Position numbers and translations under genes: made by a program | Assembly (NCBI RefSeq): GCF_000982415.1 | Contig: NZ_LANI01000027.1 | Span: forward strand, 1 to 56,749 | Length of the DNA: 56,749 nucleotides | Reading direction: 5' to 3' | Source: Kiloniella litopenaei | Lineage (GTDB): Bacteria > Pseudomonadota > Alphaproteobacteria > Kiloniellales > Kiloniellaceae | Notes under the pieces: generated by a model | The model's input: the letters and a program-made list of their open reading frames with translations, nothing else | Told to the model about the DNA's origin: nothing | The model's database searches: none | Shown here: piece by piece, positions 1 to 56,749 of the stretch | How positions within the stretch are numbered: position 1 is the stretch's first letter | Layout: every line of letters begins with the position of its first letter

Positions 1-124
1 ATCCGGAGTGAGGTTTATTCTTCCTCTTTTGCTTTTGCAAGTAAAAAAAACAGAAATTTCCATACAGGAATAAAATGAAAGGCTTGGTCTCAATCTTTAT
101 AGGTCAAGATCGCATGTTTTCTGG

Positions 125-2920
125 TTATTTAGAGGTTGTATCGAAGAATTCCCGGACTTGAGCAACAGTATCTGCCAAACCCGTTTTTTGTATGGATACA
201 CCTTCGGGAAAGGCATTTTGGAGTCTCGTTGGCATCATGGGATCCAGAAGGACAAATATGCCTCGATCATTTTCACGTCTGATGAGGCGTCCATATGCCT
301 GCTTCAGCTTTAGCCTTGTCTGGCTGTCATTGTATCGATTACCGCCAAAATGCTCTTTACGGGCACGGTGTTGAATGGTTGGCCGTGGCCAGGGAACGCG
401 GTCAAACACAATCAGACGCAGGGAATCGCCGGGAACATCCACGCCATCACGGACAGCATCGGTTCCCAGCAGTGACGAATTTCTCTCAGCCCTGAAAATA
501 TCGATGAGGGTAGAGGTGTCGAGGTTATCGACATGTTGGCTGTAAAGGGTCAAGCCCGCACGATCAAGTTCTGGTCCCATTTTCTGATGAACAGCTTTGA
601 GACGTGATATGGCAGTAAAAAGGCCCAAGGCCCCGCCTTGTGATGCCAGAAAAAGTTCTCGGTAGGCGGCTGAAACCTGATCCATATCGTCTTTACGGAC
701 GTCGTTGACGATAAAAACACGCGTCTGGCTTACGTAATCATAGGGTGATTTGAACCGCGCGCGTGTTGGTATGCCGGGGACAAAGGATGCACCGCTTCGT
801 CGTTCTGCCCCAATCCAGTCCCCTTCTTCATTACCACTCCCCTCTGTGAGTGTCGCGGATGTGATGACTGTACCGTGGGCTTGAGACAACAGAGTGTTTG
901 CCAGTGGTTTTGTTGGATCTATCCAATGTCTGTGAAGACCGACATCAAGATCTTTGCCCCCCGCACGTTCAACGGAAAACCAGTCGGTGAAATCTTCCGG
1001 GATTTCTTCTTCCAGAGCACTTAGCATGGCAATCCAGGCTTGCACCTGATTACTACCACGCTGTTCCAAACTTTTACAGGCGGCCTCAATCCGCCGTCGA
1101 GTGTCGCTGTCTAGTTCGTCCGCTTCATTATCAAGCCGTTGTTCCAGACGGCGGCGTAAGTTTTTAATGGGTTCCAGAAGTTCTTCTAGTGCAGAGCGCA
1201 GTTCAGCCGCAGATTCTATGAGACCGGGAATAGCTGGTTTGGTTTCAGCTTCCAGACTGTAGGGAGAATTTTCATGGTCAGTGCGTGCATAAACCTGTTC
1301 TCGCAGATGACAAAGAAAAGTTTCCATCGGACCTGTGGGCTGGTTGTCTTCCATGCGATTTACCCAGCCGTCTCCGGTAAGGTGTCTTGCGGCTTGCACG
1401 GTTTCATTGACCAGATCACGGGTTCTGTCATCCGTTGCAATCAAATCGTCTAGTCGTTTTTTTAGGCCTCTAGCACGACTGGCAGAACGGGTTGAGCCCG
1501 TTTCCACCCCGGAAATCCACCGGCGTAATTCCTGGCTTTCCTGTGCAGTCAGATGGGCAGAGAAGGCACTGTCTGCAGCATCAAACAGGTGATGGCCTTC
1601 GTCGAATACATAATGGCTGGGGAGAGAGCCTTCATCGCGTCCACCACCCATCGCAGCTTGGATCATGACCAGCGCATGGTTTGCGACAACGATATTGGCT
1701 CGTTTGGCTTTGCGGATATTGCGTTCGATATAACAGCGGCTGTAATGGGGGCAGCCGGAATAGATGCATTCTCCGCGCCTGTCTGTAAGGCCGAGGGTTC
1801 TATTTTTTCCAACTAGATCTGCCAACCAGCCTGGGAAGTCTCCACCGACCATATCCCCGTTTCTACTTCGTGAGGCCCATCTGGCCATCAAGCCGATGGC
1901 AACGGCATCATGGGGTTTGGTCATCAGAGCCTGAGTGGCTTCTTCAAGGTTTAGAAGGCAAAGATAATTTTCACGGCCTTTGCGTATAACCACGCGTTTC
2001 GATTTTTCACGCCGTTCCGGGAAAAGCCTGTTGAGTTCGCTATCTATTTGAGTTTGCAGGTTTCGGGTAAAGGTTGATATCCAGATCGGTGCGCCATTTT
2101 TTTCGGACCAAATACTTGCGGGTGCAATGTAACCCAGGGTTTTGCCGACACCGGTCCCGGCTTCAGCCAGGACAATATTGGGTTCTCCTGATACATCTCT
2201 GGGGGCAAAGGCACTGGAAACGGCGGCTGAATAATCAACTTGCTGTGGTCGAACTTCGGCATCGTCACCAAGCAACTCAGAGAGACGGCGTCTTGCCTCT
2301 TCTGGTTTAACAGACTGATGCCTTGGCGGGTCCTCGGGGGCGTGATCACTCCATTCTTCTAGACGTTCCCAAATACGCATCCCTCGGCCGGGTTTCAGGG
2401 TCGGTGAATGGAGGTTTTCTTCCTGCATGGCAGATAGAATCGCCGGCCCCCAAAGCCAGCCTGCCATCATCATTGTTCTGGCTATGTCAGCGGCGTACGG
2501 ATCGTATTGTCTGCCTTTGGAGGCCTGTTCACGCAACAGGAGTTCGGATGTTTGATGAAGAAGTATTGCTGCTGCTTCGATAGATGTGGGCTCTGGTGCA
2601 CCAATAAAAGCGGCAAGCCCCCGTGGTGTTGGGGTACAGGCAGCTGCGGGGCGTACAAAAGCGATTAGCTCAAGAACATCATAGGACTGAAAAGGATCTA
2701 TTCCCAGTCTTTGTGCTGTGGATTTGGCATGGCAAACCATTGGCGGTTCAAGAGTAACACGGCGAGCTGCTTCACTATTTGGCAATCTTTCGACTTCGCC
2801 GTCGGGGCTAATCCATACGGAAAAACGTAATCCAGACAATAGCAGAGGGGCCTTGGGCATCATAATCGCATTGCCCTGGTCGTTTGTGGCCTGTTCTGCT
2901 GTTGGAAGTTCCGGTGTCAT
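125..2920 (-). CDS. DinG/XPD-family Fe-S ATP-dependent DNA helicase
   Basis: 931-residue superfamily 2 helicase that should unwind DNA 5'-3' using ATP, probably at damaged or structured DNA. Walker A (AEAGTGVGKT) is at residues 252-261 and the Walker B box (DEGHH) at 440-444. Four cysteines placed as in XPD/DinG [4Fe-4S] domains (C321, C385, C390, C396) lie between them. The C-terminal motif VI region QAYGRLIRR is present. It is about 200 residues longer than E. coli DinG because of an N-terminal extension of roughly 230 residues before the ATPase core, as in alphaproteobacterial members (from memory). The ATG at 2920 gives the longest frame; an internal MM at 20-21 is an alternative start. 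No co-oriented neighbour, so it is probably monocistronic. DinG versus YoaA cannot be separated by reading. Confidence 0.9.
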   Translation of the reverse strand: MTPELPTAEQATNDQGNAIMMPKAPLLLSGLRFSVWISPDGEVERLPNSEAARRVTLEPPMVCHAKSTAQRLGIDPFQSYDVLELIAFVRPAAACTPTPRGLAAFIGAPEPTSIEAAAILLHQTSELLLREQASKGRQYDPYAADIARTMMMAGWLWGPAILSAMQEENLHSPTLKPGRGMRIWERLEEWSDHAPEDPPRHQSVKPEEARRRLSELLGDDAEVRPQQVDYSAAVSSAFAPRDVSGEPNIVLAEAGTGVGKTLGYIAPASIWSEKNGAPIWISTFTRNLQTQIDSELNRLFPERREKSKRVVIRKGRENYLCLLNLEEATQALMTKPHDAVAIGLMARWASRSRNGDMVGGDFPGWLADLVGKNRTLGLTDRRGECIYSGCPHYSRCYIERNIRKAKRANIVVANHALVMIQAAMGGGRDEGSLPSHYVFDEGHHLFDAADSAFSAHLTAQESQELRRWISGVETGSTRSASRARGLKKRLDDLIATDDRTRDLVNETVQAARHLTGDGWVNRMEDNQPTGPMETFLCHLREQVYARTDHENSPYSLEAETKPAIPGLIESAAELRSALEELLEPIKNLRRRLEQRLDNEADELDSDTRRRIEAACKSLEQRGSNQVQAWIAMLSALEEEIPEDFTDWFSVERAGGKDLDVGLHRHWIDPTKPLANTLLSQAHGTVITSATLTEGSGNEEGDWIGAERRSGASFVPGIPTRARFKSPYDYVSQTRVFIVNDVRKDDMDQVSAAYRELFLASQGGALGLFTAISRLKAVHQKMGPELDRAGLTLYSQHVDNLDTSTLIDIFRAERNSSLLGTDAVRDGVDVPGDSLRLIVFDRVPWPRPTIQHRARKEHFGGNRYNDSQTRLKLKQAYGRLIRRENDRGIFVLLDPMMPTRLQNAFPEGVSIQKTGLADTVAQVREFFDTTSK

Positions 2921-3276
2921 ATCTTGGGTGTCATATACTCTAGTGTTTTATCTCGTCTTTTGTATTTCGTTAGATTTATAGGTCTTATAAATCGTTTGAG
3001 CCAAACACATGGCTTAGTTCTAGGCTCGCTTAGTCTTCTTATAAAAGCGGGCGTCGATTATGGCTATTGAAAAAGAACAAGCGGCGAACATTTGTTGTTA
3101 TTTATAAAATATCGGTAGCTTCAATGCGTCTTCGCGCATTGAGTAGAAATTAAGTTAAGCGACTATAGTTGACGCGGGGCTTTCCTGCGCCTAATTTCCA
3201 CATCACTGGCGTGTTATTGAAGAGCGTCAGAAAGACTTTCATTAAATCAACATTACACCCTTGAGGGATTAAAACG
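2921..3276. other. Intergenic region between divergent helicase and lysK
   Basis: A 356-bp gap between divergent genes that must hold both promoters. A hairpin is visible at 3121-3142 (arms TCAATGCG/CGCATTGA, 6-nt loop) without a T-tract. A 15-codon ATG frame starts near 3060 but has no family support. I see no RNA gene here. The lysK ribosome-binding site GAGGG lies just before 3277. Confidence 0.5.
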
Positions 3277-4860
3277 ATGTCTAACCACCAGGAACTCGCT
3301 ATGCAGGCAAAAGCATGGCCGTTTGAAGAAGCGCGCAAAGTATTGGCTCGTATCGGTGGGAAGACGCCCGAGAAGGGCTATGTTCTTTTCCAGACGGGCT
3401 ATGGTCCATCAGGATTGCCACACATTGGAACTTTTGGTGAAGTTGCCCGTACAACAATGGTGCGGAATGCTTTTGAACAGCTAAGCGATATTCCAACCAA
3501 GCTTTTTTGCTTTTCTGATGACCTAGATGGTTTCCGTAAAGTACCAGATAATCTACCAAACAAAGAGATGTTAGCTGCAAACATCGGACAGCCGCTGTCA
3601 AAAGTCCCGGATCCTTTTGGGGAATACGAGAGCTTGGGGCACCATAATAATGCCCGTCTTAGACAGTTTTTGGACAGTTTTGGTTTTCAGTATGATTTTC
3701 TGTCCGCCACAGAAGTTTACCAGTCAGGCCAGTTTGATAAGGCGCTTTTGGAAATTCTGGCTAACTACGACAAGATCATGAATGTGATGTTGCCGACGCT
3801 GGGTAAAGAGCGTCAGGCGACTTATAGCCCTTTCATGCCCATTTGTCCGAAAACTGGAAAAGTTCTTCAGGTGCCTGTTGAGGAAACGAATGTTGATGCA
3901 GGGACAATCTCTTTCCGGGATGAAGATGGTGATCTTGTCGAAGTTCCCGTAACGGGCGGGCACTGCAAGCTTCAGTGGAAGCCAGACTGGGCAATGCGTC
4001 AGTACGCATTGGATGTCGATTATGAGATGTCGGGAAAAGACCTGATTGATTCTGTTAAGTTGGGTAAAAAGATTCAGAAAGTTTTGGGATGCAAAGGACC
4101 TGAGACTTTTACCTACGAGCTTTTCCTGGATGAGCAGGGGCAAAAAATCTCTAAATCAAAAGGTAACGGCCTTTCCATGGAAGAGTGGCTGACCTATGCG
4201 CCGCAGGAAAGTTTGGCTTTGTTTATGTATAACAAGCCACGGACGGCGAAGAAGCTCTACTTTGATGTTATTCCACGTACTGTTGATGATTATATTACAT
4301 TTAAAGGAAAAGTGGGTGAGCAGGACGAAAGCAAGCTTTTTGAAAACCCTGCCTGGCATATCCACACTGGAAATGTGCCGTCTGAACAGACGTCTTTGTC
4401 GTTTGGTATTCTCTTGAATTTGGCAAGCGTTTGTAATGCGAATGACGCGGATCGCTTGTGGGGCTTTATCAAGCAGTATGCCCCTGAAGCATCACCTGAA
4501 AGTGCACCATTCCTTGATAAGTTGGTTGGTTTTGCGGTTCGCTATTATCAGGATTTTGTAAAACCAAAGCTTCAGTATCGTGCGCCGGAAGGTAAAGAAG
4601 TTGAAGCCTTGAAAGACCTTTTGTCTGTTCTTAAGGGTCTGCCAGACGGAACAAGTGCAGAAGATATTCAAACGGAAGTTTATACCATTGGTAAGAAACA
4701 CGAGTTTGATAATCTGCGCGATTGGTTCAAATGTTTATACGAAGTTCTACTTGGTCAGTCCCAAGGACCTAGGATGGGGACGTTCTTTGCCCTTTATGGT
4801 TTGGGTGAAAGTATCAAGTTGATTGAAAAAGCTTTGGCCGGCGAAGATCTCTCTGCTTAA
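3277..4860 (+). CDS. lysK: Lysyl-tRNA synthetase, class I
   Basis: Charges tRNA-Lys with lysine in the cytoplasm. This is the archaeal/alphaproteobacterial class I enzyme, unrelated to the class II LysS of most bacteria. The class I HIGH signature appears as PHIGT at residues 48-52, and the KMSKS loop as KISKSKGN at 290-297. The length of 527 residues is normal for the family. The ATG at 3277 has a GAGGG ribosome-binding site upstream. The gene stands alone and ends at a strong hairpin terminator. No class II lysS is seen in the window, in line with class I being the only enzyme in most alphaproteobacteria. Confidence 0.97.
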   Translation: MSNHQELAMQAKAWPFEEARKVLARIGGKTPEKGYVLFQTGYGPSGLPHIGTFGEVARTTMVRNAFEQLSDIPTKLFCFSDDLDGFRKVPDNLPNKEMLAANIGQPLSKVPDPFGEYESLGHHNNARLRQFLDSFGFQYDFLSATEVYQSGQFDKALLEILANYDKIMNVMLPTLGKERQATYSPFMPICPKTGKVLQVPVEETNVDAGTISFRDEDGDLVEVPVTGGHCKLQWKPDWAMRQYALDVDYEMSGKDLIDSVKLGKKIQKVLGCKGPETFTYELFLDEQGQKISKSKGNGLSMEEWLTYAPQESLALFMYNKPRTAKKLYFDVIPRTVDDYITFKGKVGEQDESKLFENPAWHIHTGNVPSEQTSLSFGILLNLASVCNANDADRLWGFIKQYAPEASPESAPFLDKLVGFAVRYYQDFVKPKLQYRAPEGKEVEALKDLLSVLKGLPDGTSAEDIQTEVYTIGKKHEFDNLRDWFKCLYEVLLGQSQGPRMGTFFALYGLGESIKLIEKALAGEDLSA

Positions 4861-4906
4861 CGTCTAATTGACGAAAATGGCGATAACAAGTGTGCAGATT
4901 AAAGAA

Positions 4907-4936
4907 AACCCCGGACATTGACCGGGGTTTTTTTTA
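4907..4936. terminator. Bidirectional intrinsic terminator after lysK
   Basis: Perfect 8-bp stem AACCCCGG / CCGGGGTT with loop ACATTGA, followed on + by a run of T. On - the hairpin is followed by TTTTCTTT, so it should also end transcripts of the convergent gene at 4954-5382. Confidence 0.93.
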
Positions 4937-4953
4937 TTGGTTGTTATTAAAAG

Positions 4954-5382
4954 CTAGCCAGCTTTGATTTTGAAGTTGGCTGACAATTCTTCAGTGCATT
5001 TGTTGCACGCCCAGTCAGAACCTTTGGGCGGCGCAGGATGATTTTTGTTGTTTAGCTTTTTTGAGCCGCCAAAGTCGTGGAAATTTTTACATGTCTTCTG
5101 AAAGCAGGCTTCAAGTGAGTTCGCATAGCTGTATTTAAAGGCATTGATTTGGTTTTTGCCTGTTAGCTTGTCCATTAAACCGCCTTGTCCAACACGTTTT
5201 TTCAGGCAGTAGAGCAGAGTTTCCTGAACGGTTTTTTCGGCATACCCAACATACAAGACTTCAAAGCTTCGATCTGAACCAAGGTGTCCGAGCGCAAATG
5301 AACCAGGCATAGGTTGGATTATTTCCTTGAGAATAACCTTCTCTTCCAGCTTAAGGGGACCATCCATGTCCAGTTTAGCCAT
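4954..5382 (-). CDS. Small Cys-containing protein with a possible GIY-YIG fold
   Basis: 142 residues, no signal peptide. GSFAL at 27-31 and YVG at 44-46, about 15 residues apart, resemble the two strands that name the GIY-YIG fold. They are followed by a helix and by the pattern FKYSYA...CFQKTCKNFHDFGG. The C-terminus has HPAPPKGSDWACNKC with a C126-x2-C129 pair that could bind zinc. I recall a family of small bacterial proteins with the same HDFGG...HPxxP...CxxC layout, but no function is established. The catalytic Arg and Glu of true GIY-YIG nucleases are not evident. Probably monocistronic; AAAGAGG lies about 10 nt before the start. Confidence 0.65.
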   Translation of the reverse strand: MAKLDMDGPLKLEEKVILKEIIQPMPGSFALGHLGSDRSFEVLYVGYAEKTVQETLLYCLKKRVGQGGLMDKLTGKNQINAFKYSYANSLEACFQKTCKNFHDFGGSKKLNNKNHPAPPKGSDWACNKCTEELSANFKIKAG

Positions 5383-5558
5383 GCGTCAGTGCCTCTTTAA
5401 TTAAATTTAATTTATGTCTTAGACGACAGGTTAGTGTGTCGTTTGTTACTTAAATATGACGCTAAAGCCTTTAAAAAGAGTAAAAATTATGATTTACACA
5501 TGGTTAAGATGGGTTGTTTTGTTTGTGTGTTTCCGCAACCACGTTCTGTTAGGCAGCT

Positions 5559-6191
5559 TTATTGGCTGGCCCATAACACACGGGCAATCCAGATGATATC
5601 CTGTGTTTGTATCGCTATATCTTGATGCGATGGGGCCAAGCCTTTCAGTTCGGCTTTCAATGGACTGTTTCTGATGAGCTCTTTGATAATGATTTCATAA
5701 TTGGTTGTCATTAAAGCAATGCGATCCCCCCTTCTCAAATCCGCATTGGGGGAGATAATTAACAGGTGCCCATCGCTGTAAACGGGTTCATAGTCATTAC
5801 CCGTTATTTCTAAACCGAAGGCATTCGTATCATTTACTCGGGCAAAAAGTGCTTCATCCCAGCTATCGCCTATGGGGTGACCATTATGATCGAATTGACC
5901 AAAAGATGATGCTTGGCCGAGATCTTGAACGGGAATTCGTTTTGCCAACAAGCCAGCACTTTCTTCCCCAACAAGATTAACAAATTCGGCGAGTGTTGAA
6001 TTTGTTGCGTCGAGTATTTTGGAAATTGACTCTGTGCTTGGCCATCTAGGTTTATTTTTCTGGGTTATGCGCTTGCTTTTATTAAAGGTAGTAGGATCCA
6101 GCCCGGCTTTTTTGGCTAGACCAGACGGGGATAGAGAATTTTGCGCGGCTAAACTATCTATGGCGTTCCATATATCTGCATGTTTAAGCAT
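5559..6191 (-). CDS. LexA/S24-like HTH regulator lacking the catalytic serine
   Basis: 210 residues. The N-terminal helix-turn-helix (about 15-65, containing SPSGLAKKAGLDPTTFNK) is typical of cI/LexA-type repressors. The C-terminal half (about 110-210) has the S24 peptidase-like fold: EITGNDYEPVYSDGHLLIISP, then LRRGDRIAL, and a C-terminal WIARVLWASQ. Family members have GDSMEP where this protein has GNDYEP, so the catalytic serine is replaced by Asp133. The lysine partner is still present (Lys170 in IIIKEL). It should dimerise and bind DNA but not self-cleave. AGGTGA sits 7 nt before the ATG. Palindromes in the upstream gap may be its operators. Close relatives are common, mostly uncharacterised, in alphaproteobacteria. 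Confidence 0.85.
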   Translation of the reverse strand: MLKHADIWNAIDSLAAQNSLSPSGLAKKAGLDPTTFNKSKRITQKNKPRWPSTESISKILDATNSTLAEFVNLVGEESAGLLAKRIPVQDLGQASSFGQFDHNGHPIGDSWDEALFARVNDTNAFGLEITGNDYEPVYSDGHLLIISPNADLRRGDRIALMTTNYEIIIKELIRNSPLKAELKGLAPSHQDIAIQTQDIIWIARVLWASQ

Positions 6192-6318
6192 TGTACGGTC
6201 ACCTATTCAGTTGTTGTTATGCAACGTGACACGAGTACTCTTTGGGAATGATACCTCAATTTGATAAAAAATAGGACCAAAAACTTATTGTATGTAGAAG
6301 TTGTCCATTGCATGAACG

Positions 6319-6388
6319 TCCCGCCAGGCGGGATAGGTCGGTAATTAGAGGGTATTTGTACGTAGCATACAGTTGAAACGTGACTGTA
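6319..6388. promoter_or_regulatory. Two palindromes between the S24-like regulator and the pseudouridine synthase
   Basis: TCCCGCC-A-GGCGGGA at 6319-6333 is a perfect 7+1+7 palindrome with no T-tract. TACAGT-N9-ACTGTA lies at 6368-6388. Both are in the divergent gap and are plausible operators for the flanking HTH regulator. That assignment is inference. Confidence 0.45.
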
Positions 6389-6414
6389 AGCCATTGTTGC
6401 AGTAGAAAACTGTA

Positions 6415-7083
6415 ATGATTGAAAGAAAAGATAAAAAACCAATTAGAAAGAGGCAGGCCAACAAAACTGTCGCTAAAACCAAGGTGAAAGCGGCTGTAAG
6501 GAAGCGCGGTTTTGCTAGTGCGCCATCTCGATTATTATATGTTGCATTGTATAAGCCTTACGATGTCTTGAGCCAGTTTACGGGTGAGGCGGGGCAGCGT
6601 ACCCTGGCCGAGATAGATTTACCGCTGGGCGTTTATGCTGCAGGCCGTTTAGATAAGGATAGCGAAGGGTTGTTGTTGTTAAGTAACGACGGGCCTTTTA
6701 TTGATCGGTTGATACACCCTAAAAATGGGCATCCAAGAAGCTATCTTGTTCAAGTGGAAAGAGTCCCTGACGATGGTGCTTTAGATCAGCTTAGGTCGGG
6801 AGTAATAATCAAAGGGTATCAGACGAAACCATGTACTGTAGAGCTCTTGACGTCAGAGCCTGACCTTCCATCCAGGACACCGCCTATACGAGAGAGAAAA
6901 AATATCCCTACGGCATGGTTAAAGATTACCTTAAGTGAAGGGAAAAATCGCCAGGTCCGAAGGATGACGGCTGCCGTAGGCTTTCCCACTTTGCGTTTGG
7001 TGCGGGAATCAATTGGTAATTTAAAATTGGATGGTTTGCAGCCCGGTGAATGGAAAATTGTGTCCACAGACGATATTTTGTGA
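6415..7083 (+). CDS. 23S rRNA pseudouridine synthase, RsuA/RluE type
   Basis: Converts a uridine of 23S rRNA to pseudouridine. The catalytic motif GRLDKDSEGLLLLSNDG spans about 77-93, with catalytic Asp80. The closing motifs ITLSEGKNRQVRRM and TLRLVRESIG are those of the RsuA/RluB/E/F family. There is no S4 RNA-binding domain, and the catalytic domain begins directly at LLYVALYKPY (about 40), as in RluE. The first 35 residues are very Lys/Arg-rich and may serve as a short RNA-binding tail. The start at 6415 has no clear ribosome-binding site. It is divergent from the S24-like regulator and has no operon partner. Confidence 0.88.
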   Translation: MIERKDKKPIRKRQANKTVAKTKVKAAVRKRGFASAPSRLLYVALYKPYDVLSQFTGEAGQRTLAEIDLPLGVYAAGRLDKDSEGLLLLSNDGPFIDRLIHPKNGHPRSYLVQVERVPDDGALDQLRSGVIIKGYQTKPCTVELLTSEPDLPSRTPPIRERKNIPTAWLKITLSEGKNRQVRRMTAAVGFPTLRLVRESIGNLKLDGLQPGEWKIVSTDDIL

Positions 7084-7132
7084 ATCGGTTTTGTGGGAAA
7101 AGCGATATCATTGACTGCGGAGTTGAAAAAGA

Positions 7133-7187
7133 AATGGCGGGAAGTTACCTTCCCGCCATTAGGCTGTCTTTCACAGGCTAAAGACAG
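7133..7187. terminator. Hairpins between convergent genes
   Basis: A perfect 12-bp stem at 7133-7144 / 7149-7160 (AATGGCGGGAAG / CTTCCCGCCATT, 4-nt loop). A second 8-bp stem CTGTCTTT / AAAGACAG lies at 7164-7171 / 7180-7187. On - the strong stem is followed by TTCTTTTTC, so it is best as the terminator of the 69-residue gene, and may also stop transcripts from the + side. Confidence 0.75.
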
Positions 7188-7223
7188 TCTTTAGCGACTT
7201 AGATGGCCGAGAACGTGAGGGGG

Positions 7224-7433
7224 TTACTGTTCTGTCTCAGCCATAGAAACGAAGAGTTGCCGAATATTTTCTTCGCCTAAGTCGTTTTGTGGCGATTCTA
7301 CATTGAAAATCGCTGTTTCTGGAGAAGCCGATATCATTGACTGATTCGATTGACCCATGGCTGATACGGCGTCAAGAGCAGTTGCCAATGCTCTGCTGCC
7401 GATGGTGCTCGCTGTCATGTTTTGATGTGCCAT
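7224..7433 (-). CDS. Small protein of unknown function (69 aa)
   Basis: The start is set by a strong ribosome-binding site, AAGGAG, 6 nt before the ATG at 7433. The protein is MAHQNMTASTIGSRALATAL... with a Ala/Ser-rich, weakly amphipathic first half and an acidic C-terminus ending VSMAETEQ. It has no cysteine, no signal peptide and no membrane segment. A strong hairpin terminator follows. The good translation signals and terminator make it a real gene, but I do not recognise the family. The first half (ALATALDAVSAMGQSNQSM) loosely recalls RebB-type R-body proteins, too weakly to call. Confidence 0.6.
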   Translation of the reverse strand: MAHQNMTASTIGSRALATALDAVSAMGQSNQSMISASPETAIFNVESPQNDLGEENIRQLFVSMAETEQ

Positions 7434-7832
7434 GGTGTTCTCCTTTGTATTAGGTCGTCTAGCTCGCAATAGACTTCCTGAAAGGGTACTTTGCAGGGAG
7501 TGTGCCAGTTTTTATTATTTTTGTAATCATTTGCATTAAGCGACTGATATAAAACAAAAATAAAAATTGTTCCAACTCTGAAATAATTGATATTTTTGTG
7601 GAAATTTAAATAAAACTGAGTGTTTCTGCCAGTTCGCGTTCTTTTTGGTGGTGTTTCTTGTTTTGTTTGCGACTTAAGATTGATGTCAATCCCTTTGAAA
7701 CTGCGGACTTGCGGCGGAGGGGAATGAAATTATAAGTTGTTATTGTTGAATGGGTGTTGCATTTTGCATCACAATAAAATGATGAATATTTGCAAATTGC
7801 AACGCATTTTGCGATTTAAGGAGTGTTTTGGG
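7434..7832. other. AT-rich intergenic region
   Basis: About 400 bp between divergent small genes. It is rich in A/T runs and has GCATTTTGC twice near 7760-7815, but no supported coding frame, RNA gene or strong hairpin. It should hold the promoters of the 69-residue gene and the DUF952 gene. Confidence 0.4.
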
Positions 7833-8183
7833 ATGGCAAGTCGATTTATATACCATGTCTGTAAGCGACAAGAGTGGAACTTTGCAAAAGAAAAGGGAAG
7901 CTATGCTGGGTCCTCACAAGACCAGGCTGATGGCTTTATACATTTTTCTGGATCTGATCAGGTTCGTGGTTCGGTTGCAAAACATCGTGCTGGTCAAGAT
8001 AACCTTATTTTAATCGAAGTTGATGCTGAACTCCTTGGGGACGATTTGAAATGGGAACCTTCAAAGGGGGGAGCCTTGTTTCCTCATCTATATGCTGATT
8101 TATCTCTGGCTACAGTTGTGCGAACTGCTGATTTAAATCTTGGTGAGGGTGGTAAGCACCAGTTTCCAGACTGGCTTGATTAG
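7833..8183 (+). CDS. DUF952 family protein
   Basis: 116 residues from the ATG at 7833. AAGGAG is 9-10 nt upstream, and the 32 residues before it in the open frame look non-coding. The family pattern is clear: IYHVCKRQEW near the N-terminus, then QADGFIHFSGSDQVRGS, LILIEVDAELL, LKWEPSKGGALFPHLYADL and a closing basic/acidic tail. DUF952 proteins are small cytosolic proteins found in many bacteria; the fold resembles NAD-dependent glutamine-modifying enzymes but no activity is established. There is no operon partner; pyrD begins 164 bp downstream behind its own gap. Confidence 0.87.
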   Translation: MASRFIYHVCKRQEWNFAKEKGSYAGSSQDQADGFIHFSGSDQVRGSVAKHRAGQDNLILIEVDAELLGDDLKWEPSKGGALFPHLYADLSLATVVRTADLNLGEGGKHQFPDWLD

Positions 8184-8347
8184 ATTTTCACTGGTTTCGT
8201 TGCAAACTACGGAATTAAAAGAAATCCGAGGTTATGTGTTAAATTGTATCTGGATTAGCTTAGGGGTGGTGATGGGGGTATGCCTATGGTAAGTCCATCT
8301 TGATTTGCCTTTAATACCGCCTTGCTCTGACCCTCAGGAGAGTTTTT

Positions 8348-9412
8348 GTGAACAGTTTTGATATTATCGGCCCGTGCATCCGGCTTTTACCGGCTGAGAC
8401 GGCACACAATTTTACCTTGTGGTGTCTTAAACATGGTCTTGCCACATCACAAAAAACGATTGCTGATCCTGCTCTGAAGACATCTGTTTGGGGGCTAGAT
8501 TTTCCTAATCCTTTGGGGCTGGCCGCAGGTTTTGATAAGAATGCAGAAGCTGTGGAGCCGATGCTTGAGTTCGGTCTGGGTTTTACCGAGGTCGGCTCTA
8601 TTACGCCTCTGGCTCAGCCGGGAAATCCTAAACCCAGAGTGTTCCGCTTAACTGATGATAAGGCTGTTATTAACCGAATGGGTTTTAATAATGGCGGAAT
8701 GGAAGCTGCTGAGGACAAGCTGATCCGACTTCGTCAGAAAAAGCTTTCAGGTTTGCTTGGTGTTAATCTGGGGAAAAATAAAAACACCGAGACTGCTCTT
8801 GAGGATTACCAGAAGGGTGCAAGAAAACTCGCACGCTATGCAGACTATATGGTGATCAATGTATCGTCGCCAAATACTCCGGGCTTGCGAGCTCTACAGG
8901 GGCGTGAAGAGCTGGAGATATTGATTTCTGGCGTACAGGATGTATTGGCCACGACATTGGGCGATAAAGCACCGCCATTGGTGTTAAAGATCGCCCCGGA
9001 CCTGACCGAAGAAGACAAGCGAGACATCGCAGGGGTCGCGTTGGATCTTTCGCTAGATGGTTTAACGGTAACAAACACAACAATTGAACGCCCTGAAAGC
9101 CTCAAAAGTTTACATCGTACCGAAGTTGGCGGCTTGAGTGGTGCGCCTCTTTTTGAAGCCTCAACAGAAGTTTTGAGGGATATGTACCAATTAACAGGCG
9201 GCAAAATTCCATTGATTGGTGTTGGCGGTGTCGCCAATGGTCGTCAAGCCTATGCAAAAATAAGAGCAGGAGCTTCATTGGTGCAGCTATATTCTGCGCT
9301 TGTTTATGGTGGACCGCCTCTTATTCCCCAGATTCTCAAAGAACTGATTACCTTGCTTCAGCAGGATGGTTTTAGTTCAGTTGCCGAAGCCGTGGGGGCG
9401 GATCACAAATAA
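8348..9412 (+). CDS. pyrD: Dihydroorotate dehydrogenase (quinone), class 2
   Basis: Oxidises dihydroorotate to orotate in pyrimidine synthesis, passing electrons through FMN to membrane quinone. The 354 residues include the class 2 N-terminal helical extension (FDIIGPCIRLLPAETAHNF) that docks to the membrane. FMN/substrate motifs: LAAGFDKNAE (58-67), NRMGFNNGG (109-117) and the catalytic serine in NVSSPNTPGLR (171-181). IGVGGVANGRQAYAKIRAGASLVQLYSALVYGGP closes the barrel. The start is GTG at 8348 with AGGAG 7 nt upstream. It converges with the ArsC-like gene, leaving only 10 bp between stops. Confidence 0.97.
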   Translation: MNSFDIIGPCIRLLPAETAHNFTLWCLKHGLATSQKTIADPALKTSVWGLDFPNPLGLAAGFDKNAEAVEPMLEFGLGFTEVGSITPLAQPGNPKPRVFRLTDDKAVINRMGFNNGGMEAAEDKLIRLRQKKLSGLLGVNLGKNKNTETALEDYQKGARKLARYADYMVINVSSPNTPGLRALQGREELEILISGVQDVLATTLGDKAPPLVLKIAPDLTEEDKRDIAGVALDLSLDGLTVTNTTIERPESLKSLHRTEVGGLSGAPLFEASTEVLRDMYQLTGGKIPLIGVGGVANGRQAYAKIRAGASLVQLYSALVYGGPPLIPQILKELITLLQQDGFSSVAEAVGADHK

Positions 9413-9422
9413 ATTTCCCGCC

Positions 9423-9770
9423 TTATAGGATTTCCAATACTGATTCTGGTGGTCTGCCAATTCTAGCACCCTTGGAGCTGATGACAATCGGACGTTCGAT
9501 TAGGATCGGATGTTCTATCATGGCCTTGATAAGGTTTTCATCATTTAAGCCGGTGTCCGAGAGGTTGAGTTCTTTATAAATTTTTTCCCCTTTTCTCAGC
9601 AGATCGCGTGGGGCCATTTCTAACTGCTGTAGAATATCTTTGAGCTGGCTTTCAGTGATTGCGCCTTTTAGGTATTCTATAATTGTTACTTCGCAGCCTT
9701 GATCTTCGAGAATGTTAAGAGTTTGACGAGATTTACTACAACGAGAATTGTGAAGAATTTTAACCATCAT
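9423..9770 (-). CDS. arsC: ArsC-family arsenate reductase-like protein
   Basis: 115 residues with the thioredoxin-fold ArsC/Spx layout. The N-terminal NSRCSKSR carries the nucleophilic Cys11, and the middle (RDLLRKGEKIYKELNL) and C-terminal motif IERPIVISSKGARIGRPPE match glutaredoxin-dependent arsenate reductases. No arsenic operon (arsR, arsB, acr3) is nearby, so a housekeeping role or a YffB-like activity is possible; reading cannot decide. It starts at one of two adjacent ATGs (9770 or 9767). Confidence 0.85.
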   Translation of the reverse strand: MMVKILHNSRCSKSRQTLNILEDQGCEVTIIEYLKGAITESQLKDILQQLEMAPRDLLRKGEKIYKELNLSDTGLNDENLIKAMIEHPILIERPIVISSKGARIGRPPESVLEIL

Positions 9771-9903
9771 GTCAGGCCGGCCATCTTATATAGTTGGAAA
9801 AGATAATTGAAATCTGTCAGATTATGAGTGTTTTGTTAAGTCTCTCTCAAGAACCTTGTGTCATTGATTATCTTATTCGTTAGATTTAGTCGAAATAAAA
9901 TTT

Positions 9904-11214
9904 ATGCCTCTGTTACATCATCTATTCTTTATTACAATCTATTGTGGCCTTGCGCTTATTGCCGTCCTTTTTGGGCCTAGCTACATTCCCGATCTACAGA
10001 CAGGTGGTGCCATGTTGCTGGGATTGTGGATATTTCTGGCAGGTGTTGTGCTCCATGAAATTATAACGCGTCGGGCAAATGATGAAGAAACAACAGCAAA
10101 GCTTGAAACGCTTCACCATAATCAGGCTGTTTTACGCGATCGTATTTCCTGGACCCGTCGAGAGATAAAAGGGATGGCCGAAGCTTTTGAGGCGGCAGGT
10201 CAATCCAGCAAATTGAGTGAAGAACAGAATATCATTAATGATGCCTTGTCCGAGGTTAACCTGCTCAAGACACTTATGCCCAGATTGACAGACCCTTATC
10301 TTGGGTTATTCGATGATGAAGAAAGCTCTCAGTTTAAAGAACCTGAGAGACCAGAAGTTGTTGGGCAAAAGAGACAGGCGACCAAAAGTGATTTTCTGGA
10401 CGATTTCAGAAATGAACGATCGTTGAGGGCCAGACAAAAGACAGTAGCTACAAACGCGACAAAAGAAGAAGTTTCGGTATTAAGTGACCTGAGCGAGACA
10501 GAAGTCCTTTCAATTGTAAGGCGTTCATTACGCGATGATCGCATTGATATGTTTTTACAGCCGGTTGTTGCTTTGCCTCAGCGTAAAAGAAAGTTTTATG
10601 AGTGCTTTTCCCGCTTGAGAACGACAAACGGACAGGTCATTGAGCCCGGACAGTATGTATCTATCGCCACACGAGCAGGATTAATAACAGCAATAGATAA
10701 TATGTTGTTATTCCGTTGTGTGCAGATTATCCGAAAGATTCTCCGTTCTGGGGAAGATGTCTCTTTCTTTGTAAACTTGTCATCTCATACCTTGAAGGAT
10801 CAGGACTTTTTTGATGATTTTGTCGATTTTGTCCGGGGGAATATCGAAATTGCACCCCATCTGATCATTGAAGTTGGGCAAGATGAATTTTTGGATTTAA
10901 AAGCCAGTGAACTATTAAGCCTTGAAAGGCTGATAGGTCATGGTTGTCGCTTGTCCCTTGATCGAATGAAAACCCTGGATATGGATCTGAAGGCCTTGGC
11001 AGCTGGCCGTATTAGATTTCTAAAAATAGAAGGCTGGCTCTTTTCGCAGGATAGAAACAAGACAAAGAAATTTTTACACGATGTGAGAAGTCTGCCTATA
11101 GAATTGGTCGTTGAAAAAATTGAAACAGAAGATGCCCTTGTTCAGGTTCTCGATCAGGATGTCGCCTATGGTCAAGGATACCTTTTTGGAGAACCACGAC
11201 CTGCAAAGCCATAA
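9904..11214 (+). CDS. Membrane-anchored degenerate EAL protein, TipF-like
   Basis: 436 residues: two membrane helices (about 5-23 and 36-53), a charged coiled-coil (60-125), a linker, then an EAL domain (about 205-430). EAL domains hydrolyse or bind cyclic di-GMP. Visible family positions: Glu233 (YECF instead of EAL), Asn291, Glu323, Asp353, Lys374, Glu404 and Gln424 are kept. The metal-binding DDFGTG loop is DRMKTL, with Arg354 in place of the second Asp, so phosphodiesterase activity is doubtful and c-di-GMP sensing more likely. TM + coiled-coil + degenerate EAL is the architecture of Caulobacter TipF, which recruits the flagellum at the pole. Adjacency to the TIGR01459 HAD gene fits the alphaproteobacterial tipF context as I recall it. 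Confidence 0.7.
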   Translation: MPLLHHLFFITIYCGLALIAVLFGPSYIPDLQTGGAMLLGLWIFLAGVVLHEIITRRANDEETTAKLETLHHNQAVLRDRISWTRREIKGMAEAFEAAGQSSKLSEEQNIINDALSEVNLLKTLMPRLTDPYLGLFDDEESSQFKEPERPEVVGQKRQATKSDFLDDFRNERSLRARQKTVATNATKEEVSVLSDLSETEVLSIVRRSLRDDRIDMFLQPVVALPQRKRKFYECFSRLRTTNGQVIEPGQYVSIATRAGLITAIDNMLLFRCVQIIRKILRSGEDVSFFVNLSSHTLKDQDFFDDFVDFVRGNIEIAPHLIIEVGQDEFLDLKASELLSLERLIGHGCRLSLDRMKTLDMDLKALAAGRIRFLKIEGWLFSQDRNKTKKFLHDVRSLPIELVVEKIETEDALVQVLDQDVAYGQGYLFGEPRPAKP

Positions 11215-11385
11215 ATTGATTAAACCGTAATCAAGAGATGCCTATCTGTAAAAGATGCCTGCGTATAAAATGTGATGATATATAAGACCATTTTGACGAA
11301 GCGGTGACTAATGCTTTGCAAGTCATAGAGCTTGTGGCACAAGAAGTCTCTCTTTTTTTATCCGTTACATTTGCAGGAACTTCTT

Positions 11386-12270
11386 ATGTCAGCCACACCT
11401 CGTACAATCCCGCTTTTATCAGGGGTTTCCGAAATCATTGATAATTACGATGGATTTGTTGTCGATTTGTGGGGGGTGATGCATGACGGGTTAGAAGCTT
11501 TTCCCGATGCAGTGACTGCACTTCAGAAAATAAGAAAAGCTGGAAAAAGGATCGTTATTCTGTCCAATGCACCCAGACGTGCTGAATCCGTCACTGTTAG
11601 AAATGAAGAGTTGGGGATTGCCCGTGATCTTGCGGATGCGGTTCTTTCATCTGGTGAAGTCACATGGCGTAATCTGAAAGAACGGACACTTCCTTTTTAC
11701 CAAAAGCTTGGAAAGAATGCCTTTCTGATTGGCCCCGAAAGAGATCTTGGCATGAAAGAAGGCTTGGATTTTAATTTTGTTGATGACATTGGTGGCGCTG
11801 ATTTCATTATGCTGACCGGTATTTGGGATCCCGAGGATAAGGTCGAGCGTTATGATTACTTGTTAAAGCCCGCGCTCGAACGCAAGTTACCAATGGTTTG
11901 CGCCAATCCTGATCTGGAAGTTATCCGGGGGGGCAAGCGCGAACTTTGTGCCGGTGCTGTGGCTCATCATTACGAAGATATGGGTGGGGAAGTACAGTAT
12001 CACGGCAAACCCTATCAGGATATTTACAAGGAATGCATGAAGCTGGTTGGCATCAAGGACGGCTCACGTGTTCTTGCTGTGGGGGATTCATTGCGTACAG
12101 ATATTACAGGTGCAAATGCGGCAGGTATCCATGGTTTGTTCATCGCCGGCGGGATTCATTCGGATGACCTCAATGGTCTAAACTCTCCGACAGATATGTT
12201 AAAGCTTGTTAGCTTATGCAATCGTTATGATCAGTACCCGGTTGCTGCCATGCCTATTTTCAAATGGTAA
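11386..12270 (+). CDS. HAD-superfamily class IIA hydrolase (TIGR01459 type)
   Basis: 294 residues from the ATG at 11386 (GCAGGA upstream); the longer frame from 11332 adds an unlikely N-terminus. Class IIA HAD phosphatase: nucleophile motif GFVVDLWGVMHDG with Asp27 and Asp34, then the Ser motif ILSNAPRR, and the closing acidic motif VGDSLRTDITGANAAG with KPYQDIY upstream. CANPDLEVIRGG is the cap region typical of NagD/TIGR01459 proteins. The substrate is unknown. It follows the TipF-like gene on the same strand with about 170 bp between. Confidence 0.9.
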   Translation: MSATPRTIPLLSGVSEIIDNYDGFVVDLWGVMHDGLEAFPDAVTALQKIRKAGKRIVILSNAPRRAESVTVRNEELGIARDLADAVLSSGEVTWRNLKERTLPFYQKLGKNAFLIGPERDLGMKEGLDFNFVDDIGGADFIMLTGIWDPEDKVERYDYLLKPALERKLPMVCANPDLEVIRGGKRELCAGAVAHHYEDMGGEVQYHGKPYQDIYKECMKLVGIKDGSRVLAVGDSLRTDITGANAAGIHGLFIAGGIHSDDLNGLNSPTDMLKLVSLCNRYDQYPVAAMPIFKW

Positions 12271-12290
12271 GATGACGAATTAATTCTTGT

Positions 12291-13241
12291 TCAGGGTCTG
12301 GGTGGTCTTTCGCCCGGCTTTGGTCTCGAATGATTTTTTTGGTGGTGGTTTCTGGGACCACTACCCCTTCTTTTCTGGAAGCTTTTATCGGGAATGCCGC
12401 GGAACTTGCGTGGTATAAAGGGGTATTCACTGGTGAGGAAGTATGCATATGTGCCTTCGGGGTATTCCGGTGTCACACAAAAGCGCCCGTTGCATTCGTC
12501 AAGATCTCCAAAGCCCCGTCGGTATTCATAGTCTTGAATAAAACTGCCATCATGTCGTCCACCGGGGCCTCCGTTCCGTGTGCCAGTTTTCAGTTTGTAA
12601 CTGGATGCCAGTGGCATAATGGGACTCTGAGTTTGAGTCGGATCTTTGTAACCGTACAGGACATATATGGGAAAGCCATCCGCAGCATATCCGATCACAG
12701 ATGAATGCTGATTGTCTGACCAGTTACGTATCAAGCCAGTGGGCAAGCCGTGATAATGATAGGCACCATTTGGCTGGACATGAGCATTATTTTTATCCAG
12801 CCCCAAATCTATTTTCCCAGACATCGCTTCATATTGCCATCCAGAGTGCCGGTCCCGTTGCCAAAACTCATTTGCAGCTGGATCGAAAGGGATACCATTT
12901 ATGGCGACGCCGAAACTGTTAAACCCAACATCTGTTATGTGTGAAGCTTCTTTGGGGTGCATTGGAACCCGAAACAGATGGTTCTGTGATTGAATGGTGT
13001 TGGGATTCCTGCGATTGGGGAAGTTACCTGTACGATGATCAGGAATGCCATTTGCTGAAATGTAACGATATTTCCCGCGTATGTTAATGTCGACCTGATT
13101 GTGAACGGCCCAAGCACTTTGTGTCCTTAATCCTATAAAACCCGCGGCAGGTAAAACGCCCATCAATGTCATAAATCGTCGTCGTTCTTGCCTTTTATCT
13201 TCGGAAATATTTGTGGCAGAGCTTTTTGGGCTTTTGTACAT
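12291..13241 (-). CDS. Tat-exported YHYH domain protein
   Basis: 316 residues. A twin-arginine signal (RRRFMTLMGVLPAAGF, from about 20) ends at the likely AWA|VHN cleavage near 45. The mature protein carries the family-defining YHYH at 161-164 within AHVQPNGAYHYHGLPTGL, followed by GYAADGFPIYVLYGY and a late Cys pair (DLDECNGRFCVTPEYPEGTYAYF). YHYH proteins are secreted and their function is not established; the His cluster suggests metal binding. The C-terminal ~25 residues are an Arg/Pro-rich tail (RPKPGERPPRP). Tat rather than Sec export suggests folding or cofactor loading before export. It converges with the HAD gene. Confidence 0.85.
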   Translation of the reverse strand: MYKSPKSSATNISEDKRQERRRFMTLMGVLPAAGFIGLRTQSAWAVHNQVDINIRGKYRYISANGIPDHRTGNFPNRRNPNTIQSQNHLFRVPMHPKEASHITDVGFNSFGVAINGIPFDPAANEFWQRDRHSGWQYEAMSGKIDLGLDKNNAHVQPNGAYHYHGLPTGLIRNWSDNQHSSVIGYAADGFPIYVLYGYKDPTQTQSPIMPLASSYKLKTGTRNGGPGGRHDGSFIQDYEYRRGFGDLDECNGRFCVTPEYPEGTYAYFLTSEYPFIPRKFRGIPDKSFQKRRGSGPRNHHQKNHSRPKPGERPPRP

Positions 13242-13537
13242 TTTATTGTTCCTGGGGTTCGGGGCCCGTAATTACCTGTGGGTGCAAGTATAACGTTACA
13301 ACACGTGATTTCTGTCGAAAATTCTTTGTAAAAAAATTCACATCTGCAATTTTGCTGAATTGGCTCTGCTTTATTAGGCTTTTCACAGAGCATAGACTCG
13401 TTTCGAAAAAGCTGGTTATATTGCGCTGCAAAAATATTCTGTTTTAGGATCGTCCATTATTTCGGGGATATCCGATAACAAGAACAGTTATAATAATAAA
13501 GCCGGGGCGAGATCCTGAAAGCTAGGAGGGACGTTGA

Positions 13538-15682
13538 ATGTCTGATTTTCCCAAAAAAACAATCGCGGACTGGGAAGGGCTTGTTGAAAAAGAACTTCGT
13601 GGGAAGAAAAGCGATAGCCTGAATTGGGAAACTCCCGAAGGTATTGTGGTAAAGCCGATCTATACAGAAGAAGATCTTGAAGATCTGGATACCATGGGAA
13701 CCTTGCCGGGCTTTGCACCGTTTTTGCGTGGTCCTCGGGGCAGTATGTATGCTGCGCGCCCCTGGACCGTACGCCAATACGCAGGTTTTTCAACAGCTGA
13801 AGAATCCAATGCTTTCTATCGCCGGAACCTTGCCGCAGGGCAAAAGGGGCTTTCAGTCGCTTTCGATCTTGCAACGCACAGAGGATATGATTCTGATCAC
13901 CCGCGTGTGGTTGGGGATGTGGGTAAAGCGGGGGTTGCGATCGACTCTGTCGAGGATATGAAAGTTCTTTTTGATGGCATTCCGCTGGATCAAATGTCTG
14001 TTTCCATGACAATGAACGGTGCTGTGTTGCCTGTGCTTGCTGGCTATATTGTTGCCGCTGAAGAACAGGGGGTGAAACCAGAACAACTGTCTGGAACAAT
14101 CCAGAATGATGTGCTCAAGGAGTTCATGGTGCGGAATACCTATATTTTCCCGCCAACCCCTTCGATGCGGATTGTGTCTGATATTATCGGTTATACAGCC
14201 AAAAATATGCCGCGCTTTAACTCTATTTCGATTTCGGGTTACCATATGCAGGAAGCTGGCTCTACCTGTGTGCAAGAGCTTGCATTTACCATTGCTGACG
14301 GCCTTGAATATGTACGCACCGCGATTTCTAAAGGTCTGGACGTAGATGCGTTTGCGCCACGGCTTAGTTTCTTCTTCGCAATCGGCATGAACTTTTTTAT
14401 GGAAGCATCAAAGCTTCGGGCTGCACGTTTTCTGTGGTCTCATTATATGAAAAAGATGTTTGACCCGAAAGATACGAAGTCCTTGATGCTTCGGACCCAT
14501 TGCCAGACATCTGGTGTTTCTTTGACCGAGCAGGACCCCTATAACAATGTCATTCGGACAACTGTAGAGGCAATGGCTGCAGCTTTGGGAGGGACCCAGT
14601 CTCTGCATACCAATGCCTTGGATGAGGCTGTGGCTTTGCCAACGGATTTTTCCGCCCGGATAGCACGGAATACACAGCTGATCTTGCAAGAAGAAACAGG
14701 TATTACAAAGGTCGTTGATCCGCTCGCCGGAAGTTATTATGTGGAAAGTCTGACCGCGAGCTTGATTGAAGAAGCGCGGAAAATAATCGATGAAGTCGAA
14801 GAAATGGGCGGCATGACCAAGGCTGTTGAATCCGGCATGCCAAAACTTAGAATTGAAGAGTCTGCGGCGAAAAAGCAGGCACGTATTGATCGCGGTGAAG
14901 AAACTGTGGTTGGCGTTAATAAATATCGTCTCGAAAAAGAAGACGACATCGAGATCCTTGATATTGATAATACTGTCGTTAGAGAACAGCAGATTGCGCG
15001 ATTGAATGAAATTCGCAAGACCCGTGATAGCAAAGCCTGTGACGAAGCTCTTGCTGCTTTAACAAAGGCGGCAGAAGACGGTTCAGGTAATTTGCTTGAT
15101 CTTGCTGTTCAGGCGACGCGGTTACGCGCTACGGTTGGTGAAATTTCGGATGCGCTGGAAAAGGTGTATGGTCGTCACCGTGCTGTAAACAGGAGTATTT
15201 CCGGCGTGTATGGATCTGCATATGATGGCGATGATGATTTCGCTCGCATTCAGGGAGAAGTCGAAGCTTTTGCTGAACAAGAAGGTCGCCGTCCAAGAAT
15301 GCTTGTGGTGAAGTTAGGGCAGGACGGTCATGACCGCGGCGCGAAAGTCATTGCAACGGCCTTTGCTGACATCGGTTTTGATGTTGATGTCGGCCCGCTG
15401 TTCCAAACGCCGGAAGAGGGGGCGCAGCAGGCGATTGAAAATGATGTTCATGTTGTTGGCATTTCAACACAAGCCGCCGGTCACAAGACGCTGGTTCCAC
15501 AGCTGATTGCAGAGCTTAAGCGTCAGAAGGCTGATGATATTCTTGTCATTTGCGGGGGGGTGATACCTGCGCAGGATTATGATGCTCTTAAAAAAGCAGG
15601 CGTTTCTGCTGTGTACGGGCCAGGGAGTAATATTCCCTTGGCGGCACAGGAAATAATCGGCCTGTTGAACAAAAGAAGCTGA
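13538..15682 (+). CDS. mutA: Methylmalonyl-CoA mutase (single-chain)
   Basis: Adenosylcobalamin enzyme interconverting (R)-methylmalonyl-CoA and succinyl-CoA, the last step of propionyl-CoA use. The 714 residues equal the catalytic chain length. The N-terminal barrel is present ([77 protein letters not shown]). The C-terminal B12 domain has the base-off motif [12 protein letters not shown] with lower-ligand His598. A canonical AGGAGG (13524-13529) precedes the ATG. No mutB-like small subunit is nearby, so a homodimeric enzyme is likely. Its chaperone gene meaB lies 4.4 kb downstream on the same strand. Confidence 0.96.
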
Positions 15683-15707
15683 TTCGTAAAAAATATCTCA
15701 AAAAAAT

Positions 15708-15745
15708 GTCCAAGAAGGCCCTGATCTTAATGGTCTTTCTTGGAC
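15708..15745. other. Inverted repeat downstream of the mutase gene
   Basis: Nine-bp arms GTCCAAGAA / TTCTTGGAC with an imperfect inner extension, 25 bp after the mutase stop. No T-tract follows on +, so it may be an RNA-stability or partial termination element and not a full terminator. Confidence 0.45.
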
Positions 15746-15814
15746 TATGGGACTTTCCTGCCCTATTATCTCTCTCAGGCGATCGTAAATCGTGATTAAA
15801 CAGGGAGTGAGGGG

Positions 15815-18178
15815 ATGTCAGGTCATACCTGGATCACAAGAATTTTGGCGCTGTTCGGGGTGGCAGCATCAGGGGCATGGCTGTGGGTTTGTTACCAGTA
15901 TTTAAAAAATCAGGTCGGTCTGGATGTCATTGAAAGTATGGTCCCTCAGGAACAGGGGCAATTGCTTGCCGGAATTACACTGCCGCTTGTTCTTTTGTGG
16001 GCCATATTGCTTTTCATTCTAAGAGGTGCAGCGCTTTCCAATGAAACGCGCAGGCTGCTTGTGAAACTGGACAAGCTTACCTACCCCGATGATGAAGAGA
16101 ATACCCGCGTCAAAGATATTACGCGCCAGCTACAGGAACAGGCCGAAAGTCTGAATAGTGCGTCGGGTGAAGTTGAAAAGCGTCTGACGGGACTGATTAA
16201 CGCCTTCAAAGAACAAACAAAGCAGCTCACCGGTGCTGCTATTCGGGCATCTTCGCAAACAGAACAGATTCAGGAAACACTGGCCACCCAACAAAGTTCA
16301 CTCGAAGACGTTCATAATTCAATCCATTCCAGTCTGGAAAACGCACGTGAAGCGGTTAAGGAGCAGGTGACGGCGCTTGAAAGCTCTGGCGTGCGCAGTG
16401 AGGTTATGGCCGAGACGATTAGCAAGACATTGCGAGATTCTGTCGATGTTCTGGACGAGGCCGTGGAACGCACAATTGGGCGAACCGAAGATGCCAGCGA
16501 AATGTTGAAGCAGCAGGCCGAGGACATGGCTGCGGCTGGTACGACAGCAGAAGTGTGCAGTGAAACCATGCGCGAGAGTCTCAAGCAAGACCTCGAAACT
16601 TTGAAGTTGGTTCAGGATACGATTGATGCCGAGGGCGAAAAATTCAAGGGCTTGATAAAAGATCGTATCGGGGATGTAGAACAGCTTCTTGAAGGGGCGG
16701 GTGCTAAGGTTTCAGAACTTGGCGAAAGACTGTCCGGCGAAAATCAGGCGATGGAGCAACTGGTTGCTGAAATAGGGTACAAAGCCGTTTCACTGTCTGA
16801 TGCGATGCGGAAAGATGCGGAAGAAGTTCGAGAGCTTTTTGCCGATGTGGCCTTGCGTGCGGGGGAAATGAACGAACGTTTCCGAGTACAGGCGGGTGAG
16901 TTGGATAAAAGCGGCAAGGAAGTTGCTGATAATCTGGCACAGGTAACCAAAGATCTGGGCGAAGCTGTTTCAATGGCTGGCCGGGAAGAAGCGTCTCGAT
17001 TGACGGAAGCGACGGCACAGGCACAGGATACTTTGATTGCAGCCGCAGAAAAAATTCGTCCGGGGATTACCAGTCTGGAAGAATCATCTGAACGGCTCAG
17101 CGATCTTGCCGATGTTGTTATGGGCGGCTTGAGCGAGCATACCCGGGAGATTGGGCAAGTCAGCAAAAGTGCTCAGGAGAATGTCGAAGAGGCATCCAGA
17201 GCACTTAAAGACCAAACACGGCTTATGGAACTTGCCGCAGATAAGGCCGTGCGCCACACAACAGAAGTCGCCAAGGTGTTCCAGCTTCAGACACTGGCAC
17301 TTGCTGATGGATCAAGTGCCGCTAATCAGGCTGTGCAGGACCTTCGCCACGGTGTACACGAAGAATTGGATGCCTTTAAAACACTTTCTGATGATTTTAG
17401 TACTCTTTTGGAAGACGTTCGGACATCACTTGATGCCCGTACCGAAGCATTGAGCAAGGCATCGGATGAATCCCGTCAAACAGCTGATACCTTGAAGGAT
17501 CATGTTGATCAGCAAAGGGAGAAGCTTGCTGCTCTGGCAGAAGAATCCCTGAAACAGGTTGAGGATATTGGTGCTCGTGCCGAAAAGGCTGCATCAAGCT
17601 TGAAAGGTTCAGCGGACGGTGCTCTTAGAAGTGCGGAAAAACTGAGTGAGACCTTTGCGAAAGATAGCAATAAAGTCACGGAATTGCATGGCAAGGTATC
17701 ATCCCTTGCGGATGCCTTTGGGCAACAGGCACGTGATTTGGCCCATGCGTCAGAGGAAGCCACACGCCAGGCCTTGAAATTAAGGGAAGACCGCTCGGCA
17801 AATAAACGCGATGCTTTCTTGCGCGGGGCAACGATACTTATTGATGATCTCAATTCTTCGGCCATTGATTTAAATAAAATTTTGGACGAGGACTTGCCTG
17901 AAGAATATTGGAAACGATATCACAAGGGGGACCGCTCGATTTTTGCGCGGTCCATTCTAAAGAAAAAAGACCTTTACGATACACGTGAAGTGAAACGTTA
18001 TTTTGAGACAAATCAGACCTTCAGAAATCAGGTGAACCGTTATCTTGATCAGTTTGATAACCTGATGTCTCAGGCCCGTGAATGTGATAGCGAAGATGTT
18101 CTTTCTGCAACCTTTATGACTGCAGATGTTGGAAAGCTCTATGTCTTGCTCGCACGTTCTATTGGCCGCATGGAGTGA
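15815..18178 (+). CDS. Membrane-anchored long coiled-coil protein, TipN-like
   Basis: 787 residues. Two N-terminal membrane helices (about 8-27 and 51-70) are followed by about 580 residues of nearly pure heptad-type, Ala/Glu/Lys/Ser-rich coiled-coil (95-670). A compact conserved-looking C-terminal domain (675-787) contains LIDDLNSSAIDLNKIL, LPEEYWKRYHKGDRSIF and MTADVGKLYVLLARSIGR. This is the architecture of Caulobacter TipN, the new-pole landmark that orients division and positions TipF. The C-terminal GKxYVxLA motif also fits my memory of that family. There is no HAMP or methyl-accepting signalling hairpin, which argues against a chemoreceptor. It starts at 15815 after a GAGGGG sequence; the next gene starts 6 bp after its stop. 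Confidence 0.6.
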   Translation: MSGHTWITRILALFGVAASGAWLWVCYQYLKNQVGLDVIESMVPQEQGQLLAGITLPLVLLWAILLFILRGAALSNETRRLLVKLDKLTYPDDEENTRVKDITRQLQEQAESLNSASGEVEKRLTGLINAFKEQTKQLTGAAIRASSQTEQIQETLATQQSSLEDVHNSIHSSLENAREAVKEQVTALESSGVRSEVMAETISKTLRDSVDVLDEAVERTIGRTEDASEMLKQQAEDMAAAGTTAEVCSETMRESLKQDLETLKLVQDTIDAEGEKFKGLIKDRIGDVEQLLEGAGAKVSELGERLSGENQAMEQLVAEIGYKAVSLSDAMRKDAEEVRELFADVALRAGEMNERFRVQAGELDKSGKEVADNLAQVTKDLGEAVSMAGREEASRLTEATAQAQDTLIAAAEKIRPGITSLEESSERLSDLADVVMGGLSEHTREIGQVSKSAQENVEEASRALKDQTRLMELAADKAVRHTTEVAKVFQLQTLALADGSSAANQAVQDLRHGVHEELDAFKTLSDDFSTLLEDVRTSLDARTEALSKASDESRQTADTLKDHVDQQREKLAALAEESLKQVEDIGARAEKAASSLKGSADGALRSAEKLSETFAKDSNKVTELHGKVSSLADAFGQQARDLAHASEEATRQALKLREDRSANKRDAFLRGATILIDDLNSSAIDLNKILDEDLPEEYWKRYHKGDRSIFARSILKKKDLYDTREVKRYFETNQTFRNQVNRYLDQFDNLMSQARECDSEDVLSATFMTADVGKLYVLLARSIGRME

Positions 18179-18184
18179 TGATAT

Positions 18185-20047
18185 ATGCGCCGGATGCGTG
18201 AAGATGTGCCCAAACCAGAAGGCGAAAATAGCCAGCTGGATACTTTAAAGACACTGCTCCCTTATTTCTGGCCAGAAGGTCGCTTTGATCTAAAGGCGCG
18301 GATTATCTTTTGTTTTGCTCTTCTTATTTTTGCAAAGCTCACAAACGTATCCGTGCCTTATATTCTAAAGGGGGCGGTTGATGCCCTGAGTATCGACGAT
18401 CCAACGTTGTTGGTTGTTCCGCTTGGCCTATTGATTGCCTATGGAGTGGCCAGAGTTGGGGCGATTGCCTTTGATAACATTCGCGAGGGTCTGTTTGCCA
18501 AGGTTGTGCAGAATGCCATTCGAAGTGTGGCGCTGGTTACCTTCCGACATTTACATTCGCTTTCGCTGCGGTTTCATATCGAACGAAGAACGGGGGGCGT
18601 AACCCGCGCCATTGATCGGGGAACCAAGGGGATTGAGTTTATGCTCACCTTCTTGATGTTCAATGTCATCCCGACCCTTATTGAGATCACAGTCGTCTGT
18701 ATTTTGTTGTGGGTTTTGTTTGATTGGCGCTTTGCGGTTGTCCCGCTTGTGACAATCCTTGCCTATATTTTCCTGACGCTTCGAATTACTGAATGGCGCA
18801 TAACACTGCGCCGCGATATGAATGCGGCTGATAATGATGCCAACACCAAAGCTGTTGATAGTCTCTTGAATTTTGAAACAGTGAAATATTTTGGCAATGA
18901 AGAACACGAAGCCAAGCGATATGACCGTGGTCTGGCCGCCTATGAACAGGCCGCCATTCGCAGTCGGACAAGCCTTTCAAGCCTGAATATTGTTCAGTCC
19001 GGGGTTATTTCCCTTGGGGCCAGCTTGATGATGATTATGTCTGCCTACGGTGTTGTTGAGGGAACAATGACCGTCGGTGACTTTGTCATGGTGAACGCTT
19101 ATCTGCTTCAGCTTGCAATGCCGTTGAACTTTCTGGGATTTGTCTATCGGGAAATTCGTCAGGCACTTATTGATATGCACACCATGTTCGAATTGCTCCA
19201 TAAGGATCTGGAAATCAAAGATGAACCAGGAGCCAAAGATCTAACCGTCAGTGGCGCAAAAATTGAATTTAAGGATTGTCAGTTTGGCTACGACGAACGA
19301 CGTCCTATTCTCAAAGGTGTCAGCTTTACAGTTCCTGCGGGTAAGAAGCTTGCCATTGTGGGAGCAAGTGGTGCAGGCAAATCAACAATTAGCCGACTGC
19401 TTTTCCGTTTTTACGATCTGGATGCAGGCGAAGTCCTGATCGATGGACAAAATATCGCCAAGGTCAAACAGGGATCTCTTCGTCAGGCCATTGGTATTGT
19501 TCCGCAAGACACGGTGCTATTTAACGATACAATTCTCTACAATATTGCCTATGGTCGGCCTGATGCGACACGTGAAGAGGTCGAAGCAGCGGCCAAGTTG
19601 GCCAAAATTCATGACTTTGTTCTGTCCTTGCCGGATGGGTACGATTCCGTCGTGGGCGAGCGTGGATTGAAACTGTCTGGTGGTGAAAAACAGCGCGTTG
19701 CCATTGCCAGAACAGTTCTCAAAAATCCGTCAATTATGCTGTTTGATGAGGCAACATCTGCATTGGACAGTCGTACAGAGCAGGAAATTCAGGCAAGCCT
19801 CAATGATGTATCGAAAGATAGAACCACGTTGGTTATTGCCCACCGTCTTTCGACGGTTGTTGATGCCGACGAGATCATCGTCCTTGAACAGGGTCGGATT
19901 GAAGAGCGTGGCACGCATCGTGAGCTGCTCGAAAAAGAAGGTCACTATGCTGAAATGTGGCGACGTCAATTGGAAGTCGCCCAGAAGGTTGCCGAGGTTG
20001 AAAAGGCAGCTGGGCAAGATGATATCGTTGGCGAGAGAGACGAGTAG
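18185..20047 (+). CDS. Atm1/HMT1-type ABC exporter (fused permease-ATPase)
   Basis: 620-residue half-transporter. The transmembrane domain (about 40-330) begins with LPYFWPEGRFDLKARI and continues through NVSVPYILKGAVDAL, a start typical of Atm1 exporters. The ATPase domain (about 350-595) has Walker A GASGAGKS (from Gly393), the LSGGEKQR signature, Walker B IMLFDEATSALD and the H-loop IAHRLST. Atm1 relatives export glutathione-linked sulfur, Fe-S precursors or heavy-metal conjugates from the cytosol. NFETVKYFGNEEHE is the Atm1-specific coupling segment. Only 6 bp separate it from the TipN-like gene and 13 bp from meaB, so all three should be co-transcribed. Confidence 0.92.
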   Translation: MRRMREDVPKPEGENSQLDTLKTLLPYFWPEGRFDLKARIIFCFALLIFAKLTNVSVPYILKGAVDALSIDDPTLLVVPLGLLIAYGVARVGAIAFDNIREGLFAKVVQNAIRSVALVTFRHLHSLSLRFHIERRTGGVTRAIDRGTKGIEFMLTFLMFNVIPTLIEITVVCILLWVLFDWRFAVVPLVTILAYIFLTLRITEWRITLRRDMNAADNDANTKAVDSLLNFETVKYFGNEEHEAKRYDRGLAAYEQAAIRSRTSLSSLNIVQSGVISLGASLMMIMSAYGVVEGTMTVGDFVMVNAYLLQLAMPLNFLGFVYREIRQALIDMHTMFELLHKDLEIKDEPGAKDLTVSGAKIEFKDCQFGYDERRPILKGVSFTVPAGKKLAIVGASGAGKSTISRLLFRFYDLDAGEVLIDGQNIAKVKQGSLRQAIGIVPQDTVLFNDTILYNIAYGRPDATREEVEAAAKLAKIHDFVLSLPDGYDSVVGERGLKLSGGEKQRVAIARTVLKNPSIMLFDEATSALDSRTEQEIQASLNDVSKDRTTLVIAHRLSTVVDADEIIVLEQGRIEERGTHRELLEKEGHYAEMWRRQLEVAQKVAEVEKAAGQDDIVGERDE

Positions 20048-20060
20048 GTAAAACGGCATT

Positions 20061-21050
20061 ATGACGAAAGATAAGGGTAAGATCGATAAGCTGGTTGAGG
20101 GTATCGCTGATGGACAACGGCGTGCTTTGGCACAGGCAATCACCCTTATTGAATCAACACGGTCAGATCATCGGGAAGACGCTGATCGTTTGCTGGAACA
20201 AATCCTGCCGATGAGCGGAAAATCTATCCGGATTGGTATTTCCGGTGTTCCGGGGGTTGGTAAATCGACCTTTATTGAATCTTTTGGCATGCATCTGATC
20301 GGTAAAGGTTTTCGGGTTGCTGTCTTGGCTATTGATCCGTCGTCACAGCGGACTGGTGGTTCGATCCTTGGTGATAAGACCCGGATGGAGATCCTGTCCA
20401 GGCAAGAGGCCGCTTTTATACGCCCTTCTCCGGCCGGAACAACGCTTGGCGGGGTTGCCCGGCGAACCCGGGAAGCGATGCTGCTATGCGAAGCATCGGG
20501 TTTTGATGTCATTCTGATTGAGACCGTGGGGGTTGGCCAGTCGGAAACGGCTGTTGCAGAGATGGTCGATATGTTCTTGCTCTTATTACTGCCAAGCGGC
20601 GGTGACGAGCTGCAAGGGATTAAAAAAGGGATCATGGAACTGGCGGATATGGTCGTGGTGAATAAGGCCGATGGCGACCTTGCGCCAGCAGCAAATCGTG
20701 CTGCTGCTGAATATCATGCGGCTTTGGGGTTGATGCGACCTTCTAGCCCCAATTGGAAGCCCAGGGTTAAAAAGTGCTCTGCCCTGAACAATGAAGGCAT
20801 TGATGAGATCTGGTCTGCAATAGAAGAATTCAGAACCAAGCTTTGGGAAAGTAACGAAATACCAGACAAGCGGGTGAAACAGGCCGTCTCATGGATGTGG
20901 AGTGAGATTAAAGAATCTCTTCTGCTTGCTTTTAAAGATAAGCCAGAGATTGATAAGGCGCTTGAAAAGGTGGAATCCGAAGTGATTTCTGGTAAGATTG
21001 CACCCGCGACGGCGGCGAGAAAGCTGCTGAACATCTTTCTCAAGCCCTGA
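20061..21050 (+). CDS. meaB: Methylmalonyl-CoA mutase chaperone GTPase
   Basis: 329-residue G3E-family GTPase that loads and protects adenosylcobalamin on methylmalonyl-CoA mutase. The P-loop is GISGVPGVGKST (59-70). Switch regions AIDPSSQRTGGSILGDKTRM and ILIETVGVGQSE and the base-recognition motif VVNKADGD follow. The C-terminal dimerisation arm is present. It lies 13 bp after the Atm1-type gene, in the same direction as the mutase but separated from it by two unrelated genes. Confidence 0.95.
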   Translation: MTKDKGKIDKLVEGIADGQRRALAQAITLIESTRSDHREDADRLLEQILPMSGKSIRIGISGVPGVGKSTFIESFGMHLIGKGFRVAVLAIDPSSQRTGGSILGDKTRMEILSRQEAAFIRPSPAGTTLGGVARRTREAMLLCEASGFDVILIETVGVGQSETAVAEMVDMFLLLLLPSGGDELQGIKKGIMELADMVVVNKADGDLAPAANRAAAEYHAALGLMRPSSPNWKPRVKKCSALNNEGIDEIWSAIEEFRTKLWESNEIPDKRVKQAVSWMWSEIKESLLLAFKDKPEIDKALEKVESEVISGKIAPATAARKLLNIFLKP

Positions 21051-21067
21051 GGTGGGGTAATAAATCG

Positions 21068-21107
21068 CTGTAAACGCGGCGTTTTTACAGATTCGTTACG
21101 AATCTTT
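21068..21107 (+). terminator. Tandem hairpins after meaB
   Basis: CTGTAAA / TTTACAG (21068-21074 / 21084-21090) and AGATTCG / CGAATCT with a 3-nt loop (21089-21105), followed by TT. They lie between the meaB stop and the rpmB promoter. The T-run is short, so termination is likely but not certain. Confidence 0.5.
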
Positions 21108-21127
21108 GAATGAATCGTGCTTTTATC

Positions 21128-21156
21128 TTGACCCTTGGGCCACTGTGTCCTAAAAC
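21128..21156 (+). promoter_or_regulatory. Sigma70-type promoter of rpmB
   Basis: TTGACC at 21128-21133, 17-bp spacer, TAAAAC at 21151-21156, near-consensus. A small leader hairpin GCCGA / TCGGC (21166-21179) follows before the start codon. Confidence 0.75.
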
Positions 21157-21219
21157 TCGCGCCGAGCCGACGTATCGGCATTAGATTTTTATTTTCATCG
21201 AGTTTACGGGATTAAAACC

Positions 21220-21516
21220 ATGGCACGCCGTTGTGACTTTACCGGCAAAGAGGTACAGACTGGCAACAATGTGAGCCACGCTAAGAATAGAACACGGCGT
21301 CGCTTCCTGCCAAATCTTCAGAAGACTTCGATGTTGAGCGATGCTCTAGGTCAGACTGTTCAGTTCCGTCTGAGCACTGCAGCTATCCGCACCATCGAAA
21401 AGCGCGGTGGTCTTGACGCATTCTTGCTGTCAACACCATCTGAAAAACTGGGCAAAAAAGCTCGGGAAATGAAAAAGCGCGTTCAGAAAGCTTTGGTTTC
21501 CAAAGCAGCTGAATAA
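21220..21516 (+). CDS. rpmB: 50S ribosomal protein L28
   Basis: 98-residue ribosomal protein of the large subunit. The N-terminal MARRCDFTGKEVQTGNNVSHAKNRTRRRF, containing the typical CxxTGK and GNNVSHA pattern, identifies it. The C-terminus IEKRGGLDAFL...KKRVQKAL is typical of alphaproteobacterial L28. It is monocistronic, with its own promoter and a strong terminator. Its last 34 bp overlap the 3' end of the convergent esterase-like gene. Confidence 0.98.
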   Translation: MARRCDFTGKEVQTGNNVSHAKNRTRRRFLPNLQKTSMLSDALGQTVQFRLSTAAIRTIEKRGGLDAFLLSTPSEKLGKKAREMKKRVQKALVSKAAE

Positions 21517-22613
21517 GCAGTCTTATTCTTAGAACAGCCCGCTGTGCTTTGGCCAGCGGGCTTTCTTTGTTTCTGTAATTCAAACATCAATAACAATGTA
21601 TCTTGCGCGAAGCTAAGATTGTCATCTGATAAAAGATAGATCAGGGTTTCGCCGTTTTCGCCGATCCGGCTACTGATCCCTTCCATATTATCAATGGATT
21701 CTGCGCCTTCAAACGTGGCGAGTACATCCCCCCGCATTACATAGCCCTGTAGGGATAGAGCAGTTTGAATTTCAGATGCAGGAAAGAACCGCAAGCTGGT
21801 CTTGAAGCCTTCCAGAAAAGAAAACTCTCTCTCCAGAAGTAATAAATCACCTTGAGGGGTACTGCTTAACCCTGTGGGGAGGTAGTTTTTATGAGACTCA
21901 AGATAAAGTTTATCCCAATTTTGTTGGTGCCATAGATAAGCTTCTATGACGCTCTCTTGTTTAGATGTTTTCGCCGAAACTGTGGTGCGTTCCGGGATGG
22001 CGAGAAGGCAGTTACCGGAAAGCCAGGTCAGGGCCTCTATGCCGCGATTGTTTGATGCAATATCTGTGAAGTCCTGTGGTAAAGCAATTGCACCTGTGGT
22101 CATTGTCAGAGGCGCTGCATATTCAAGAATACGATGGTCGCGTTCAAAGCTGACATAGACAGCTCCATTATCTGCCAGCGCAATTGACTCACTGTCCCGG
22201 TCTTTTTTACGGACCAAATTCTGGCCTTTGGATCCCTGCATTGTGGACAGTAAACCGTTTGTAAGGGATAGAAGGTTGCCGTTTAAACCGTAATTCAAGC
22301 GTCCGGTAAGCCAGAGGCCTTTGTCACCGATAGCCAAAAGAGAACGCCCATCGGAAGAAACCTCCAATCCGGACAAGCCACCGAAGCGTTTATGAGGTGA
22401 AGTGATCTTGATGCCCCCGCGCCAAAGAAGAGTGGGGGCTTGATTAAGCTCTGTGGTTTTGTTGACGAACTCTTGGCTTGGCGCAGGAACTGCCTTGATG
22501 GTGAGGGGGATTTTAGCGGCTTCTATGACTTCGAGATTTCTGTCCAGATAGGCAGTATAGCCCATTAAACTGGTAGCTATAACGGCTATAGTGCATAGGA
22601 CTCTGGTGATCAT
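21483..22613 (-). CDS. Exported phytase-like esterase family protein
   Basis: 376 residues with an N-terminal hydrophobic signal or anchor (MITRVLCTIAVIATSLMGYTAYL). The body matches the 'esterase-like activity of phytase' family (PF13449): FGGLSGLEVSSDGRSLLAIGDKG, DSESIALADNGAVYVSFERDHRI, NNRGIEALTWL, and the late NMEGISSRIGENGETLIYLLSDDN. These proteins form a secreted beta-propeller; the substrate is unknown. The last ~30 residues (RKPAGQSTAGCSKNK...) are encoded antisense to the rpmB terminator and 3' end and look like read-through instead of fold. GCAGAGG lies upstream of the ATG. It is 177 bp downstream of hmuV on the same strand. Confidence 0.82.
   Translation of the reverse strand: MITRVLCTIAVIATSLMGYTAYLDRNLEVIEAAKIPLTIKAVPAPSQEFVNKTTELNQAPTLLWRGGIKITSPHKRFGGLSGLEVSSDGRSLLAIGDKGLWLTGRLNYGLNGNLLSLTNGLLSTMQGSKGQNLVRKKDRDSESIALADNGAVYVSFERDHRILEYAAPLTMTTGAIALPQDFTDIASNNRGIEALTWLSGNCLLAIPERTTVSAKTSKQESVIEAYLWHQQNWDKLYLESHKNYLPTGLSSTPQGDLLLLEREFSFLEGFKTSLRFFPASEIQTALSLQGYVMRGDVLATFEGAESIDNMEGISSRIGENGETLIYLLSDDNLSFAQDTLLLMFELQKQRKPAGQSTAGCSKNKTAYSAALETKAF
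21536..21567 (+). terminator. rpmB intrinsic terminator (inside the opposing CDS)
   Basis: A 9-bp stem AGCCCGCTG / CAGCGGGCT with a 9-nt loop, then TTCTTTG. It lies 20 bp after the rpmB stop and within the coding strand of the convergent gene. Confidence 0.88.
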
Positions 22614-22790
22614 GTTTGCCTCTGCCCCATTTATTTTCGGTACGCCTACTTATTCTTGGATAGTTATTATGAGGCATTCTTTATGAACTTATGGTGAATA
22701 GGCTGTGACTTTTGTAAGGCAAATTATTTTGGTCACTCTGAAACAAGCTTTGTAAAACTGCTAGAACAGATCCAAAGACGTTCTCTAGGT

Positions 22791-23582
22791 TCAGATTGAA
22801 GAAAGAAAGACAGGCGTTTCAGATGCAACGTTCAAAGACCTTGATATGGTGCAACTGAAAATATCAGACAACAGTTCCGGTTTCATAACCTCTAGGGTTG
22901 GCCCGTTGGATATTAATGTGCCATTTGAAATAATGGCAATTGAATCACAATATTGAGCCGCCTGATTGAGGTCGTGGAGAATGGCAAGACCCGCGGTATT
23001 TCGTTCTTTACACTGCTTCCTTGCTGCGGCCAGAACAGCATGTTGATGTGCAATATCCAGCCCTGCGGTTGGTTCATCCAGTAACAGACATTTTGTTTCT
23101 GTATCGTCTGTCAGACCGATGCTCTGGGTTAAGGCCCTGGCAAGTTGTACGCGTTGTTTTTCCCCGCCTGACAGGACGGGGTAGAGGCGATCAGCAAGGT
23201 GTTTGACATCAGCAAGGATCATGGCTTTTTCTACCGCGAGTCTGTTGATGAAGGGCGAACACAGTTTTTCGTAGGGCCATCGTCCCATGGAAACGACATC
23301 ACGTGCAGAAAAAGGAAAAGCCAGCTGCGATGCTTGGGGCATGACGGCACGTCGTTTGGCGAGATCTATGCTTTGCCAATTGTGAAGAGGAATATCGTCA
23401 AGAGTAACTGTTCCCCCTGATGGGGCCAGATCACCAGATAGTACTTTTAGAAGCGTTGATTTGCCAGCACCGTTGGGCCCCAAGACCCCTAGAAGTTTGC
23501 CCGGGGTAAGCTCTAGGGAAACATTGTGTAGTAATTTTGCAGAATTAATCTCTACATCAATTGCGGTTGCTTTGAGAGTCAC
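22791..23582 (-). CDS. hmuV: Heme ABC transporter ATPase
   Basis: 263-residue ATPase powering heme import through HmuTU. Walker A GPNGAGKS is at 35-42, Q-loop in MPQASQLAFPF, the signature is LSGGEKQRVQLARAL and Walker B CLLLDEPTAGLD, with H-loop LHDLNQAAQYCD. The segment VSMGRWPYEK is typical of HmuV. Its start overlaps the hmuU stop by 4 bp (ATGA). It is the last gene of the hem operon. Confidence 0.95.
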   Translation of the reverse strand: MTLKATAIDVEINSAKLLHNVSLELTPGKLLGVLGPNGAGKSTLLKVLSGDLAPSGGTVTLDDIPLHNWQSIDLAKRRAVMPQASQLAFPFSARDVVSMGRWPYEKLCSPFINRLAVEKAMILADVKHLADRLYPVLSGGEKQRVQLARALTQSIGLTDDTETKCLLLDEPTAGLDIAHQHAVLAAARKQCKERNTAGLAILHDLNQAAQYCDSIAIISNGTLISNGPTLEVMKPELLSDIFSCTISRSLNVASETPVFLSSI

Positions 23583-24664
23583 ATGCGCCTCTTTTTGAAT
23601 TCACGGAACAGAAGGGCGAAGAAGAAGGGACCGCCGATAAAGCTTGTGACCAGCCCGATAGGGAGTTCGGCAGGCAACACAATTATCCGAGAAATCGTAT
23701 CGGCAATAACAATAAGGTTCGCCCCAATAAGGGCTGCGGCGGGCAGAACAAAGCGGTTATCAGCACCACCAATCAAGCGGGAAAGGTGCGGGGCGATCAA
23801 TCCAATAAAGCCAATCATGCCCGCTGCGGCAACGGCAGCACCTGTCGCGCAAGCAGCTGCAATTGCGGCCTGTTGCTTGACGCGTTCTGTTGGAATGCCA
23901 AGATGATGGGCTTCGGCTTCACCAAGAAGGAATAGGTTGAGAGGACTTGAAAGCTTTAGGAGAAAGAGTGACGCGATAACCATAATAGCTATAGAAGGCC
24001 ATGCCGTTTGGCCCGCGCCTGCAAGGCTTCCCATCGACCAAAAGGTTAGGGATCTTAGTTCTGTATCATCGGCCAGGTAAGTCAGTAGACCGATAAGAGA
24101 GCCAACAATCGCATTCACCGCAATGCCCATCAGGACCATCATGGCGACATCTGTCAGGCCGTCACGTCTGGATAGGTGATAAATTAGGGCAGTTGTTAGC
24201 AAGCTGCCTGCAAAGGCGGCAACGGGAAGTGCAAAACTGCGGGTTAATTCTAAAAAGGCGGTAAAGTAAGTGTCGCCCAGTACGATTATACAAACTACGG
24301 CCAAGGCTGCACCCGAGGAAACACCAATGAGTCCAGGATCGGCCAAGGGATTTCGGAAAAGGCTTTGCAAAACGGCCCCGGAAAGCCCCAGGGATGCACC
24401 AATAACAAGCCCCAGAACAATTCGGGGAAGACGAATTGATTCGATAACCAGTTGCTGATGCAATTCCAACGTACTTTCGCTAAGGCCTAGGTAGGAAGCG
24501 AAATGTTCAATGTTGGACAGGGGCGAAATTGCGACCCCTCCAATCCCCAATGATATGACCGACGATAGAACAAGAAGCAAAAAAAGCCCCCCCAAAATGT
24601 AGTAAGGCTTTTTCAGGTGAGCTTGTTGGCGACGTGTTGAGGTCGCGGTCAGGGTCTGGGTCAT
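23579..24664 (-). CDS. hmuU: Heme ABC transporter permease (FecCD family)
   Basis: 361 residues from the ATG at 24664; the upstream open frame would run into hmuT, so this start (8 bp from the hmuT stop) is preferred. It is a FecCD/BtuC-type inner-membrane permease with about ten hydrophobic segments. Family motifs: LPRIVLGLVIGASLGLSG, LADPGLIGVSSGAALA, LGIPTERVK and FIGLIAPHLSR. It forms the channel for heme delivered by HmuT and driven by HmuV. Confidence 0.94.
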   Translation of the reverse strand: MTQTLTATSTRRQQAHLKKPYYILGGLFLLLVLSSVISLGIGGVAISPLSNIEHFASYLGLSESTLELHQQLVIESIRLPRIVLGLVIGASLGLSGAVLQSLFRNPLADPGLIGVSSGAALAVVCIIVLGDTYFTAFLELTRSFALPVAAFAGSLLTTALIYHLSRRDGLTDVAMMVLMGIAVNAIVGSLIGLLTYLADDTELRSLTFWSMGSLAGAGQTAWPSIAIMVIASLFLLKLSSPLNLFLLGEAEAHHLGIPTERVKQQAAIAAACATGAAVAAAGMIGFIGLIAPHLSRLIGGADNRFVLPAAALIGANLIVIADTISRIIVLPAELPIGLVTSFIGGPFFFALLFREFKKRRM

Positions 24665-24671
24665 GGCTGCT

Positions 24672-25571
24672 TCAAGGCTTTTGTTTTTTAATTTGGGAAG
24701 ACAAGGTCTCGACGGCATCAATAGTTCGCGGCCCCAACCCAAATAAAAGCGTGCCATCCAAAGTTACAATGCGTCCATTCTGTACAGCTGACAGTTTTCC
24801 CAACAACGGGTCTTTGGCCAAAGCTTTCAACCCTCCGCTATTTGCGAGAAACCGATCAGACATCAAGATATAATCCGGGTTATTGCCGAGAATGTATTCA
24901 CTGGCTAAGGGTTTGAAACTTTCCAAATCCGAGGCAATATTTTTACCTCCTGAATAGGTAATAATTGTATCTATTGCGGTGTTTTTTCCTGCCGTCATGG
25001 GACCTCCGTGACCTGTATTGAGAAGGAAAAGAACAGACGGTTTTTCGGGCAGGTCCTTGATTTTTGTATGCTGCTTCTGAAGCTGTGTTGATATGGCTGT
25101 GCTGAGGGATTTACCCAAGGCCTGTTTGTTCGTTTGGGCTGCGATCAGATCAATGCCTGTAACAATTGACTTGGTATTGACCAGCTCCGGTATCTCAACA
25201 ACCTTAATGCCTGCGGCCTGAATGGTTTCCAGAACATGTGAGGGCCCTGATCCTTCTAATGCAAGAATCAAGTCAGGTTTTAGACTCAAGAGACCTTCTG
25301 CGGAAAGTTGCCTCATATAACCCACTTTAGGCAAGCCAAGTACTTCTGCGGGATACTTACTTGTGGTGTCTGTGGCGACAATTTTATCACCTGCCTCAAG
25401 TGCATAGACAATTTCTGTTACCGGACCTCCAAGCGTAATGATTCGCTTTGCATCTGCGTTTGCTTGTTTACTGATCATGGCGATCAAAAGACAGGCTACA
25501 AATGCGACAATCGCTTTATAGAATTTTGGTAGATGGGCTGGGTTGAAGGACATGGGGGTATCTTTATCCAT
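24672..25571 (-). CDS. hmuT: Periplasmic heme-binding protein
   Basis: 299 residues with a signal peptide (IVAFVACLLIAMISKQANA, cleavage near residue 39). Class III substrate-binding protein: RIITLGGPVTEIVYAL at the N-lobe, VGYMRQLSAEGLLSLKPDLIL with the tyrosine expected to ligate heme, and PDYILMSDR and LGPRTIDAVETL in the C-lobe. It binds heme in the periplasm and hands it to HmuUV. The ATG at 25571 or 25553 could be used; neither has a strong ribosome-binding site. It lies 20 bp after hmuS. Confidence 0.93.
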   Translation of the reverse strand: MDKDTPMSFNPAHLPKFYKAIVAFVACLLIAMISKQANADAKRIITLGGPVTEIVYALEAGDKIVATDTTSKYPAEVLGLPKVGYMRQLSAEGLLSLKPDLILALEGSGPSHVLETIQAAGIKVVEIPELVNTKSIVTGIDLIAAQTNKQALGKSLSTAISTQLQKQHTKIKDLPEKPSVLFLLNTGHGGPMTAGKNTAIDTIITYSGGKNIASDLESFKPLASEYILGNNPDYILMSDRFLANSGGLKALAKDPLLGKLSAVQNGRIVTLDGTLLFGLGPRTIDAVETLSSQIKKQKP

Positions 25572-25591
25572 TTTGTTACGTTTTCTGGCAA

Positions 25592-26668
25592 CTATTCTGC
25601 GGCTTCTGAAGCAGCTGCATGTCGTTCAAGATTTTCCACCATGTTTTGCCAGGCAGTGTTTTCTGGTTGACCCATTTCGCGTTCCCCGCACAGCAGGGCG
25701 AAATTTTCCTGTTTGTCATTGAAAATTTCGAGGGTCGTGATAACGCCATCTTTGGTAGGTTTTCTAACCAACCAGATCTCGGCAATGTGATCTTGTCTGA
25801 GGTGTAGATTGAATCCGGGGTCAAGAATGTTGATCCAAGGCCCCATTTCTTTAACTTTTTCAATATGACCTGTGTGAATTTGAATGCAGCCTTTGTTGCC
25901 AACAAAAACCATAATGGAAATATTGTCGGTGACGGATTGTTCCAAGACGTTCTTTAAGGCTGTCGGTGTTAGCTTCTCGGCAAATTCTTTGCCAATAAGT
26001 CTGAAACTTTGGTGGCGATCACAATTATGTTTTCTTAAAAGTCCGTGGAACTGATGAACATCCTTGAGTGCCGCCCATTCACTTTTCAGGGCTTCAAGAT
26101 CAATCGTGTTATCAGCAACAGGAGCGCTGGCAGGATCATAACTTTCCATCAGAAGTTCTGAAGACTGTTCAGTTGCTTTATAGCGATCAATAAGTGTCTG
26201 ATAAGCATCTTCGTGAGAGTCTTCAGTCAGGAAGATTTTGTGAATAGCAGTGCCTTCGTGGTCAAAAAACTGAAAGCTTTTTCTTGTTCCATTGTTTGTT
26301 TTTGTTGTGACGGCAAAGCCAAACGCCCATTTTGTGAGGAATAGCCTTAGGTCAATCTCGCGGTTAAGGACGATCCCCATGGGGCCTTTTGCACTGATTT
26401 TATCAAAGAGACCGACCTTTTCATGAACAGCATGTTCGTTACGTGTAATGATTTTAACATTACCAAGAGAACCAAGTTCCTGTACAAGCTGCCCCCAGTC
26501 AGCCTCTAGACGGATGACGTTATCACCCACACCCGCTGCAACAAGCTGCGCCTCTGTGATATTCATCGCCCGGGCGATATCACGCGCATAACCTTTTGCT
26601 GTTCCAGCGCTTAGATCGGTCCAGGCATTTGATGGCGATTTGTATTCAACAGAGAGTGTGGTGTTCAT
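25592..26668 (-). CDS. hmuS: Cytoplasmic heme-handling/degrading protein (HemS/ChuS family)
   Basis: 358 residues made of two structurally repeated halves, the HemS/ChuS/PhuS fold. The second half has the typical DVHQFHGLL, LEQSVTDNISIMVFVGNKGCIQIHTG and NILDPGFNLHLRQDHIAEIWLVRKPT. These proteins bind imported heme and release iron or pass heme to an oxygenase. AGGAGC precedes the ATG. It is 151 bp downstream of the receptor gene in the hem operon, a gap that may hold a secondary promoter or processing site. Confidence 0.94.
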   Translation of the reverse strand: MNTTLSVEYKSPSNAWTDLSAGTAKGYARDIARAMNITEAQLVAAGVGDNVIRLEADWGQLVQELGSLGNVKIITRNEHAVHEKVGLFDKISAKGPMGIVLNREIDLRLFLTKWAFGFAVTTKTNNGTRKSFQFFDHEGTAIHKIFLTEDSHEDAYQTLIDRYKATEQSSELLMESYDPASAPVADNTIDLEALKSEWAALKDVHQFHGLLRKHNCDRHQSFRLIGKEFAEKLTPTALKNVLEQSVTDNISIMVFVGNKGCIQIHTGHIEKVKEMGPWINILDPGFNLHLRQDHIAEIWLVRKPTKDGVITTLEIFNDKQENFALLCGEREMGQPENTAWQNMVENLERHAAASEAAE

Positions 26669-26819
26669 GATAAAGCTCCTGATTGCTTACCCTTTAAGGG
26701 GTGAATTTTGTTGTGCCTGTTATTTTGTCGTTTCAGGCCTGACAGCTTTTTTCTTGGCTGGATTAAGGGTGATCATTGTGATTTATGGTCCGGGTGTTTC
26801 ATGGTTAGGGATTCCAAGC

Positions 26820-28889
26820 TTAGAATTTTAAACTGGCTGTTACTTTGAAGTTACGCCCGGGTTCATCCAGAACAGCCGCGCCACGTCTGTAATTTTTATC
26901 GAGAATATTATCGATACCGGCGTTGATTTTCAGGCCGGGAACGTAATCATCGGCATCCCAAGAGGTGAAGACATCAAATGTGGCGTAGCCGTCGATTTCG
27001 TCATTACCGTTTGGAACGCGCTTTTGTTCCCGCACAGCAAGGGCACGCCCACCGACATCAAGGTTGATGCTTTGAAAGTGGTAGCCCAACATTAAGGCTG
27101 CTTTGTCCCCTGCTATCCCTGATAGAGCTTCAGAGGTATCTGTGTTTTTACCACGAATTCTTGAACCACTTAGAGAGCCATAAACGGTAGGCGTGTCATA
27201 ATGAATTTCAGCTTCGAAGCCTTGAATTCGGGCTTTTGTGACATTGCTGCTTGTCGTTGTGCCGCCAGATACATCTACGTCCAGTTCAATGAAATCATCG
27301 ACGTTGTTTCTGAAGTATGAAACCTTTGCACGCAGCGAGTCATCTTCCATAAACAGGCCATCTTGTTTGATGTTTGTACCTATTTCCCATGTTTTGGCCG
27401 TTTCCGGTTTCAAATCAGGGTTCGCGACAAAGAAGTTATTTGGGATGGGGCCGCCGCCGGGAAAATGAAGGCCGGATGCGTATGTTTCACCGAGTGATGG
27501 TGCTCTGAAAGCTTCTGCATAACTTACATAGGGTTGCAAGAACGGCAGTACTTGATAGCTGACGGCAAAACGGGGAGAGGTTGATGTCTCTTCAGAATCT
27601 TCCTGTCCATCAGCTTCTAGTGAATAGGAATCATAGCGAATACCAGCTGTGAGTTCCAAGTCTTCAAAAAGCGTCAAAGTGTTATCTAGGTAAACACCAT
27701 AGATGTTACGTTCTGCATCTGGATAACCGCCAATTGGGGCACCATTACTTTCCCCTTCTTGGGTGTCCTGGAAAATTTCACCGCCGATGGTTACGGCAAG
27801 TTCGGCATTTTCATGCAGGCTCAGATAAGATGTGTTGAAGCCTTCCAGGCCCAACGTTTCCAATGTTCTTTCCTGATGACGACGATCAGAAATTCTCACT
27901 TCATCGATATCTGTCGTGTCATAATAGGCTTTGATTGATGTATCAAACCACTGATTGTCGGGGTTGTCATAGCTATAATCGAAAACAAAGCTATCTTCTT
28001 TGCTTTTGCGTTCAACTATAGACGATGTGCTTAACCCGTCGGGCGTGGCTGGCAGGTTATGGTCATCGCGATATAGTCTATAGGAAAGCCCTATACGGTG
28101 GAAATCGGCGATGTCGATGCCGCCTTTTATAAGACCAGAAACGAGATCGTCGTCGGTGTAGGCTCTTTTTTTGCCGTCTCCTGCATTGTAATCATCGGTT
28201 TTGCGGCGTGTAACACTTGCCATCAAATCAATGTTATCCATGGGGCGGGCATAGCCAGTGATATTTCCATGGACACCGTTGTCAACGGTACTGAATCCTG
28301 TTGAGATTTGTGCTCCGTATTTCTCGTCAGCTTCCAGATAGTCATCAGCACTTTTGGTTTCAAAGGCAACAACGCCCCCCAAAGCACCTGTACCATGAAT
28401 GGTAGAGGCTGGGCCCCTGAGAACTTCAACCTGTTTCAATAGGGTTGGATCAACAAACAAGCCACCTTTGTGTCCGGCGTTGAAGTTTTGACGTGCGCCG
28501 TCAATTCGGGTGACAACACGTTGCCCACCTAATCCACGGATCGAAGGTTTTATAACAGTATGCCGGGTACCACCTTCGAGCTCTACACTGGGTAAGTCTT
28601 TTAACAGATCATGAACTGTTTCGGCTTGTCTGCGTTCAATTTCTTGTTCGGTTACGATAGAAATAGATGCAGGGCTATCAATAGCTAATTTTTCTGTTCG
28701 TGATGCTGTTACAGAAATCGCATCCAGAGTCTGTATTTTAGGCCCAGCCAGTTTTTGGGCCGATTGTTGAGGTGGCTTTTCTGTCTCTGTACCGGTTTCC
28801 GTTGTATTATCCTGCGCCTTCAAGGGCGTGGAGAGAAGAGTTAGGGCAGCGCTTGCAAGCAAAAGCCCTTTGAAAGATTTATATTGCAC
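26820..28889 (-). CDS. TonB-dependent heme/hemoglobin receptor
   Basis: 689-residue outer-membrane receptor. Signal peptide cleaved after TPLKA (about 25); TonB-box-like LDAISVTA near 55; plug domain with LLKDLPSVELEGGTRHTVIKPSIRGLGGQRVVTRIDGARQ in the family position; then a 22-strand barrel ending in ...NFKVTASLKF with a C-terminal Phe. The heme-receptor signature FRAP (about 461) and NPDL (about 493, NPNL in others) is present. The histidine between them in GLHFPG corresponds to a known heme-contact His in HemR. The start is GTG at 28889 with AAGGTG upstream. TonB/ExbBD are not in the window. Confidence 0.94.
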   Translation of the reverse strand: MQYKSFKGLLLASAALTLLSTPLKAQDNTTETGTETEKPPQQSAQKLAGPKIQTLDAISVTASRTEKLAIDSPASISIVTEQEIERRQAETVHDLLKDLPSVELEGGTRHTVIKPSIRGLGGQRVVTRIDGARQNFNAGHKGGLFVDPTLLKQVEVLRGPASTIHGTGALGGVVAFETKSADDYLEADEKYGAQISTGFSTVDNGVHGNITGYARPMDNIDLMASVTRRKTDDYNAGDGKKRAYTDDDLVSGLIKGGIDIADFHRIGLSYRLYRDDHNLPATPDGLSTSSIVERKSKEDSFVFDYSYDNPDNQWFDTSIKAYYDTTDIDEVRISDRRHQERTLETLGLEGFNTSYLSLHENAELAVTIGGEIFQDTQEGESNGAPIGGYPDAERNIYGVYLDNTLTLFEDLELTAGIRYDSYSLEADGQEDSEETSTSPRFAVSYQVLPFLQPYVSYAEAFRAPSLGETYASGLHFPGGGPIPNNFFVANPDLKPETAKTWEIGTNIKQDGLFMEDDSLRAKVSYFRNNVDDFIELDVDVSGGTTTSSNVTKARIQGFEAEIHYDTPTVYGSLSGSRIRGKNTDTSEALSGIAGDKAALMLGYHFQSINLDVGGRALAVREQKRVPNGNDEIDGYATFDVFTSWDADDYVPGLKINAGIDNILDKNYRRGAAVLDEPGRNFKVTASLKF

Positions 28890-29019
28890 AGGTCAGACAC
28901 CTTATCGAAAAGCAAACCAATTAATGTTGTTTTATAAACATTGCTGGCTGGCTGGCTTGAGGTGTCTTCGTTCGACAATTGGCGAGCTGGCTGGCGTTCT
29001 CTATTGCACCCAAGAGAAT

Positions 29020-29205
29020 TTATTTTGTGAGTATCAGTTTATTATTGGACGTAATACGAAGGCGGTAATCACTACCTTGATATTCGATGACAATTTCTCT
29101 GGTATTTTGCATCAAAGCTTCTGCTGAAACCCGAGGCATTGGGGCAGAGCCAATGCTGGTATCGCCCATGCGGCCTTGTGTATTCTTGAGGTTGTCAGAC
29201 GCCAT
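29020..29205 (-). CDS. hemP: Hemin uptake protein HemP family
   Basis: 61 residues. The C-terminal two-thirds, VSAEALMQNTREIVIEYQG then YRLRITSNNKLILTK, is diagnostic of HemP (HmuP), a small protein at the head of heme-uptake operons. In Bradyrhizobium and Burkholderia relatives it acts as a positive regulator needed for receptor expression (established for those species). Here it is the first gene behind the Fur-like promoter, with the receptor gene 130 bp downstream. That leader contains repeated GCTGGCTGGC units. Confidence 0.9.
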   Translation of the reverse strand: MASDNLKNTQGRMGDTSIGSAPMPRVSAEALMQNTREIVIEYQGSDYRLRITSNNKLILTK

Positions 29206-29220
29206 CTTTGAAACCGATAC

Positions 29221-29287
29221 TGAAAATCATTCGCAACTAATAGTTCTGCGATTGATAAGTGTCAAGTGTATTTGCGAATGATTCTTA
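29221..29287 (-). promoter_or_regulatory. Iron-regulated promoter of the hem operon with two inverted Fur-like boxes
   Basis: On -: TTGACA (29260-29265), 17-bp spacer, TATTAG (29237-29242), a near-consensus promoter. Downstream, TGCGAATGATTTTCA (29221-29235) matches the Fur 7-1-7 consensus TGATAATNATTATCA at 11 of 14 defined positions. Upstream, in the opposite orientation, TGCGAATGATTCTTA (29273-29287) matches slightly less well. The two share an inverted 11-bp core (29226-29236 / 29272-29282). Binding at both would sandwich RNA polymerase and repress under iron excess. Confidence 0.8.
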
Positions 29288-29294
29288 AAATTAA

Positions 29295-29323
29295 CCCCAC
29301 AAGCGATATGTCAGCTTGTGGGG
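29295..29323 (-). terminator. Terminator of the cobS-cobT operon
   Basis: Perfect 10-bp stem CCCCACAAGC / GCTTGTGGGG with a 9-nt loop. On - it is followed by TTAATTTT. It separates cobT from the hem promoter 8 bp further on. Confidence 0.88.
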
Positions 29324-29362
29324 AAAAAGGGAGGTAATTTACAGTAACTGGTTATTTGCTAT

Positions 29363-31213
29363 TTAACGTTTCATGCTCTCAAGAGAGCTATCGTTTCCTC
29401 TTGGGCTTTCGGCAAAAAGCTCGGCCAGTTTTTCCATCATGATGCCCCCGAGTTGTTCTGCATCACTGATCGTTACGGCCCGTTTATAATAGCGGGTGAC
29501 ATCGTGTCCAATGCCGATGGCAAGAAGTTCAACAGGGGAACGTTTTTCAATGAGATCAATGGCTTCGCGTAAATGATCTTCCAAATAGCTGCCACTGTTT
29601 ACGGATAGTGTCGAATCATCCACTGGGGCCCCATCAGAAATAACCATGAGGATACGTCTGTGCTCTGTTCTTGCGAGCAAGCGGTTATGTGCCCACAATA
29701 AAGCTTCACCATCAATGTTTTCTTTCAGGATGCCTTCGCGCAGCATCAGGCCTAGGTTTTTTCTGGACCGGCGCATCGGTGCATCGGCTTTTTTGTAAAT
29801 GATGTGTCGAAGATCATTCAGGCGTCCCGGATTTCCAGGTTTCCCTTGTTCAATCCAGCGTTCACGAGACTGCCCGCCTTTCCACATTTTTGTGGTAAAG
29901 CCGAGAATTTCAACTTTAACCCCGCACCGTTCCAAGGTTCTAGCAAGAATATCTGCACTCATCGCGGCAATGGTAATCGGACGGCCACGCATAGAACCGG
30001 AATTATCAATCAAGAGCGTTACAACGGTATCCTTGAACTCGGTATCGCTTTCTTGCTTGAAGCTGAGCGAATGCAAGGGATTCGTTACAACACGAGTCAG
30101 GCGTGCAGTATCAAGTAATCCTTCCTCCAGATTGAATTCCCAGTTTCGAGTCTGCTGGGCCATCAGACGCCGTTGCAAGCGGTTCGCCAGTTTGGATATG
30201 ACGCCCTGTAAATGAGAAAGCTGTTTGTCCAACAGTTCTCTTAATCGGGATAGTTCTTCGTCTTCACAAAGATCCTGTGCTTCGATTATTTCGTCAAACT
30301 GTGTGGTGAAAGATGTATAGCCGTGAACAGCCGAAAAGTTGTGATTAGGATCAAAATCTGGCTGTTGGTCAGGAGAACCCGCTGATTCTTGTCCCTGTCC
30401 ATCCATTTGCTGCCCGTCACTTTCCCCGCCGTCATCAGGGGCACCTTCGGCATCACCTTGGTCACTGCTTTCTGCTTCCATAGGGGCAGATTGCTCGGAC
30501 GTTTGCTGCTGATCCTGATCTTCAGATGTATCGTCCAGCTGGTCCTGATCGTCCTGTTCTTCTGTCTCGGATTCTTCGCTGTCTTCGACATCAAAATCCA
30601 ATTGGCCGAGAAGATCTTGCAACGCCCGCGCAAACTCTGCCTGATCCGTGACGTGTTCCCCCAGGCCTTCCAGAGTCTCGAAAATTTCCTGACTGAGATT
30701 GGGGCGCCAGATTTCGGCAATCTTGGCGGATGTTTTTTCCAGACGTCTTCCGGTCAGGGCTTCGCGGGCCAAAACGGCCATCGCCTCGTTCAAGGGAACA
30801 TCATCCGAGGTAACAGCATTGCCGTACCCCATTTGATCAAGGGTGTCTTCGTGAAGAGCTTCTAAGTTTTGAGCAACCCCTTCCATACGAGACATACCAA
30901 GGGCTTCGCATCTGGCCTGTTCAACCGAATCAAAGATAGCTGCGGCTTGGCTGTCGGCAGGTTTTAGCTTTTGATGTGTTTTTGAATCGTGGTACCGCAG
31001 ACGAAGTGATGTTGAATCTGCCCGTCCGCGAATACGTTGGACGTCCTCTGCAGGTAAATCCTTTGCAGGTATGGGCAATCTGAGCTCATCACCACTCAAA
31101 CCGCGACCATTGGCCGAGAAAACGACGCTGAGTTCGCTTTTCTTTGCCATGGCGCGGACTGTGGATGATGTTGCGCGTTTAAACTGTTCTAAAGGCGTTT
31201 CAGCTTTACTCAT
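29363..31213 (-). CDS. cobT: Aerobic cobaltochelatase subunit CobT
   Basis: 616 residues. CobT forms the AAA+-partner ring with CobS that drives CobN to insert cobalt into hydrogenobyrinate diamide. An N-terminal chelatase domain is followed by a long acidic Asp/Glu/Gln/Ser-rich linker (about 205-285). The C-terminal VWA domain has the metal-binding MIDAS motif [10 protein letters not shown] near 400 and [12 protein letters not shown]. It lies 31 bp after cobS. cobN is not in the window; the large subunit is often encoded elsewhere. It is a source of B12 for the mutase in this window. Confidence 0.95.
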
Positions 31214-31244
31214 ACCTGCTACTTACCGTCTTGCTCTTCGTCGT

Positions 31245-32252
31245 TTATGACGAAGGTTTTTCACTGCCGTCTACCAGCTCGCGTCCAAAGCATCTTTGGA
31301 AGTATTCAGCCACGAGTGGTCGTTCCATTTCATCACACTTGTTCAGGAAGGTGAGGCGGAAAGCAAAATCAATGTTATTAAAGATTTTGGCATTCTCGGC
31401 CCATGACAGAACAGTTCGCGGGCTCATAAGTGTCGAGATATCACCGTTAATAAAGCCGCTTCGGGTTAGATCGGCCAAAGAAACCATATTGGCAATGAGA
31501 TCGCGATCTTCTTCGGTATCGTACTCTGGATGTTTGGCCAGAACGATATTCATTTCGTCTTTGTGTGGCAGGTAGTTCAAGGTGGAAACAATGTTCCATC
31601 TGTCCATCTGGCCCTGGTTCAGCTGTTGCGTGCCGTGGTAAAGACCCGTGGTGTCCCCCAAACCAACAGTATTCGCTGTTGAAAACAGTCTGAAAGATGG
31701 ATGTGGTGTAATCACCCGGTTCTGGTCAAGCAGGGTCAGGCGCCCTTCGACTTCCAGAATACGCTGAATAACAAACATGACATCAGGACGGCCTGCATCA
31801 TATTCATCAAAAACCAGAGCAACAGGGCGTTGTAGCGCCCAAGGCATCAGGCCTTCGCGGAATTCAGTAACCTGTTTGCCTTCTTTCAGGACGATGGCGT
31901 CTTTACCGACAAGATCAATACGGCTGATGTGACTATCCAGATTGACACGAATACACGGCCAGTTCAGACGGGATGCAACCTGTTCAATATGGGTTGATTT
32001 ACCCGTTCCGTGATAGCCTTGAATCATCACGCGGCGATTAAAGGCAAAACCGGCGAGTAGTGCCAGTGTCGTATCATGATCAAACTGATAGGTTGGATCT
32101 TCTTCCGGAACATATTCGTTGCGTGTACTGAATGCAGGTACCTGCATATCACTGTCTATACCAAAAGCTTCACGTGCAGAAACTGTTGTATCCGGGCCGC
32201 CCATGATCATTTCGCCATGGCCAATTACTTTAGAGGACATCGTCACATCCAT
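31245..32252 (-). CDS. cobS: Aerobic cobaltochelatase subunit CobS (AAA+ ATPase)
   Basis: 335 residues. AAA+ motor of the cobaltochelatase: Walker A GYHGTGKS (79-86), Walker [12 protein letters not shown] and sensor-type [20 protein letters not shown]. Length and motifs are standard for CobS. ATG at 32252, with a second Met at residue 5 as an alternative. It is 38 bp downstream of the J-domain gene and directly upstream of cobT. Confidence 0.96.
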
Positions 32253-32290
32253 ACTTGCTGTTAGGGTGTTATTATTTCTCGGACGCTACA

Positions 32291-32896
32291 CTAGGACGTC
32301 AGGTCGGTTTCTTGAAGTGTTTCTTTTATAAAAATGCTGTTTTTTAAAAGGCTATAGGCCTGATTGACCTTTTTTAGCCGATCTTCTGCTCCTTTTGCGC
32401 CACCATTAGTATCCGGGTGTAGTTCTTTTGCCAGTGCCAGATAGCGCTTTTTGATCTCTTTTAAGGATTCTATGGTTTCGAGTCCCAACACACGGAGAGC
32501 TTTTCGTTCTTCTTCGGGCATAAATTTCCGGGTTTGTTCTGATTGCTTGTTGTCATATCCCGCAAAAGACCGCCATGCTTTTCCCAGATCATCAAGTTTT
32601 TTGGTGTAAATTTCTTTACCGCCGCCATTCAGGGGCCAGGTAGGTTTGCCCCAGACGGCGTCTTGCCGACGTAACTTATCGACGTCAGCGACATCCATAT
32701 CTTTGCAATAGTTCCAGGCTGTATTGTATTCACGAACGTGATCAAGACAGAACCAATAATAACTGTTTAACTTTACTCTGGATTTTGGTGCGCGATACTC
32801 ACCCTCTTTCGTGCAGCCTTCGGCTTCACAGCAGTTTTTAACTCTGGCTGGGTCCCAAGGCGTTTGTAATGAGGCATCGTGCGTTGATCTTTTCAT
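32291..32896 (-). CDS. J-domain protein with N-terminal Cys cluster
   Basis: 201 residues from the ATG at 32896 (CGAGA upstream; the frame extends 15 residues further). The N-terminal half has a Cys/His cluster (CCEAEGC...WFCLDH) that may bind zinc, and the family segment YYWFCLDHVREYNTAWNYC. The C-terminal J domain (about 135-190) has IKKRYLALAKELHPDTNG with the HPD motif that stimulates DnaK. This J-protein upstream of cobS-cobT is a recurrent alphaproteobacterial arrangement; its client is unknown, and CobS/CobT assembly is a reasonable guess. Confidence 0.88.
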   Translation of the reverse strand: MKRSTHDASLQTPWDPARVKNCCEAEGCTKEGEYRAPKSRVKLNSYYWFCLDHVREYNTAWNYCKDMDVADVDKLRRQDAVWGKPTWPLNGGGKEIYTKKLDDLGKAWRSFAGYDNKQSEQTRKFMPEEERKALRVLGLETIESLKEIKKRYLALAKELHPDTNGGAKGAEDRLKKVNQAYSLLKNSIFIKETLQETDLTS

Positions 32897-33167
32897 TCTC
32901 GAATTATGGTGTTTCTTAACTCTGGATACAAGTCCCCGCACTGTAAAAGAATTACCTGTAAAGGCTTTGTATGCTTACATTTTACTCTAATTTTCAGTAA
33001 CCGTCATGACAGCTTTTTGTCGGGGGTGCCTTCTTTGTCCGTGAATTTTACGTGAATTAACGGCATTTTAAGGGAAATTTCCTAATTTACATTGAAAGCG
33101 GGGCATATTGGTCGGTACTATGCTGCCTTAATCAAGCGAATATCTATGGATAGTAGGGTGTAGTGCC

Positions 33168-33461
33168 ATGGGGATGACAGAAACGATAGACGCGCGTTTG
33201 CGCGAAGGTTTATCACCTTCTCATTTGGTGGTAACAGATGATTCTCATCATCATATTGGCCATGCTGGGTATCGCGAAGGCGGTGAAAGCCACTTTTCTG
33301 TCGAGATTGTTTCCGAAAAATTTGCGGGTGTTAACCGGGTTAATAGACAACGAATGATACATGAACTGTTGAAAGAAGAGCTGGTTTCCAAGATTCATGC
33401 CTTGCAAATTAAGGCGAACACACCTGATGAAATAAGCACTATGAAAACAGGCAGTTTTTGA
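33168..33461 (+). CDS. BolA family protein
   Basis: 97 residues. BolA/YrbA fold: LSPSHLVVTDDSHHHIGHAGY, then GESHFSVEIVSEKFAG and NRQRMIHELLKEEL. BolA proteins pair with monothiol glutaredoxins in Fe-S trafficking and also act as regulators. The His in GESHFSV and the Cys-free loop fit the BolA1/BolA subgroup. It is divergent from the J-domain gene. Its TGA is immediately followed by the ATG of the next gene, implying translational coupling. Confidence 0.93.
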   Translation: MGMTETIDARLREGLSPSHLVVTDDSHHHIGHAGYREGGESHFSVEIVSEKFAGVNRVNRQRMIHELLKEELVSKIHALQIKANTPDEISTMKTGSF

Positions 33462-33821
33462 ATGACGAAAGAGAGTGATAATATTTCATTTCTTTCGCAA
33501 AGTCGGCGAGATCTTCAAAAAGAGATGAAGCGGCTTACAGGAAAAAACGGCCTGGTTTTAAAAAATGTCACTGTGCGCGGGCACCGTACTTCGTTGAGAT
33601 TAGAGCCAATGATGTGGCGTGGCCTGAACGAAATTTGTGAACGCGAAGGTCTTGCTTTGAACGAGGTTTGTAATCTGGTCGAAGGGCGCCGTGTTCAATC
33701 AAGCCTTACCGCCGCAATCAGGGTTTTTACTCTTTCTTATTTTCGAACCGCTGCCCAAGAAAAAAGAGGCTGGAAGCCAATACCCAGGTCGCAATATCCG
33801 ACAATTTCAAAGAACAAATAA
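33462..33821 (+). CDS. Ribbon-helix-helix domain protein
   Basis: 119 residues. The core NVTVRGHRTSLRLEPMMWRGLNEICEREGLALNEVCNLVE matches the RHH_4 family (PF13467): a beta-strand with HRTSLRLE, then two helices. It ends with FRTAAQEKRGW and a basic tail. Such proteins are thought to bind DNA as dimers; targets are unknown. The N-terminal ~40 residues (SFLSQSRRDLQKEMKRL) are a charged helix. It starts on the base after the bolA stop. Confidence 0.85.
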   Translation: MTKESDNISFLSQSRRDLQKEMKRLTGKNGLVLKNVTVRGHRTSLRLEPMMWRGLNEICEREGLALNEVCNLVEGRRVQSSLTAAIRVFTLSYFRTAAQEKRGWKPIPRSQYPTISKNK

Positions 33822-33842
33822 TAGCACGCTTTAAGCTGCTTG

Positions 33843-34430
33843 TTATGAATTTCCTGTATAAAAATCGGGCCATTCCTGTCTAACGATTTCTCCGTCAGCG
33901 CTGTAGGCATGGCAAGTGTCTATGATGCCTGGGCGTTTCTTTTTATTTTCGCTATCCTGTTTTTCACCCTTTTGGCTTTCTTTCAGCTTGGCCTGATATT
34001 TTATCATGGCTGGATAAAGTGTCTGAAAGGTAACTGTAGCCATAGCACCAAGCATTTCGACAAGATGGGTACACCCTTTGGTGCCGCCTACGGCTCGTCG
34101 AATTGCAGCTCTCCATCCCGGGCCAACTTTGAGGCCAATAACCTTTTTAAAGTTCGGGGTAATTGATGGACAAACAGAATAGGGACTGTCATCAATGCAG
34201 GCTTCTATATCTTGTACGACAAAGTTTATATCTACCGTCAGGCGTATCCACATATCATGTAAGGCTTCGCCAGCTTCAATTGTTCCCCTGAACTGATTAT
34301 CAAAGGGGTATGATTTGACGTCTGTAATGCGACCCTCAATATCCCACAGCCGATCTTCGCGTTCGTAGCCTTGAAAATCGTAGCGCCTTTGGTGAAGATT
34401 TTTTCGAGGAGCAGCCGGGGGTAAGGGCAT
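33843..34430 (-). CDS. DUF2889 family protein
   Basis: 195 residues. The family pattern is clear: RKNLHQRRYDFQGYEREDRLWDIEGRITDVKSY, then ALHDMWIRLTVD, IEACIDDSPYSVCPSI, GPGWRAAIRRAVGGTKGCTHLVEML. DUF2889 has no established function; the Cys and His of GCTHL are conserved. It lies 46 bp downstream of the CorC-type gene and is probably the last gene of the aroK operon. Confidence 0.88.
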   Translation of the reverse strand: MPLPPAAPRKNLHQRRYDFQGYEREDRLWDIEGRITDVKSYPFDNQFRGTIEAGEALHDMWIRLTVDINFVVQDIEACIDDSPYSVCPSITPNFKKVIGLKVGPGWRAAIRRAVGGTKGCTHLVEMLGAMATVTFQTLYPAMIKYQAKLKESQKGEKQDSENKKKRPGIIDTCHAYSADGEIVRQEWPDFYTGNS

Positions 34431-34476
34431 ATCTAGTCCTTGAGCTGTTTCGGTCTGGAAGCTGTTTTTATCAGGA

Positions 34477-35757
34477 TCATGAAGGGATCTGCTCTGCTAT
34501 AGGAGAAACACGTACCGATGTAATCTGATGTCGCTTTCGTTCCAGGATTTCGAATCGCATATCATGAAAGACAAAGGCTTGTCCGACTTTTGGAATCTGT
34601 CTTGCTTCGTGAAGGATAAGGCCCGCGATTGTCGAAGCTTCGTCATCAGGAAGCCTCCATTCAAACTGGCGGTTCAAATCCCGGATGGTCACAGTTCCGT
34701 TGATGATAAACTCGCTTTCGGTAACGGTTTGAACTCCCTCGATATCAATGTCGTGTTCGTCGGTAATATCACCTACGATTTCTTCGAGAATGTCCTCCAG
34801 AGTTACAATTCCCTGCATTTCCCCATATTCATCGACAACGATGGCAAAGTGTGCATGACGATCACGAAAAGCATGTAGCTGAGCAAGGAGGCTTGTTGAT
34901 TCTGGAATAAACCAAGGAGTACTGGCAATTGAGATCAGGGTTTCACGATCAAGTTCGCCATCGTGGGTGCGAATAGCCCGTAAAAGCGCTTTTGCATGTA
35001 AAACCCCAACGATGTTGTCGGGCTTGTCCTGCCACAAGGGAATACGGGTGTAGGAGCTGGAAAGAACGTCTTCGATAACCTGAGCAGGTGATTGATCAAT
35101 ATCACTGGAATTGACATCCTGGCGATGGGTCATGATTTCATCAACTTCTACATCATCCAGATCCAGAATTGATTTGAGCATCTCGCGTTCATGACGTACT
35201 TCTTCGCCTTCTCCTTCGTGGAGATCGATCGCACCGCGTAGTTCTTCTTCGGCAAATTCGTTCATTTCATCGGCTGTGTCAGAACGGGTGAAGATTGCCA
35301 GAATGACTTTAACAATGCTTTCTACAGCAAGGGCGACCGGGCCGAAAATAAAAACAATCGGGCGCAAAATTGGCGCAGATGCCAATGCAGCTTTGTCAGA
35401 ATGCCTCAGCGCATAGGTTTTGGGAAGAACCTCTGCAAATACAAGGACAAGCGCAGTCATGGTCAGGGTTGCATAGATAACACCAGTTTCCCCGAATAAT
35501 TTGAGGAATACCGATGTCGCCAATGCAGAGGCCAGAATGTTTACGAGGTTGTTACCCAGCAGGATAGATCCAATCAGGTGCTCTTTTGCCGACCACAGTT
35601 TATTGACGATCTGCGCCTTTTTGTCTCCGCTTTGCTCAAGCGTGTGCATGCGTGGCTTTGAAGACGCTGTCATAGATGTCTCGGCACCAGAAAAGAAGGC
35701 TGAGATTGCGAGTAGTACCACAATGGCACTGATAGAGAGAATTAACTCTGTTTCCAT
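34477..35757 (-). CDS. HlyC/CorC-family CNNM transporter
   Basis: 426 residues: an N-terminal DUF21/CNNM membrane domain (about 1-190) starting ILSISAIVVLLAISAFFSGAETSMTASSKPRMH, a CBS-domain pair (about 205-330; IMTHRQDVNSSD, GVLHAKALLRA, EMQGIVTLEDILEEIVGDI) and a CorC_HlyC domain (about 340-420). CNNM/CorC proteins mediate or regulate Mg2+/Co2+ efflux at the inner membrane. It lies 38 bp after aroB on -. Confidence 0.93.
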   Translation of the reverse strand: METELILSISAIVVLLAISAFFSGAETSMTASSKPRMHTLEQSGDKKAQIVNKLWSAKEHLIGSILLGNNLVNILASALATSVFLKLFGETGVIYATLTMTALVLVFAEVLPKTYALRHSDKAALASAPILRPIVFIFGPVALAVESIVKVILAIFTRSDTADEMNEFAEEELRGAIDLHEGEGEEVRHEREMLKSILDLDDVEVDEIMTHRQDVNSSDIDQSPAQVIEDVLSSSYTRIPLWQDKPDNIVGVLHAKALLRAIRTHDGELDRETLISIASTPWFIPESTSLLAQLHAFRDRHAHFAIVVDEYGEMQGIVTLEDILEEIVGDITDEHDIDIEGVQTVTESEFIINGTVTIRDLNRQFEWRLPDDEASTIAGLILHEARQIPKVGQAFVFHDMRFEILERKRHQITSVRVSPIAEQIPS

Positions 35758-35795
35758 GGCCCTTTCAGGGGTTGTGAATAAGACAGCTCGATTAT

Positions 35796-36959
35796 CTAGG
35801 CAATAAAGCGTTTCATAAAGTCTGAAACCACTGCCATATCTACTGCGTTATCCAGATAAGCCTGACCAATGCCTTTTGTCATAACAAAGGTCAGGCGTCC
35901 GTTACTTACTTTTTTATCCCTGCTCATGTGATCCATCAGGCGAGAAACTTCAAGCTTTTTTCCGCCCAGAGCATTAGAGGATACATAGTCTGTCGATGTT
36001 GGAAGGCCGATACTCTCAAAATGTGCGCGAACTGTTTTGGCATCTTCGTCAGAACATAATCCCAGTTCTGCTGATAGATCATGTGCCATAACCATACCAA
36101 TAGAAATGGCTTCGCCGTGAAGTAAAGACCCATTGTATCCGGCCTCCGCTTCCAAAGCATGGCCAAAGGTATGCCCCAGATTGAGCAGGCCGCGTGCGCC
36201 AGATTCTTTTTCATCCATGGCAACGATTTTTGCTTTTGCTGCACAGGAGACCAGAACAGCATGTGTTCGTGCAGATACGTTGCCGGCAATGACCTTGTGT
36301 GCCTTGTTCTCTAACCATTCGAAGAACGTTGGATCGTTAATCAGTCCATACTTTACGACCTCTGCATAGCCAGCGAGAAGCTCTCTGTTGGGCAGCGTTT
36401 CAAGCAAACCAGTATCGGCAAGAACGAGTTTGGGTTGATGAAAGCTGCCGACAAGGTTTTTTCCCCGTGCCGTGTTGATACCGGTTTTACCGCCAACAGA
36501 GCTATCGACCTGTGATAACAGGGTTGTTGGAATTTGAATAAAATCGATACCACGCATTACAACTGCAGCGGCAAACCCGGCCAAATCACCTATGACACCG
36601 CCGCCAAAGGCTATCAGTGTGGATTTGCGATCAACGTTATGTTCCAGAAGAAAGTCAATTACTCTATCTAGCTGGGCGAAGCTTTTTGTCTGTTCCCCAC
36701 TGGGTAGGACCAGGGAATAGCTTTCTATGCCTTCTGATTCAAGTGCTGCTTCCAGTGTGGGTAGATGGTGCCGGGCCACGTTTTCATCTGTAATGATAAA
36801 AGTGCGGTTCTGTTTGATAAATGGGTGAACGAGCGGACCTGCATTCGCGACCAAATTTTCGCCAACGAGAATGTCGTAACTGCGTTCTCCTAAATCAAGG
36901 GTAAGACGCTCGACCGATTGTTCGTTTATCTGATTTGTTTTATTATGCATCTGTCTCAT
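35796..36959 (-). CDS. aroB: 3-dehydroquinate synthase
   Basis: 387 residues from the ATG at 36959; the frame from 36980 would overlap aroK by 16 bp and is possible. It converts DAHP to 3-dehydroquinate, the second shikimate-pathway step, using NAD and Zn/Co. Motifs: FGGGVIGDLAGFAAAVVMRGIDFIQIPTTLLSQVDSSVGGKTGIN, GYAEVVKYG, and the metal ligands in NLGHTFGHALE and LHGEAISIGM. The aroK-aroB pair is conserved across alphaproteobacteria. Confidence 0.96.
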   Translation of the reverse strand: MRQMHNKTNQINEQSVERLTLDLGERSYDILVGENLVANAGPLVHPFIKQNRTFIITDENVARHHLPTLEAALESEGIESYSLVLPSGEQTKSFAQLDRVIDFLLEHNVDRKSTLIAFGGGVIGDLAGFAAAVVMRGIDFIQIPTTLLSQVDSSVGGKTGINTARGKNLVGSFHQPKLVLADTGLLETLPNRELLAGYAEVVKYGLINDPTFFEWLENKAHKVIAGNVSARTHAVLVSCAAKAKIVAMDEKESGARGLLNLGHTFGHALEAEAGYNGSLLHGEAISIGMVMAHDLSAELGLCSDEDAKTVRAHFESIGLPTSTDYVSSNALGGKKLEVSRLMDHMSRDKKVSNGRLTFVMTKGIGQAYLDNAVDMAVVSDFMKRFIA

Positions 36960-36964
36960 TCGGG

Positions 36965-37510
36965 TTACAGAGTACCACAATAATCCTTAAGCCCTTCAAG
37001 GGCATTACGGGTGGTAAGGTCTGCCGAGCCTTCTTCGGATTGGGTTGTAATATTTGCCCGTTCATAAATCGGATAACGTTCTTCAATCAATCGGGATAAA
37101 ATTTCACGATGGTTGCCGTTACGAAGAAGGGGGCGATGGTTTCTGCGTGATGTTCGTTCGACAAGGACATCTAGATCTGCCTTTAACCAGAGCGAAATAC
37201 CCTTTTCCGCGATTGTTTCACGGGTGCGTTCATCCATAAAGGCACCACCACCTGTGGATAAAATTTGAACTGGTCCGTCCAAAAGTCGCTGTATCACAAG
37301 CCGTTCTCTGTCTCGGAAATAGGTTTCTCCATGCTCTTCGAATATTTCAGAAATGGTGCAACCCGCAGCTTTTTCTATTTCGACGTCAGCATCTACGAAA
37401 GGTAGCTTGAGAGAAAGTGCCAGCTTCTTTCCTATACATGTTTTTCCTGCGCCCATTAAGCCAACGAGAACAACAGTTTTTGGGGGAGTAAAGTTCCCGT
37501 TTGATGACAT
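36965..37510 (-). CDS. aroK: Shikimate kinase
   Basis: 181 residues. Phosphorylates shikimate with ATP. Walker A GLMGAGKT (17-24), shikimate-binding DADVEIEKAAG, the FRDRERLVIQRL helix, LSTGGGAF and LID region RTSRRNHRPLLR. It is the first gene of the aroK-aroB-CorC-DUF2889 operon on -. Upstream lies the sugar block. Confidence 0.96.
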   Translation of the reverse strand: MSSNGNFTPPKTVVLVGLMGAGKTCIGKKLALSLKLPFVDADVEIEKAAGCTISEIFEEHGETYFRDRERLVIQRLLDGPVQILSTGGGAFMDERTRETIAEKGISLWLKADLDVLVERTSRRNHRPLLRNGNHREILSRLIEERYPIYERANITTQSEEGSADLTTRNALEGLKDYCGTL

Positions 37511-37657
37511 CGTACCTTTTACCGATTCATATTAATCATTTGAGCCTAGCCTATAGAAAGGATTTCCCTGAAACAAAAAGAAAAGAACGCTCTCGGCAAA
37601 GAATTAGCCGTAATAATGAATCTCTATGATGCTCGATCGCCATTCTGGGCCGACAGG

Positions 37658-38899
37658 TTACTTTTCGTTTATGTAGTGCCCCAGCAATTCGGAAAGTCGT
37701 TTATAGGATGTGCCGAACTGAGCCTGGGATTTATAAGCGGCATTTTCTTCGCCAAGGGCAGCGTGTATGGGAAGGGTTGCCGCGCCTTTTTGAACCATCT
37801 GGTCTGCGTGGGGTGATTTGATGACCCGGGGAAGATCGCGCTCTCCGCGTTCACTGATAGATCGCATAAAGGGCCGGGAGACGCGAATAATTGTTTCCAG
37901 AAACCAATCGGGACAGTCACCGCCGAGAATAATCGTTTCGGGATCATATAGATTTTCGAGTGAGTTTATGCCGATTCTAAAATATTCGGCATGTTGCTCT
38001 AGCCAGGAAATCACTTTGGGATCATTTGGTACGATATCCAAAAATACATCATAGGGGTCGCGGGCTTTCTTATCTTGTTTTTGCAGGTGAACAGCCAGTG
38101 ATTCCAAAGATATATATCCATTTAGACACCCAGGATTCCCACAGGTACAGATAGGGCCATTTATATTTACGACAAGGTGTCCTATTGATCCTGCACGCGC
38201 TGACCTGCCACCATAAATTTTGCCATCAACCATCAAGCCTGCTGATAAGTCGGGACCGATAAAAAGATAAATAAAGTTTCTGAAATTACGGGCGCTACCC
38301 TGTAGGAATTCCGCTAAAGCCGCTGCTGCAGCGGCGGTTTCTAAAAAGGTTGGGATATCCAGTTCTTTATAGAGAAGTTCAGCGATGTTTTTGGGATCTG
38401 TTGTGAAGACACTATTGGCGTGCCGCTGATTTCGATCATCCTTTTCTGCCATGATGATGCCAATACCCAATACGCGCTTAATGTCCGTATCTGTCTTTCT
38501 TAGGACATCAAGGCACAGAGGTTCAATCAGCCTGATGACATCTTCGTCCGTCACATAAGTTACGTTTATTTGTGTTGAATTGATCAGGTTGCCAGATAAA
38601 TCGACAAGGCTGATGACAATCTTGTTTAGCTCAATTCGAATACCAATGCTAAAAGCTGCTGTCGGGGATATCTGTAGTATGCGTGAGGGCTTCCCCGTGC
38701 CCCCCTTTTTGTATTTTCCTTCTGCCAACATGCCCGAATGCAGGAGGTTTTCAACCAAATTGGAAATCGTCTGGCGGGTTAGCCCTGTACGCTTGGCGAT
38801 GTCTGCACGTGAAATTTCATCGTTGGATAGAACCTCACTTAGAACCAGGCGCAGGTTGTGGGCTTTTGTTTGTTCTAGATTGGTCCCTTTAGGGGGCAT
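37658..38899 (-). CDS. ROK-family transcriptional regulator with altered sugar-site residues
   Basis: 413 residues: N-terminal winged HTH (about 15-65; ISRADIAKRTGLTRQTISNLVENLL) and a ROK domain. The ROK zinc site is kept (CTCGNPGC, Cys251/253/258, and His241). Two residues that contact sugar in ROK proteins differ: the ExGH glutamate is Ser238 (SIGH), and the residue after GCL is Asn260 where Glu is usual. This suggests an unusual ligand or loss of hexose binding. There is no kinase signature. It is divergent from the sugar ABC operon across a 181-bp gap with a 31-bp palindrome; a repressor role like FrcR/XylR is likely. Confidence 0.9.
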   Translation of the reverse strand: MPPKGTNLEQTKAHNLRLVLSEVLSNDEISRADIAKRTGLTRQTISNLVENLLHSGMLAEGKYKKGGTGKPSRILQISPTAAFSIGIRIELNKIVISLVDLSGNLINSTQINVTYVTDEDVIRLIEPLCLDVLRKTDTDIKRVLGIGIIMAEKDDRNQRHANSVFTTDPKNIAELLYKELDIPTFLETAAAAAALAEFLQGSARNFRNFIYLFIGPDLSAGLMVDGKIYGGRSARAGSIGHLVVNINGPICTCGNPGCLNGYISLESLAVHLQKQDKKARDPYDVFLDIVPNDPKVISWLEQHAEYFRIGINSLENLYDPETIILGGDCPDWFLETIIRVSRPFMRSISERGERDLPRVIKSPHADQMVQKGAATLPIHAALGEENAAYKSQAQFGTSYKRLSELLGHYINEK

Positions 38900-38999
38900 G
38901 GAGCTAAACGCCTTATCAGTAAAACAGATGTTTTAATCTACTCAGTAAATCAATAATTGCAAAATTTAATAATTAACTAATTGAAATGTAAATAATAAA

Positions 39000-39030
39000 A
39001 TGCATTTGTCAAAATAATTGACAAATGCAT
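39000..39030. promoter_or_regulatory. 31-bp perfect palindrome, likely ROK operator with divergent -35 boxes
   Basis: Two 13-bp arms (39000-39012 and 39018-39030) are exact reverse complements around a 5-nt AATAA centre. Each arm contains TTGACA reading outward. On + the TTGACA at 39018-39023 has TACCAT 16 bp on; on - the mirrored TTGACA (39007-39012) has TACATT at the same spacing. One bound dimer would block both promoters. It lies 50 bp before the GTG of the binding-protein gene. Confidence 0.8.
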
Positions 39031-39080
39031 AATTTCAAATACCATTAAGCGAATAAATAAAAATAAATGGGAGTCTTAAC

Positions 39081-40190
39081 GTGCTTGGTATCAATAAATT
39101 CAAAAAAATAATGGTGTCGACGGCGATTACAGCTGGATTTTCAGGGGCCATTTTCTCGTCAGTTCTGGCGGGTCCTCTTGAAACGATTGATTTAAGTAAA
39201 TCACCTGTAGGACCTAACGGTAATGCGGCCCAGTCAGCTGATGAAATTTCTCTTACTTCAGATGAGGTCGCTGCAGTTAAGGAAAAGAAATATAAAGCAG
39301 CCCTTGTTTGGCATGCTTCGGGTGATTGGGTAAATGCGGTTACTGAAGGTGCAAAAACAAAATTTGAAGAATTGGACATTGAAGTTGTTGCGACAACGGA
39401 TGCACAGTTTGATTCAGCCAGACAAGCAAGTGATGTTGAAAACGTACTGGCATTGAATCCAGATATTATTCTGACCTTGGTTGTTGATCCCGTCAGTGGT
39501 GGAGCTGCGTTTAAACCTGCTGTTGATAAGGGGACAGAGCTTGTTTTGCTTTCAAACCCTATCGCAGGTTACAAACCCAACAGTGAATATACAGGCATTG
39601 TCACGGACGACATGTACGGTATGGGGGTTGCGGCCGCCGAAATGATGAGTGACGGAATTGGTGGCGAGGGCGAGATTGGTTTTATTTACCATGATGCGAG
39701 CTATTTTATTACGAATAATCGTGACAATGCCTTTCGCACAGCCATTCAGGAAAAGCATGGCGACATAAAAATCGTTTCTGAAAAGGGCTTCACAGAAGAG
39801 GGCCAAACCTTTGAATTGGCTTCTGCCATGGTACTTCAGAACCCGGGGTTGAAGGGTATCTATGTCGCTTGGGATGTTGCTGCCGAAGGTGTGATAGAAG
39901 CATTGCGTGCTCAGGGACGGGGTGATGTAAAGGTAATCACGCATGATCTGGGGCAAAACAATGCACTGGATATGATAAAACAGGGTAATATGTACGGTAC
40001 TGTTGCGGACAGGCCTTATGAGATTGGTCAAGCCATGGCGATGCTTGGTGTCTATGGCCTTCTGGACAAGGAATCTCCCGCCTTCTCTGTGGTCGGATAT
40101 GATAAAGTGACCAAAGAAAACTTGGCAACGACCTGGGAAAAGTCCTTGCGTCGGCCCATCCCGAAAAAGCTGAGTGAAGCCCTTAAGTAG
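39081..40190 (+). CDS. Sugar ABC transporter periplasmic binding protein
   Basis: 369 residues from a GTG with GGGAG upstream. The signal peptide is IMVSTAITAGFSGAIFSSVLA (cleaved near residue 31), followed by a ~40-residue linker, then a RbsB-type (Peripla_BP_4) fold: YKAALVWHASGDWVNAVTEGAKTKFEEL, DVENVLALNPDIILTLVVDP, IGFIYHDASYFITNNRDNAFRTAI, ITHDLGQNNALDMIKQG. The residues W/D/N of the pocket suggest a sugar or polyol ligand; which one cannot be read. It is the first gene of the transport operon. Confidence 0.92.
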   Translation: MLGINKFKKIMVSTAITAGFSGAIFSSVLAGPLETIDLSKSPVGPNGNAAQSADEISLTSDEVAAVKEKKYKAALVWHASGDWVNAVTEGAKTKFEELDIEVVATTDAQFDSARQASDVENVLALNPDIILTLVVDPVSGGAAFKPAVDKGTELVLLSNPIAGYKPNSEYTGIVTDDMYGMGVAAAEMMSDGIGGEGEIGFIYHDASYFITNNRDNAFRTAIQEKHGDIKIVSEKGFTEEGQTFELASAMVLQNPGLKGIYVAWDVAAEGVIEALRAQGRGDVKVITHDLGQNNALDMIKQGNMYGTVADRPYEIGQAMAMLGVYGLLDKESPAFSVVGYDKVTKENLATTWEKSLRRPIPKKLSEALK

Positions 40191-40241
40191 TTAGTCGTTA
40201 TACTTCTGCTTAACGATTACTTATCCTGACTTATCCTCTGG

Positions 40242-40280
40242 GGAATGGGGGATGGAAACATTACCCATTCCTCTCTTTTT
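40242..40280 (+). terminator. Attenuating terminator between binding protein and permease
   Basis: 8-bp stem GGAATGGG / CCCATTCC (40242-40249 / 40264-40271) with a 14-nt loop, followed by TCTCTTTTT. Its place after the binding-protein gene suggests partial termination, giving more binding protein than permease. Confidence 0.75.
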
Positions 40281-40354
40281 GTTCTCAAATGATCTGCTCT
40301 GCTGGTTATATGATAAACAAACAGAGACCTTTCGGAATTTACCAAGGTGTTGCC

Positions 40355-41320
40355 ATGACTTTGCTGTCTGAAACCCGATCGACGGTGTTTCATAAAATTC
40401 TTAACCGCGAGTATTTTGTTTATTATGCGCTTATACTTGTGATTGCTTTTTTTGCCGTGGTACTTGCTGATACGGCCTTTTTATCAACACCAAACTTTAT
40501 GAATATCATTCGGCAAACGACACCCATCACTGTTATGGCCGTGGGGATGACATTTGCCTTGGCTGTTGGACACATTGATCTTTCTGTTGGATCTGTCGTG
40601 GCTCTATCGGCGCTGGTATGTAGTTTGTTGGTTGATGTTGTTCCGTGGCCCGTTGCCGTTTTTGCGGGCCTGTGTGCAGGCATGTTAGTGGGCCTGATAA
40701 ACGGTGTTTTAACTGAATGGCTTAAAGTGTCTTCTTTGTTGATTACGCTTGGTTCTATGGGGGTTATTTCGGGTATTGCACGTGTTATAACCAATCTGGA
40801 ATCTATTCCGGTTACCAATGATACCTTCACATTTGTCTTTGGCTCTGGAAGTTTGGGGCCAATATCTGTGATGTTTATATGGACGTTGTTGGCCCTTGTC
40901 TTGGGGTGGGTTTTCCTTTCAAAGACACGGTTTGGCAGCCATCTCTTGGCGGTGGGGGGGAATCCGACAGCGTCTCGTGCCCTTGGTATCAATGTTATCA
41001 AAGTAAAAATTACAGCAATGGTTATTGCTGGCGGGGCGGCTGCAATTGCCGGGATGCTTTATGCCGGGCGTTTACACGGTGCAAGGTATAGCCTTGGTGA
41101 GGCGGATCTTTTGACGGTTATCGCCGCTGTCGCTATTGGCGGGACAAGCCTGTTCGGGGGGCGCGCATCAGTTGCGGGGGCCGTCGTCGGATCATGGTTG
41201 ATGGGTGTTATTAATAACGGTTTGATTTTATGGGGGTTCTCGACAAATGAGCAAATCATTGCAAGGGGACTTATTCTTATCGTTGCCGTAGCTATTGGTG
41301 TTAAGGAGGACAGAAAATGA
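40355..41320 (+). CDS. Sugar ABC transporter permease (RbsC/FrcC type)
   Basis: 321 residues from the ATG at 40355 (AAGGTG upstream); the open frame extends 22 unlikely residues further. BPD_transp_2-type permease with eight to ten membrane segments. Family motifs: TPITVMAVGMTFALAVGHIDLSVGS, GLINGVLTEWLKVSSLLITLGS, AVGGNPTASRALGINV and AVAIGGTSLFGGRASVAGAVVG. Its stop overlaps the ATPase start by 4 bp. Confidence 0.94.
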   Translation: MTLLSETRSTVFHKILNREYFVYYALILVIAFFAVVLADTAFLSTPNFMNIIRQTTPITVMAVGMTFALAVGHIDLSVGSVVALSALVCSLLVDVVPWPVAVFAGLCAGMLVGLINGVLTEWLKVSSLLITLGSMGVISGIARVITNLESIPVTNDTFTFVFGSGSLGPISVMFIWTLLALVLGWVFLSKTRFGSHLLAVGGNPTASRALGINVIKVKITAMVIAGGAAAIAGMLYAGRLHGARYSLGEADLLTVIAAVAIGGTSLFGGRASVAGAVVGSWLMGVINNGLILWGFSTNEQIIARGLILIVAVAIGVKEDRK

Positions 41321-42093
41321 CCGCTGAATATCATGTGCCGGACACCGCGTTGGAAGTCAGGGAAATCCATAAATCCTTTGGAGGGGTCCAGGCCCTGAAG
41401 GGCGTCAGTTTCTCCATCTTGAAAGGCGAAGTCGTGGGCCTTTTGGGGGATAATGGTGCAGGAAAATCAACGCTGGTTCGTTGTATCTCTGGGGTGCATC
41501 CTCAGGACGACGGCGAGATAGTGATTAATGGTCAGGTTGTTGATATCAAATCTCCGCAGGATGCAAGGGATCAGGGGATTGAAACAGTATTTCAGGACTT
41601 GGCTGTTATACCCAACTTTGACGTTTCCAAGAATCTTTTTTTAAACCGCGAGATCCTTTCCTCGAATCCTATTTTGAAATTCTTTGGGTGGCTAAATCAT
41701 AAGGAAATGAACCGTCAGAGTGAAATTGCTCTGAAGCGTCTTAATTCCCGTATTCCATCTTTCAGTGAAGAGATCAAGAATCTGTCGGGTGGGCAGCGCC
41801 AAGCTGTTTCCATTGCCCGAGCTGTGAATTGGGGGGCAGACATTGTTATTATGGATGAACCCACCGCAGCGTTGGGGGTGGAACAGGCCGCACAGGTGAA
41901 TAATCTTATTAAGCTCATTAGCTCGCAAGGTATCTCAGTGCTTTTGATAAGCCACAATATACAACACGTTATGGAAGTATGTCATCGCGCAGTGGTCCTA
42001 CGACATGGGCGTGCTGCGGCAAATGTTTTGATTGAGGATATTACGCCTGATGATCTTGTTGGGATTATCACCGGTGCAAAACGGGCGGCGTGA
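41317..42093 (+). CDS. Sugar ABC transporter ATPase, single-domain (FrcA type)
   Basis: 258 residues: Walker A GDNGAGKS (44-51), signature LSGGQRQAVSIARAV, Walker B IVIMDEPTAALGV and H-loop ISHNIQHV. Only one ATPase domain is present, unlike the ~500-residue tandem RbsA/XylG proteins. This matches the FrcA-type of the Sinorhizobium fructose importer FrcBCA, whose operon also has a ROK regulator (FrcR). No sugar kinase (FrcK) follows here; a glycoside hydrolase does. Confidence 0.94.
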   Translation: MTAEYHVPDTALEVREIHKSFGGVQALKGVSFSILKGEVVGLLGDNGAGKSTLVRCISGVHPQDDGEIVINGQVVDIKSPQDARDQGIETVFQDLAVIPNFDVSKNLFLNREILSSNPILKFFGWLNHKEMNRQSEIALKRLNSRIPSFSEEIKNLSGGQRQAVSIARAVNWGADIVIMDEPTAALGVEQAAQVNNLIKLISSQGISVLLISHNIQHVMEVCHRAVVLRHGRAAANVLIEDITPDDLVGIITGAKRAA

Positions 42094-42179
42094 TCTCGGC
42101 GTATAGCTAAGGCAATGTTCTGTGTGCCTTTTGGGCAGGTCTTGGCTTCCTCTAAAAGCAAAAGTTAAAGGAAAGAATA

Positions 42180-43865
42180 ATGGGTGTATTGGAAAGTGCC
42201 CGTGCGGATGCACGCGGGCTAATAGCGAAGCTTACGCTGGAACAAAAAGTTGGTCAGCTTTTTATGTTGGCCTTCGGGGGCAAAGATCTCACCTATGCCA
42301 AAGAGCTTGTTCAGGAACGCTTTATATCTGGATTTTATATTTCTCAGGATAATGCTGACACTGTATCCGAAGCCCAAAAACTAACTCAATCTCTACAAGA
42401 TGCCGCGGGTTCGGCAAACCACGATTTGCCTTTGATTTTTGGGGTGGATCAGGAAGGTGCATGGGGCGTTGCTGTTTCCGAGACAACAACTGGCCCGGGA
42501 AACCTGGCCTTGGGGGCGGCGGATGATACGTCTTTAACGCGTGAAATCTACGGTATCTATGCGCGGGAAATGATGGCCTGTGGTTATAATGTTATTTTAT
42601 CCCCTTGTTCTGATATCAATATCAACCCGGATAACCCAATTATTGGAACGCGATCATTCGGGGAAGATCGCGACAGAGTTGCCAGGCATGTAAAGGCTGC
42701 GGTAGAGGGCGCTTTGAACAACAATATTGTGTGTTGCGGCAAACATTTTCCGGGGCATGGCGATACCAGTGAAGATAGCCATCGCTTGCTGCCAACGGTT
42801 GATAGAAGCTTGCCCTATTTGTTGGATCAGGATCTGGTTCCATTTCAGGCGGCGATTGATGCAGGATTGCCTATGATCATGACATCACATATTAATTTTC
42901 CACAGATTGACCCTGATTTTCCTGCTACCCTTTCTTCTAAAATTATGCGTGATTTGCTACGCAAAAAAATGGGTTTTCAGGGCGTAGTTGTGACCGACAG
43001 TATGAACATGTGGGGCATGCGCAAGAATTATGATCCTGCTGAATCTGCCATTCTTGCGCTCAAAGCTGGCTGCGACATTGTTATGCTATCGGAAGAGCAT
43101 TATGAACACGATGCAACCAATTATGCCGCCAAACAAAAGGCGACTATCGATGGTGTGATCAAAGCCGTTGAAACAGGTGATCTAGCATTAAATGTCATTG
43201 AAGATGCGCTAGAGAGGATTTTTTGTCTTAGAATTCAGTTAACAATCAATGCAGAGCGTAGCGAACAAGGCGTTCAGGACATTGCAACAGAAAAACACCG
43301 TAATATTGCTGATCTTGCATCAGAAAAAGCTATTCGCGTTGTTAGAGATCGTGACAATCTTCTCTCACTCAAAGGAAAAGTTAACGTCGTTGGGCTAAGT
43401 GGTGCAGATGCTCATGAAATGGTTGTGAATACACGTGGTATTGGCCCAAATGATCCCCGCGCAGCATTTGATGTTCTTTGTGACGAGCTCCTAAAGTCTT
43501 CGGAATGTTCTGGGTCGGGGGTGGCGACAGATGCTGGGCAAGATATACAAATTTTGTCAGAGCTTGAGCTGCAACATTATTTGGCTGGGGAAAGCTGTTT
43601 TAGTGCAGAAGATATTGTCGTCGCTGTTACAGAGGACTATCCACTACCTGGTATGGATTATGACGTTGATTTTCAAAAAGAACGGTTGGATCGGCTTGTT
43701 CAAATAACCAAAGGAAAGATGGTGGTGTGTGCGCTTAGAAGCGATTATGAACTTCGATCTCACCCTGATCTAAGTACCTATGTTGCGGCCTATTCAAGCC
43801 GCGCTTGTGCTGCACAGGCCATGGCCAGATTTATTATTAAGGCGATACGGGGGGAGGCGAGCTAA
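42180..43865 (+). CDS. Cytoplasmic family 3 glycoside hydrolase (NagZ-like catalytic domain)
   Basis: 561 residues, no signal peptide. The catalytic domain (about 1-350) has FGVDQEGAWG, the NagZ-type loop KHFPGHGDTSEDSH (188-201) whose His/Asp pair acts as acid/base in beta-N-acetylhexosaminidases, and the nucleophile Asp273 in VVVTDSMNMWG. The C-terminal ~200 residues form a second alpha/beta domain absent from the ~340-residue peptidoglycan-recycling NagZ, as in two-domain bacterial GH3 beta-N-acetylglucosaminidases. It probably cleaves the imported glycoside inside the cell. AAAGGAAAG precedes the ATG; 86 bp separate it from the ATPase gene. Confidence 0.9.
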   Translation: MGVLESARADARGLIAKLTLEQKVGQLFMLAFGGKDLTYAKELVQERFISGFYISQDNADTVSEAQKLTQSLQDAAGSANHDLPLIFGVDQEGAWGVAVSETTTGPGNLALGAADDTSLTREIYGIYAREMMACGYNVILSPCSDININPDNPIIGTRSFGEDRDRVARHVKAAVEGALNNNIVCCGKHFPGHGDTSEDSHRLLPTVDRSLPYLLDQDLVPFQAAIDAGLPMIMTSHINFPQIDPDFPATLSSKIMRDLLRKKMGFQGVVVTDSMNMWGMRKNYDPAESAILALKAGCDIVMLSEEHYEHDATNYAAKQKATIDGVIKAVETGDLALNVIEDALERIFCLRIQLTINAERSEQGVQDIATEKHRNIADLASEKAIRVVRDRDNLLSLKGKVNVVGLSGADAHEMVVNTRGIGPNDPRAAFDVLCDELLKSSECSGSGVATDAGQDIQILSELELQHYLAGESCFSAEDIVVAVTEDYPLPGMDYDVDFQKERLDRLVQITKGKMVVCALRSDYELRSHPDLSTYVAAYSSRACAAQAMARFIIKAIRGEAS

Positions 43866-44003
43866 GTACAGTATTCGGGTCGTGTACAAAGTATGAGGTT
43901 CCTTGGACAGCAATCTGTATGACGTGTTTTGTATCTAAATTCTGAAAATCTGTATGGTAGATTTCCTCTGGCCCTCTAGGATGATGCTCTGAAAAAGACC
44001 CCA

Positions 44004-44030
44004 GAAGAATCAGAGGGAAGAATCAGAAGG
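44004..44030 (+). repeat. Tandem purine-rich repeat ending at the SDR start codon
   Basis: GAAGAATCAGAGG (44004-44016) is followed at once by GAAGAATCAGAAGG (44017-44030), and the ATG comes next. Both copies carry a Shine-Dalgarno-like GAGG/AAGG end; the downstream one touches the start codon and the upstream one is 14 nt away. Confidence 0.8.
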
Positions 44031-44828
44031 ATGGATCTAAATCTTCGAGGATACCGTGTTCTTGTTACGGCAGGGGCCGCAGGACTGGGGAGAGCAACAG
44101 CAGAAGCTTTTCTTCGTGAAGGGGCAAAGGTTCATGTTTGTGATATTGATTCCAAGGCGCTGGATGATTTTTCATTTCAAGGTGATACTCAAAAGTCAGG
44201 TGAGCTGACCAAAAGTCTGCTGGATGTGACTGATGAAAAGGCCGTTAAGGCTTTGTTTTCTGACCTTGAAGCCAACTTTAACGGGCTGGACGTATTGGTG
44301 AACAATGCGGGGACGGCGGGTCCGACAGGGGAATTGGAGACGCTGGATTATACTGCATGGCGGAAATGTATCTCTGTCAACATTGATTCGCAGTTCCTTT
44401 TTTCCAAACAAGCAATTCCGCTAATGAAAAAGCAGAAAAGTGGCGCAATTTTTAACCTTTCTTCTACGGCAGGGTTGTTCGGATTTCCCAATCGGGCGCC
44501 CTATGCTGCTGCGAAATGGGCCGTGATTGGTATTACGAAAACAATGGCGATGGAACTCGGTCCCTATGGTATTCGTGTTAACGCGGTGGCTCCTGGATCT
44601 GTGTCTGGCTCACGGATGGACCGTGTCATAGAGTCATCTGCATTGGCGCAAGATATTTCACCTGAGCTGGTGCGCGAACAATTTGAAAAACAGACATCAA
44701 TGAGGACCTTTGTTTTGCCCGAAGACATCGCAAACACGATCCTCTTTGCTGCCTCACCAAAGGGAAGCAAGATATCGGGGCAGGTTCTGACCGTGGATGG
44801 GCATACAGAAGGTTTGTCCATTAGTTGA
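44031..44828 (+). CDS. SDR-family NAD(P)-dependent oxidoreductase
   Basis: 265 residues, classical short-chain dehydrogenase. Nucleotide loop TAGAAGLG (13-20), NNAG motif, catalytic Ser in FNLSSTAG and YAAAK with Tyr158/Lys162, then PGSVSGSRMDRVI and DGHTEG. Asp at the end of beta-2 (VCDID) suggests NAD preference. It probably oxidises the sugar or polyol released by the GH3 enzyme or carried by the ABC importer. It lies 165 bp after the GH3 gene and may have its own promoter. Confidence 0.9.
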   Translation: MDLNLRGYRVLVTAGAAGLGRATAEAFLREGAKVHVCDIDSKALDDFSFQGDTQKSGELTKSLLDVTDEKAVKALFSDLEANFNGLDVLVNNAGTAGPTGELETLDYTAWRKCISVNIDSQFLFSKQAIPLMKKQKSGAIFNLSSTAGLFGFPNRAPYAAAKWAVIGITKTMAMELGPYGIRVNAVAPGSVSGSRMDRVIESSALAQDISPELVREQFEKQTSMRTFVLPEDIANTILFAASPKGSKISGQVLTVDGHTEGLSIS

Positions 44829-44978
44829 AGCTCAAATAAAAAGCTTCTTATCTCAACAGGTTGTTTACAGATACAAAACCGGGTTTTAGACTGTCCCAAT
44901 CTTGCCATACTCTGCTGTTAGGTATATGGCGAATTGATTAGTTTATTGACCAAACAGATAGAGTGAAGCTTACGCTCC

Positions 44979-45119
44979 ATGAAGAAATTCGGCCTTTTTG
45001 TCTTTGTTATCCTGATCGGTGCTTTGCTCGCTGGGGGAGTTTTCCTTTTAACGTGGGATATTCCTGCACCCTCTACAAACGTGGAAAAGGTCATTCCCAA
45101 TGATCGTCTCACAAAATAA
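44979..45119 (+). CDS. 46-residue single-pass membrane protein
   Basis: Short gene: MKKFGLFVFVILIGALLAGG, then VFLLTWDIPAPSTNVEKVIPNDRLTK. One N-terminal membrane helix or uncleaved signal is followed by a periplasmic tail with the WDIPAP...VEKVIPxDR motif, which I recall as conserved in many alphaproteobacteria at this position. Function unknown. Its last 20 bp overlap the start of the 609-residue gene, implying coupled translation. It is too short for ordinary gene-finding thresholds. Confidence 0.8.
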   Translation: MKKFGLFVFVILIGALLAGGVFLLTWDIPAPSTNVEKVIPNDRLTK

Positions 45120-46929
45120 GATGCCCTTTACATTGTCTAAGTTCGGGAAATGGGCAAAATCCGGCAAGTTTTGCAAAGCTGCCTTGCGGTTTTCCGTAGC
45201 CGCATTGGCTGTCGGTATTGGTGGATCTGCCTATGCGCAGACGCAATTGATTCCACAACAACCCGCGCCTAGTCCATCAGTAACGGAATCCCCTGTTCCC
45301 TCAACGATAGAGAGTAATCCGATCAGCTCGGGCGGGATACAGGTTGATAGCCTTGGCGGCCTTGATTTGGATAGTATTGGAACGCTCAGCCCGGGACAGG
45401 GCGGGCTTGGTTACGATATGTGGCGACAAAGCTCTCTTCAGGATGTTTTTTCGCTGATCACGCAGATGCCAGTGAGCTACAATTCTGCTGTCGGAAACAA
45501 TCTTGCCAAGCGTCTTTTGTTATCAAGTGCCGGGCGACCATTGGATGATAAACCCCTGCAGAGTGCACAAAGTCTTCTATCTCTTCGGTTGGAAAAACTT
45601 GCTGAATTAGGGGCCTATACAGACCTTGATAATCTTTTCCAACGTATCCCGACCCGTTCAGATAACGAGCAGCAGGCCCGATATCGAAGTGATAGTTTGT
45701 TGATGACGGGAAAAAACGGCGATGCGTGCCAGGTTATCCGGGGAATGTCTGCGACTGGTAAAGATAGTTACTGGATACGTGGCATGGTCTATTGCCACTT
45801 TCTGCAAAAGCAAGTTGACCAAGCGCTTTTGAGTTTGGATTTACTGAGAGAAACAGGCGAAGACGCTGATCCATTATTTGAAGAGCTTGCCCTCGCTGCG
45901 TCTGGGGCAAACATCAAGATTTCCGGGAAAAGCGCCGGACGGGTTGAACCTATTCACTGGGCACTGGCCGCCCTTTCCGGGGCGCAACTTTCAGAAGATC
46001 TGGACAATTTTCTTAATCCGGGTGTGCGGAATGCTTTGATCCAATCTGAAAATTATCCTTTGGAACGACGGGTTTATGCTGCTGAAGCTGCTGTCACAAG
46101 TGGGGTTTTATCACCTGATGTTCTTATTGATTTGTATAGTGGTTATGCCTTTGAACCTGAAGAGATTGATGCAGCGGTTGGCGGCCAGATAAAACGAGAA
46201 GGACCAGCTCTGCGCGCTCTGTTTTTACAGGCAGCCCAGCTACAGGCTGTTCCCGCTGCGAGGGCCGAAATTGTAAAAGCTGCGCTGGACCAGGCGGCAG
46301 AAGATGGAACCGGTTTCTTGATGTCTCGGGTTATCGCAGATTTAGTGACGGAAATTCCACACTCTTCTGATTTGACTTGGTTTGCGTTACCTGCCGGGCG
46401 AACTCTTTATTTGGCGGGACAGCGTGAACGGGCTGATGCCTGGTTACTTCTGGCGCGCCAGTATATGTTGAGCGAAGAAACCGCCGCTGCAAATTTGACT
46501 TCCCTTTGGCCCTATGCACGTCTTTCCGGTATGGAAGGCGGGGAACGATACGGTACTTTAAAGGGATGGGCATCCGCACAAAGTGGTATTGGCCCGGAAG
46601 TATTGAACCAACAATTGGTGATGTTACGTTCTTGTATGCAGGCCCTTGGTGAAAATACACGTCTGAGCTGGGGCGAGCTTGCTTCGTTGGAAATCGCATC
46701 ACCCGGTTTGGCTCCGTCGGCTGCTCTGCTGTATGGACTGAAAGATGCCCAAAACGGCGGACGTTTGGCAGAGGTTGTTCTTTTAAGCCTGATTATTTTG
46801 GGTGAAGAGGGCCCAAGTGATACACATAGCCTAGCCTTGGGCGGTGTTGTGGAAGCACTTTATTCTGTTGGTTTGCAAGACGAAGCACGTTCGTTGGCAA
46901 TTGAAGCCGCTGTTCTCAGTGGTATCTAG
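45100..46929 (+). CDS. Exported helical-repeat protein of unknown function
   Basis: 609 residues. A Sec signal (FSVAALAVGIGGSAYAQT, cleavage near 47) is followed by a Pro/Ser-rich linker, a Gly-rich stretch (GGLDLDSIGTLSPGQGG), then about 480 residues of predicted helices with a TPR/Sel1-like feel (KLAELGAYTDLDNLFQRI; GDACQVIRGMSATGKDSYWIRGMVYCHFLQKQVDQALLSLDLL). I do not recognise a named family. AAAAGG 9 nt upstream supports the ATG at 45100; an ATG at 45121 is also possible. It sits in a run with the 46-residue membrane protein and xerD, and is probably a periplasmic or outer-membrane-associated partner of the small protein. Confidence 0.7.
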   Translation: MIVSQNKMPFTLSKFGKWAKSGKFCKAALRFSVAALAVGIGGSAYAQTQLIPQQPAPSPSVTESPVPSTIESNPISSGGIQVDSLGGLDLDSIGTLSPGQGGLGYDMWRQSSLQDVFSLITQMPVSYNSAVGNNLAKRLLLSSAGRPLDDKPLQSAQSLLSLRLEKLAELGAYTDLDNLFQRIPTRSDNEQQARYRSDSLLMTGKNGDACQVIRGMSATGKDSYWIRGMVYCHFLQKQVDQALLSLDLLRETGEDADPLFEELALAASGANIKISGKSAGRVEPIHWALAALSGAQLSEDLDNFLNPGVRNALIQSENYPLERRVYAAEAAVTSGVLSPDVLIDLYSGYAFEPEEIDAAVGGQIKREGPALRALFLQAAQLQAVPAARAEIVKAALDQAAEDGTGFLMSRVIADLVTEIPHSSDLTWFALPAGRTLYLAGQRERADAWLLLARQYMLSEETAAANLTSLWPYARLSGMEGGERYGTLKGWASAQSGIGPEVLNQQLVMLRSCMQALGENTRLSWGELASLEIASPGLAPSAALLYGLKDAQNGGRLAEVVLLSLIILGEEGPSDTHSLALGGVVEALYSVGLQDEARSLAIEAAVLSGI

Positions 46930-46946
46930 TTGATGGCTGGTGTTTG

Positions 46947-47888
46947 ATGTCTTCTGCATCCAGAATCTCCATTTTTCTGGAGATGATGTCAGCAGAACGC
47001 GGTGCTAGCCAGAACACGCTAGAAGCCTATGAACGGGATCTGGTCAGGTTTGACGAATTTTTGTCGGGTGGGCGCAAGGATCTTGCCAGCGTTGAAGTCT
47101 CTGATATTCGCAACTATCTGGCTGATCTGACTTCTGAGGGATTAAGCGCTCGAACACAGGCCCGGCATCTTTCTTCTTTGAAACAGTTTTACCTGTTCCT
47201 TATGGAAGAAGGCATCCGGCAAGATAACCCTGTTGCAGAAATTGGCACGCCACGTATGGCGCAATCCCTACCAAAATTTCTTTCTGTGAAAGATACAGAT
47301 GCCCTTCTTCAAACTGCGCAGAAAGATCAGACAGACGAAGGTTTGCGTCTTTGCGCGTTGATTGAGTTGCTCTATGCAACAGGGATGCGGGTGAGTGAGC
47401 TGGTCTCTTTGAAAGTATCCCAAACACAGCGAGATCCCCGTATTCTAACGGTGATGGGTAAGGGGAATAAAGAGCGGCTTGTGCCTCTTAGTCCTCAGGC
47501 ACGTGAGGCACTGGATCGGTATCTTCTGATCCGGGGCAACTTTCTACCCAATCTGGAACGGGATCATTCTAAAGGTACGGAATGGGCTAACGATACGGGA
47601 TGGGTTTTTCCTTCTCGCGGGAAGAGTGGCTACTTGACGCGTCATCGCGTCGGTCAGCTTCTAAAAGAGTTGGCCATAAAGAGTGGCATCATGCCATCCA
47701 AAGTATCCCCACATGTTTTGCGTCACGCTTTTGCGACCCATTTGTTGGAAAATGGCGCTGATTTGAGATCTGTCCAAAAGATGTTGGGGCATTCTGATAT
47801 TTCAACAACCCAGATCTATACACATGTTTTACAAGAACGTCTGCAAAAGCTGGTGTTTGAAAAACATCCCTTGTCCTCAAAGTCCTGA
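46947..47888 (+). CDS. xerD: Site-specific tyrosine recombinase
   Basis: 313 residues from the ATG at 46947 (a TTG just before it is unlikely). With XerC it resolves chromosome dimers at dif under FtsK control. The core-binding N-domain is ERGASQNTLEAYERDL...; the catalytic residues are all visible: Arg in ATGMRVSELVSL, Lys in MGKGNKERLVPL, and HVLRHAFATHLLENGADL, LGHSDISTTQIYTHV giving His, Arg, His and the Tyr nucleophile. XerD fits better than XerC by context (followed by accA, a recurrent neighbour) and by the motif IYTHV. Confidence 0.93.
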   Translation: MSSASRISIFLEMMSAERGASQNTLEAYERDLVRFDEFLSGGRKDLASVEVSDIRNYLADLTSEGLSARTQARHLSSLKQFYLFLMEEGIRQDNPVAEIGTPRMAQSLPKFLSVKDTDALLQTAQKDQTDEGLRLCALIELLYATGMRVSELVSLKVSQTQRDPRILTVMGKGNKERLVPLSPQAREALDRYLLIRGNFLPNLERDHSKGTEWANDTGWVFPSRGKSGYLTRHRVGQLLKELAIKSGIMPSKVSPHVLRHAFATHLLENGADLRSVQKMLGHSDISTTQIYTHVLQERLQKLVFEKHPLSSKS

Positions 47889-48136
47889 TCTCTTGCAGAT
47901 TATGGAGTTGTCATAGAGTTATGGCCGCGCCTTAGGTCTGGATGAGGCAACTCCTTTGAGTGGGTTCTGGACGAACACTGACGACATTCCATTTACAAAG
48001 TTTCTTACAATTTTTGTTTCTTACAAATTTTCGGTGAGCTTGACAGAATTCGTTTGTCAGGTCACAGTTTATGTTGCGGTGCACAATAAGAGTCAGCTGT
48101 CATAGAAAAGTTGACCGGAACCCCAGGGAGTAAGAC

Positions 48137-49132
48137 ATGAGCTTTACGATTCCAGAAGAAACCACTTCACGTCTCAATCGCAGTGAACTGGCTGTACCGG
48201 GAAGTAATCCCGTTTTGTTTGAAAAAGCGGCAGCATCCAAAGCCGATGTGATTTTTTTGGATTTGGAAGATGCGGTTGCGCCGGATGATAAAGAGCAGGC
48301 GCGCAAAAATGTTATTGAGGCAATAAACGATATCGACTGGGGGAATAAAACACTGTCGGTTCGTGTGAATGGTCTGGATACGCCATATATGTATCGGGAT
48401 GTGATTGATGTGCTTGAGCAGGCTGGTGACAGGCTTGATCTGTTTATGATCCCAAAGGTAGGGACAGCGGCGGATATCTATGCTTTGGATATGCTTTGCA
48501 CCCAGGTTGAAACCGCGAAAGGTCGCAAGAAAGCCGTCGGTTTTGAAATGATCATCGAAACGGCTCTTGGTATGCAAAATATCAATGAAATCGCAGCTGC
48601 TTCGAAGCGAAATGAAAGTCTGCATTTTGGTGTTGCAGACTATGCGGCATCAACAAAAGCCAGAACGACAGGTATCGGCGGACCAAACCCGATGTATGGT
48701 GTTTTAACGGATGTTGATGGTGATTCACCTAGAGATTTCCACTGGGGTGATATGTGGCACTATGCGATTGCGCGTATGGTCGTTGCTGCACGTGCGAACG
48801 GTCTTCGAGCTATAGATGGTCCTTTTGGTGATTTTTCCGATCCAGAAGGGTATCGCGCCCAGGCTAACAGAGCGACAATTCTGGGCTGTGAAGGAAAGTG
48901 GGCCATCCACCCAAATCAGATTGGCATTGCGAATGAAGTAAACAGCCCGTCAGAAGCCGAAGTGAACAAAGCCAATCGCATTCTTGAAGCCATGGAACAG
49001 GCCCAGCGTGAAGGTAAAGGTGCCGTTTCGTTGGATGGGCGGCTTATTGATATCGCCTCTATTCGACAGGCGAGCGTAATGGTCGAAAAAGCCAAAGAGA
49101 TTGCCTTGGCGGATGCCGCCTCTGAGACTTGA
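48137..49132 (+). CDS. HpcH/HpaI-family CoA lyase, malyl-CoA lyase type
   Basis: 331 residues. It should cleave (S)-malyl-CoA to acetyl-CoA and glyoxylate, or beta-methylmalyl-CoA to propanoyl-CoA and glyoxylate. Motifs: RSELAVPGSNPVLFEKAAAS, DVIFLDLEDAVAPDDK (metal Glu/Asp), RVNGLDTPY, GFEMIIETALGMQNI, and GCEGKWAIHPNQI typical of Mcl1. The propanoyl-CoA branch would connect to the mutase elsewhere in the window. It is 248 bp after xerD, with its own terminator. Confidence 0.87.
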   Translation: MSFTIPEETTSRLNRSELAVPGSNPVLFEKAAASKADVIFLDLEDAVAPDDKEQARKNVIEAINDIDWGNKTLSVRVNGLDTPYMYRDVIDVLEQAGDRLDLFMIPKVGTAADIYALDMLCTQVETAKGRKKAVGFEMIIETALGMQNINEIAAASKRNESLHFGVADYAASTKARTTGIGGPNPMYGVLTDVDGDSPRDFHWGDMWHYAIARMVVAARANGLRAIDGPFGDFSDPEGYRAQANRATILGCEGKWAIHPNQIGIANEVNSPSEAEVNKANRILEAMEQAQREGKGAVSLDGRLIDIASIRQASVMVEKAKEIALADAASET

Positions 49133-49160
49133 GGCCTGACAACAGAGGTTCATTTTTCGA

Positions 49161-49192
49161 CAAAGGTCGGTTTTTTAAAGAACTGGCCTTTG
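49161..49192 (+). terminator. Terminator after the CoA lyase gene
   Basis: 12-bp stem (49161-49172 / 49181-49192) with two G-U wobbles and an 8-nt loop, followed by a T-rich CTCTTTATGG. It starts 28 bp after the stop codon. Confidence 0.6.
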
Positions 49193-49335
49193 CTCTTTAT
49201 GGCTCTTTGCTATGTTGAACAGAGAACACTTTAGGTCATCATAATAAAGCTAAAACTTGAAATTGTGCGCTTGAAAGGTACTATGCGACGACTATATTTG
49301 TTGACTGATTTTCACGATGTGATAGACAACGCCCT

Positions 49336-50292
49336 ATGCAAAATTTCCTAGATTTCGAAAAACCGATTGCTGAGCTTGCTGGTAAGATTGAAGGCCTGCG
49401 GCATCTGTCTGACAGCAGCAGTGATGTGAACATTGCCGAAGAAGTTTCCAAGCTGGAAGCAAAGGCTGACAAGCTGTTGCGCCAAACTTACGCAAAGCTG
49501 AGTCCGTGGCAAAAAACACTTGTTGCACGCCATCCTGACCGTCCTCATTGCAAGGACTATATCGAGGCGCTGATCGAAGACTATACACCGTTGGCCGGGG
49601 ATCGGGCGTTCGCCGAAGATTTCGCCATTTTGGGGGGCTTGGGGCGCTTTCGTGGTCAATCCGTTGTTGTGATTGGTCAGGAAAAAGGCGCAGACATGCA
49701 CAGTCGTGTGAAGCACAACTTCGGCATGGCGCGTCCCGAAGGTTACCGTAAGGCACAGCGGTTGATGGATATGGCAGAACGCTTTGATCTGCCTGTTATT
49801 ACTTTGGTTGATACGGCTGGTGCTTACCCGGGTGTTGGGGCCGAAGAACGCGGTCAATCCGAAGCGATTGCTCGAAGCATTGAAAAGTGCCTTGCGATCA
49901 AGGTTCCGCTTGTTTCTGCTGTTATTGGTGAGGGTGGATCTGGTGGTGCTATTGCCTTGGCGGCTGCAAATACCGTGTTGATGCTAGAACATTCAATCTA
50001 TTCTGTGATTTCTCCCGAAGGCTGTGCCTCTATCCTCTGGCGTTCTGGTGATCAGGCCAAAGAGGCTGCGGAAGCTCTGAAGCTGACAGCGCAGGATCTG
50101 GAAACGCTGGGTGTTATCGATGAAGTGATCGCAGAGCCAATGGGTGGTGCGCATCGGGCCAAAGATGTTTGTATTGCTGCTTTGGGCGATAGCATCGAAA
50201 AGCACTTACAAGAATTGTCCCAGTTCGGTGGGGCAGAGCTTCGTCAGAAACGCCGGGACAAGTTCCTGGAGATGGGGCAAAAAGGTCTCTGA
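49336..50292 (+). CDS. accA: Acetyl-CoA carboxylase carboxyltransferase subunit alpha
   Basis: 318 residues. With AccD it transfers the carboxyl group from biotin to acetyl-CoA, the first step of fatty-acid synthesis. Typical AccA sequence: [94 protein letters not shown], and [12 protein letters not shown]. Monocistronic with a strong terminator. Confidence 0.97.
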
Positions 50293-50312
50293 CTTTTGTC
50301 ATGAGTTATGTG

Positions 50313-50339
50313 AAAGGCCGCTTTTCAGCGGCCTTTTTT
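50313..50339 (+). terminator. accA intrinsic terminator
   Basis: Perfect 9-bp stem AAAGGCCGC / GCGGCCTTT with loop TTTTCA, followed by TTT. It starts 20 bp after the accA stop. Confidence 0.92.
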
Positions 50340-50369
50340 ATGCGTGGTTAAAATCTGCAGATTAAGAGC

Positions 50370-50417
50370 TTTTAAGCTGGGGCAATATTAACATTTTAAG
50401 CTGGGGCAATATCAACA
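50370..50417. repeat. 24-bp tandem duplication covering the 3' end of the molybdoenzyme gene
   Basis: Two adjacent 24-bp copies (50370-50393 and 50394-50417) differ at one base (T versus C at position 20). The second copy encodes the C-terminus VDIAPA plus stop on -; the first repeats the same words just past the stop, ending NIAPA-stop in the same frame. Confidence 0.9.
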
Positions 50418-52456
50418 AATGTATCATTGTAACAGGCCCCGGACATGATATCTGTTCTGGTTTCTGAATTGATCAGAGCATTCACCGTTTGACCGGAAGC
50501 ACTCGATTTTAGCCATGTACCCTTTGGTGAATAAAGTACGCCGGGTTTTACCTTGTTGGTCACTTTAGCCAGTAGAATAACTTCCCCCAAGGTATTCCAT
50601 ATTTTGACCTTTGAGTTGTCCGTAATACCCTTTGCCTGAGCATCTTGTGGATGAATTTCAATTTGCTCTATGGATATTGAATCTTCGTGTCCGCCAAAGG
50701 TTGCGTTTGTCCGTTTGCTGGATGATGGGGAGATCAAGGCAAAGGGAAGATCCTGTGGCACCTCTTCATAGCGCGGAAGACCATATCCGAACTGCTGTTC
50801 CAGGTGTTCCGAGTAAAGCTCTATCTTGCCCGTTTTTGTGGCCGGAAAGACCGTTTTACACATGATAAGTTCCTGATCGTTTTTTGCCAGCATAGGCAAA
50901 GACCGATCCAGAGGAACTTCACTGGGGCGAACTCCTTTCATCTGGGGCGCTGTCGGATCGTAAGCCTCATCCATCAGCTGGTAATCGTCCGCTTTAAAGA
51001 GATCATCGCTAAATCCAAATCGTGCAGCGAGACGGCGGAAAATTTCTGTATTAGGGAGAGAATGCCCCACGGTAGGGATAACAGGTTCAGCTCTTTGCAG
51101 ATGGGCCTGACCATAGGCGGCATAGATATCCGGAAATTCAAAATGGCTTGATGCGGGTAGAACAACATCAGCATAAGCCATGCTGTCGTTCATCTCTACA
51201 TCACAACCGACGATAAAGATATCTTCCCGACTAAGAGCCCGACGCATCCTGTTTTGGTCAGGGTGGGTACAAACCGGATTGTGGTTATAGATAAAAACCG
51301 CTTTGATCGGTGGTGCCAGACGATCGTCGAGTATGTGTTTCGCAACATCGACGATGTTGAGCATTCGGGTTCCTTCGGGTACTAGATCCGGGCGTCTTAG
51401 TTTGCTGGTTGTGGCTGGGAATGCGAGACCTTGTTTGGCAATAACACCAGCCCCGGCCCTTCCCATGTTACCCGTTATGACCTGAAGCGCCATTGCGGCA
51501 CGAATAGACGATCCGCCGGAATGGCCACGTTCTGCGCCGTTACCAACCGACATGGAAACATTCTTCGCCGCTGTATAGATGTGCAGGAATTCTTGAATCT
51601 GTTCCATGGGGATTTCGCAAATCCTGGCGGCATCGTCCAGAGAATATTCTTTTGCTGCCTCTAGATATGCTTCAATTCCATGAACCCAATGGTTAATAAA
51701 ATCAGTGTCGAGTGCAGAACGCTTTTCCAGTTCAGCGGCCAGTGCCAAGAAGAGAACGATATCAGTGCCGGGTTTGATCTGAATATAGAGGTCAGCCTGC
51801 TCGGCAATTTTCACTTTCTTGGGGTCAATGACGATCAGCTTAGCCCCATTCTTTTTGGCCGCTTTAATGATCCGTGCTAGATGCAAGTTTGAAACAGTGA
51901 CGTTATTGCTGGCGACAACAATCAGATCTGATTTAACCGCCTGTTCCGGTTCCATGCCGGGGGCATTCCCAAACAGGCTGGTGTAGGCAGTTCCTCGCAC
52001 AGCACCACAAAGGGGGCCTCTGTCGAGTTGGCTTGCGCCTAGTTTATGGAAAAAGCGAAAATCCATAGAACCGCCAGCAAGCTGTCCGTGAGGGCCTGCG
52101 TAGTTTAGGGGGAGCACGGATTCAGGACCATACTTTTCAATAGCAGCATTTAAGCCGTTATATATACGATCAAGGGCTTCATCCCAGCTGATGGGTGTAT
52201 ATTCCAATGATCCTTTTGGACCCGTCCGCAAAAGTGGCTGCGTTAAACGGCGTTCGCCATGAATGAAGTCTGGATAGTAGTCCGAGACCTTTTTGCATAT
52301 AGCACCAGCAGTGTAGGGATTGGCATCAGAACCACGGACCTGAATGATGTGCTTTCCATCCGTTAGGACGGACAAACTACAGGTGTCTGGGCAATCAAGA
52401 GGACAAACACTGGGTTTGTTTTGTAGGGGTGTTGTGGACGCTGTATCCAAGGGCAT
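50396..52456 (-). CDS. Cytoplasmic molybdopterin oxidoreductase
   Basis: 686 residues of the DMSO reductase/formate dehydrogenase superfamily. An N-terminal [4Fe-4S] site C18-x3-C22-x3-C26-x27-C54 is followed by PLLRTGPKGSLEYTPISWDEALDRI, the cofactor domains (RGPLCGAVRGTAY, where the Cys may ligate Mo; VIDPKKVKIAEQADLYIQIKPGTD; GVEMNDS-like VEMNDSMAYADVVLPASSHFE) and the C-terminal dinucleotide-binding barrel (RTNATFGG, VKPGVLYSPKGTW). It has no Tat signal, so it acts in the cytoplasm. The substrate is unknown. It lies 149 bp downstream of, and in the same direction as, the LysR gene. Confidence 0.92.
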   Translation of the reverse strand: MPLDTASTTPLQNKPSVCPLDCPDTCSLSVLTDGKHIIQVRGSDANPYTAGAICKKVSDYYPDFIHGERRLTQPLLRTGPKGSLEYTPISWDEALDRIYNGLNAAIEKYGPESVLPLNYAGPHGQLAGGSMDFRFFHKLGASQLDRGPLCGAVRGTAYTSLFGNAPGMEPEQAVKSDLIVVASNNVTVSNLHLARIIKAAKKNGAKLIVIDPKKVKIAEQADLYIQIKPGTDIVLFLALAAELEKRSALDTDFINHWVHGIEAYLEAAKEYSLDDAARICEIPMEQIQEFLHIYTAAKNVSMSVGNGAERGHSGGSSIRAAMALQVITGNMGRAGAGVIAKQGLAFPATTSKLRRPDLVPEGTRMLNIVDVAKHILDDRLAPPIKAVFIYNHNPVCTHPDQNRMRRALSREDIFIVGCDVEMNDSMAYADVVLPASSHFEFPDIYAAYGQAHLQRAEPVIPTVGHSLPNTEIFRRLAARFGFSDDLFKADDYQLMDEAYDPTAPQMKGVRPSEVPLDRSLPMLAKNDQELIMCKTVFPATKTGKIELYSEHLEQQFGYGLPRYEEVPQDLPFALISPSSSKRTNATFGGHEDSISIEQIEIHPQDAQAKGITDNSKVKIWNTLGEVILLAKVTNKVKPGVLYSPKGTWLKSSASGQTVNALINSETRTDIMSGACYNDTFVDIAPA

Positions 52457-52605
52457 TTCTGTTGGCTCCGTACGCGTAGGTCGCGCTTTATCTCATCTTT
52501 CCTGATGTAATCTCTTTGAACTCATGATTACATCTTGCAGGATAGGGCCAATTTGTAGTTCCAGTAGGTCCATTTATTAGAATCGCATGGTACTGCTTTA
52601 CAGAA

Positions 52606-53493
52606 TTAACTATTCAATACTTCTTTAAGTGTTGTCGCCAGAACACTTGTCAGGTCCGGGCGTTGTCCACGGTGTTTTTCAACAAGTGAAACTGTTCGTG
52701 TCGTGCTCGGTTTGCCAAAGGGACGAACCAATAGATTGGTTCTATCTTCCAGACTTGTTTCAGGGACAATTGCAGCGCCCAAGCCTTTGGCCACCATGCG
52801 CTGGATTGCTTCGAGAGAATCAAGTTCCATGACTTCTCTCAGGTTTGCACCTCTGTTTTTGAGGCTCTGTTCGATAACGCGTCCAACCCCGGTTAAATGG
52901 TTGAAGCGAACAAAAGGCAGTTGGCTCAAGAGAGCGATGTCGCCGTCTCTGCTTTTGGCGATTCTTTCATTCTCGGTATTTTTCTGGGCAATAACAACAA
53001 GGCGCTCTTCGCGAAGCTTTGTTGATTTCAGGGCGTCGTCCAGACGCTGGGCCTCGGTGATGATAATGCAGTCCAGCTTCCCCTGTATCAGTTCACGGGT
53101 TAGCTCCGTACTCAACCCACTTTCGAGCCGAACATGCAAACGTGGATGTTCTTGTCCCAGTCGGGCAAGAACCTCTGGTAAAAAGGATGATGTTGCACTG
53201 GGAATAGCCCCCAGTCGCAAGAGGCCGGATAGGTCCCCGGCTTTGGATCCGGCTTCTGGCAAGGAATCATACAGGTTGATAATGTCCTGCGCCTTGCACA
53301 GTAGCCGAATGCCTGTTGGGTTGAGGTCGGGTGGGCGTCGGGTACGATCAAACAACTCAGTTTGTAGTTCATCTTCCAAAGATTTGATCTGCATGCTGAT
53401 TGCGGAATGCGTTAAGCCCAGCTTTTCTGCGGCTGCCTGAAAACTACCCGTTTCAGCAATTTCAATTAACGTGCGAAGCTGGCGAATACCCAT
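52606..53493 (-). CDS. LysR-family transcriptional regulator
   Basis: 295 residues. N-terminal winged HTH (RQLRTLIEIAETGSFQAAAEKLGLTHSAISMQIKSLEDELQTELFDRTRR) and a periplasmic-binding-like effector domain (about 90-295; LLRLGAIPSATSSFLPEVL, KGLGAAIVPETSL). It is divergent from the acyl-CoA dehydrogenase-fold gene, with an AT-rich inverted repeat in the gap, so it most likely controls that gene and the ThDP gene. It may also affect the molybdoenzyme gene downstream. Confidence 0.94.
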   Translation of the reverse strand: MGIRQLRTLIEIAETGSFQAAAEKLGLTHSAISMQIKSLEDELQTELFDRTRRPPDLNPTGIRLLCKAQDIINLYDSLPEAGSKAGDLSGLLRLGAIPSATSSFLPEVLARLGQEHPRLHVRLESGLSTELTRELIQGKLDCIIITEAQRLDDALKSTKLREERLVVIAQKNTENERIAKSRDGDIALLSQLPFVRFNHLTGVGRVIEQSLKNRGANLREVMELDSLEAIQRMVAKGLGAAIVPETSLEDRTNLLVRPFGKPSTTRTVSLVEKHRGQRPDLTSVLATTLKEVLNS

Positions 53494-53504
53494 AAATTAA
53501 CATC

Positions 53505-53531
53505 AAAATAATTGAAGTAAGAAGTTATTTT
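53505..53531. promoter_or_regulatory. AT-rich inverted repeat in the LysR divergent gap
   Basis: AAAATAA (53505-53511) and TTATTTT (53525-53531) are separated by 13 bp; ATCAAA and TTTGAT flank them further out. The size and place fit a LysR-type binding site. Confidence 0.5.
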
Positions 53532-53635
53532 AATTCGTTTGATTTGAAGAAAGCAAGCGCGAGATAATAGAGCCAGTGAATACAAGGGTGAACATAAGCG
53601 CCCTGTTGCCCGGAGAAACCGTATGGAGAGTCCAA

Positions 53636-54931
53636 ATGCTTGCAGATCTTGATCGACTAGATGCCTCGGAAGCTTCTGATAAGGCAGAAAAATCTCGTTT
53701 ATTTGCGCTTGAAGATATTCGCCAACGCGCCCGCAGTTTGGCGCTGGATGTTTTTGCCCCTCGGGCCGCATCGATTGATTCTGCTGAGATGTATCCTTGG
53801 GAAAACTGCTTTGCTCTGAGGGATGCCGGCTTTATGGGGATGACAATTCCGAAGGCTTACGGGGGTGCCGGGGCAGGATATCAGGAAGCTGTCGTGTTGG
53901 TTGAGGAAGTTGCCAAGGCCTGTGGTGTGACCGGGCGTATTGCTGTCGAGGCCAATATGGGGGCCATCGGCGCCATCATGGCCTATGGCACTGAAAAGCA
54001 GAAGAATCTTGCTGCTGAGCTGGTTCTGGATGGTGACAAGCCAGCTATATGTATTACGGAGCCTGAGAGTGGTTCCGCGGCCACAGAAATGAAGACCCGT
54101 GCCGATAAAGTTGGGAATGGCTATGTCCTGAACGGTACAAAACACTGGATCACCGGTGGCGGCGTTTCACGATTACACCTTATTTTTGCACGGGTTTATG
54201 AAAATGATGAGCCGCAGGGAATTGCCGGGTTCCTTGTTGTTCGCGGCGAGCCGGGCGCAGAAGGGCTTTCCATTGGACGGCGTGAACCAACCATGGGCCT
54301 TAGGGGAATCCCGGAAACCGAAGTCCATCTGAAAAATTTACACGTACCGTCCGATATGATGCTGCAACCTCCATCAGGCCTTAGAAAGGGCTTTGGTGAT
54401 TTGATGACAGCCTATAATGGACAGCGTGTGGGGGCAGCAGCCGTTGCGCTTGGCATTGCAGTCGGGGCCTATGAGCAGGCGGAAAGCTTTATTCAAAAGC
54501 GAGAGCAGTTTGGTCGCCCGATTTGTGAGTTTCAGGGGCTTCAGTGGATGTTGGCTGATATGTCCGTACAAATCAGTGCGGCAAGGGCTTTGATAAATGA
54601 GGCTGTGTCAGGAGAAGGCTTCCCGGATAAAACAAAGGCTGCCCAAGCCAAGCTCTTTACATCAGAAATGGCCGTTACAGTCACAAATAACGCATTACAG
54701 ATGCATGGTGCAGCGGGGTATTCCAGAAATAACCCGGTCGAGCGCATGGTGCGGGATGCACGTATGTTCACCATTGGTGGTGGTACGGCACAGGTTCTCA
54801 GAAATGTGATCGCGTCTGATTTGCTAAATCGCAAATTTCCGCAGACAAGGGATGGTTATCTGACTGGTTCGTCTGATAAATCTTCTATGGAAGACCTGCG
54901 ATCTGTTGTTGAGCGTAATCCTGAGTGTTAA
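53636..54931 (+). CDS. Acyl-CoA dehydrogenase-fold protein, probable 3-sulfinopropanoyl-CoA desulfinase
   Basis: 431 residues from the ATG at 53636, chosen over the GTG at 53576 because GGAGAG lies 5 nt before it. The FAD-binding acyl-CoA dehydrogenase fold is complete (ICITEPESGSAATEM, WITGGGVSRLHLIFARV, REQFGRPICEFQGLQWMLADM). Dehydrogenases need a Glu/Asp base at one of two sites: the isovaleryl-type site is Gln263 (AYNGQRVG) and the EGT site is Gly382 (FTIGGGT). The 3-sulfinopropanoyl-CoA desulfinase of Advenella has Gln and Gly at these places plus an essential Arg84; here Arg101 (VTGRIAVE) matches with a constant offset. The reaction would release sulfite and propanoyl-CoA. A generic dehydrogenase is much less likely. 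Confidence 0.8.
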   Translation: MLADLDRLDASEASDKAEKSRLFALEDIRQRARSLALDVFAPRAASIDSAEMYPWENCFALRDAGFMGMTIPKAYGGAGAGYQEAVVLVEEVAKACGVTGRIAVEANMGAIGAIMAYGTEKQKNLAAELVLDGDKPAICITEPESGSAATEMKTRADKVGNGYVLNGTKHWITGGGVSRLHLIFARVYENDEPQGIAGFLVVRGEPGAEGLSIGRREPTMGLRGIPETEVHLKNLHVPSDMMLQPPSGLRKGFGDLMTAYNGQRVGAAAVALGIAVGAYEQAESFIQKREQFGRPICEFQGLQWMLADMSVQISAARALINEAVSGEGFPDKTKAAQAKLFTSEMAVTVTNNALQMHGAAGYSRNNPVERMVRDARMFTIGGGTAQVLRNVIASDLLNRKFPQTRDGYLTGSSDKSSMEDLRSVVERNPEC

Positions 54932-55034
54932 AGCACTAAGTGATAAGACCTTACTAAACAACCGATTTTAGATGGCGCGCTCTTAAGGGCGCGTAGCCAG
55001 TATTGTGTGATTGATTAATTTGAGAGAAGCCGAG

Positions 55035-56648
55035 ATGAGCTTGACGACAGCCGATATCCTTGCCCAACGCCTTTTTGATGCGGGATGCCGCCATGCCTTT
55101 GGTATTCCAGGGGGGGAAGTTCTGAGTGTGATGCACGCACTGGATCGGGCAGGGCTAGAAATTGTGCTGACCAAGCATGAAAACGGTGCGGGCTTTATGG
55201 CCGAAGGGACTTATCATCGCACGGGTGCACCGGGTGTTCTCTTCGCAACGCTTGGCCCGGGCATGGCGAATGCTTTTAACGTTATCGCCAATGCACATCA
55301 GGATCGTGTCCCGTTGGTGTTTCTGACTGGACGGGTCGATGATTATGACATGGCAAGCTATACGCATCAGGTTTTTGATCATTGCAAGGCGCTGGAACCC
55401 GTCGTGAAGGGCAGCTTCACCCTCGTGGATGGTGCCGTTGATCGCATCGTTGACAGGGCTTTGTCTCTGGCGCAATCAGGTCGCCCCGGGCCTGTACACA
55501 TTGATGTTCCGATTTCCCTCGCGGCAAAGGTGCAGGAAGCTGCGCCCAAACAATGGCAACCAACCTATTTGCCCTCGGCACCTGTGGACAATGCCAACTT
55601 TTCTGAAGTGAGAGATCGCTTGTCCCGTTCAGAAAGACCTCTGGCCATTCTGGGGTTGGAAATTCTCAGCGAGGGTTGTGAAGTTGAGGTAAGGAACTTC
55701 CTTCTGAAACATGGAATTCCATCCGTTGCTACCTATAAAGCGAAAGGGGTAATCCCCGATGATCATCCGCTTTCCCTCGGCGGTGCAGGACTTTCCCCGA
55801 AAGCCGATAAAACAGTTCTTCCCTTGATTGAGAAAAGTGACTGTCTGTTGTTGATTGGCTATGATCCAATTGAAATGCGCCATGGTTGGCAGGATGTATG
55901 GGAACCTGAGACGCAGTTTGTTGCAGAATTTACCCTTGAGCCGAATTTGCACGGCATGCATCGGGCCAGCTGTACCTTTGTTGGTTCTTTAGCGCCTGCA
56001 TTAGCCGTTTTGGATCAAGGGTTGGATCTTGGCTCTGTTTGGGAGAATGGCGATTTTACCAAAGCCAAGTCAGAGCTATCTGCTGCATTCCCTCGGGATG
56101 AAGATTGGGGGCCATCCGCGATTGTTGATGAAGTGCGCAAGGCCTTGCCTGACCATGGTCTTGCCTCTGTTGATTCCGGGGCGCACAGAATCTTGCAAAG
56201 CCAACAGTGGGTCTGTCGGGAACCTCACACCCTTATTCAATCCAGTGGGTTGTGCACGATGGGCTGTGCCCTGCCATTGGCTATGGGGGCCAAAGTTGCC
56301 TCGCCTGACCTGCCCGTAGTTGCCTTTACCGGAGACGCGGGACTAGAGATGATCTTGGGCGAATTATCGACACTCAGAGATTTGAATCTACCTGTTGTTG
56401 TTGTCGTTTTTGTTGATGCATCGCTTGCCTTGATTGAATTGAAACAGCGTGGAAGTGGCAGGGAGAATCTTGCGGTTGATTTTGGGGGGACAGATTTTGC
56501 TGCGCTGGCTGACGCTATGGGAGGGATTGGTATCAACGCCCGAAGCCGTAAAGAGCTGCAAACAGCATTGAGTTCTGCATTTGAAGGCGACAAGTTTACC
56601 TTGATCGCAGCTCATATTGAACGTGAATCCTATGACGGGAAGTTTTAA
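55035..56648 (+). CDS. ThDP-dependent acetolactate synthase-like enzyme
   Basis: 537 residues from the ATG at 55035 (GAGAG upstream; an earlier TTG frame is not used). It has the three domains of the acetolactate synthase/pyruvate decarboxylase family. The N-terminal Pyr domain holds the activating Glu49 in TKHENGAGFMAEG and GIPGGEVLSV, and the C-terminal PP domain the metal motif GDAG (Asp434) with Asp461 (FVDASL) 27 residues on, the usual spacing; GDG/NN is here GDA/VD. It lacks long FAD-loop features of true AHAS, so the reaction is unknown. It lies 103 bp after the desulfinase-like gene, probably co-transcribed, with a hairpin in between (54979-54993). Confidence 0.85.
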   Translation: MSLTTADILAQRLFDAGCRHAFGIPGGEVLSVMHALDRAGLEIVLTKHENGAGFMAEGTYHRTGAPGVLFATLGPGMANAFNVIANAHQDRVPLVFLTGRVDDYDMASYTHQVFDHCKALEPVVKGSFTLVDGAVDRIVDRALSLAQSGRPGPVHIDVPISLAAKVQEAAPKQWQPTYLPSAPVDNANFSEVRDRLSRSERPLAILGLEILSEGCEVEVRNFLLKHGIPSVATYKAKGVIPDDHPLSLGGAGLSPKADKTVLPLIEKSDCLLLIGYDPIEMRHGWQDVWEPETQFVAEFTLEPNLHGMHRASCTFVGSLAPALAVLDQGLDLGSVWENGDFTKAKSELSAAFPRDEDWGPSAIVDEVRKALPDHGLASVDSGAHRILQSQQWVCREPHTLIQSSGLCTMGCALPLAMGAKVASPDLPVVAFTGDAGLEMILGELSTLRDLNLPVVVVVFVDASLALIELKQRGSGRENLAVDFGGTDFAALADAMGGIGINARSRKELQTALSSAFEGDKFTLIAAHIERESYDGKF

Positions 56649-56702
56649 CTCTGGGATACGTCTGATGTTCGAGAGGCGCTAAACTTTAACTGAAAAATAA
56701 AG

Positions 56703-56719
56703 GCGGCCAGAGAGGCCGC
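56703..56719 (+). terminator. Hairpin after the ThDP gene
   Basis: GCGGCC / GGCCGC with a 5-nt loop, preceded by AAAAATAAA. The T-run after it is poor, so it is only a possible terminator, more convincing for transcripts on -. Confidence 0.4.
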
Positions 56720-56749
56720 TTCAGACCGTTGACAAACCCCGTCGATTTT

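Follow-up and report, generated by a model that had tools for sequence, protein, structure and literature searches.

We found that the genes for a 3-sulfinopropanoyl-CoA desulfinase (acd) and a ThDP-dependent enzyme (thdp) form a pair in a 56,749-nucleotide stretch of Kiloniella litopenaei DNA (the window), and that the pairing of the two genes is more than chance. Judged by its sequence, the desulfinase belongs to an established family, for which NCBIfam has a dedicated model, and is not a new enzyme; its partner is likelier to work upstream, decarboxylating a 2-oxo acid, than to take part in cutting the C-S bond. With a confidence just short of even, we propose that the pair is the portion in view of a pathway that would convert a sulfinated amino acid to propanoyl-CoA and sulfite.

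Layout of the locus and identity of the desulfinase

The LysR, Acd-fold and ThDP genes described in the sequence-only reading are all present in the window and are arranged as follows.

52606-53493, minus strand: LysR-family regulator, divergent from the acd-thdp pair (Pfam PF00126, PF03466)
53497-53548, in the lysR-acd gap: imperfect inverted repeat (24 nt, 75%, spacer of 4 nt), a candidate operator for LysR
53636-54931, plus strand: acd, predicted 3-sulfinopropanoyl-CoA desulfinase of the acyl-CoA dehydrogenase fold (NF042439; 5af7/5ahs; R101/Q263/G382)
54932-55034, plus strand: acd-thdp spacer, with a G+C-rich stem-loop and no T run after it (from sequence and fold)
55011-56648, plus strand: ThDP-dependent 2-oxo acid decarboxylase-like enzyme, the partner of Acd (Pfam PF02776, PF00205, PF02775)

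The acd reading frame is already open from a GTG at 53576, upstream of 53636. The thdp frame starts with a TTG at 55011, and the ATG at 55035 looks the likelier start. LysR probably controls acd and thdp through the inverted repeat, which is largely preserved in three loci (L035, L036 and L037) and partly in L039 (the row of L038 was misplaced), and LysR genes of one shared cluster stand within 2.5 kb of the ThDP gene in 18 of 80 named loci. A molybdopterin oxidoreductase gene adjoins lysR in Kiloniella and MsrB lies behind the ThDP gene in 9 of the 80 loci; both arrangements may be old synteny.

The contig stops 101 bases past the pair. The sequence-only reading advised a search for thiol dioxygenase or CoA ligase genes just beyond 56.7 kb; in five other Kiloniella stretches secA, on the opposite strand, occupies that side, three of them having an additional ORF (252-284 aa) before secA, and therefore neither gene lies beyond thdp in these five stretches. 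The mutase (13538-15679) and MeaB (20061-21047) genes, proposed earlier to receive the propanoyl-CoA, are indeed in the window but approximately 38 and 33 kb from the pair.

Acd scores 623.7 bits against the cut-off of 600 for the NCBIfam desulfinase model NF042439, which bears out the earlier desulfinase-type assignment, and its best solved chain is the Advenella enzyme (5af7/5ahs, 506 bits; next chain, 238). In the alignment, R84, Q246 and G366 of 5af7 correspond to R101, Q263 and G382 of the window protein, confirming that neither base position is acidic and that the arginine is kept. The residues were compared over 96 rows, namely the window protein and 95 matches of more than 300 bits to a custom desulfinase profile. 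The R-Q-G combination is found in 93 of the 94 rows in which all three positions are filled (87 distinct sequences), the other two rows being halves of one split gene, L118. The exception, with S-E-A, is the isovaleryl-type protein L075, which is not a desulfinase by its residues and is included in the acd count of 47 in the named-locus survey. A paralogue in the K. litopenaei genome has Glu at the Q263 position (a comparison based on L003, with the row of L002 left out). Propanoyl-CoA and sulfite are likewise supported as the expected products, and this part of the earlier reading stands.

Conservation of the pair and the ThDP enzyme

Among 98 related genomes, 33 hold both genes, 5 the ThDP gene only, 15 the desulfinase gene only and 45 neither (Fisher p 1.1e-9 for co-occurrence, kinship not corrected), and the two genes are adjacent in 28 of the 33. 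Across a sample of 191 further genomes from the class, the two genes again tend to occur together (Fisher p 0.003, kinship again not corrected), and the adjacency reappears in distant taxa. The pair first noticed in this window is thus conserved. No Acd lies within 7.5 kb of the stretch read for 53 of 121 ThDP genes, a count that is an upper bound because Acd is truncated in L005 and L013 and split in L199. Acd over the cut-off is absent genome-wide in 18 of 26 genomes chosen for a ThDP gene without a neighbouring Acd. The ThDP gene is rare in Burkholderiaceae (2/299): the 81 Variovorax genomes hold one orthologue (617 bits), and two of them have 34% paralogues (244-248 bits), around which no Acd match was found in 18-19 kb. 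The final tree, in which long branches are flagged, leaves out two outgroup rows, including L198, a wrong and probably antisense ORF.

The ThDP enzyme, of a family annotated merely as 'thiamine pyrophosphate-binding protein', is intact, with the catalytic residues E57, D442 and D469 present. The contacts given for the cyanobacterial 2-oxoglutarate decarboxylase MaKGD are E50, K386, M410, D435, D462, L467 and K471, derived from docking on a model plus mutants, with K386 and K471 not among the mutants in the portion of the paper available (PMC10418658). With a single offset of 7, by published residue numbers and not by alignment with MaKGD, these fall on E57, R393, M417, D442, D469, L474 and K478 of the ThDP enzyme, which places basic residues at both the K386 and the K471 positions. 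R393 and K478 are conserved in all 121 relatives, and K478 is also present in chain 13bb and in a 34% Variovorax paralogue. The substrate-side residues are alike in Acd-linked and unlinked genes, and therefore the pocket carries no mark of a sulfinate specialist.

Wider clusters and a candidate homocysteine sulfinate route

Eight clusters add genes for an aminotransferase and a family III CoA-transferase to the pair, and two of these also have one for a succinate-semialdehyde-type dehydrogenase (SSADH), a count for the clusters as read, with L105 and L114 stopping at a contig edge. All eight aminotransferase loci also carry Acd, whereas none of the 53 ThDP loci without Acd has the aminotransferase (Fisher p 0.009, kinship not corrected). 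On plasmid pBB1 of Cupriavidus necator N-1 (L203), the CoA-transferase, Acd, aminotransferase, ThDP and SSADH-type genes lie within 12.2 kb, together with a hydrolase that looks M20-like; in Labrenzia DG1229 (L077), Acd, ThDP, one unidentified ORF, aminotransferase, CoA-transferase and SSADH follow on one strand. SSADH models are the best matches of both dehydrogenases. The Labrenzia protein exceeds the cut-off of TIGR01780 (717 against 646) and falls below that of PRK11241 (743 against 828), and the Cupriavidus protein scores 606 against 646. The CoA-transferase is closest to the succinate-glutarate CoA-transferase model, under its cut-off (473 and 497 against 750). The K. litopenaei genome encodes elsewhere two homologues of the Labrenzia CoA-transferase (56 and 52%) and homologues of the dehydrogenase (59, 55 and 46%). 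The CoA-transferase family lacks a sharp boundary (at E 1e-110, 65 of 192 genomes match), and its co-occurrence with ThDP (10/13) is therefore less telling than adjacency.

From these families, residues and neighbourhoods we infer the following substrates and order of steps. The aminotransferase would convert homocysteine sulfinate (2-amino-4-sulfinobutanoate, a twin of glutamate) to 2-oxo-4-sulfinobutanoate, the twin of 2-oxoglutarate, which the ThDP enzyme would decarboxylate to 3-sulfinopropanal, the twin of succinate semialdehyde. The dehydrogenase would then yield 3-sulfinopropanoate and the CoA-transferase 3-sulfinopropanoyl-CoA, from which Acd would split off sulfite to give propanoyl-CoA, the sulfino group being lost in this step. 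For Kiloniella, the route would require genes for the other three enzymes (aminotransferase, dehydrogenase and CoA-transferase) at sites away from the pair. That marine and soil bacteria possess here a complete catabolic pathway, in which homocysteine sulfinate serves as the glutamate twin and a 2-oxoglutarate-decarboxylase shunt runs on the sulfinate, is possible rather than probable. The chemistry has a precedent in glutamate decarboxylase, for which sulfinate acts as a carboxylate twin, with homocysteine sulfinate a 116 times poorer substrate than glutamate; GABase converts the product to 3-sulfinopropionic acid in vitro (PMC11396700). Since bioisostere chemistry of this kind already works in vitro with other enzymes of the glutamate type, the idea is directly testable. 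Against the pathway count this poor use of homocysteine sulfinate, the need for a source of it, the presence of the dehydrogenase in no more than two of the eight aminotransferase clusters and the occurrence of ThDP genes without Acd. The terms '2-oxo-4-sulfinobutanoate' and '3-sulfinopropanal' were absent from the literature checked for them.

ThDP and CoA-transferase genes are common together without the desulfinase in roseobacters and rhizobia, and therefore the ThDP enzyme may act on a 2-oxo acid with two carboxyl groups. It would then be an ordinary decarboxylase, of 2-oxoglutarate or 2-oxoadipate, partnered by a CoA-transferase of the succinate/glutarate type, and its tie to Acd would lie in common regulation or a common acyl-CoA pool and not in one pathway. 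The sub-cut-off affinity of the CoA-transferase and the pocket residues, alike in all 121 ThDP enzymes, agree with this, as does the Variovorax paralogue L220, which lies near dehydrogenase-like and CoA-transferase-like genes with no Acd. However, the confinement of the aminotransferase to Acd loci, the frequent adjacency of co-occurring pairs and its repetition in distant taxa speak against it, and we regard this alternative as unlikely, though one to be taken seriously.

The desulfinase could also serve in the established breakdown of 3-mercaptopropionate, in which a thiol dioxygenase and CoA activation precede Acd, with the ThDP enzyme as a bystander. The desulfinase of that route is the best match of Acd, and in Variovorax paradoxus TBEA6 deletion of ilvX, a putative acetolactate synthase gene, left growth on thiodipropionate unchanged (authors' data not shown; PMC6370202). 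Against this, no CDO_I thiol dioxygenase was detected in any of nine Kiloniella genomes including K. litopenaei (G000-G008; G005 is 77% complete), and the route therefore seems to lack its first step; this Mdo route was set aside for Kiloniella. The CDO_I model finds one or two members in Variovorax, Pandoraea and Achromobacter genomes, and 7 of the 98 relatives have one. Where the model does match, its scores are low (24-41 bits against a cut-off of 23), and therefore the absence holds at that sensitivity. In the seven named-locus genomes with CDO_I, neither Acd nor ThDP was found around it (eight stretches of 13.6-17 kb). Taken together, we consider this route improbable.

The sequence-only reading suggested that the desulfinase and an acetolactate-synthase-like partner could jointly cut a sulfinated or sulfonated acid. 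The ThDP fold and the nearest solved chains, which are acetolactate synthases, uphold the likeness, but the enzyme passes no cut-off among the best 25 of its 54 NCBIfam matches. The best match listed is the acetolactate synthase model PRK08322 (326 against 509 bits), and the model of the sulfoacetaldehyde acetyltransferase Xsc is not among these 25. Since BsAlsS also has Ala and Gln in place of R393 and K478, and Advenella frees sulfite at the Acd step (PMC5373536), a part in C-S cleavage like that of sulfoacetaldehyde acetyltransferase, or an acetolactate synthase-type carboligase activity, is most improbable. For Acd, a role as simply a dehydrogenase or reductase of acyl-CoA has hardly any probability left: the fold is the same and the next NCBIfam model is acryloyl-CoA reductase (300 against a cut-off of 640), but the non-acidic base positions, the retained Arg and the desulfinase score led us to reject an ordinary dehydrogenase.

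If the homocysteine sulfinate route is true, the desulfinase, so far known from the degradation of thio acids (dithiodipropionate and thiodipropionate, for example), gains a likely natural route upstream of it wherever no CDO_I dioxygenase is detected in the genome, and the ThDP family its first candidate substrate.

Comparison with known systems

Acd resembles that of Advenella mimigardefordensis DPN7 in fold, in passing the NF042439 cut-off, in the R-Q-G residues and in a nearby LysR gene. The two systems differ in that Advenella Acd neighbours a family III CoA-transferase and mdo (PMC5373536), whereas the partner here is a ThDP enzyme and no 3-mercaptopropionate dioxygenase was found in the K. 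litopenaei genome. The pairing had been thought undescribed, and we recognised no description of it as a pathway in the literature searched, mostly outside subscription papers. A ThDP gene in such a cluster is not wholly new: the thiodipropionate cluster of V. paradoxus TBEA6 comprises acdA, act, mdo and a putative acetolactate synthase gene, ilvX (VPARA_05550), whose product reaches higher levels with thiodipropionate and 3-sulfinopropionate than with gluconate (PMC6370202). TBEA6 shares the desulfinase and CoA-transferase, with a ThDP gene eleven locus tags away.

With AlsS-type acetolactate synthase (4rjj, the best solved match, 194 bits), the ThDP enzyme shares the fold and the His-Gln pair, but it stays under the curated cut-off and has Lys and Arg for Gln and Ala. 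It is like the cyanobacterial 2-oxoglutarate decarboxylase in its basic residues at both substrate places, by residue number, and in an SSADH-type partner in two clusters; unlike that system, the ThDP gene here is tied to a CoA-transferase and a desulfinase.

The desulfinase and its locus

The window covers contig C20 from end to end (56749 bases); the contig belongs to a draft genome of 4.3 Mb rated 100% complete and ends 101 bases past the stop codon of the ThDP gene (thdp). The features concerned are:

13538-15679, methylmalonyl-CoA mutase
20061-21047, MeaB
52606-53493, minus strand, LysR gene, divergent from acd-thdp
53497-53548, 24-nt imperfect inverted repeat, occupying much of the lysR-acd gap
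53636-54931, acyl-CoA-dehydrogenase-fold gene (acd), divergent from the LysR gene
54975-55000, G+C-rich stem-loop without a T run, between acd and thdp
55011-56648, thdp, at the right end of the window

The acd product scored 623.7 bits against the NCBIfam model for 3-sulfinopropanoyl-CoA desulfinase (NF042439, cut-off 600), with acryloyl-CoA reductase second at 300 bits, and its best solved chain was Advenella Acd (5af7/5ahs, 506 bits; runner-up 238). Alignment with that chain places Arg101, Gln263 and Gly382 on residues 84, 246 and 366, which are also Arg, Gln and Gly, as the sequence-only reading had it, and which we take to be the residues that matter for desulfination. Among 96 aligned rows, the triad was found in 93 of the 94 with all three positions filled (87 distinct sequences); the sole exception is an isovaleryl-type protein in locus L075, and both incomplete rows come from L118, where the gene is split into halves. 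PMC8360864 describes 3-sulfinopropanoyl-CoA desulfinase as an enzyme without the usual Glu, in which the sulfino group is what the enzyme attacks. Judged by its sequence, Acd is a new member of this known family. Desulfinase sequence split into two short ORFs lies beside an intact ThDP gene on a Parasedimentitalea plasmid (L199, 6970-7995) and in a Deltaproteobacteria bin (L118).

Identity between the ThDP protein and its counterparts in three named Kiloniella genomes is 91, 85 and 83%, which points to Kiloniella as the probable host. The order LysR, acd, thdp is the same in five other stretches of the genus. Because secA (named from sequence) follows thdp on the opposite strand in all five, with an ORF of 252-284 residues in between in three, the transcription unit in Kiloniella is probably acd-thdp only; the stem-loop between the genes may tune expression of the second. 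The inverted repeat is largely conserved in loci L035-L037 and partly in L039. A molybdopterin oxidoreductase (50399-52456; formate-dehydrogenase-alpha-like, 253 of 666 bits) adjoins lysR in all six Kiloniella stretches read, and a CitE-like lyase (48137-49129, named by eye, without an NCBIfam match at 1e-60) lies a few kilobases from the pair. The mutase and MeaB, earlier proposed to use the propanoyl-CoA, are both in the window and able to take it onward, but some 38 and 33 kb separate them from the pair.

Conservation of the pair and its wider module

In 98 related genomes, ThDP orthologues (at least 438 bits) are separated by a clear gap from paralogues (at most 270 bits). Both genes occur in 33 of these genomes, ThDP only in 5 (G006 and G012 being cut by contig ends), desulfinase only in 15 and neither in 45 (Fisher p 1.1e-9, uncorrected for kinship); with the own genus removed the counts are 26, 4, 15 and 44 (p 2.9e-8, likewise uncorrected). 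The pair is adjacent in 28 of the 33. Over 191 other genomes drawn across the class, ThDP was found in 13, desulfinase in 26 and both in 6 (p 0.003, kinship uncorrected), and beside the 13 ThDP genes lay a CoA-transferase in 7, a desulfinase in 4 and either in 9. Of 30 ThDP loci picked from the search of the 98 related genomes (L004-L033), 27 have desulfinase sequence next to ThDP, incomplete in L005 and L013. L022, L033 and L029 have none, and the L029 contig starts inside the ThDP gene.

Scanning genome contigs yielded 80 named loci, the best 80 of 533 relatives, from Kiloniella, Pelagibius, roseobacters, SAR116, SAR324, Deltaproteobacteria bins, Labrenzia, Achromobacter, Pandoraea, Variovorax and others. 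In 72 of these 80, ThDP has a family III CoA-transferase or desulfinase no more than 4 kb away; LysR genes belonging to one cluster are found within 2.5 kb of it in 18, and those of a second cluster in 4. For Advenella, PMC5373536 reports that LysR and Xre regulators are required for growth on dithiodipropionate. Nine of the 80 named loci (L061, L063, L070, L076, L079, L085, L112, L121 and L128) have a gene for MsrB, a peptide-methionine (R)-S-oxide reductase, behind ThDP on the same strand.

Within 7.5 kb of the merged 121 distinct ThDP genes we found a desulfinase in 68 cases, a CoA-transferase in 57 (one or the other in 101), a TPR protein in 40 and an aminotransferase in 8, always together with desulfinase. 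Fourteen have none of the four, 6 of them within 2.5 kb of the end of the stretch read; two of these 6, L005 and L013, do carry a cut desulfinase. Two full clusters are those of Cupriavidus necator N-1 plasmid pBB1 (L203: LysR, CoA-transferase, desulfinase at 672 bits against 600, TctC-like, another ORF, two LysR, aminotransferase, ThDP, aldehyde dehydrogenase, M20-like hydrolase; TctC-like and M20-like named by eye) and Labrenzia DG1229 (L077: LysR, desulfinase, ThDP, one ORF, aminotransferase, CoA-transferase, aldehyde dehydrogenase). Both dehydrogenases best match succinate-semialdehyde dehydrogenase models, L077 over the TIGR01780 cut-off of 646 (717 bits) and L203 under it (606), and the aminotransferases are nearest aspartate transaminase, below cut-off (461 and 451 of 617). 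In the six remaining clusters with an aminotransferase (L098, L105, L114, L120, L131, L204), the stretches read showed no dehydrogenase of this kind; L105 and L114 stop at a contig edge. Four betaproteobacterial clusters (L120, L131, L203, L204) have an M20-like hydrolase gene, identified by eye, downstream of ThDP; its product may free the amino acid from an N-acyl form.

The ThDP pocket and candidate substrates

The ThDP protein has all three Pfam ThDP domains and passes no NCBIfam cut-off among the best 25 of 54 matches listed (top PRK08322, 326 of 509 bits). For a cyanobacterial 2-oxoglutarate decarboxylase, also a ThDP enzyme, PMC10418658 names E50, K386, M410, D435, D462, L467 and K471 as contacts, with a salt bridge from K471 to 2-oxoglutarate and a hydrogen bond from K386, as docked on a model. 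A constant offset of 7, applied to the residue numbers in that study and not by alignment with the enzyme's sequence, puts these on E57, R393, M417, D442, D469, L474 and K478; under it Q254, V382, A408, Y465 and G436 become L, S, C, L and A, and K386 becomes Arg. R393 and K478 are present in all 121 ThDP relatives, whereas BsAlsS has Ala and Gln there; chain 13bb has Met and Lys, as does a Variovorax paralogue of 34% identity. We read this predicted pocket as suited to a 2-oxo acid whose tail is negatively charged. One 34% ThDP paralogue in a Variovorax genome lies near dehydrogenase-like and CoA-transferase-like genes without desulfinase (L220, 8363-18017), which may be a sister pathway.

Such an acid could carry a sulfino group. 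According to PMC11396700, E. coli glutamate decarboxylase works on homocysteine sulfinate 116 times less well than on glutamate, and a mix of GABA transaminase and succinate semialdehyde dehydrogenase converts the product into 3-sulfinopropionic acid. Since sulfino can thus stand in for carboxylate, we infer the substrates of the ThDP-Acd route as a chain in which amino acid, 2-oxo acid, semialdehyde, acid and CoA thioester would be sulfinate twins of glutamate, 2-oxoglutarate, succinate semialdehyde, succinate and succinyl-CoA. The enzyme kinds this chain would need are precisely those in L203 and L077, with desulfinase last.

The chief rival is that ThDP acts on a dicarboxylic 2-oxo acid, and it draws on the ThDP form without desulfinase, whose pocket looks alike. 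TPR protein and desulfinase nearly exclude each other beside the 121 ThDP genes (both 5, TPR only 35, desulfinase only 63, neither 18). The TPR-linked form of roseobacters and rhizobia comprises ThDP, CoA-transferase, TPR protein, OpgC-domain protein and often a PHB-depolymerase-like esterase. Its ThDP-TPR-OpgC core is conserved in roseobacters and on rhizobial plasmids, and L096, L102, L124, L129, L201, L202 and others have it, mostly with CoA-transferase and esterase, without a nearby desulfinase. Of 26 genomes without desulfinase by ThDP, 8 have an above-cut-off desulfinase elsewhere and 18 do not. Because this form exists, ThDP can serve something other than the desulfinase route.

Traced over the ThDP tree, the desulfinase neighbour requires 19 changes, at least 11 of which well-supported branches impose, compared with 39.5 in shuffles. 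The link has therefore arisen or disappeared many times. Labrenzia, Nitratireductor and L105, all with desulfinase, nest in a clade of 32 rows, 26 of them TPR-linked. ThDP is rare in other groups (2 of 299 Burkholderiaceae, 1 of 81 Variovorax, 17 of 72,556 plasmid records) and was therefore probably passed around.

Comparison with known sulfinate routes

The known source of 3-sulfinopropanoate, 3-mercaptopropionate dioxygenase, presumably belongs to the CDO_I family. A model search found no CDO_I dioxygenase in any of nine Kiloniella genomes; the model matches 7 of 28 genomes with named loci, including Variovorax, Pandoraea and Achromobacter (24-41 bits, cut-off 23), and neither Acd nor ThDP was found in the 8 stretches read around CDO_I matches. 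Outside the locus, the own genome holds two CoA-transferase and three close dehydrogenase homologues.

The pairing had been called undescribed. According to PMC6370202, ilvX of Variovorax TBEA6, a ThDP gene, belongs to a cluster that is active on 3-sulfinopropionate, and its deletion left growth on thiodipropionate unchanged. This counts as prior art for a ThDP gene in such a cluster. Unchanged growth is what the proposed route predicts for a gene upstream of 3-sulfinopropanoate, and it also fits a bystander. The original observation is confirmed and its interpretation partly supported: the desulfinase was already known, and what is new is its ThDP partnership, a sharp, testable hypothesis.
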